Positions 1 through 33,259 of a stretch of 33,259 nucleotides of DNA are shown one piece after another. Both the position numbers and the translations under genes were made by a program. The stretch lies in NCBI GenBank assembly GCA_947303695.1, contig CAMYYX010000002.1:1-33259 (forward strand), written 5' to 3'. Source of the stretch: an uncultured Prevotellaceae bacterium (lineage in GTDB: Bacteria; Bacteroidota; Bacteroidia; Bacteroidales; Bacteroidaceae). Numbering within the stretch: the stretch's first letter is position 1; every line of letters starts with the position of its first letter. The notes under the pieces are model-generated. The model did not search any database. It had not been told where the DNA came from and worked only from the letters and a program-made list of their open reading frames with translations.

Positions 1-2
1 GC

Positions 3-1397
3 ACTAAAACCAAAGGGAAGAAGGACGGACTGCAAGGCAGATGGAAAGTCATTGGTGCCATCAAGATGTCAGGCAGTAAGGTTGTAGATGAGTGGCTGAA
101 GAGCGGCAAATTGGATTTGGGCGAAAACGATTATGTGCATTACTGGGACAAATATGCCATCATTGATGATCAGTATCTCTTCACAGCATATACCGATGCT
201 ATGCTAAAACAGGAACATCCCGGCAGCTATGGGTATCTACAAGAGTATAAAGTCAGCGATGAGAACAGGCAGACGGTTACTGTACAGTTGCTGACGAACG
301 ATAATACACAACCTGTGAAATACGTGTTCTATAGAATTAGTGATGACAGAATGATTGTCAAAGTTAAACATATACTCATTATAGACGACAGAAGTGATTG
401 TTTATACGATGGATATGAAATCTGGGAAAAGACAGCAAGTAACACACCTCTCATCAAACTGCTTACTTCCACATCGACCTACAAGGACAAACCGAAGATA
501 GAACCTAGGGGTCTGTACAGATATGTGGCAGGTGGCGAGCTTTGCCGCATCAGGGAAACGAGAGACTCAACCAACTTTGATGAGAAAACCAGACAGTGGA
601 AAAGTTATATAGAACGGTACAGACTATGTACTGACACAATCAACTGGAATGTTGATATCAGCGACTTTAATCTCACTATTAATGGCCAGAAGTTAGAGGA
701 CATCCAACGCAAACAGATAAGAATAAATTCTCATTCATTGTATGACTTTTATAAACCTAAGTGGGTATTGTTTGATTGCTCTGAAACTGGATTCAGCGAA
801 ACTTGTTATATTGACAGCAAATATACTGCAGTAAGGACGTATGTCAAAGGCGACTTTAATGCTGGAGTATGGACATATGACAAACGCGGCGTAACCCCAC
901 TGGCGAAGGAGGTGTGTGATGTGTGTGACGGTAAGATTCCATACGATGCCGACCATCCACTTTATGGAACGTGGGAAGTGGAAGGGAGGGTGCTAAATCC
1001 TTCGGAAGCTAAAATAGACTCTATCATGAAAGGACTATGCACCGATTACATTTTCCCCTACATTAGAAATCGGCGAGTCTTTTATGCATTCACTCCGCAA
1101 CATATGTACACAATGAAGTCAGAAGATTCGATGGTATTTATGGACAAGTTGGATTCCGACTGCAAAACCAAGCTTGTCACATGGGAACAATATTTTGAAC
1201 AAGGGAAAGGAACTACGATTGTATATCTCAACTGGACTCTACACTGGATAGATAAAGATACCCTTCTTATATGCCGCGACCATCAAGAGTTACGACTCTT
1301 CGTTCCAGAATGTCTTGTGCTGAAAAGAAAAGTCGGAGGCGAATCATTGGTTAATGTCATAAATCGTAAAAATACTAATAATACATCTAATCGTTGA
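3..1397 (+). CDS. Hypothetical protein with lipocalin-like GxWxVxG motifs; 5'-truncated by the window edge
   Basis: ORF 66..1397; the same frame stays open upstream to base 3 (TKTKGKKDGLQGRWKVIGAIK-M...). 'LQGRWKVIG' and 'LYGTWEVEG' resemble lipocalin-like strand starts. Confidence 0.6.
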   Translation, partial: TKTKGKKDGLQGRWKVIGAIKMSGSKVVDEWLKSGKLDLGENDYVHYWDKYAIIDDQYLFTAYTDAMLKQEHPGSYGYLQEYKVSDENRQTVTVQLLTNDNTQPVKYVFYRISDDRMIVKVKHILIIDDRSDCLYDGYEIWEKTASNTPLIKLLTSTSTYKDKPKIEPRGLYRYVAGGELCRIRETRDSTNFDEKTRQWKSYIERYRLCTDTINWNVDISDFNLTINGQKLEDIQRKQIRINSHSLYDFYKPKWVLFDCSETGFSETCYIDSKYTAVRTYVKGDFNAGVWTYDKRGVTPLAKEVCDVCDGKIPYDADHPLYGTWEVEGRVLNPSEAKIDSIMKGLCTDYIFPYIRNRRVFYAFTPQHMYTMKSEDSMVFMDKLDSDCKTKLVTWEQYFEQGKGTTIVYLNWTLHWIDKDTLLICRDHQELRLFVPECLVLKRKVGGESLVNVINRKNTNNTSNR

Positions 1398-1441
1398 AAT
1401 GGGGTCAAAGTGAGGCTAACTGCAAGAAAATGCAGAAAATA

Positions 1442-1473
1442 TTTGGTGGGGTTGAAAAAAATGTCTAATTTTA
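1442..1473 (+). promoter_or_regulatory. Putative Bacteroidota promoter (TTTG-N20-TAATTTTA)
   Basis: TTTG at 1442-1445, 20-nt spacer, TAATTTTA at 1466-1473: one mismatch to the TAnnTTTG -7 consensus; upstream of the CDS at 1529. Confidence 0.4.
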
Positions 1474-1528
1474 CAGCCGAATACGTAACTATATTTATTA
1501 ACAACAAGAGCAAAATCTTTTTGAATCT

Positions 1529-4500
1529 ATGAAAAAAATCAGAACTCTTTTATTCGTGGTGGGTCTGCTGTTGTGCATTCCTGTAATGGCACAATGGACC
1601 AAACCAACGGCTCCTGCAAGCACGAAGTTTGCTACGGGCACAAAGCTATACCTGTATAACCCAGGTGCAGATGGTTTCTTCGTGGGTGCGAACGAATGGG
1701 GCACTCGCGCAAGCTTCAGCAACACAGTGGGGCATCAGGTGATCATTGTGGCATCGGACGATGATGCGAACTCGTACTTCATCACGAACGCTGCTGAAGA
1801 CGCTGAGACATTCCTTCCGCTTTACATCAAGGGTGTGAATGATGTGTGGGTTGACGAGAGCGGTAACAACACGGGTGATGACCTGTTCACCTTTATCGAG
1901 GCTGGCAGCAATACCTACAAGATAGGGCTTTCGGCTCTCAACAAGGAGTACAATCCGACGAATTTCCCTGACACTTATCTGGGTGTCATCCCTGAAATGG
2001 AGGATACACGCCTCTATCTGACTGACCCTGAGACGTATGTGGACGGAACGGAATACAACGCGAGCGGATTCCACATCACCTGGTATTTCGTCACTCCTGA
2101 CAACTATAAGGACTACACGAATGCCATGAAGCAGTATCTGGCTGCTGTGGCTTTGGGTGATATGATTGCTATCGCTGAGCAGACTGAGGGCACGAACGCT
2201 GAGGTGCTTGCGAACGCAAAGAAGGTGTATGGCGACAACGGTGCGAGTGTGGATGAGCTGAACGAGGCTACCAAGACGCTGAAAGCGGCTATCGATGAGG
2301 CTAACTTCGAGGCTGCATCGGTAGAGAAGCCATTCGAGATGCTGTCGGCTCGTGGTGATGTGGAGCAGACCTTCACCAACGGTGAGACAACGGGATGGAC
2401 ATCGACCACCTCGGCTGTGAACAAGCAGGCAAGCAACGGAAATAACGCTGTGGACTATACTGTGACGGGTAATCACTATGAGAACTGGCACGGAAACGCA
2501 TTCGGAACAGGTCGTATCTATGCGAAACTGACGGACATTCCGAACGGTGTGTACCGCTTCAACGCACTTGCTTTTGCGAACGAGATAGGCGGCACGTACC
2601 TCTATGCAGGTAACGAGAAGACATTGGTGGAATCGACAGCCATCAATATTGAACAGGAGACAAGTGTGCTGACCATCGTGACGGACAACACGCTGGAGTT
2701 CGGACTGGTGGTGGAAGAGAAGGGTCCTAACTGGGTAGGATTCGACAATGTGAACCTCTACTATCTAGGCGATACCTACGAATCGTACAGCTATGCTGGT
2801 AATGCCACATTGGAGGAGGCTCCTGACTATGAATCCTACATCGCAGACAACGAGGGAACGGTATTCTACGAGAAGGCTGCCTACAAGGCATATACCGAAG
2901 CAAAGCAGAAGCTGAGCAGCGACCTTCTGACAAAGCATAGTGAGGCAGAATTCGGTAAGATGATTGCTGCTGACATCACACGATTCAAGACCGCTGTCAG
3001 TGCTTTCGAGGTAAGTCTCGAAGCCTATGAAGATTATTATGATGTTTATCTGGATGCTGACGATTGGCTCACAACCATGAGTACTGACTCAGAGGCTGCC
3101 AACAAACTGGGCGACTACCTCATGTCGGAGGATGAACCTGAAGCAGGTGTGTTCAACGGTAATGGTGGTTCACAATATGTACTGACGGAAGGACTGCTCG
3201 ACGTAGCGGGCATTAAGGCAGAACAGGAATATCTGGCCAAGTTGCTCAATGATGCTGTTGCATCGGGTATGAGCGATGGTGACGACTGCACAGAGCTACT
3301 GAAGAACCCTGACTTCAAGGAAGCAGGCGGATGGACATCGGCTGTAGGTCCTGTATGGCCTGTAGGCGAAGAGACCTTCCGTGTGTTCGAGGCTCAGAAC
3401 ATGGTGTGTGACGTTTACCAGCAGCTCACAGGATTGCAGAACGGTCTGTATGAGATGAACCTGCAGGCTGTGTTCCGTCCAGGTGACGTTTACACGGAAG
3501 AGAACGCAGCAGTAGCAAAGGCTTATGCATACATCAATTCGTACGAGAGCAAGGTGACATCGGGTGACGTGAATTCGGCAGAGGCAGCAAGTTCTGCATT
3601 CGTCGAAGGACAATATCCGCTGACGGTCTATGGTCTGGTAACAGACGGAACGATGCGCGTGGGTATCACGAATAAGGTGCGCTCAGTTGAAGGCTGTATG
3701 CTGTGGGCAGGTGGTGTGAAACTCACCTTCCGCGCAAAGAACGAAGAGGTGCTCAATGCTGTGATTGCCCAGACCCTTCCAAATGCAGAAGCATTGCTCG
3801 GCACCGTTTGCGGACAGGCTGAATTGGATACACTCCAGGCTGCCATCAACGAGGCTCAGGCTCCTGCAGATGCATACAACGCCCTTGTAACCCTCAAGGC
3901 AGCGATGGAAGATATCGCAGACGGTGAGGTGGTTTATGAGAAGCTGGCTGTTGCCATCAAGTTGCTTGACGAAGCCATCAAGGGTAGCACGACAGCAAGT
4001 GATGCCACATTGGCAGAAGCAAAGGCTGTGCTCGATGCAGCTAAGCTCGCCTACGAAAACAAGGCTTACGACAACGATCAGGCAGAAAAGGCTGTGAACG
4101 AAGTGAATGCAGCTGCTGTGTCTGTGAAGATGGGTGGCGATGTGGCATCGGAGGACAATCCTGTGGATTATACATCAGCTATCGTCAACAACAACTTCGA
4201 CCCAACGAAGGGTGACAAGAACGAAGGCAAGATCGAGGGTTGGGTAACAACTGCAATGAACGGCTACAAGGAATATACCGTTTCGTACAACCGTGCAGCA
4301 TTCGAACTGAACCAGAAGTTGTCGGGTCTGCCTAAGGGTAAATATAAGGTGACCGTTCACACCTACTATCGTGCAGGTTACTGGAACGAGGAAGAGGCAT
4401 TGATGGCTGAAGGTAAAGAGACACACCTCACCACCCTTTATGCTGAGACTTCGGTTGAGAAATTCACGAAGCCTGTGATGAACCTCACGGAAGGTGCTAC

Positions 4501-5491
4501 AGCAGAGCAACTCTCACCATCGAACAAGTATTACACCCTGACAAGCGGTCTCTATGCACCAGACGGAACAACAGGTACAGCAGAGTACTTCGCAGCAGGT
4601 GCTTATCTCAACGAGTTGGTATTCACCGTTCCTGAGGACGGAGAGGTGACCATCGGACTGAGCAAGACTGAGGTGATTGCGAACGACTACGAGGTGGTTG
4701 GCGAATGGAAGCTGTGGTACATGGGTGACCCAGATGAGCAGATGAAGGCTACTGATGTGTCTTCACTGATCGTGAACAACAACTTCGACCCAGCCAAGGG
4801 TGATAAGAACGAAGGTAAGATCGAGGGTTGGGTAACAACCGCGATGAACGGTTACAAGCAGTACACCGTTTCGTACAACCGTGCTGCGATTGAACTTAAT
4901 CAGACCCTCTCTGGTCTGCCAGAAGGAACCTATAAGGTGACCGTTCACACCTACTATCGTGCAGGTTATTGGAACGAGGAAGAGGCGCTGATGGCAGAAG
5001 GCAAAGAGACACACCTCACGACCCTCTATGCCCAGACAGCTGATAAGAAGTATAGCAAGCCTGTGATGAACCTGACCGAAGGTGCCAGCGACGAACCGAT
5101 TCCAGACGTGAATGTGTATACACTCGGCAACGGCAAGTATGCTCCTGACGGCACTACACCTACAGCTGCTTACTTCGCAGCAGGCTACTACCTGAACGAG
5201 TTGCCATTCTATGTAGGAACCGACGGAACTGTGACCATCGGACTGAGCAAGACCGAGGTGATTGCGAACGACTACGAGGTGGTAGGTGAATGGAAGCTCT
5301 ACTACTACGGAGCTGGCGATAAGGTAGCAGAACTTGGTGGTGATACCGGCATCAAGGCTATCGAACTGACTGCAGGCAATCACATAGCAGGCATCTACAA
5401 CACCAGCGGAGCACGTCTGACTGCACCACAACGTGGTATCAATATCATCCGTACCGCTGAAGGCAAGACCATCAAGGTGCTGGTGAAGTAA
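1529..5491 (+). CDS. Large secreted modular protein with helical FIVAR-like spacers, galactose-binding-like modules and a T9SS-like C-terminal tail
   Basis: Signal peptide MKKIRTLLFVVGLLLCIPVMAQ; beta-rich modules of 'NPDF...GWT...LPxGxY' type; C-term GIYNTSGARLTAPQRGINIIRTAEGKTIKVLVK. Confidence 0.85.
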   Translation: MKKIRTLLFVVGLLLCIPVMAQWTKPTAPASTKFATGTKLYLYNPGADGFFVGANEWGTRASFSNTVGHQVIIVASDDDANSYFITNAAEDAETFLPLYIKGVNDVWVDESGNNTGDDLFTFIEAGSNTYKIGLSALNKEYNPTNFPDTYLGVIPEMEDTRLYLTDPETYVDGTEYNASGFHITWYFVTPDNYKDYTNAMKQYLAAVALGDMIAIAEQTEGTNAEVLANAKKVYGDNGASVDELNEATKTLKAAIDEANFEAASVEKPFEMLSARGDVEQTFTNGETTGWTSTTSAVNKQASNGNNAVDYTVTGNHYENWHGNAFGTGRIYAKLTDIPNGVYRFNALAFANEIGGTYLYAGNEKTLVESTAINIEQETSVLTIVTDNTLEFGLVVEEKGPNWVGFDNVNLYYLGDTYESYSYAGNATLEEAPDYESYIADNEGTVFYEKAAYKAYTEAKQKLSSDLLTKHSEAEFGKMIAADITRFKTAVSAFEVSLEAYEDYYDVYLDADDWLTTMSTDSEAANKLGDYLMSEDEPEAGVFNGNGGSQYVLTEGLLDVAGIKAEQEYLAKLLNDAVASGMSDGDDCTELLKNPDFKEAGGWTSAVGPVWPVGEETFRVFEAQNMVCDVYQQLTGLQNGLYEMNLQAVFRPGDVYTEENAAVAKAYAYINSYESKVTSGDVNSAEAASSAFVEGQYPLTVYGLVTDGTMRVGITNKVRSVEGCMLWAGGVKLTFRAKNEEVLNAVIAQTLPNAEALLGTVCGQAELDTLQAAINEAQAPADAYNALVTLKAAMEDIADGEVVYEKLAVAIKLLDEAIKGSTTASDATLAEAKAVLDAAKLAYENKAYDNDQAEKAVNEVNAAAVSVKMGGDVASEDNPVDYTSAIVNNNFDPTKGDKNEGKIEGWVTTAMNGYKEYTVSYNRAAFELNQKLSGLPKGKYKVTVHTYYRAGYWNEEEALMAEGKETHLTTLYAETSVEKFTKPVMNLTEGATAEQLSPSNKYYTLTSGLYAPDGTTGTAEYFAAGAYLNELVFTVPEDGEVTIGLSKTEVIANDYEVVGEWKLWYMGDPDEQMKATDVSSLIVNNNFDPAKGDKNEGKIEGWVTTAMNGYKQYTVSYNRAAIELNQTLSGLPEGTYKVTVHTYYRAGYWNEEEALMAEGKETHLTTLYAQTADKKYSKPVMNLTEGASDEPIPDVNVYTLGNGKYAPDGTTPTAAYFAAGYYLNELPFYVGTDGTVTIGLSKTEVIANDYEVVGEWKLYYYGAGDKVAELGGDTGIKAIELTAGNHIAGIYNTSGARLTAPQRGINIIRTAEGKTIKVLVK
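4181..5311 (+). repeat. Two tandem near-identical domain copies (~588-bp period)
   Basis: IVNNNFDPTKGDKNEGKIEGWVTTAMNGYK... starts at 4181 and again at 4769; both end TIGLSKTEVIANDYEVVGEWKLxY. Confidence 0.9.
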
Positions 5492-5510
5492 CACCCGATT
5501 GTCGGAAATG

Positions 5511-5542
5511 AAATAGGCAGGCCCATCTGAGCCTGCCTATTT
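5511..5542. terminator. Bidirectional intrinsic terminator-like hairpin
   Basis: aaataggcaggc-ccatctga-gcctgcctattt: perfect 12-bp stem between convergent genes. Confidence 0.85.
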
Positions 5543-5563
5543 ATTTGGAATGAAGCGTTCGTT

Positions 5564-6841
5564 CTATTCGCGCTTGTGCTTATAGCGGAAGAAGATGGCG
5601 AAGAGGATGGCTACGACGAGCGCATAGCCGGCGAAGATGTACCAACAGGTCTGCCAACCGGTTACTACCTCTGCTCCAGATGCACCATTTGCCTGCGGTG
5701 TGAAGACATAATTGTTGATGACTGCCTGAGCCACAAGTGTTCCTATGAAAGCTCCCAGACCATTGGTCATCATCATAAACAAGCCTTGAGCACTACTGCG
5801 CATGCTTTCATCGGTTTCCTGATTGATGAAGAGGGAACCTGAGATGTTGAAGAAGTCGAAAGCTACACCATAGACAATCATCGAAAGGATGAAGAGCCAT
5901 ACACCGCTACCTGGATTGCCCAATCCGAAGAAAGCGAAACGCAATACCCAGCCCAACAAGGCAATGAGTACGACTTTCTTGATGCCGAATCGTTTGAGGA
6001 AGAACGGGATGAGCAGGATGCAGAGGGTTTCGCTCATCTGAGACAGGGAGATGAGGATGTTGGCATGCTGCACTCCGAAGGTATCCTGATATTCAGCAAT
6101 ATCGCCAAAGCTGGTGATGAATGGGTTGGCATAGCCGTTAGAAATCTGCAGACAGAATCCGAGCAGCATTGCAAACGCCATAAACACAGCCATACGAGGA
6201 TTGAGGAACAGTTTGAAGGCATTCAAGCCAAGCGCCTCAACAAGGGTCTTCTGCTTACTCTCGTCTTTCACGATAGGCATGCGAGGCATCGTCAGCGCAT
6301 AGGCTGCCATCACGATGCTCAAGCCGCCGCTTACCATCCACTGACCAGGTGTAGACTGTAGGCCGCAGAGGTCAACAATCCACATGGTGACGATAAAACC
6401 GACTGTTCCCCAAACACGGATGGGAGGGAAGGCCTTCACGGTGTCTAATCCTGCTTTCTCCAAGGCCGAATAGGCTACCGAGTAGCTGAGGGCGATGGTA
6501 GGCATGAAGAATGCGACGGAGCATGTATAGAGTGTAAACAAGATGCTGAAATTGGGTTCGGGACCTGCTTGATAGCCGTAAACAGAAGCGCCAATCATGA
6601 AGGCACCAGCCAAAGCATGGCAGAGGCTCAATACTCGCTGCCCTTCCATCCAACGGTCGGCCAAGATACCCATCAAAGCAGGCATGAAGATGCTCACAAT
6701 GCCCTGAACGGAATAGAACCATCCGATGTTGGAACCAAGCCCTACACCTGCAAGGTAAGTACCCATAGATGTCAGATAGGCTCCCCAAACGGCAAACTCA
6801 AGAAAATTTAAAACAGTAAGGCGGAATTTCAAAGAATTCAT
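5564..6841 (-). CDS. MFS transporter, nucleoside:H+ symporter (NupG/XapB-like)
   Basis: 425 aa, ~12 hydrophobic segments; N-term MNSLKFRLTVLNFLEFAVWGAYLTSMGTYL and EYQDTFGVQHANILISLSQMSETLCILLIPFFLKRFGIKKV are typical of this family. Confidence 0.85.
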   Translation of the reverse strand: MNSLKFRLTVLNFLEFAVWGAYLTSMGTYLAGVGLGSNIGWFYSVQGIVSIFMPALMGILADRWMEGQRVLSLCHALAGAFMIGASVYGYQAGPEPNFSILFTLYTCSVAFFMPTIALSYSVAYSALEKAGLDTVKAFPPIRVWGTVGFIVTMWIVDLCGLQSTPGQWMVSGGLSIVMAAYALTMPRMPIVKDESKQKTLVEALGLNAFKLFLNPRMAVFMAFAMLLGFCLQISNGYANPFITSFGDIAEYQDTFGVQHANILISLSQMSETLCILLIPFFLKRFGIKKVVLIALLGWVLRFAFFGLGNPGSGVWLFILSMIVYGVAFDFFNISGSLFINQETDESMRSSAQGLFMMMTNGLGAFIGTLVAQAVINNYVFTPQANGASGAEVVTGWQTCWYIFAGYALVVAILFAIFFRYKHKRE

Positions 6842-6868
6842 AATTGATAAAATTTATAATTGATAGCG

Positions 6869-6876
6869 CAAAGGTA
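6869..6876 (-). promoter_or_regulatory. Putative -7 box TACCTTTG for the MFS gene
   Basis: Reverse complement of caaaggta matches TAnnTTTG, 28 nt upstream of the ATG. Confidence 0.5.
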
Positions 6877-6883
6877 GTAAAAA

Positions 6884-6950
6884 AAGTGAAAAGTGAAACG
6901 GGAAAAGTGAAAAATTGAAAAAACTCGTAACTCATAACTCGTAATTCTTA
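6884..6950. repeat. Two adjacent degenerate 7-bp tandem arrays
   Basis: AAGTGAA-AAGTGAA-ACGGGAA-AAGTGAA (6884-6911), then ACTCGTA-ACTCATA-ACTCGTA-ATTCTTA (6923-6950). Confidence 0.75.
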
Positions 6951-6959
6951 ATTATTTTG

Positions 6960-6967
6960 TATTTTTG
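6960..6967 (+). promoter_or_regulatory. Putative -7 box TATTTTTG for the 7TM-HD gene
   Basis: Matches TAnnTTTG, 20 nt upstream of the ATG at 6987. Confidence 0.5.
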
Positions 6968-6986
6968 CAGTCAAATATCATTAGAT

Positions 6987-9053
6987 ATGAAACTGAGACA
7001 GAACAGGAAAGCACGTACCAAGTTACAACAGCAGAAGGATCATGCCATGAATCTCCTGTTGTTGAAAGCAGCCATCGTGATTGTGGCTACTGCGATTGTC
7101 GTGTATTTCCTGCCACGAATGGGTGAGTTCAACTACTCGTATGAGCTGAACCAACCGTGGCATTATGGCACCATGATTTCGACCCAGAAGTTCAACATCC
7201 AGATGAGCGACTCGACTTTGAGCATGAAACGCGACAGTCTGAGCCGGGCGTTCATGCCGTATTTCATACGGAACACTCAGATAGAGTCGAACGTGAAGGA
7301 CCGACTGAGACGACTCAATGCCGACGAGCATCTGACGCAGCATGTCAGTAGCTTGATTGACAGCGTTTTTCAGCAAGGAGTGATGCTGGGTACGACTTAT
7401 GACAGTTTGCAGTCGTTGGGTACGACCTACATTCGCGTAATTGAAGGCAACGAAGCCAAAATTGTGCCATTTGATCGTGTTTTATCGTTACACGAAGCCT
7501 ACCAATTCATCGTGGGACGTAACCTGCCGGGCTTTACCAACCGCGATGTCAGGGCATTGAACATCAACACATTCCTGGCTGAAAACCTTGAGTATGAAGC
7601 GATGAAATCGGCCGAAGAGCTGCAAGCAGCCAACGAAGCGATGAACTCGAGCATGGGATTTGTGAGGGTGAACGAAAAGATTGTGGATCGAGGCGAACTG
7701 GTGACGGAAGAGATCTATCAGAAGTTGAAATCGTATGAGGCTGTCATCAACCATCATGCTGAGGAGACCGGTCGTTCGGGTATCCTCCTGTGGGGTCAGA
7801 TAGCTATTGTGGCGGTTGTGTTCCTGCTGCTCATCAGTTATCTGTCGACTTATCGTGCCGACTACCTCGAAAATATACGAAGTGCCATCTTAATGTTCTC
7901 GCTGGTGGTGTTCTTCTGTGTCGTGTCATATGTGTTGGTATCGCGCCACCTGTTCCATGTGTTTGTGATTCCTTGTTGTATGGCTCCGATCATCATCCGT
8001 GTGTTCATGGATTCACGAACGGCTTTCATCTCTCATGTGTCGATGGTGCTGCTGATTTCCTTGTCGCTCAATAGTCCGTATGAGTTTATCTTTTACCAGA
8101 CGATAGCAGGTATCGTCGTGATACTTGGTTTGCGTGAGTTGACCCAACGTTCGCAGATTGTCCAGACGGCTATTATGGTGACGCTGACCTATTATGTGCT
8201 CTATAGTGCATACGAATTCTCCATCGGAGCGAGCGTCAGTGACCTGGACCGCAGAATCTTCATGTATTTCGGTATCAACGGCCTCCTGTTGCTCTTCACC
8301 TATCCGTTCCTTTGGGTGATGGAGAAGACGTTCGGATTTGTGAGCGATGTGACGCTGGTGGAGTTGTCGAACATCAATCACCCGTTGCTCCAGAAGATGT
8401 CGGAAGAGGCTCCAGGTACTTTCCAGCACTCGATGCAGGTGGCCAATCTGGCATCGGATGTAGCCAAGAAAATAGGTGCCAAGTCGCAGTTGGTACGTAC
8501 AGGTGCCCTGTATCACGATATCGGAAAGCTGGAACGTCCTGTGTTCTACACAGAGAATCAGGCAGGTGGTAACCCTCACAAGCATCTCAGTGCTTTGAAG
8601 AGTGCGGAAGTCATCATTTCTCATGTAACCTCAGGGTTGATGTTGGCTGATAAATATAATCTGCCTGAGCAGATCAGGGGCTTCATCTCGACCCATCATG
8701 GACTTGGTAAAGCCAAGTATTTCCTGATTACTTACAAGAACGAGCATCCGATGGAAACCATCGATGAAAGCCAATTCCAATATCCAGGGCCGAATCCACG
8801 AACGAAGGAAGAAGCCATCCTGATGATGGCAGACTCGGTGGAAGCCGCCTCACGCAGTTTGACAGAATATACAGAAGAGATCATCAGTGAAAAAGTCGAT
8901 TCCATTGTTGATACACAAGTGAAAGAAGGCTATTTCAAACTTTGTCCTATCACTTTCAAGGACATTGAAGACGCCAAAGAAGTGATGAAAGAGAAGCTGA
9001 AAATCATGTATCACACACGAATTTCCTACCCTGAGTTAAATAAAAACGCGTAG
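6987..9053 (+). CDS. 7TM-HD (PgpH-like) HDIG domain membrane protein, putative cyclic-dinucleotide phosphodiesterase
   Basis: HD motifs 'TFQHSMQVANLA', 'ALYHDIGKLERP', 'THHGLGKAKYF'; N-term extracellular domain plus ~7 TM helices. The track start at 6957 is TTG; the first ATG (MKLRQNRK) is 6987. Confidence 0.9.
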   Translation: MKLRQNRKARTKLQQQKDHAMNLLLLKAAIVIVATAIVVYFLPRMGEFNYSYELNQPWHYGTMISTQKFNIQMSDSTLSMKRDSLSRAFMPYFIRNTQIESNVKDRLRRLNADEHLTQHVSSLIDSVFQQGVMLGTTYDSLQSLGTTYIRVIEGNEAKIVPFDRVLSLHEAYQFIVGRNLPGFTNRDVRALNINTFLAENLEYEAMKSAEELQAANEAMNSSMGFVRVNEKIVDRGELVTEEIYQKLKSYEAVINHHAEETGRSGILLWGQIAIVAVVFLLLISYLSTYRADYLENIRSAILMFSLVVFFCVVSYVLVSRHLFHVFVIPCCMAPIIIRVFMDSRTAFISHVSMVLLISLSLNSPYEFIFYQTIAGIVVILGLRELTQRSQIVQTAIMVTLTYYVLYSAYEFSIGASVSDLDRRIFMYFGINGLLLLFTYPFLWVMEKTFGFVSDVTLVELSNINHPLLQKMSEEAPGTFQHSMQVANLASDVAKKIGAKSQLVRTGALYHDIGKLERPVFYTENQAGGNPHKHLSALKSAEVIISHVTSGLMLADKYNLPEQIRGFISTHHGLGKAKYFLITYKNEHPMETIDESQFQYPGPNPRTKEEAILMMADSVEAASRSLTEYTEEIISEKVDSIVDTQVKEGYFKLCPITFKDIEDAKEVMKEKLKIMYHTRISYPELNKNA

Positions 9054-9092
9054 GAAGGCAATAAAATCGACAAAATTGAGTTAATATAGTCA

Positions 9093-10034
9093 ATGGGCAA
9101 AAAATTTTTGATCGTCCTAGCAGTACTTTCAGCCTCGGTTCAGGGAGTACGTGCTCAATGGGATGTGCAGTTTACCGACTTCACAACCCTGCGTTCGTAT
9201 TATAATCCAGCTGTGTCGGGAACGGACGGATTGCTGGATGTATCAATCGCCTATTCGTTGCAGATGGCAGGTTACGACGGAGCACCTAAAACGATGTATG
9301 CAGGTGCCCATATGCCTATCTATTTCTTCGGACCTCGTCATGGTGCAGGAATCAGTCTTTTCAGCGATGAAATCGGTATTTTCAAGACATCCAAGCTCTC
9401 TGCACAGTATTCATTCAACATGAAATTGGGCGAGAAAGGCAGAATAGCCGTAGGTGTTCAAGGTGGTATGCTGAACGAAAAGATCGAACCAGGTAACATG
9501 ATTCTGTCAGATGCCAACGACCCAGCATTCCCTACGTCGACCACAGAGGGAAAGCACTTTGATTTCGCAGCCGGAGTATATTATTACAGCCCTAAGATAT
9601 GGGCGGGTTTATCGTCCATGCACCTTGCTGCTCCAACCATCGAAATGGGCGAAAAATACGAAATTGAGCTCGCACGCACATATTATTTTATGGCTGGAGG
9701 CAATATTAAGCTAAAAAATACGTTATTATCATTACAACCTGCCGTGATGGTGCAGACAGATTTCCAGTCTTGGCGCGAAGATATCCAGTGTAAAGCGTTC
9801 TATGAATACGACGCAAAAACGTTCTTCGCAGGCGTAGGATACAGCCCTGGGATATCTGTGACGGCGATGATTGGTGGAAACTTCCACGGAGTTCAGTTGG
9901 GGTATTCCTATCAGATGTACACCCAAGGAGTGGGAGCCATTCATGGAACGCACGAGTTGGTGTTGAACTACAAAACCAATCTCGATCTGTTCAAAAAAGG
10001 CAAGAATCTGCATAAAAGTGCAAGATTTCTTTAG
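9093..10034 (+). CDS. PorP/SprF family type IX secretion system membrane protein
   Basis: Signal peptide; 'QWDVQFTDFTTLRSYYNPAVSGTDGLLDVSIAYSLQ' matches PorP/SprF; immediately upstream of gldK. Confidence 0.9.
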   Translation: MGKKFLIVLAVLSASVQGVRAQWDVQFTDFTTLRSYYNPAVSGTDGLLDVSIAYSLQMAGYDGAPKTMYAGAHMPIYFFGPRHGAGISLFSDEIGIFKTSKLSAQYSFNMKLGEKGRIAVGVQGGMLNEKIEPGNMILSDANDPAFPTSTTEGKHFDFAAGVYYYSPKIWAGLSSMHLAAPTIEMGEKYEIELARTYYFMAGGNIKLKNTLLSLQPAVMVQTDFQSWREDIQCKAFYEYDAKTFFAGVGYSPGISVTAMIGGNFHGVQLGYSYQMYTQGVGAIHGTHELVLNYKTNLDLFKKGKNLHKSARFL

Positions 10035-10092
10035 TCTCGACAAAAAAATGTGCAGGCAAAACGAAGTTGGATATTATAAAAACTGAGAATAT

Positions 10093-11520
10093 ATGAAAAA
10101 AGGATTATTTGCAGTAGGCATTTTGGCGCTATTCATCACAGTCGTATCATGTATGAGTTCACGTGGCTCAGCTGAAGCGTCAGGTGGTGAAGTGACTGGT
10201 GTTGGTGGTTCTGCCATTTCCGAACCCGCCCCATATGGGATGGTATTGATTAAACGCGGTTCGCTGAAGATGGGTACAGACAATACCGACAGCTTGTGGG
10301 GCAAGAAGATGCCAGAGAGAGAGATTTCTGTAGATGCGTTCTGGATGGACGAGACAGAAGTGACCAACTCCAAGTATCGTCAGTTCGTACTTTGGGTACG
10401 TGATTCCATTCTCCGTGAACGATTGGCTGATGCTGGTTATGAAGAATACAGGATTGAAGAGGACAAGAACGGTGACCCTGTTCCTCCACATCTGAACTGG
10501 TCGAAATCACTGCCTTGGCGTAACCCAGACGAGGATGAGGAACGTATCCTGGAAAGTGTGTACACCTATCATCCGTTCGACGGAACGAAGATGTTGGATG
10601 CCAGCCAAATGAACTATCGTTATGAGACGTTCGACTATGCGTTGGCTGCACAGCGTAAATATCGTCTGAACCCAGAAGAACGTAATCTGAACACAGATAT
10701 CAAAGTAGATCCGAACGAACAGGTGATAATTTCGAAAGACACCGCCTATATCGACGATGAAGGACGTATCGTTCGTCAGACGCTGACCCGTCCATTGTCG
10801 AGCATGTGGGACTTTGTCAATACATACATTATTAATATTTATCCTGATACCACTTGTTGGGTGAACGATTTCCAGAATGCTGAAAACGAGATTTACATGC
10901 GTCTCTACTTCAGCCATCCTAACTACAACGAATACCCGGTGGTTGGTGTCAACTGGGAACAGGCTAACGCCTATTGCAACTGGCGTACTGACTTCCTGAT
11001 GAAGGGATTGGGCGGAAATGCCAAATTCATTCAGCGCTATCGTCTCCCGACTGAGGCTGAGTGGGAGTTTGCCGCTCGTGGAAAAGAGGGCAATGAACTG
11101 CCATGGGAGAACAACGATGTGAAGAGCGATAACGGTTGCTACTATGCGAACTTCAAACCTGACAGAGGTAACTACACGATGGATGGTAACATCATCACAT
11201 CGAAAGTCGGCATCTACTCAGCCAATTCCAACGGATTGTATGATATGGCAGGAAATGTGGCAGAATGGACATCGACTGTCTATACAGAAGCAGGTGTGCT
11301 GTCGATGAGCGACCTCAACCCAACCCTTAAGTACAACGCAGCCCTCGAAGACCCGTACGCATTGAAGAAGAAATCGGTACGTGGTGGTTCTTGGAAAGAC
11401 CCAGAGAGCTTTATCAAGTCGGCTTGGCGTACATCAGAGTTCCAGAACGTAGGACGTTCGTTCGTTGGTTTCCGATGTGTACGAACCCAGGTTGGAACGG
11501 CATCAAAGCAGAAAAAATAA
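10093..11520 (+). CDS. gldK: T9SS ring lipoprotein GldK/PorK (SUMF1/FGE fold)
   Basis: Lipobox ITVVSC; FGE motifs 'MVLIKRGSLKMGTDN', 'YRLPTEAEWEFAARG', 'MAGNVAEWTST', 'VRGGSWKD', 'GFRCVRT'. Confidence 0.93.
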   Translation: MKKGLFAVGILALFITVVSCMSSRGSAEASGGEVTGVGGSAISEPAPYGMVLIKRGSLKMGTDNTDSLWGKKMPEREISVDAFWMDETEVTNSKYRQFVLWVRDSILRERLADAGYEEYRIEEDKNGDPVPPHLNWSKSLPWRNPDEDEERILESVYTYHPFDGTKMLDASQMNYRYETFDYALAAQRKYRLNPEERNLNTDIKVDPNEQVIISKDTAYIDDEGRIVRQTLTRPLSSMWDFVNTYIINIYPDTTCWVNDFQNAENEIYMRLYFSHPNYNEYPVVGVNWEQANAYCNWRTDFLMKGLGGNAKFIQRYRLPTEAEWEFAARGKEGNELPWENNDVKSDNGCYYANFKPDRGNYTMDGNIITSKVGIYSANSNGLYDMAGNVAEWTSTVYTEAGVLSMSDLNPTLKYNAALEDPYALKKKSVRGGSWKDPESFIKSAWRTSEFQNVGRSFVGFRCVRTQVGTASKQKK

Positions 11521-11559
11521 AGGTGAAAACGAATCATCAAACATAAAACAGATAGGAAA

Positions 11560-12309
11560 ATGGCAAGAAATAATATCATAGCAAAATTGCAACGTTGGAT
11601 GGATAGCAAACCGGGTCAGATGTTTCTGAACTATGCTTATAGTTGGGGTGCTTCTATCGTAATTCTCGGAGCGTTGTTCAAGATTACACATATCGCTGGA
11701 GCTGACTTCATGTTGTTCCTTGGTATGGGAACCGAGGTGATTGTGTTCTTCCTCGCTGGTTTCGAACGTCCTTATGACGTCGAGCCTAAAAAGGAAGAAG
11801 TTGAAACCAGTGGAGAACCTGCTGGAGTACAGGTGAGCGGTGGCGGAACGGTCATCATAAACGGTGGTATTCCATCCCAGCCTCTTGCTGTAGAAGGTGT
11901 TCAACCAGAAGGTCCTACAGAACCAATTGACGCAGCTCAGCTTGCTGGCGCTATTGCTGCATCACCTATCATGTCGCCTCAGTTTGCTGGTATGTGTCCA
12001 GAGATGCAAGAAGCTACTCAGACCTATGTGGATCAGTTGAACGAATTGACAGATATCCTGAAGAAGGTGGCAGAACAATCTGCCCGACTCACTCGCGACT
12101 CAGAAGAGATGGAGAACATGAACCGTACGCTTACTGGTATCAACCGTTTCTACGAGATGCAGTTGCGTAGTGTGAGCGCTCAGAGTGCAACGATTGATGA
12201 TGTCAACGAACAGACAAAGCGTCTGGCCAGTCAACTCGAAGAACTCAATCAGGTATATGCCCGTATGGTTGAGGCTCTGAAAGTGAATATGACAGTCAAA
12301 GGTGAATAA
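11560..12309 (+). CDS. gldL: T9SS motor protein GldL/PorL
   Basis: Two TM helices with 'YSWGASIVILGALFKITH...LGMGTEVIVFFLAGFERP', then coiled-coil; position between gldK and gldM. Confidence 0.93.
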   Translation: MARNNIIAKLQRWMDSKPGQMFLNYAYSWGASIVILGALFKITHIAGADFMLFLGMGTEVIVFFLAGFERPYDVEPKKEEVETSGEPAGVQVSGGGTVIINGGIPSQPLAVEGVQPEGPTEPIDAAQLAGAIAASPIMSPQFAGMCPEMQEATQTYVDQLNELTDILKKVAEQSARLTRDSEEMENMNRTLTGINRFYEMQLRSVSAQSATIDDVNEQTKRLASQLEELNQVYARMVEALKVNMTVKGE

Positions 12310-12340
12310 AAAGTCAATTGTCAAATAGAGAAGAAATAAG

Positions 12341-13909
12341 ATGGCAATAAAGAAAAGAAAACTGTCGCCACGTCAGAAGATGATCAACCTGATGTACCTC
12401 GTGCTGATGGCCATGCTTGCCTTGAACGTCAGCTCGGATGTGCTCAATGGTTTCTCATTGGTGGATGAAGGACTCAACCGCTCCAAGGAGAATGAATCAT
12501 CCCAAAACGAAGCAATCTATAAGACTCTTGATGAAGCGATGGAGCAGAATCCTGAGAAAGTGAAAGAGTGGTATAACAAAGCGCAGAATGTGCGCCAGAT
12601 GTCCGACTCGCTCTATTCGCTGGCTGAGGAACTGAAATGGGAGATTGTGCGTGAGGCTGATGGAAAGGATGGCGATATCCATAATATAAATAATAAGGAG
12701 AACCTTGAGGCTGCTACCCATGTGATGCTGGCTCCTAGCATCGGACGTGGAGGCGAACTCCTCAAGGCAATCAACCACTATCGTGAGTCTATCACCAAAA
12801 TGGTGAATGATGATAAGATGCGTCAGATTATCACTGATAACCTATCGACGAATGTACCAAAGAAAGCAAAGGTGCTGGGTAAGAACTGGCAGGAATACAT
12901 GTTCGAGAACACTCCGGTCATTGCTGCTGTTACCTTGCTTTCGAAGTTGCAGAACGACGTTCGTAGTGCTGAAGGTGAATTGCTCCATCAGCTAGTAGCA
13001 AATATCGACATTAAGGACGTGCGTGTGAACGAAATCAGCGCATTCGTCATCCCGAGTTCACAAACAGTGGTTCAAGGCGGTCGATTCTCTGCTGATATCA
13101 TTATGGCAGCTGTCGACACCACAGCTCGTCCGGAAATCTACATCGGTAATACCTTGCTGAAGTCGAGCAACGGACACTATGAGACCATCTGCAACTCGAC
13201 TGGTGACTTCACCCTGAGAGGTTATCTGATCATGCGTAACGGTAACGGAGAGGAAATCCGTCGTGATTTTGCTCAGCCTTACACCGTAGTCGAACCAGCA
13301 GCAACGGTATCAGCTACCATGATGAATATCCTGTATGCGGGTTATCAGAACCCTGTCAGTGTGAGTGTGCCTGGAGTTCCCAAGAACAAAGTGAACGCCA
13401 CAATGAGTGGTGGTACCCTCACCAAGAAAGGCGAAGGAGAATACATCGCAACCCCATCGAAGGTTGGTGAAGATGTCGTTATTACCGTTACAGCTGACAA
13501 TCAAGGACGTTCACAGGAAATGGGTAAGTTCACCTTCCATGTACGTCAGTTACCTGATCCAGCTGCCTATATTGCCTATTCTGATGACAAAGGAAATACG
13601 ATGCGATACAAAGGTGGTCAGCCATTTGGAAAGGCAACTCTGCTCAACACAACAGGTATCAGTGCTGCTATCGACAATGGTATGCTTGATATCCAGTTCC
13701 GAGTAGTAGGTTTCGAAACCACGTTCTTCGACAATATGGGTAACGTAATCCCAGAGATATCGAAATCGGCCAATTTCACCGATCGACAACGTGATATGAT
13801 TCGACGAATCAGTCGAGGAAAACGATTCTATATATCAAGAGTACATGCCATCGGACCTGACGGCATCGAACGTACCCTCCCAAGTTCTATGGAAGTAATC
13901 ATTAATTAG
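12341..13909 (+). CDS. gldM: T9SS motor protein GldM/PorM
   Basis: N-term 'KRKLSPRQKMINLMYLVLMAMLALNVSSDVLNGFSLVDEGL' is the GldM signature; 522 aa. Confidence 0.95.
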   Translation: MAIKKRKLSPRQKMINLMYLVLMAMLALNVSSDVLNGFSLVDEGLNRSKENESSQNEAIYKTLDEAMEQNPEKVKEWYNKAQNVRQMSDSLYSLAEELKWEIVREADGKDGDIHNINNKENLEAATHVMLAPSIGRGGELLKAINHYRESITKMVNDDKMRQIITDNLSTNVPKKAKVLGKNWQEYMFENTPVIAAVTLLSKLQNDVRSAEGELLHQLVANIDIKDVRVNEISAFVIPSSQTVVQGGRFSADIIMAAVDTTARPEIYIGNTLLKSSNGHYETICNSTGDFTLRGYLIMRNGNGEEIRRDFAQPYTVVEPAATVSATMMNILYAGYQNPVSVSVPGVPKNKVNATMSGGTLTKKGEGEYIATPSKVGEDVVITVTADNQGRSQEMGKFTFHVRQLPDPAAYIAYSDDKGNTMRYKGGQPFGKATLLNTTGISAAIDNGMLDIQFRVVGFETTFFDNMGNVIPEISKSANFTDRQRDMIRRISRGKRFYISRVHAIGPDGIERTLPSSMEVIIN

Positions 13910-13921
13910 CAAAACCAGCAT

Positions 13922-15175
13922 ATGAAGAGAATCATCATCGTAATATTAGGTATATGCTCCACACTCAGCATGAGTGCGCAACCTGCCAACAGCAGAGTGA
14001 CGCAGAGTAACACCAACACAACGAGGCCAACGACAACAGCTGCACCAACTACGCCAGCTACAACGGCACGCCCAACTAAAACGGCGCGGCCAACTACGAC
14101 TCCGGCCCAACCTTCAGGTGTGACACGTCAGACAACCACTAGAAATACACAGGCTGCAAAACCATCTGTCAGCCGTGCAAGTATCATGTTCCCAACAGCT
14201 GTCGAAGTGCCTGTAGATGTAGCATGGCGTCGTGACATCTATCGTGAGCTTGACCTCACCAAAGATGCCAACGCACCATTATACTACCCAGTAGAACCTC
14301 AGGAAGGACGTGTGAATCTGTTCACCCTGTTGTTCCAGCTGCTCAATACGGGCAAGATTCCTGCATATACGTATGACCCTAGTGGTCTTGAGAACTTCAA
14401 TACGTCCAATCGTATGCATTTCAAGGATATGCTCGAACGCTATGAGATTCCATACGAAGTGAATGGCAATAGCATCAAGGTAAATCCCGTTGATGTCCCT
14501 TCTAACGAAGTACTCAGCTATTTCGTCAAGGAGAGCAGCTACTATGACCAGCATACTGCTACTTATCATAGTCGCGTCGTAGCTCTCTGCCCTGTGATGC
14601 ATCGTTCAGGTAGTTTCGTCGATTTCAACTCACCAAGTATGAGTGCAGACGTACAGAAGTCTCCGCTCTTCTGGGTGAAGATGGAAGATATCGAATCCTA
14701 CCTCAGCCAGAACATGGTGATGACCAGTAATTACAACAATGCAGCTACAATGTCAATGGCCGACTTCTTTGATACGAACAAATATAAGGGTACCATCTAT
14801 ATGACCACTAATATGCAGGGTAAGTCGCTTGCACAGATGGTTGGAGATTCATTCCAGATGGATTTCGATTCTGATTCTGTTATGTATGATACTGAGGTAG
14901 CCTCTAAGAATGCACTTCAGCGTGAACAGAACCGTATTGAGAAAGAGATTTCTGACTTTGAGAAGCATATCTGGGCAGCACCAGTTGACTCTGCAGCCCT
15001 CGCTCGTCAAGACTCTATAGCAGCAGCTGAAGCAACGTCGAAGAAAGCCAAAAAGGCTAGTACACGTTCTACAGCTCGCCAGACAACTACGAAGGCAGAG
15101 AAGACCAAGAAAGAAAAGGCTCCTAGTTCAAGCGGTAGCGCTCCACGCGTGTCTGTTCGCCGTGAACGCCACTGA
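13922..15175 (+). CDS. gldN: T9SS ring protein GldN/PorN
   Basis: 'DVAWRRDIYRELDLTKDANAPLYYPVEPQEGRVNLFTLLFQLL' core; fourth gene of gldKLMN; low-complexity Thr/Pro N-terminus and Lys-rich C-terminus. Confidence 0.92.
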   Translation: MKRIIIVILGICSTLSMSAQPANSRVTQSNTNTTRPTTTAAPTTPATTARPTKTARPTTTPAQPSGVTRQTTTRNTQAAKPSVSRASIMFPTAVEVPVDVAWRRDIYRELDLTKDANAPLYYPVEPQEGRVNLFTLLFQLLNTGKIPAYTYDPSGLENFNTSNRMHFKDMLERYEIPYEVNGNSIKVNPVDVPSNEVLSYFVKESSYYDQHTATYHSRVVALCPVMHRSGSFVDFNSPSMSADVQKSPLFWVKMEDIESYLSQNMVMTSNYNNAATMSMADFFDTNKYKGTIYMTTNMQGKSLAQMVGDSFQMDFDSDSVMYDTEVASKNALQREQNRIEKEISDFEKHIWAAPVDSAALARQDSIAAAEATSKKAKKASTRSTARQTTTKAEKTKKEKAPSSSGSAPRVSVRRERH

Positions 15176-15222
15176 TAAGATGATACGTGTCATCAACTGG
15201 CCGTTATCATTCTAACCATCAT

Positions 15223-15264
15223 AAGTTCCTTTCCATTCGCTAATCAGCGAAAGGGAAGGAACTT
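15223..15264 (+). terminator. Long hairpin terminator after gldN
   Basis: aagttcctt-tccat-tcgct-aatc-agcga-aaggg-aaggaactt: 9-bp outer and 5-bp inner stems joined by an imperfect segment. Confidence 0.8.
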
Positions 15265-15338
15265 TTAAATCATTAAGCTATTTATTACCTGATTTTTCTG
15301 CAATCTTCATGGGAAATGCTTACTTTTCTGCCTGATTA

Positions 15339-15370
15339 TTTGGCACATTCCACGATTTATCGTACTTTTG
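15339..15370 (+). promoter_or_regulatory. Putative Bacteroidota promoter for fumarase (TTTG-N20-TACTTTTG)
   Basis: TTTG 15339-15342, 20-nt spacer, TACTTTTG 15363-15370: full match to TTTG/TAnnTTTG. Confidence 0.7.
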
Positions 15371-15401
15371 TGGTTGGAAATTAATATAAACAGATATAGA
15401 T

Positions 15402-17054
15402 ATGGCAACTATTCCAGATTTTAAGTATGCCCCAATGTTTCAGATGGGTAAGGACGATACGGAGTACCGTCTGCTGACGAAAGAAGGGGTGACAGTGAGT
15501 GAATTCGAAGGTCACGAAATCGTGAAGGTATCCAAGGAAGCACTTACGTTGCTGGCTCAGCAGGCTTTCCATGATGTAGAGTTCATGCTTCGTCGTGAGC
15601 ACAACGAGCAAGTAGCAAAGATATTGAAAGACCCTGAAGCATCGGAGAATGACAAGTATGTGGCTCTCCAGTTCCTTCGTAATGCAGAAACAGCATGTAA
15701 AGGTGTGCTGCCCTTCTGTCAAGATACAGGTACAGCCATCATCCATGGTGAGAAAGGTCAGCAGGTATGGACTGGATTCGAGGACGAAGAGGCTTTGAGC
15801 CTTGGTGTGTTCAACACTTATACACAGGATAACCTGCGTTATTCGCAAAATGCTCCTTTGAATATGTACGATGAGGTGAACACCAAATGTAATCTCCCAG
15901 CACAGATTGATATCGAGGCTGTAGAAGGTGCCGAATACCGATTCGTGATGGTAGCCAAAGGTGGTGGTTCGGCCAATAAGACCTACTTCTACCCAATGAC
16001 CAAAGCAACCATTCAGAACGAAGGTACATTGCTGCCATTCCTGGTAGAGGAGATGAAGCATCTGGGTACAGCCGCTTGTCCACCATATCATATCGCTTTC
16101 GTTATCGGTGGTACATCAGCAGAGAAAAACCTGTTGACTGTGAAATTGGCTTCAATCAAGTATTACGACAACCTGCCAACCACAGGTGATGAGACAGGAC
16201 GTGCATTCCGCGATGTAGATTTGGAACAGAAACTGCTGAAGGAAGCATTTAAGATTGGATTGGGTGCTCAGTTTGGAGGAAAGTATCTTGCTCATGATAT
16301 TCGTGTCATTCGTCTGCCTCGTCATGGAGCCAGCTGTCCAATCGGTATGGGAGTAAGCTGTAGTGCTGACCGCAATATCAAGGCAAAGATTAACAAGGAT
16401 GGTATCTGGTTGGAGAAGATGGACGACAATCCAAGCGAACTGATTCCAGAAGAATATCGTAAGCCAGGTGAAGGCGCCAAGGGTATTGAGATTGACCTTG
16501 ATAAAGGTATCGATGCTGTACGTGCAGAACTGACTAAGTATCCTGTATCGACTCGTGTAAACCTCAAGGGAACCATCATCGTAGCTCGTGATATCGCTCA
16601 TGCCAAACTGAAAGCTCGTCTGGATGCAGGCGAAGGTATGCCTCAGTATTTCAAGGACTATCCTGTGCTTTATGCAGGACCTGCCAAGACACCAGAAGGC
16701 TATCCTTGTGGATCGATGGGCCCAACCACAGCCAACCGTATGGATCCATACGTAGACGAGTTCCAGGCAAACGGCGCATCGCTCGTGATGATAGCAAAGG
16801 GCAACCGTACACAGCAAGTGACAGATGCCTGCAAGAAGCATGGTGGCTTCTATCTTGGAACTATCGGAGGTGTGGCTGCCGTACTCTCACAAAGCAGTAT
16901 CAAGAGCATCGAGTGTGTAGAATATCCAGAACTTGGTATGGAAGCCATTTGGAAAATCAAGGTAGAGGACTTCCCTGCTTTCATCCTTGTGGATGATAAG
17001 GGTAACGACTTCTTCAAGCAACTCAAGCCTTGTACTGGTTGCACCATCATGTAA
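15402..17054 (+). CDS. Class I fumarate hydratase (Fe-S dependent)
   Basis: '[23 protein letters not shown]', '[15 protein letters not shown]', '[34 protein letters not shown]', '[13 protein letters not shown]' are class I fumarase motifs. Confidence 0.95.
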
Positions 17055-17093
17055 TGTAAAACCTAAACCGTAATCAAATCATAAAGAATAGAA

Positions 17094-17654
17094 ATGGAAG
17101 ACGTAAAACAGTACCTCAATGCTGCTGAAGAAGATATGGAGATGGCAGCCATGAACCTTGAGGAGAAATTAAGCCGCATCCGTGCAGGACGTGCTAATGT
17201 GCATATCCTCGACGGAATCCGCGTAGACTCTTATGGAGCTATGATGCCCCTGAGTAATGTTGCTACCCTTACCACACCAGACGCACGTTCTATCATCATC
17301 AAACCTTGGGATAAGAACATGCTGAAGGTGATTGAGAAGGCCATCATCGACTCATCGGTAGGTATCATGCCAGAGAACAACGGTGAACAGTTGAGACTGG
17401 GTATTCCTGTGTTGACAGAGGAACGCCGTAAAGAATTGTCGAAGCAATGTGCGAAAGAAGCAGAATCAGCAAAGGTGAGTGTAAGAAATTCACGCCGTAA
17501 CGCCATTGAGAAGCTAAAGAAGAGTGTGAAGGATGGTGTGCCTGAGGATGTAGAGAAGGATGCGGAAGAAGAGTGTCAGAAGCTTCATGATAAGTATATC
17601 AAGAAGATTGACGCTATGCTCGACGAGAAGAACAAGGAAATCATGACCGTGTAA
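17094..17654 (+). CDS. frr: Ribosome recycling factor
   Basis: 'LSRIRAGRANVHILDGIRVDSYGAMMPLSNVATLTTPDARSIIIKPWDK' RRF signature; 186 aa. Confidence 0.97.
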   Translation: MEDVKQYLNAAEEDMEMAAMNLEEKLSRIRAGRANVHILDGIRVDSYGAMMPLSNVATLTTPDARSIIIKPWDKNMLKVIEKAIIDSSVGIMPENNGEQLRLGIPVLTEERRKELSKQCAKEAESAKVSVRNSRRNAIEKLKKSVKDGVPEDVEKDAEEECQKLHDKYIKKIDAMLDEKNKEIMTV

Positions 17655-17657
17655 AAG

Positions 17658-18602
17658 ATGCACGGACTTGTTGTCAGAAATACGGGGAGTTGGTACACAG
17701 TACGTACTGATGATGGTAGTTTGATTGATTGTAAGGTGAAAGGTAACTTTCGTCTGAAAGGCATTCGTTCGACTAACCCTGTTGCGATAGGCGATCATGT
17801 GGAGATGATTCCACAACCGGACCATACTGCGCTCATCACTTCTATTGATGAGCGCAAAAACTATATTATACGCAAATCAACCAACCTTTCGAAACAGTCG
17901 CATATTCTGGCAGCTAATCTTGACCAGTGTTTCCTGTTTGTTACCATCAGTCACCCTACAACTTCCACGACGTTTATCGATCGCTTTCTCGCTACAGCTG
18001 AAGCATACAGCATTCCTGTAACGATTATCTTCAACAAGGTGGACCTTTACGACGACGATGATAGGGAATATCTCGATGGAATGGTCTGTTTGTACGAAAC
18101 CATCGGATATAAATGTTTGGCTGTCTCCCTGAAAACGGGCGATGGAATGGAGGAAATCCGATCCGAACTGCAAGGAAAAGTGACTTTGCTCTCAGGCAAC
18201 AGTGGTGTGGGTAAGTCAACCTTTATCAATTACTTGATGCCCGACCTGCACCTGAAAACTTGCGAAATCAGCGATGCCTATAACACAGGTAAGCACACGA
18301 CCACCTTCTCGGAGATGTACGAGATTGAGGGAGGAGATGGGGAACGGAGCTACATTATTGACACACCAGGTATCAAGGGATTCGGAACGTTCAATATGGA
18401 GCGCGAAGAGGTGGGACATTATTTCAAGGAAATCTTCCGTTTCTCCCAAGATTGCAGATTTAATAATTGTACCCACACACATGAACCGGGGTGTGCAGTA
18501 TTGGCAGCTGTGGAACGACATGATATCAGCGAAAGCCGTTATAATTCCTATCTGTCGATGCTCGAAGACGAAAACGAAGAGAAATATCGCTCAGGTTACT
18601 AA
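17658..18602 (+). CDS. rsgA: Ribosome small subunit-dependent GTPase A
   Basis: OB fold, 'NKVDLY', P-loop 'GNSGVGKSTFIN', 'DTPGIKGFG', C-term zinc motif 'CRFNNCTHTHEPGCAV'. Confidence 0.97.
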   Translation: MHGLVVRNTGSWYTVRTDDGSLIDCKVKGNFRLKGIRSTNPVAIGDHVEMIPQPDHTALITSIDERKNYIIRKSTNLSKQSHILAANLDQCFLFVTISHPTTSTTFIDRFLATAEAYSIPVTIIFNKVDLYDDDDREYLDGMVCLYETIGYKCLAVSLKTGDGMEEIRSELQGKVTLLSGNSGVGKSTFINYLMPDLHLKTCEISDAYNTGKHTTTFSEMYEIEGGDGERSYIIDTPGIKGFGTFNMEREEVGHYFKEIFRFSQDCRFNNCTHTHEPGCAVLAAVERHDISESRYNSYLSMLEDENEEKYRSGY

Positions 18603-18622
18603 CGTAACTTGAGCATTTTTTT
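18589..18622 (+). terminator. Intrinsic terminator overlapping the rsgA stop codon
   Basis: gctcaggttac-taac-gtaacttgagc (11-bp stem, one G-T pair), then attttttt. Confidence 0.85.
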
Positions 18623-19336
18623 ACGCTTTTCGAAGTGTTCAAGTTTATCCATCACGATAGTTACAGCCGTTTGTTCATCCCATCCACGTAGAGTAGCATA
18701 TCTAGTTACGATACGCTTTAATATCGGACGTACGTGGGTAAGGCGGAACAGACTTTCTAAACATTCTTTCTTCGATGGATTGGGCGAAAAATGGGAGCGA
18801 TTGATGTCGATCGTAGTAATGTGATACCCTGATGTTTCTTGATGATATAAGAAATTGCTAAGGTTTGTATCACCATGAATAAATCCCTTCTCGTGACAAT
18901 CTACCAAAAACTGAGCGATGGCTTCTACCAAATCATCATGTTTTTCAGGTTCTTCCCTCAAGATACGTGCATCAGGGTCTCCACAGAACTCTGTTACCAA
19001 ATAACCTTGATAGAACAATCCTTTGCGAGAGGTCTCAATACAAGCAATCGGTGTCGGAGTGCTGATTCCTAGCTCGACAAGTTTCATTCCATATAGATAG
19101 GCACGTTTAGCTTTACTGGGACGGAAAACGGTGTAATCGAAACGCTGGTGCAACATCGGCTTCTTGAATCGCTTCACGACAATCGTACGGCCTTCTACGG
19201 TGAAGAATCTAATTTGATTACGTTCGTCATACACCAATTCGCCTTCCTTATCATATATAGCGGGAAGTGAGTGAACAAAATCACTCAAATGACTATATAC
19301 AGGATTGATAATGACTTGTGTACCGTTTAGTCGCAT
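18599..19336 (-). CDS. Lipopolysaccharide kinase (WaaP/InaA-like) family protein
   Basis: Kinase motifs 'VVKRFKKP', 'GFIHGDTNLSNFLYH', 'TTIDINRSHF'; overlaps the upstream GT gene. Confidence 0.85.
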   Translation of the reverse strand: MRLNGTQVIINPVYSHLSDFVHSLPAIYDKEGELVYDERNQIRFFTVEGRTIVVKRFKKPMLHQRFDYTVFRPSKAKRAYLYGMKLVELGISTPTPIACIETSRKGLFYQGYLVTEFCGDPDARILREEPEKHDDLVEAIAQFLVDCHEKGFIHGDTNLSNFLYHQETSGYHITTIDINRSHFSPNPSKKECLESLFRLTHVRPILKRIVTRYATLRGWDEQTAVTIVMDKLEHFEKRKKMLKLR

Positions 19337-20388
19337 AGCAGTTCTTTGTAAAGTTGAAGATAAGCCTTGATATGTTTGTCGTAACTGAATTCGGCAGCAT
19401 GATGCTTTATTTGTTCGCTCCGCTCTGGCGATTGAAGGAACGATGCCAATTGGCTCTTCACAAAATCGCCCATTTCATCGGGATTCAGTGTTGGCCAAAT
19501 ATAGGCATAGTCACCACAGATTTCAGGCAAACAAGTAGCGTTGGCTATGAATACGGGTTTTCCGAACTGCATCGCTTCGATGGCAGGGAGGCCGAACCCT
19601 TCACCTTGACTGGCGAAGAGAAATGCTTCACAATGCCGATAAAGCCAGACTTTCTCTTCTGCCTGTATCTTACCACAGAGATAAGCATTATGAGTGGGCA
19701 GTTGGTCGATATGTTCACGTACGGTCTTGGCATAATCGAAATGATCGTCCCCACAGACATAGAGATCGTAATCAGGGAAATGCCGCATCATATCCACCAA
19801 CAGATGGAAGTTCTTCTTCGTCCGAATCTGTCCAATAGCAAAAAAGAATGGTCGTCCAGTTGCAAATGCAGGCTTTTCTTCCGATTGTTCGGAGATATCC
19901 TCTACACCATTATAGATGACTCTTACAGGCTTTCCTTTCATATCGAACATTTGTTCCACTTGTCGTCCCACAAACTGCGAAATACAGGTTACTGCATCTG
20001 CTTGGTTGATAGCACGTTGTAGAAAGAATCGATGTTTCAGCTGACGAATCCAATTCTTCTCCGTCAGGAAGTTCAGGTCGTGAATAGTAAGAACAAACTT
20101 CTGATATTTCCCTCGTTTTCGCTTAATTTGTTGCTGATTGGTCGAATGCCATAAATCAACAGCAGGTAGCCCTTTACTGAAATGCTTGTGGTATTTGTTA
20201 CGAATGGTGGTCATCTGCACAGTTGAATTACATTCTATAGGAAATCCTTCTGGCAATAAGAAATGGAATGCTAAAGTCTCATCTTCTACCTTTGGGTAGA
20301 GATGATAGTAGTTTCTGGCAATCTGACCGAAACCGCTTGTAGGATTGCCAATCTCACAGATGTCAAGCAATACAGTTTTCTTTCCCAT
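19327..20388 (-). CDS. Glycosyltransferase family 1 (GT4-like)
   Basis: 'YNGVEDISEQ', 'FFAIGQIRTKKNFHLLVDMM', 'FLFASQGEGFGLPAIEAMQFGKPVFIAN' donor-binding region. Confidence 0.92.
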   Translation of the reverse strand: MGKKTVLLDICEIGNPTSGFGQIARNYYHLYPKVEDETLAFHFLLPEGFPIECNSTVQMTTIRNKYHKHFSKGLPAVDLWHSTNQQQIKRKRGKYQKFVLTIHDLNFLTEKNWIRQLKHRFFLQRAINQADAVTCISQFVGRQVEQMFDMKGKPVRVIYNGVEDISEQSEEKPAFATGRPFFFAIGQIRTKKNFHLLVDMMRHFPDYDLYVCGDDHFDYAKTVREHIDQLPTHNAYLCGKIQAEEKVWLYRHCEAFLFASQGEGFGLPAIEAMQFGKPVFIANATCLPEICGDYAYIWPTLNPDEMGDFVKSQLASFLQSPERSEQIKHHAAEFSYDKHIKAYLQLYKELLCD

Positions 20389-20392
20389 ATCA

Positions 20393-20423
20393 CAAAGGTA
20401 TGCATTTTTTGAGGTATGACAAT
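20393..20423 (-). promoter_or_regulatory. Putative promoter for the GT1-kinase operon (ATTG-N19-TACCTTTG)
   Basis: Minus strand: ATTG (20423-20420), 19-nt spacer, TACCTTTG (20400-20393), 4 nt before the ATG at 20388. Confidence 0.55.
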
Positions 20424-20485
20424 GTTTTTTTATTGTGAAAACATAAAAAATGACGTAAAAATGTCGTTATGCGAGAAAAAATCAG

Positions 20486-20493
20486 TAATTTTG
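20486..20493 (+). promoter_or_regulatory. Putative -7 box TAATTTTG for the GT9 operon
   Basis: Matches TAnnTTTG; 30 nt upstream of the ATG at 20524 and downstream of the track's start at 20416. Confidence 0.5.
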
Positions 20494-20523
20494 AAGCCTT
20501 ATTCAATGCTCTTAGTAAAACAG

Positions 20524-21576
20524 ATGAACATACTTGTAATCAGGTTTCGACAGATGGGAGATGCGATATTGGCTACTTCGTTGCTCAATACGTTGCGTCA
20601 TAATTTCCCAGATGCTCAGATTCATTTCGTACTGAACGAACGGATTGCACCTTTGTTCAAAGGACATCCGTCCATCGATCGTTGTATCACGTTTACTGAT
20701 GACGAACGTCACCATTTCTTTACCTACATTCGAAAAGTGTGGCGTGTTGTCCATGAAACTCATTACGATGTCATCATTGATTTGCGCAGCACGATGAATA
20801 CGATACTTTTTGCATTCTTTTCTCTTTCCACGACATTTAGAATAGGGAAGGATAAGGGATATACGAAGATTGCTTTCAACCATACCATCGAGCCATGTGG
20901 TGACAAATACTCGATGGTAGAATACAATACACGATATGCTTTACCGCTCCAACCATTACGTTCAATAGAGCCTATTAATAGTTTCACACTACATATTACA
21001 GATGAAGAAAAGCAAGCGTTTGGTCGCTATCTAACTGCTCAAGGCATCAATCTCAGTCGCCCTGTAATGTTGGCTAATGTAACAGCTAAACTTGCATCGA
21101 AAGTCTGGATGGAGGATCGGATGGTGTGGGTGTTGAACCATTTCTTAGAGCTGTACCCTGATTATCAAATCATCTTCAATTATGCACCTGGTCCAGAAGA
21201 GGAGAACGCACGACGTATCTATGCTCAAATGGGACATCCCAAGCAGGTTTTTATTGACGTACAGGCACATTCATCTAGAGAATTAGTTGCGATGGCTGGC
21301 TACGTGACGCTTTTCTTTGGTAATGAAGGTGGTGCTCGTCACATTGCCCAAGCAGCTGGTTGTCCGTCATTGGCGATTTGTGCACCAGAGAACAGTAAAA
21401 AAGTTTGGATTCCGCAGACGCAAGTGTTAGCTGAGGGTATCTCACCTGTCGATACCTTGGCTGAACAGAATATAACAGAAGAGGCATATCTTCAGATGAG
21501 TCGGGAGGAGAAGTACGGTTTGCTGACACAAGAATACGTGTGGAGTCGTTTACAATCATTCATGCAGAAACTATGA
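20524..21576 (+). CDS. Glycosyltransferase family 9 (heptosyltransferase-like)
   Basis: 'MNILVIRFRQMGDAILATSLLNTLRHNFPDAQIHFV' N-term, 'FFGNEGGARHIAQAAGCPSLAICAP' C-term. Start moved from 20416 to 20524 because the canonical N-term and -7 box support it. Confidence 0.9.
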   Translation: MNILVIRFRQMGDAILATSLLNTLRHNFPDAQIHFVLNERIAPLFKGHPSIDRCITFTDDERHHFFTYIRKVWRVVHETHYDVIIDLRSTMNTILFAFFSLSTTFRIGKDKGYTKIAFNHTIEPCGDKYSMVEYNTRYALPLQPLRSIEPINSFTLHITDEEKQAFGRYLTAQGINLSRPVMLANVTAKLASKVWMEDRMVWVLNHFLELYPDYQIIFNYAPGPEEENARRIYAQMGHPKQVFIDVQAHSSRELVAMAGYVTLFFGNEGGARHIAQAAGCPSLAICAPENSKKVWIPQTQVLAEGISPVDTLAEQNITEEAYLQMSREEKYGLLTQEYVWSRLQSFMQKL

Positions 21577-22913
21577 AGCGTAAGACAATCATTCGAAGCA
21601 TCGTTCTTTTGGTGCTGGTCGGCATCAGTGTTTGGGTATGGAGCCGTTGGAATGTGTGGTTCGGCAATCCAACGGAATCTTCTTATGTTTCTTCGTCCAT
21701 TCCGTCGAGGATTCTGCTCACTTTCGGCGATTCCATCGGTGAAAACCGCAATGTAAGTTGGCAATGTGATTCTGTGTTACTCCCTTCACATCTTGAACTG
21801 CAGGATTTGGAAGGAACCATCGTCCAATCCATTCAAGCCAAAGGAGAACTCTATGAATCGCCAGGAGGAAAATCAGCATATTATGTAGCCCGTTTACGTG
21901 GCTTACAATCGGGGCATCAGTATCGGTATCGTGTCTGTACCAACGAACAATATTCGGATTGGTATGCATTTACCATTCATCCTCATCATGACCCTACTGA
22001 GTTTCTCTTTGTGGGCGATGTTCAGGATACCATTGCTGGTATAGCAAATCAGTTGCTAAAGCAAGCATTCCAACAGCATCCGCATTCAGAATTTCTTGTC
22101 TGTGGAGGCGATTTGATTGAACGCCCACTTGATTGTTATTGGGATGAGATGTTCAAAACCCTCGATTCCATCGCTCAAGTTATGCCGATTCTTACGATTA
22201 CAGGCAACCACGATTATTGGAAAGGAGTGATTTGCCAACTCGATCCTCGATTCTGGTTAGTAAACTCTTTTTATCAGGACTCACGTGTGGATGATAATCA
22301 GGTTTTTTCTGTCAAATATGATAACATTCAGTTCTTCTGTCTTGACAGCAATCGAGAGTTCTGGTATCTCTGGCAGCAACGTGACTGGTTGAAACATCAG
22401 TTGGCAGATAGTGATGCCAAATGGCAGATCTTGGTGTTGCACCATCCTCTCTATTCTCTTAAAGGTGCCATGAACAACCTGATTCAACGATGGATGTTCG
22501 ATGATTTGCTACAGGAATATGGTGTTGACCTCGTCCTTCAAGGTCATGAACATGCATATGCAAGAATGAGGACAGAAGGCAAAACCATCCCTGTATATAC
22601 TGTCAGTCATTGTTCACCAAAGAACTATCGCATTGAATTTGATGAGCGTTTTGACCGCTTTGGGTCTGGTAGTCGCTACTATCAGAAAGTGAGCATTCAT
22701 GGTGATACTCTCTTTATGACTGCCTATGATGCTATTTCTGGAATGCTTTATGATTCGCTCCAAATACAAAAGCAAGGTCATCAGACAACTGTTGTTGATT
22801 TAGCTCAGTCAATTCCAGAAGTCATTACGTTTATTCCGGATGTCAATAATCACAAAGACCGTCAATTTGCTGAACGCATCCAAACATATAAAGACAAAAA
22901 AGGAATCAAATAA
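21573..22913 (+). CDS. Membrane-anchored calcineurin-like metallophosphoesterase with N-terminal Fn3-like (purple acid phosphatase-type) domain
   Basis: 'FVGDVQDT', 'VCGGDLIE', 'ITGNHDYW', 'LVLHHPLYS', 'LQGHEHAYAR'. Start at 21573 (MKRKTIIRSIVLLVLVG) overlaps the GT9 stop by 4 bp. Confidence 0.9.
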   Translation: MKRKTIIRSIVLLVLVGISVWVWSRWNVWFGNPTESSYVSSSIPSRILLTFGDSIGENRNVSWQCDSVLLPSHLELQDLEGTIVQSIQAKGELYESPGGKSAYYVARLRGLQSGHQYRYRVCTNEQYSDWYAFTIHPHHDPTEFLFVGDVQDTIAGIANQLLKQAFQQHPHSEFLVCGGDLIERPLDCYWDEMFKTLDSIAQVMPILTITGNHDYWKGVICQLDPRFWLVNSFYQDSRVDDNQVFSVKYDNIQFFCLDSNREFWYLWQQRDWLKHQLADSDAKWQILVLHHPLYSLKGAMNNLIQRWMFDDLLQEYGVDLVLQGHEHAYARMRTEGKTIPVYTVSHCSPKNYRIEFDERFDRFGSGSRYYQKVSIHGDTLFMTAYDAISGMLYDSLQIQKQGHQTTVVDLAQSIPEVITFIPDVNNHKDRQFAERIQTYKDKKGIK

Positions 22914-22922
22914 TACCCCGAA

Positions 22923-24896
22923 ATGAAGATAAAAAAGTCGTATATTTCCTGTCCTGTTGCATTCATATGTAATCTGGTGATGATGTATCTTGTCTATGGA
23001 ATCTGTCGCCTTGCTTACCTATTTGAAAACTGGAGTGTCCTGTCGGCAGGATTTGACTCCCTTTCATTCTATGATGCTTTTAAGGGCTGTTGGTTGTTCG
23101 ACTCTTCTGCCATCCTATACACGAACGTACTTTATGCCTTGTTGATGTTGTTTCCTCTTCATGTCAAAGAAACCAATCTTTGGCAATCGGTTGCAAAGTG
23201 GGTATATGTTGTTGTCAATACAATCTGTATTGTGGCTAATCTGATCGATGTCGTCTATTTCCAGTACACAGGACGACGAACGACAACTTCTGTCTTCAGT
23301 GAGTTCCGTCATGAATCAAACTTAGCAGGGGTATTTGGTGTGGAGCTTCTCAATCATTGGTATTTAGTCTTGTTGGGTGTGTTACTCATAGCTGCTCTCA
23401 TTTTTCTATATGTGAAACCTACAGGTAAGTTGTCATTTAAAGGCTGGAAGTCCTACCTTATTTATTATGTTATCCACATTGTCTGCTTCGGTCTCTATAT
23501 TCCTATCACTATCTGTGGTATGCGAGGAGGTGCAACGACGGCTACCCGTCCGATAACTATTAGTAATGCAAACCAATATGTCAATCGGCCAGCAGAAGCA
23601 GCACTGGTACTCAACACGCCCTTCTCCTTAATACGTACAATTAACAAGAATGTGTTTGCTGATCCAAACTATTTCACTCGTGAAGAATTGGACCAGATAT
23701 ATTATCCTGTACATACACCTTCAGATAGTCTTACCCTTCGTAAGAAGAACGTTGTCGTGTTGATTCTCGAAAGTTTCGGAAGGGAATACATAGGGGCTTA
23801 TAACACTCAGCTTGATGATGGTCATTATCAGGGCTATACCCCATTTGTAGATTCGCTTATCCAGCATTCTGTTACCTATGATTATACCTTTGGAAATGGA
23901 CGTAAGAGTGTAGATGGTATGCCTTCCATATTGTCTAGTATCCCTCGTTTCATCGAACCGTTCTTCTTAACACCTGCATCTCTCAATGAAGTGAGCGGAT
24001 TGGCAGGAGAGTTGAGAAAGGTTGGCTATTATTCGGCATTCTTCCATGGTGCAGAGAACGGGTCAATGGGCTTTGAAGCCTTCGCTCATGCAACTGGCTA
24101 TCATGATTATTTCGGACGTACGGAGTATAATCAGGATAAACGTTTTGGAGGAGATAAAGATTTCGATGGCATGTGGGCCATCTGGGATGAGGAATTCCTG
24201 CAGTTCTATGCCCTGAAGATGAGTGAAATGCAGGAACCATTTGTCACAACGGTCTTTACGGCCAGTTCACATCATCCATATGTGGTTCCTGAACGCTATC
24301 GCGACATCTACAAGGATGACCCCGGTGATGATAATATCATGCATAAATGCATCCGTTATACGGATCATGCTTTGCAACTCTTTTTTGAGACCGCTAGTCG
24401 TCAACCGTGGTACGAAAATACACTCTTTATACTCACGGCCGACCATACCAATCTCAGTTCGCGCCAAGAGTATCAGACAGAAATGGGATTGGTGAGCGTA
24501 CCGCTGATTTTCTTTGACCCATCGGGTGAACTGCAACCAGAACGTCGTGCAGGTATTGCACAGCATATTGATATCATGCCTACAATCCTGAATTATTTGG
24601 GCTATGATCATCCATATATGGCTTTCGGTATTGATCTCTTCAATACACCCGTTGAGCAGACGTGGCTTGTTGGAAACAATAACGGCATTTATTTCTATGC
24701 CAAAGGTGATTATGTCATCTTGTTTACTGAAAGTGGAACCCTCAAAGCAATCTATAACTTCAAAGAAGATTGGTATATGAAGGACAACCTACTAGGTAAA
24801 ACAGGCGACATAGAGCTACAGATGGAACGAGAACTAAAAGCTATTATCCAATCCTATATGGAGCGTATGATTGAGGACCAACTGGTGGTCCGCTAG
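22923..24896 (+). CDS. LTA synthase family protein (alkaline phosphatase/sulfatase superfamily), putative phosphoglycerol/phosphoethanolamine transferase
   Basis: ~5 N-term TM helices; 'VVVLILESFGREYIGAYN', 'FGNGRKSVDGMPSILSSIP', 'TLFILTADHTNLSS' metal/nucleophile motifs. Confidence 0.9.
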   Translation: MKIKKSYISCPVAFICNLVMMYLVYGICRLAYLFENWSVLSAGFDSLSFYDAFKGCWLFDSSAILYTNVLYALLMLFPLHVKETNLWQSVAKWVYVVVNTICIVANLIDVVYFQYTGRRTTTSVFSEFRHESNLAGVFGVELLNHWYLVLLGVLLIAALIFLYVKPTGKLSFKGWKSYLIYYVIHIVCFGLYIPITICGMRGGATTATRPITISNANQYVNRPAEAALVLNTPFSLIRTINKNVFADPNYFTREELDQIYYPVHTPSDSLTLRKKNVVVLILESFGREYIGAYNTQLDDGHYQGYTPFVDSLIQHSVTYDYTFGNGRKSVDGMPSILSSIPRFIEPFFLTPASLNEVSGLAGELRKVGYYSAFFHGAENGSMGFEAFAHATGYHDYFGRTEYNQDKRFGGDKDFDGMWAIWDEEFLQFYALKMSEMQEPFVTTVFTASSHHPYVVPERYRDIYKDDPGDDNIMHKCIRYTDHALQLFFETASRQPWYENTLFILTADHTNLSSRQEYQTEMGLVSVPLIFFDPSGELQPERRAGIAQHIDIMPTILNYLGYDHPYMAFGIDLFNTPVEQTWLVGNNNGIYFYAKGDYVILFTESGTLKAIYNFKEDWYMKDNLLGKTGDIELQMERELKAIIQSYMERMIEDQLVVR

Positions 24897-25399
24897 TCTG
24901 ACTTCAGGTGGAGCCCGATGCCAGCTATACCTTTTATTTGTGGGTCTTGCATGAAGTGGTTGACCTTATATTGGTAGACATGCCCTGAACCTACTTCAAT
25001 AGGACTGATACGTTGAGTAATGGTCGAATATGGGAATCCATCCCCTTCGTTACTTCCTTTTTTGTTATAGATACATACTTTGATAGTGTCTGTCCTGATC
25101 TCTGACGAATCGCATTCAAGAGTTCCAAGTAAGTATAAGTCATTATAAGGATAGGAACTGGTGAATCGTACACCGATAGTCGCTGCTACTTCACCCGATG
25201 ATGTGATGGTAGGTAGCGTAAACGAAATCGTATCATCAGTTTTCCAATCCCATAAGTCAACATCATGATATTCATGTAAGATGGTGCCTCCCGAACATGC
25301 TATCAGCATGAAAACTAATAGAATGTAGCTTATCCTTGAGCGGGAGTGTCGTTTGTTGTGATATGTTGACTGTTGACTATTTGCTTTCTTATACTTCAC
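24893..25399 (-). CDS. gldH: Gliding motility lipoprotein GldH
   Basis: Lipobox 'LVFMLIAC'; 'YPYNDLYLLGTLECDSSEIRTDTIKVCIYNKKG', 'QRISPIEVGSGHVYQYKVNHFMQD...IKGIAGIGLHLK'. GTG start, overlaps the ricT stop. Confidence 0.85.
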   Translation of the reverse strand: MKYKKANSQQSTYHNKRHSRSRISYILLVFMLIACSGGTILHEYHDVDLWDWKTDDTISFTLPTITSSGEVAATIGVRFTSSYPYNDLYLLGTLECDSSEIRTDTIKVCIYNKKGSNEGDGFPYSTITQRISPIEVGSGHVYQYKVNHFMQDPQIKGIAGIGLHLKSD

Positions 25400-26574
25400 T
25401 CTTTTGGCCCTTCTGTGTTTTTCTTCTTCTTCTTTTTCTTCTTTTTCTTTGCGGAATCGAATCTGTTGATGTTATCCTGATCCAATAGGTCGTATGGCCG
25501 GTTGTCGATAGGAGTGGCATCCTCGCGTAATGACATTGGTTTCTTTCCCTCGCGATTCATGCTGATAATTTCCAAAGCCCGAGCTGCAGTGATGGTTTCC
25601 TCGCGTACCAATGAATGTTTATCGGTGGAATAGGTAATCATCTTGGCCATGATGTCTGACTTGAAATAGAAGTACTCGTCATCCATGGTGTGCAGCGTAA
25701 TCTCTCGTGAAGGCAGTCCCTTTAGCGATTCAACGTATTGATCCACTTCATAGTTCATGCAACACTTGAGTTTTGCACATTGACCGGCAAGTTTCTGGGG
25801 ATTGAGCGAGAGGTCTTGGAAGCGGGCTGCACTGGTAGATACACTGATGAATTTTGTCATCCAAGTGGCACAACACAATTCACGGCCACAAGGACCTATA
25901 CCACCGATTCTACCAGCTTCTTGTCGTGCACCAATCTGTTTCATCTCTATTCTCACCCTGAACCGTTCAGCCAGCACCTTAATGAGTTGTCGGAAGTCAA
26001 CACGGTCATCAGCAATATAATAGAAGATGGCTTTATTTCCGTCTCCTTGGTATTCTACATCACCAATTTTCATCTCCAGACCAAGGTTCTTGGCAATCTG
26101 GCGCGATTCTATCATGGTCTCGTGTTCACGAGCTTTCGCCTCTGCAAATTTATCCATATCTACAGGACGTGCTTTACGGTAAATCCGTTTGAATTCCGTT
26201 CCTGGACGTAAGTTAGCTTTCTTTACTTGTAAAGCTACGAGCCTACCGGTCATAGTGACTGTACCGATATCATGGCCAGGACTTGCCTCTACTGCCACGA
26301 TATCACCTTTCTCCAACTGCAGATTGTTGGAATTGAGGAAATAACCTTTACGAGGAGGTTTGAACTGTATTTCTACCAGTTCTGACGCTTGTTCGTTGTC
26401 TGGCAAATCGGCCAGCCAATCATATGAGTTGAGTTTGTCGGTCTGTCTGCTACATCCTTTCACAGAAAATCCACAACAGCAGTTGCCTGTCTTGAATTCG
26501 TTCACAATCTTATTTAAATTAAGCGATTTACAATTAACGATTTGATTATTTAATCGGTCTGCCTTCGCTGTCAA
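25396..26574 (-). CDS. ricT: PSP1 domain protein, RicT-like Fe-S complex subunit
   Basis: 'ARQEAGRIGGIGPCGRELCCATWMTKF', 'LNPQKLAGQCAKLKCCMNYEVDQY'; C-terminal poly-Lys. The track start is TTG; GTG at 26505 is a plausible true start. Confidence 0.88.
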   Translation of the reverse strand: MTAKADRLNNQIVNCKSLNLNKIVNEFKTGNCCCGFSVKGCSRQTDKLNSYDWLADLPDNEQASELVEIQFKPPRKGYFLNSNNLQLEKGDIVAVEASPGHDIGTVTMTGRLVALQVKKANLRPGTEFKRIYRKARPVDMDKFAEAKAREHETMIESRQIAKNLGLEMKIGDVEYQGDGNKAIFYYIADDRVDFRQLIKVLAERFRVRIEMKQIGARQEAGRIGGIGPCGRELCCATWMTKFISVSTSAARFQDLSLNPQKLAGQCAKLKCCMNYEVDQYVESLKGLPSREITLHTMDDEYFYFKSDIMAKMITYSTDKHSLVREETITAARALEIISMNREGKKPMSLREDATPIDNRPYDLLDQDNINRFDSAKKKKKKKKKKNTEGPKE

Positions 26575-28054
26575 ATCTCAGTTTCGGTTTGCGGGCCGTT
26601 TCTTTCGATTTGTCTCTGCGATGGTCTTTTCCGTTATCTTTAAATTTATTTGTCTCTCTCTTCGGTTTGTCACCGTAGTCCTTCGGCTTGCGCTCTGTTG
26701 TTTTCTTGTCGAACGGACGTGATTTGAAGTAATGATTGTCATTGTCAGGACGATAATCTGCGCTACGATCACCCCACTTGAAGTTATGACGATTCAGCCG
26801 AGGTTCTTCCTTCATGTCTCCATCTTCCTGCTCTTGAGTAGATTCGTTATCACGTTTATGCCCTTTGAACTTCAGGTTACGCTGACGGTCCTCCGATGTC
26901 TTGATATCCATTCCTTCTTCACGGCGTTCCTTCAGTTTTCCTTCAAATACTTGATACTTACGGAATTCACACTCCAATGCTCCATTATAGAGGATGATGC
27001 GTGTTGATGGGCGGAACCCGATTCTCGAGAAGCACTCTTCATGATAGCTTAGTATCCAAGCGTCATTCCCTACGAACGAATGCTTGAGTGTTCTACCGAT
27101 ATCACCATACAATCCCAGGATATCTTCGGTAGTGATACGTTCTCCATACGGAGGGTTCGTCACGATAATCGCTGGTTGTTGTGGCTGTTCCATATCACGG
27201 ATATCTTGCTGGCTCACTTCTACAAAGCTGCCGACACCTGCTGATTTCACGTTTTCCTGTGCAATGGCTACAGCACGTCGATTGATATCGTATCCGTAAA
27301 TCTTATGATGGAACTCCTTTTCTTGAGAATCATCGTTATAGATTTCGTCGAAGAGGTCGGGATCGAAGTCTTTCCAGCGTTCAAAGGCAAATTCCTTGCG
27401 GAACACACCTGGGTAGATGTTACGTGCAATCAATGCTGCTTCGATGAGAATTGTTCCTGAGCCACACATTGGATCGATGAAGTCGGAGTTGCCGTCCCAT
27501 CCCGTCAGCATAATCATGCCTGCAGCCAATACTTCGTTGAGGGGAGCTGATACTGTTCCTACCCTGTAGCCTCTGTGATGCAGACTCTCACCTGAGCTGT
27601 CGAGTGAGATGGTGACTTTGTCCTCTGCGATATGCAGGTTGATCCGAATGTCTGGATTTGAGATACCTACATTGGGCCGTTTGCCTGTCTTCTCCCTAAA
27701 GAAATCAGCAATAGCATCTTTTACACGATAGGCGGCGAAGCGTGAGTGGCGGAATTCTTCCGAGAACACAACGGCATCTACCACGAAGGTACTGTCGTTA
27801 TCCATATATTTTGACCAGTCGATTTTCTTCACCTCATTATATACTTCATCAGCATCGCTAGCCTTGAATTCGTGAATAGGCATTAATATCTTGACGGCTG
27901 TTCGCAGGCAGAAGTTTGCGCGATAAAGCATTGCCTTATCACCCTTGAACGATACCATACGAATGCCTTGCTCAATATCTTGAGCTCCTATTTTCTCTAA
28001 TTCTTTTGCCAATAGCTCTTCAAGGCCGGCAAATGTCTTTGCTATAATCTTCAT
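26546..28054 (-). CDS. THUMP domain class I SAM-dependent RNA methyltransferase (RlmL/YpsC-like) with basic C-terminal tail
   Basis: 'FAGLEELLAKELEKIGA', 'DPMCGSGTILIEAALIARNIYPG', 'VTNPPYGERI'. ATG start at 28054. Confidence 0.93.
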   Translation of the reverse strand: MKIIAKTFAGLEELLAKELEKIGAQDIEQGIRMVSFKGDKAMLYRANFCLRTAVKILMPIHEFKASDADEVYNEVKKIDWSKYMDNDSTFVVDAVVFSEEFRHSRFAAYRVKDAIADFFREKTGKRPNVGISNPDIRINLHIAEDKVTISLDSSGESLHHRGYRVGTVSAPLNEVLAAGMIMLTGWDGNSDFIDPMCGSGTILIEAALIARNIYPGVFRKEFAFERWKDFDPDLFDEIYNDDSQEKEFHHKIYGYDINRRAVAIAQENVKSAGVGSFVEVSQQDIRDMEQPQQPAIIVTNPPYGERITTEDILGLYGDIGRTLKHSFVGNDAWILSYHEECFSRIGFRPSTRIILYNGALECEFRKYQVFEGKLKERREEGMDIKTSEDRQRNLKFKGHKRDNESTQEQEDGDMKEEPRLNRHNFKWGDRSADYRPDNDNHYFKSRPFDKKTTERKPKDYGDKPKRETNKFKDNGKDHRRDKSKETARKPKLRFDSEGRPIK

Positions 28055-28059
28055 TCTTT

Positions 28060-28094
28060 CAACTATCAACTATTAACTATCAACTATCAACTCT
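28060..28094. repeat. Five-unit 7-bp tandem array CAACTAT/TAACTAT
   Basis: CAACTAT-CAACTAT-TAACTAT-CAACTAT-CAACTCT; fills nearly the whole cysE-methyltransferase gap. Confidence 0.9.
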
Positions 28095-28850
28095 TTACAG
28101 TCCTCCCCAATCTTCTGGTCTCACGATGTGGCTTTTTCGCTTTTTAGCCTGTACCAGTTGTTCTCCTGGCTGAGTACTTTCTGTTACCCACAGGTTACCA
28201 CCGATGACCGTTCCACGAGCAATGGTGATACGTCCAAGAATGGTTGCGTTACTATATACAATCACGTTGTCCTCCAGAATCGGATGGCGAGGTATACCCT
28301 TGATGGGGTTACCGTTCTCGTCGCGAGGAAAACTCTTGGCTCCAAGTGTCACACCCTGATACAACTTCACATTATTGCCAATGATACAAGTCTCACCAAT
28401 CACGACACCCGTTCCGTGGTCGATTGTGAAGTAGTCGCCAATCTGTGCTCCTGGGTGGATATCGATACCTGTTTCTGAATGTGCCATTTCTGTCAGGATA
28501 CGTGGAATCAATTCAACTCCCATTGTCAACAGCTCGTGTGCCACACGATAGTTGATAAGTGCCTTGATGACAGGATAGCAGCAGATAATCTCATCGTAGC
28601 CTTTGGCTGCAGGGTCACCGTTATAGGCGGCCTCAACGTCAGTTTGTAAGCTGTGATTGATGTTGTCCAGCCGTTTGATGAACAGTTCTGCCTGTTCTTC
28701 TGTCAGGACGCGAGTTGCCAACAAGTCTTTCAGCAACATCTTTTTGGTCTCCACACTACGAGTATCGTCTCCGTAGAAATCCGGAAAGAGAATGGATCGT
28801 GCAAGCGTCGCAATCTCTTTGGCTGTGTTGATGGGATATGCGTAATTCAT
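28095..28850 (-). CDS. cysE: Serine O-acetyltransferase (EpsC/CysE)
   Basis: 'GIDIHPGAQIGDYFTIDHGTGVVIGETCIIGNNVKLYQGVTLGAKSFPRDENGNPIKGIPRHPILEDNVIVYSNATILG' left-handed beta helix. Confidence 0.95.
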   Translation of the reverse strand: MNYAYPINTAKEIATLARSILFPDFYGDDTRSVETKKMLLKDLLATRVLTEEQAELFIKRLDNINHSLQTDVEAAYNGDPAAKGYDEIICCYPVIKALINYRVAHELLTMGVELIPRILTEMAHSETGIDIHPGAQIGDYFTIDHGTGVVIGETCIIGNNVKLYQGVTLGAKSFPRDENGNPIKGIPRHPILEDNVIVYSNATILGRITIARGTVIGGNLWVTESTQPGEQLVQAKKRKSHIVRPEDWGGL

Positions 28851-28871
28851 CTTTTTATCTTGTTCGTCTTT

Positions 28872-30563
28872 TTATTCTTCAATTGTCTTCAGCAGTTCTT
28901 TGGCTGATTCATCGCCCATGTCTGCAGCTTTTTTCAAATTGGCTATTCCTTTTGCCTTTTCTCCGTTCTGGGTTTGTGCATAACCCAATATACGGAGCGC
29001 ATTTACGTTTTGCGGCTCCAGTGATAGAAGTTGGTTGGCGGTAGTGATACAATCGTCCAGCTCGTTCACTTTCAGCAATAGCGCACATTTCTCGATATAG
29101 AGCATCGAGGCTTGAGGCGCCATACCGATGGCGGTAGTCAAATCGTCGAGTGCCTGCTGATACATCTTTGCTTTTTGTTCGAGTTTCGCTCTGTCATAGT
29201 AGAACGATGTGTTCACCTGATTGTTGCTGAGGAAACAGTATTGGTTGTAGTCGTTGACGGCTTCACGGTATTGTTCTGCTGCTGCATGGAGCTGTCCTCT
29301 GCGTAATACGTACTTGGCTGCCTCAGCAGGCATCGGGGTTGGGAACATAGCCAATGCGCTGTCAATCATAGCTATCTGCACGCTCAAGCTGTCACCTGCT
29401 CCTTCGTGAGCGATGCTGGCTGCATAATACACCTCAGGTGAACGGTCTTTGCTGCTGTTGATAGCTTCATAGTGGTCTACTGCTGCTCTGAAATCCTTCT
29501 TCGACATCAGAATCTGACCTTTCAGCATCTTGTATTCCATTACGTCAGGTTGCTCTTCCAATGCTTTGTTGATATAATCCAAGGCGAGGTCGAACGTCCA
29601 TTTCTCGTATGGCGGCTCTGGTTGATATACCAGTTTCGTGTTGATGATATCTGCAATCTTGGTGTTGGCCAGTGCTTTGTCCGTGCTGAGTTTGTAATAG
29701 GTCTGAAGATCGCGGTCAGCCTCATCAAAGCGATGTAGGTCGATGAGTGGGGTTGCTCTGCGGAAATAACCTTCTGCATTGTCAGGATAGGTTTCGACAA
29801 ACAGGTTGAGCAAGTCGAGATACTCCTCGTTGCCCATGCTGGTGGACTTCATATAGAGATAAACCAGACTTTCTGACGCATTATCTGGCAATCCTTTTGC
29901 AATGTGTATGCTTTCAAGTGCCAATGAGTTGACCCTTGTTGTGATGGCTTTGATGGATAAGGTGTCAGCAAATCCAATACCAAGCACATATCCGTTGTTA
30001 CCCATTGACGGTTGGGTCGTACCTATCAGTTCACCTTTGGCATTCAACACAGGTGTTCCTTGATAGGACTCATCTGTGGCATACGAAACTGTATAGTAGG
30101 GACAATTGTCCGCGATGGTCTTGATGGAGCTAACTTGTGCGCTTGGACATGATGCCAGTTTGCCTTTCGAGTATTTCAGGGTGAACACTAACGCACCTTC
30201 CGACGAGACGGTTTCTGCTTGGGTGAGCGCAACATTCTTTTTCGTGTTCACTTTGAACTTCACAAGTGAATAGGTGTCATCCGCTCCTAAAATCCATTTT
30301 ACGGGACTCTTCTCACCATTCACATCCACCACTACAGCACTATATGCATCCTTGAACAGTTGGTAGTCAGCAAGGGCTACACCTTCTGTGTTGATATAGA
30401 ATCCGGTACCTTTCTTCATCAGGTTGCCATCTTTGTCGTATGTCAACACTTCTACAATGGCCTTCATGGCCTTACTGCTCCATTTGGGTGCAGCTGCCTC
30501 TTGAGCCTTCAGGGTTAGGGTGACGATGGTTAAGGTTGTTATGATGATTGTCTTCAGTTTCAT
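28872..30563 (-). CDS. Secreted TPR protein with N-terminal trypsin-like (HtrA-fold) domain, probably catalytically inactive
   Basis: Signal peptide; 'KGTGFYINTEGVALADYQLFKDA' and 'YQGTPVLNAKGELIGTTQP' mimic S1C protease motifs; C-terminal TPR repeats. Confidence 0.85.
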   Translation of the reverse strand: MKLKTIIITTLTIVTLTLKAQEAAAPKWSSKAMKAIVEVLTYDKDGNLMKKGTGFYINTEGVALADYQLFKDAYSAVVVDVNGEKSPVKWILGADDTYSLVKFKVNTKKNVALTQAETVSSEGALVFTLKYSKGKLASCPSAQVSSIKTIADNCPYYTVSYATDESYQGTPVLNAKGELIGTTQPSMGNNGYVLGIGFADTLSIKAITTRVNSLALESIHIAKGLPDNASESLVYLYMKSTSMGNEEYLDLLNLFVETYPDNAEGYFRRATPLIDLHRFDEADRDLQTYYKLSTDKALANTKIADIINTKLVYQPEPPYEKWTFDLALDYINKALEEQPDVMEYKMLKGQILMSKKDFRAAVDHYEAINSSKDRSPEVYYAASIAHEGAGDSLSVQIAMIDSALAMFPTPMPAEAAKYVLRRGQLHAAAEQYREAVNDYNQYCFLSNNQVNTSFYYDRAKLEQKAKMYQQALDDLTTAIGMAPQASMLYIEKCALLLKVNELDDCITTANQLLSLEPQNVNALRILGYAQTQNGEKAKGIANLKKAADMGDESAKELLKTIEE

Positions 30564-30568
30564 ATCTA

Positions 30569-32302
30569 TTAATTGTTTAACAGTTCTCTTGCGTTGTTCA
30601 TTGCTGCCTCTGTAAGGGTTGAGCCGCTCAGCATGTGAGCTATCTCTTCAATCCGTTGCGTTGCAGAGAGCTCGGTGATGTGGGTCAGGGTCGTATCGGC
30701 TTCTTCCTCCTTGTACACTTTGTAGTGGTGCTCACCTTTGGCAGCAATCTGCGGCAGGTGGGTGATGCTGATGACCTGACAACCTTGTTGACTCATGCCT
30801 TGCATCATCAATGCCATCTGTTCGGCTATCTTACCTGACACACCTGTATCGATTTCATCAAAGATGATGGTAGGAAGTTTCGATGCGCTGGCTATCAAGG
30901 CTTTCAGCGAAAGCATCACTCGTGCAATCTCTCCACCTGATGCAATCTGCGAAAGCGGTTGTGTGGGTACGTTCTTGTTGGCAGAGAACCAGAACTCCAC
31001 CTTGTCCATACCGCTCCATCCTGGTTCGGCTGTCTGAGCCAGGTTTACTTCGAATCTCACGTTTGGCATACCCAGTGTGATGAGTCGGCTGATGATGTCT
31101 TCTTCCAACGCTTTCTTGGCTGTCAGTCGCATCTCTGTCAGTCGCTTGGCTTGAGTCATTACCGCTTCCTTAGAGGCGTTCAGTTCGTGTTCCAGCTCAG
31201 CTATATGTTCTTCGCTGTGATCAATGAGGGTCAATTGCTGCTCCAATTCCTTTTGCAGTTTTATCAACTCGCTCACATTGTCCACATGATGTTTCTTTTG
31301 TAGTGAGTAGAGGGTGTCCAGACGTTCTTCCACCTGTTCCAGCCGCTGAGGGTCGTATTCCACTTCATCGGTTTTTTGCCCGATTTCATCGGCAATATCT
31401 TTCAGTTCGATGTAGCAACTTTCCAATCGTTGTGTCAGTTCCTCAGTTTTGCTATATACCTTGCTGGCGCTTTGAAGTGCTGCGAGGCCTTGCTTCACAC
31501 GTTCCAGCGTATTGGCATCCTCGTCAGCTTCCAGACATTGTTGAGCCATATACAGGCTTTTCTTGATTTCCTCGGCATGACTCAGCATCTCCTGTTCTGC
31601 CTCCAACTCTTCTTGTTCTCCTTCCACGAGTGCTGCTTCAGCCAGTTGTTGAGCCTGAAACCGTAGGTAGTCCTCTTGGTCGTGACTCTGCTGTGCCTGT
31701 TCCTTCAGCTCCTTCAATTGCTGTCGAATGCTTAGGAAGTGTGAATAGCGCTCAACGTAATCCTTCACCTCATTGGCATCGTGAGCCAACGTGTCCAGCA
31801 GGTTCAACTGGAAGTCCTCTTTACCCAACAGCAGATTCTGGTGTTGCGAATGAATGTCGATGAGCTGATTGCCTATCTCTTTCAAGAGCGATAGGTTGAC
31901 AGGTGTGTCGTTGATAAATGCACGGCTTTTGCCTTCTGCAGTCAATTCGCGTCGGATGATACAATGCGACCCGTCGAAATCAAGGTCGTTTTGAGCAAAG
32001 AAGTCTAAGACCCTCTCCCCGCTCTCCCTTAAAGGGCGAGAGCTTAAGTTTTGAGAGGTCAAGTCCTCCTTTAAGGAGGATTTAGAAGGTCCAAGATCGA
32101 ACTCTGCTTCGATCATGCATCTCCTCTCGCCGGCCTTGATTGCTTTCATGTCTGCACGTTCGCCAAGTAGCAGCCCTATAGCTCCTAGAATGATGGATTT
32201 ACCAGCACCGGTCTCGCCAGTGATGACAGAAAATCCTGAATGCCAATTGATGTCCAGCTGATCAATCAGCGCATAGTGCTCAATATGTAACGATTGTATC
32301 AA
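30569..32302 (-). CDS. recN: DNA repair protein RecN
   Basis: 'MIQSLHIEHYALIDQLDINW...VITGETGAGKSIILGAIGLLLGERAD', 'IASGGEIARVMLSLKAL', 'IIFDEIDTGVSGKIAEQM', 'VISITHLPQIAAKGEHHYKV'. TTG start codon. Confidence 0.96.
   Translation of the reverse strand: MIQSLHIEHYALIDQLDINWHSGFSVITGETGAGKSIILGAIGLLLGERADMKAIKAGERRCMIEAEFDLGPSKSSLKEDLTSQNLSSRPLRESGERVLDFFAQNDLDFDGSHCIIRRELTAEGKSRAFINDTPVNLSLLKEIGNQLIDIHSQHQNLLLGKEDFQLNLLDTLAHDANEVKDYVERYSHFLSIRQQLKELKEQAQQSHDQEDYLRFQAQQLAEAALVEGEQEELEAEQEMLSHAEEIKKSLYMAQQCLEADEDANTLERVKQGLAALQSASKVYSKTEELTQRLESCYIELKDIADEIGQKTDEVEYDPQRLEQVEERLDTLYSLQKKHHVDNVSELIKLQKELEQQLTLIDHSEEHIAELEHELNASKEAVMTQAKRLTEMRLTAKKALEEDIISRLITLGMPNVRFEVNLAQTAEPGWSGMDKVEFWFSANKNVPTQPLSQIASGGEIARVMLSLKALIASASKLPTIIFDEIDTGVSGKIAEQMALMMQGMSQQGCQVISITHLPQIAAKGEHHYKVYKEEEADTTLTHITELSATQRIEEIAHMLSGSTLTEAAMNNARELLNN
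32006..32092. repeat. Palindromic repeat element inserted in frame within recN
   Basis: Nested inverted repeats: gctctcccttaaagggcgagagc, tcctcctttaaggagga, gaccctctc/gagaggtc. Encodes GPSKSSLKEDLTSQNLSSRPLRESGERVL, which interrupts the RecN N-terminal domain. Confidence 0.75.
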
Positions 32303-32364
32303 TGTTTCAATTATTTGCTGCTTGGCTTTGCCAAAATAGACACACTCCGTGTGCTTTCAACCTG

Positions 32365-32372
32365 CAAAGTTA
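32365..32372 (-). promoter_or_regulatory. Putative -7 box TAACTTTG for recN
   Basis: Reverse complement of caaagtta matches TAnnTTTG, ~60 nt upstream of the TTG start. Confidence 0.5.
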
Positions 32373-32379
32373 CAAATAA

Positions 32380-32408
32380 TTTACCATTTAACCATTTACT
32401 ATTTACTA
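32380..32408. repeat. Degenerate 7-bp tandem array upstream of recN
   Basis: TTTACCA-TTTAACCA-TTTACTA-TTTACTA (one unit 8 bp). Confidence 0.7.
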
Positions 32409-32523
32409 TTTTTGTAGTTTTCCTATATTTTTACATTATATCATTTTTTATTTTTTACATTTTCCTTCATAAAGCTTGCTTTTTTCTCTCAAAAGAGAAA
32501 ACCCCATACCAAACTATACGAAA

Positions 32524-32549
32524 GATGCATGTCCTCTCGAACATGCATC
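32524..32549. terminator. Perfect inverted repeat, possible terminator of the downstream-strand gene
   Basis: gatgcatgt-cctctcga-acatgcatc: 9-bp stem between the 32602 gene (minus) and recN; only a short T-run (ttt) on the minus strand. Confidence 0.45.
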
Positions 32550-32601
32550 CTCTACAATCAAAAATTCTACCTATTTTATGTTGTCATGAGTAATTTCATG
32601 A

Positions 32602-33117
32602 TTATCTGCGAGCGAACTGTCCGAAGCGAGGAGCTCCCCAAGGGTTAGCGTGCATGCGGTGACGCTGTGGGAATGCAGGAGCCTGAGCTGCTGGGCGGAG
32701 TTCTTTCTGTACACTTGCGATAGCGCTTGCAAGAGCCTTGCTGCTTACCTGAGTACCGTTGATCACTACTGTGTTGTCCTTTGCGTTCACGATGATGTCC
32801 ATCAGCTCTGGTACTGAGAGTGCGTAGTTGCACTGGTAGTAGTTGCCATTCTCGTCCTTTGGCATAACGTTCACGTTGCCGTCTGTGAGTTCGCTGTTGA
32901 GAACACTTTCACCGTTCATATTGATGATGTCGAAATTGAAATCTACTGCGTTGCTTGCCTCTTCGATGATGCTGAGGATGCACTGGTTGTTTGCGCGGTC
33001 GAATCCGAGACCTACTTCCATGTTGGTTGTAACTGGTGCGTAGTACACTGTTGAGTTCTGAGCGTTTGCACTAACTGTTGCGATGAGACTTGCGATTGCG
33101 ATTACTAATGACTTCAT
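32602..33117 (-). CDS. Small secreted hypothetical protein
   Basis: Signal peptide MKSLVIAIASLIATVSANAQ; 171 aa; C-terminus rich in Pro/Arg/His (FPQRHRMHANPWGAPRFGQFARR). Confidence 0.75.
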   Translation of the reverse strand: MKSLVIAIASLIATVSANAQNSTVYYAPVTTNMEVGLGFDRANNQCILSIIEEASNAVDFNFDIINMNGESVLNSELTDGNVNVMPKDENGNYYQCNYALSVPELMDIIVNAKDNTVVINGTQVSSKALASAIASVQKELRPAAQAPAFPQRHRMHANPWGAPRFGQFARR

Positions 33118-33259
33118 AATTTGTTTCCTTTCTTAATTTTTAGTTTGTTATTTAATTTTTTGTTTTTGTTTCGTTTTTGTTGAGGTCTGTTTTTCAACCT
33201 CGTTCGTCTCTTTGATTCTGAAAAGGGTAAAAACGATTAAATTCCGAATTCCTAAACGT

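Follow-up and report, generated by a model that had tools for sequence, protein, structure and literature searches.

Most of what is known about palindromic repeats that encode protein concerns the Rickettsiales, other bacteria contributing scattered cases of REP elements. Rickettsia palindromic elements (RPEs) are dispersed palindromes that lie in frame within unrelated genes and are translated (PMC10969869, PMC3733652), and a 2024 review leaves open whether the insertion of palindromic repeats has also shaped the proteins of other lineages (PMC10969869). Among TnpA-REP proteins, a Bacteroidetes class is described whose structures are atypical (PMC6006769). The open-access papers that were searched do not describe palindromes lying in frame within genes of Bacteroidota, a result that does not by itself prove novelty.

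The window analyzed here, a stretch of 33,259 nucleotides from an uncultured Prevotellaceae bacterium, carries a recN gene (30569–32302, minus strand) encoding 577 amino acids from a TTG start. The ORF matches Pfam SMC_N and the solved RecN chains 4ad8 and 4aby, and is otherwise intact, containing a single foreign stretch, GPSKSSLKEDLTSQNLSSRPLRESGERVL, flanked by CMIEAEFDL and DFFAQNDLDFDG (FDL and DFF junctions). RecN is a conserved repair protein and not an essential one, contrary to the first-pass annotation, which had called recN an essential-type ORF. The foreign stretch corresponds to positions 32006–32092 on the minus strand, comprising 87 nucleotides or 29 codons without a stop in the RecN frame, so that the ORF runs unbroken across it; its core is an 83-bp palindrome. 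The in-frame palindromic insert proposed from the sequence is real. The proposal of an 87-nucleotide in-frame insertion stands as regards its presence and its frame, but not as a clean addition. A codon alignment with five close orthologs and a protein alignment with 13 orthologs show that the insert occupies the place of 21 native nucleotides, a net gain of 66 nucleotides (22 codons).

Orthologs of RecN were found by protein search in 14 of the 17 genomes of the genus, including the host genome, and the protein alignment revealed that all 13 others lack the insert. Of the two observations that the first-pass annotation named as refuting its reading, an insert conserved among orthologs and a segment absent from the rest of the host genome, neither was made, and the reading is supported. 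The closest orthologs (83–84% identical) have about seven native codons at this site, such as SDQLIDD, and the aligned position in Deinococcus RecN is a short stretch flanked by two better matched segments. The single-sequence structure model of RecN, with a pLDDT of 41, is too poor for placing the loop. The RecN of a related species (G004, contig C9, locus L035) carries a different palindrome-like in-frame insert, MKGQPLPPPSPQGEGAQGGEKSSSRS, slightly upstream of the site in the window.

The palindromic core (32009–32091) is an 83-bp dimer with imperfect 8-bp inverted ends, GACCCTCT and AGAAGGTC, its limits being set by a full-length 88% copy elsewhere in the host genome (G000:C52:8645-8727); these terminal repeats match at 7 of 8 positions in the RecN copy and perfectly in the C52 copy. 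Half-element A (32009–32047, plus strand) consists of a head GACCCTCTCCCC, a hairpin GCTCTCCCTTAAAGGGCGAGAGC, and a TTAA tail, and many lone copies of exactly the same length occur in the host genome. The inverted half-element B (32059–32091, minus strand, GACCTTCTAAATCCTCCTTAAAGGAGGACTTGA) reads GACCTTCTAAAT-CCTCCTTAAAGGAGG-ACTTGA, and is found both as lone copies and paired with other halves. The two hairpin halves face outward, and the remainder between them (32048–32058) forms a linker. Copies occur either as a lone half, of about 39 or 33 bp, or as dimers of 83–105 bp with their heads outward, and their ends and half-element lengths are constant; those collected share the head GAYCCTCTCCCC, most of which was itself required by the collecting pattern. 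A stop-free stretch of 29 codons is not rare by itself, but five of the six frames of the complete element are closed, and the single open one is that used by RecN and by a tetratricopeptide repeat (TPR) protein. The insert strand folds with −37.7 kcal/mol, compared with −29.9 ± 3.9 kcal/mol for shuffled sequences (z = −2.0). Such a fold would be no more than mildly unusual if taken alone; the decisive evidence is that the segment is repeated in the genome. Covariation in the helix of half A is above that of shuffles but not clearly above that of slid controls, and Rfam contains no family that scores above its gathering threshold for the element, the only match being a chance one of 7.2 bits. 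No target-site duplication is evident at the compared sites, where the orthologs are too diverged to show an exact empty site.

BLASTN of the segment against the host genome, a check suggested by the first-pass annotation, gave 33 matches in an assembly that is fragmented and 51.5% complete; the segment recurs mostly between genes rather than being confined to recN. Beyond the RecN copy itself, these include one 83-bp copy (88%, E = 3.6e-24) and 13 more at E ≤ 7e-8, and many are lone copies of half A or half B. The matches represent about 24 sites, six of which lie in frame within long ORFs: RecN, the TPR protein, which holds a full-length 88% copy in the same frame as RecN, the N-terminus of RmlB, and three places in one TonB-dependent receptor. 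Several frames are used across the host-genome copies, and the remaining copies are intergenic or overlap gene ends. The in-gene share is well under the coding density (6 of 22 versus an assumed 88%, 6.7e-11, the later site count being nearer 24), as expected if most hits in genes were lost; by the counting method, copies in already broken genes would score as intergenic. At several intergenic loci (L008, L013, L016, L061, L064, and L076), the copies overlap gene ends, and the repeat may supply the stop codon. One host copy is composite, with a second palindrome inside half A. This second palindrome (TTCAATrGTCTTTAyACCCC..CCCCCGTyATCGGGGGrCAGAAA) is nested in repeat copies of two genera (L016, L017, L021, and L022 in the host genome; L170, L180, and L201 in genus g30), and at L180 it appears to be read in frame.

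Within the genus, the element is present in 7 of 17 genomes at E ≤ 1e-5, and a 61-nucleotide query located it at 57 places within those seven; the genomes compared are mostly incomplete assemblies, and several counts depend on the loci fetched. Among the proteins that contain it in frame are CTP synthase, an FGE-like protein, TPR lipoproteins, two membrane proteins of M56 type, and secreted proteins, the last at their C-termini. Some inserts are common to two to four species at the same site, indicating that they have been inherited and tolerated. One loop of CTP synthase is filled by this element in G014 and by another repeat in G004, whereas G006, G007, and G012 keep it short and native. At site 1 of the TonB receptor, three species carry this element, two carry a 7-nucleotide tandem repeat, and one has a native-looking loop; site 3 holds several unrelated repeats, and 18 native nucleotides are missing at site 2. 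Inserts fall in loops and inter-domain linkers, and a given loop may contain unrelated repeats in sister species. Tandem repeats of 7 nucleotides (CTTTCAA type), which read as KLSTLNSQLST, are found at L125–L131, L147, and L148 in loops of the TonB receptor and of an M56-type protein that contain palindromes in other species. In the five members compared (L128 and L140–L143), a single ORF encodes both CarA and CarB, joined by a repeat-like linker that differs by species. A lipoprotein region with an insert is nearly identical between G004 and G013 (L096 and L102), as is the DNA upstream of it, which hints at a recent transfer of the gene together with its insert.

The element is not restricted to this genus. 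At least 6 of 251 genomes of the family, from five other genera, match it, a lower bound because the survey scored the best three candidates per genome. The in-frame carriers in these other genera are a GH2 enzyme, a FecR-like protein, a UDP-glucose dehydrogenase, and a 4-alpha-glucanotransferase, and the peptides resembling SSRPLRESGERV that the first-pass annotation had mentioned from other proteins indeed occur both in the clade of the host and in other genera. In the genus g30, 18 of the 20 copies examined lie within long ORFs, representing 14 distinct sites after orthologs are joined. Eleven of these 14 share a frame that reads ..EALPLTGERGEGL (binomial 4e-5 if four frames are taken as equally likely), a count that was made post hoc and with orthologs joined by eye. 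The full g30 dimer encodes about 35 residues, RPTPNPSREGGEAG.PALERSEALPLTGERGEGL, and this peptide was matched in 3 of 13 g30 genomes, mostly in ORFs of 293–1272 amino acids; a peptide search of 394 genomes of the order, a set that contained no positive control, gave no match. The g30 host proteins include cysteinyl-tRNA synthetase (CysRS), a YgiQ-type radical SAM protein with two inserts, FeoA–FeoB, a CobB-like protein, and GH2, GH43, and GH95 enzymes. The insert sits between Pfam domains in the GH2, FeoA–FeoB, and CobB-like proteins; at L186, the repeat is the linker of the FeoA–FeoB ORF. Solved structures of CysRS, CTP synthase, and UDP-glucose dehydrogenase are without the insert.

REP elements usually have a Y1 transposase as their partner, and for GTAG REPs a RAYT gene bordered by the same repeat is expected. 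A dedicated RAYT was considered as the mobilizing enzyme and rejected, since the inspected typical Y1 genes of the genus either have different palindromes on their flanks (GCCCCAAAGGGGCGA type in L051 and L052) or lack this element. No RAYT (Y1) gene flanked by the element was found in the genomes searched, that of the host being about half complete, and three genomes with 9–13 element copies each (G091, G101, and G156) gave no Y1 match. The Y1 transposase genes at L051:1400-2060 and L052:1330-2140, with palindromes of their own (GCCCCAAAGGGGCGACATA type), represent a separate REP–RAYT pair of the genus. A phage or plasmid vehicle was likewise rejected, with zero matches in 50,697 phage and 72,556 plasmid records.

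The RecN insert very probably belongs to a dispersed family of REP/RPE-like palindromic repeats, non-autonomous in nature, whose copies survive inside genes if the frame and the loop allow it. Repetition, dimer anatomy, in-frame positions, absence from orthologs, cross-species inheritance of some inserts, and the frame bias in g30 all argue for this reading, whereas the failure to find a mobilizing enzyme argues against it. The element would have arrived at recN as DNA, carried there by a trans-acting enzyme or copied in through template switching. Most copies striking genes at harmful places would be lost, and those surviving in genes would combine a compatible length and an open frame with a site in a surface loop or inter-domain linker, and would yield on translation a peptide of about 12–36 residues, hydrophilic and probably flexible, while the host protein stays functional. 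RecN with the insert presumably still works, and the insert peptide would be a tolerated loop without a function of its own; on the simplest reading, the palindromic repeat is probably selfish and non-autonomous. The native codons missing at the RecN and TonB sites are not predicted by simple insertion, and no target-site duplication was seen. These missing bases (21 nucleotides at RecN and 18 at TonB site 2), together with the several kinds of repeat found per loop, keep template switching or ectopic gene conversion a serious rival to transposition, in which a stalled fork copies a hairpin-rich repeat and overwrites a short target stretch, so that tolerant loops are refilled by the repeats of the genome. 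The three carriers without a Y1 transposase, and the unrelated repeats, including 7-nucleotide tandem repeats, in the same loops of sister species, are in keeping with such a process. However, constant ends and half-element lengths would be typical of a discrete mobile unit, and the loops are variable among orthologs anyway, so that the missing bases may reflect later deletion; this origin is judged the less likely one.

The acceptance of unrelated repeats by the same loops speaks also against the idea that the peptide itself is useful, for instance as a flexible linker, with the palindrome kept for its coding. The frame bias of g30 (11 of 14 sites, 4e-5), the conservation of several inserts across species, and the linker positions would suit a selected module, but the frame count is post hoc, tolerance of only the mildest peptide would also yield a bias, and the host genome uses several frames and keeps most copies between genes, so that selection for the peptide seems unlikely. 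Those intergenic copies, often directly behind a gene or supplying its stop codon as REPs do (PMC3733652), could instead point to a role of the RNA or DNA structure in mRNA stability, termination, or supercoiling, with the in-gene copies as by-products; this role is judged improbable, because it leaves the high in-gene share in g30 unexplained, and helix covariation in half A is weak against slid controls, with no Rfam match. An assembly artefact or contamination might be suspected in so fragmented and incomplete a host assembly, but is scarcely credible when recN is in frame across the insert, and when same-site inserts recur in independent assemblies of several species and other genera behave alike. 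Returning to the dispersed palindromic repeat, a broader picture can be offered tentatively for the whole family, possible though short of an even chance: unrelated repeat DNAs may regularly supply loop and linker sequence, loops of core enzymes may be refilled independently in sister species, some genera may hold nearly all copies in frame with a preferred frame, and the spread may proceed without a dedicated Y1 transposase.

In practice, inserts of this kind can lead gene annotation, the prediction of structures, and the assignment of orthologs astray. The conserved enzymes affected here are CysRS, CTP synthase, RecN, and UDP-glucose dehydrogenase, several of which are directly testable as purified proteins or in cultured relatives.

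Among known systems, BrickBuilt of Porphyromonas and other MITEs of Bacteroidota are, like the present element, short, bounded by inverted ends, and noncoding in origin, but BrickBuilt is reported to be strictly intergenic (PMC10969869), and for the present element neither a parent transposase nor a target duplication was seen. REPs and their dimers (BIMEs) share with it an unpaired conserved head followed by a hairpin, an occurrence as singles and head-out dimers, and a location behind genes or within them, many of the intragenic REPs lying in genes for DNA repair (PMC3733652), whereas its head is GAYCCTCTCCCC instead of GTAG or CGTC and no RAYT was found beside it. The Wolbachia elements (WPEs) lie in frame and stop-free in the repair and recombination genes addA, addB, and priA (PMC4224334), but belong to another phylum, and the present element consists of halves and dimers with a GAYCCTCT head. 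RPEs are likewise dispersed palindromic repeats in frame in unrelated genes; they are about 150 bp long (PMC10969869) and from another phylum, and in the present case unrelated kinds of repeat share loops. The analogy with Rickettsia drawn in the first-pass annotation holds for the mode of action, that of a dispersed palindrome in frame in unrelated conserved genes and absent from their orthologs.
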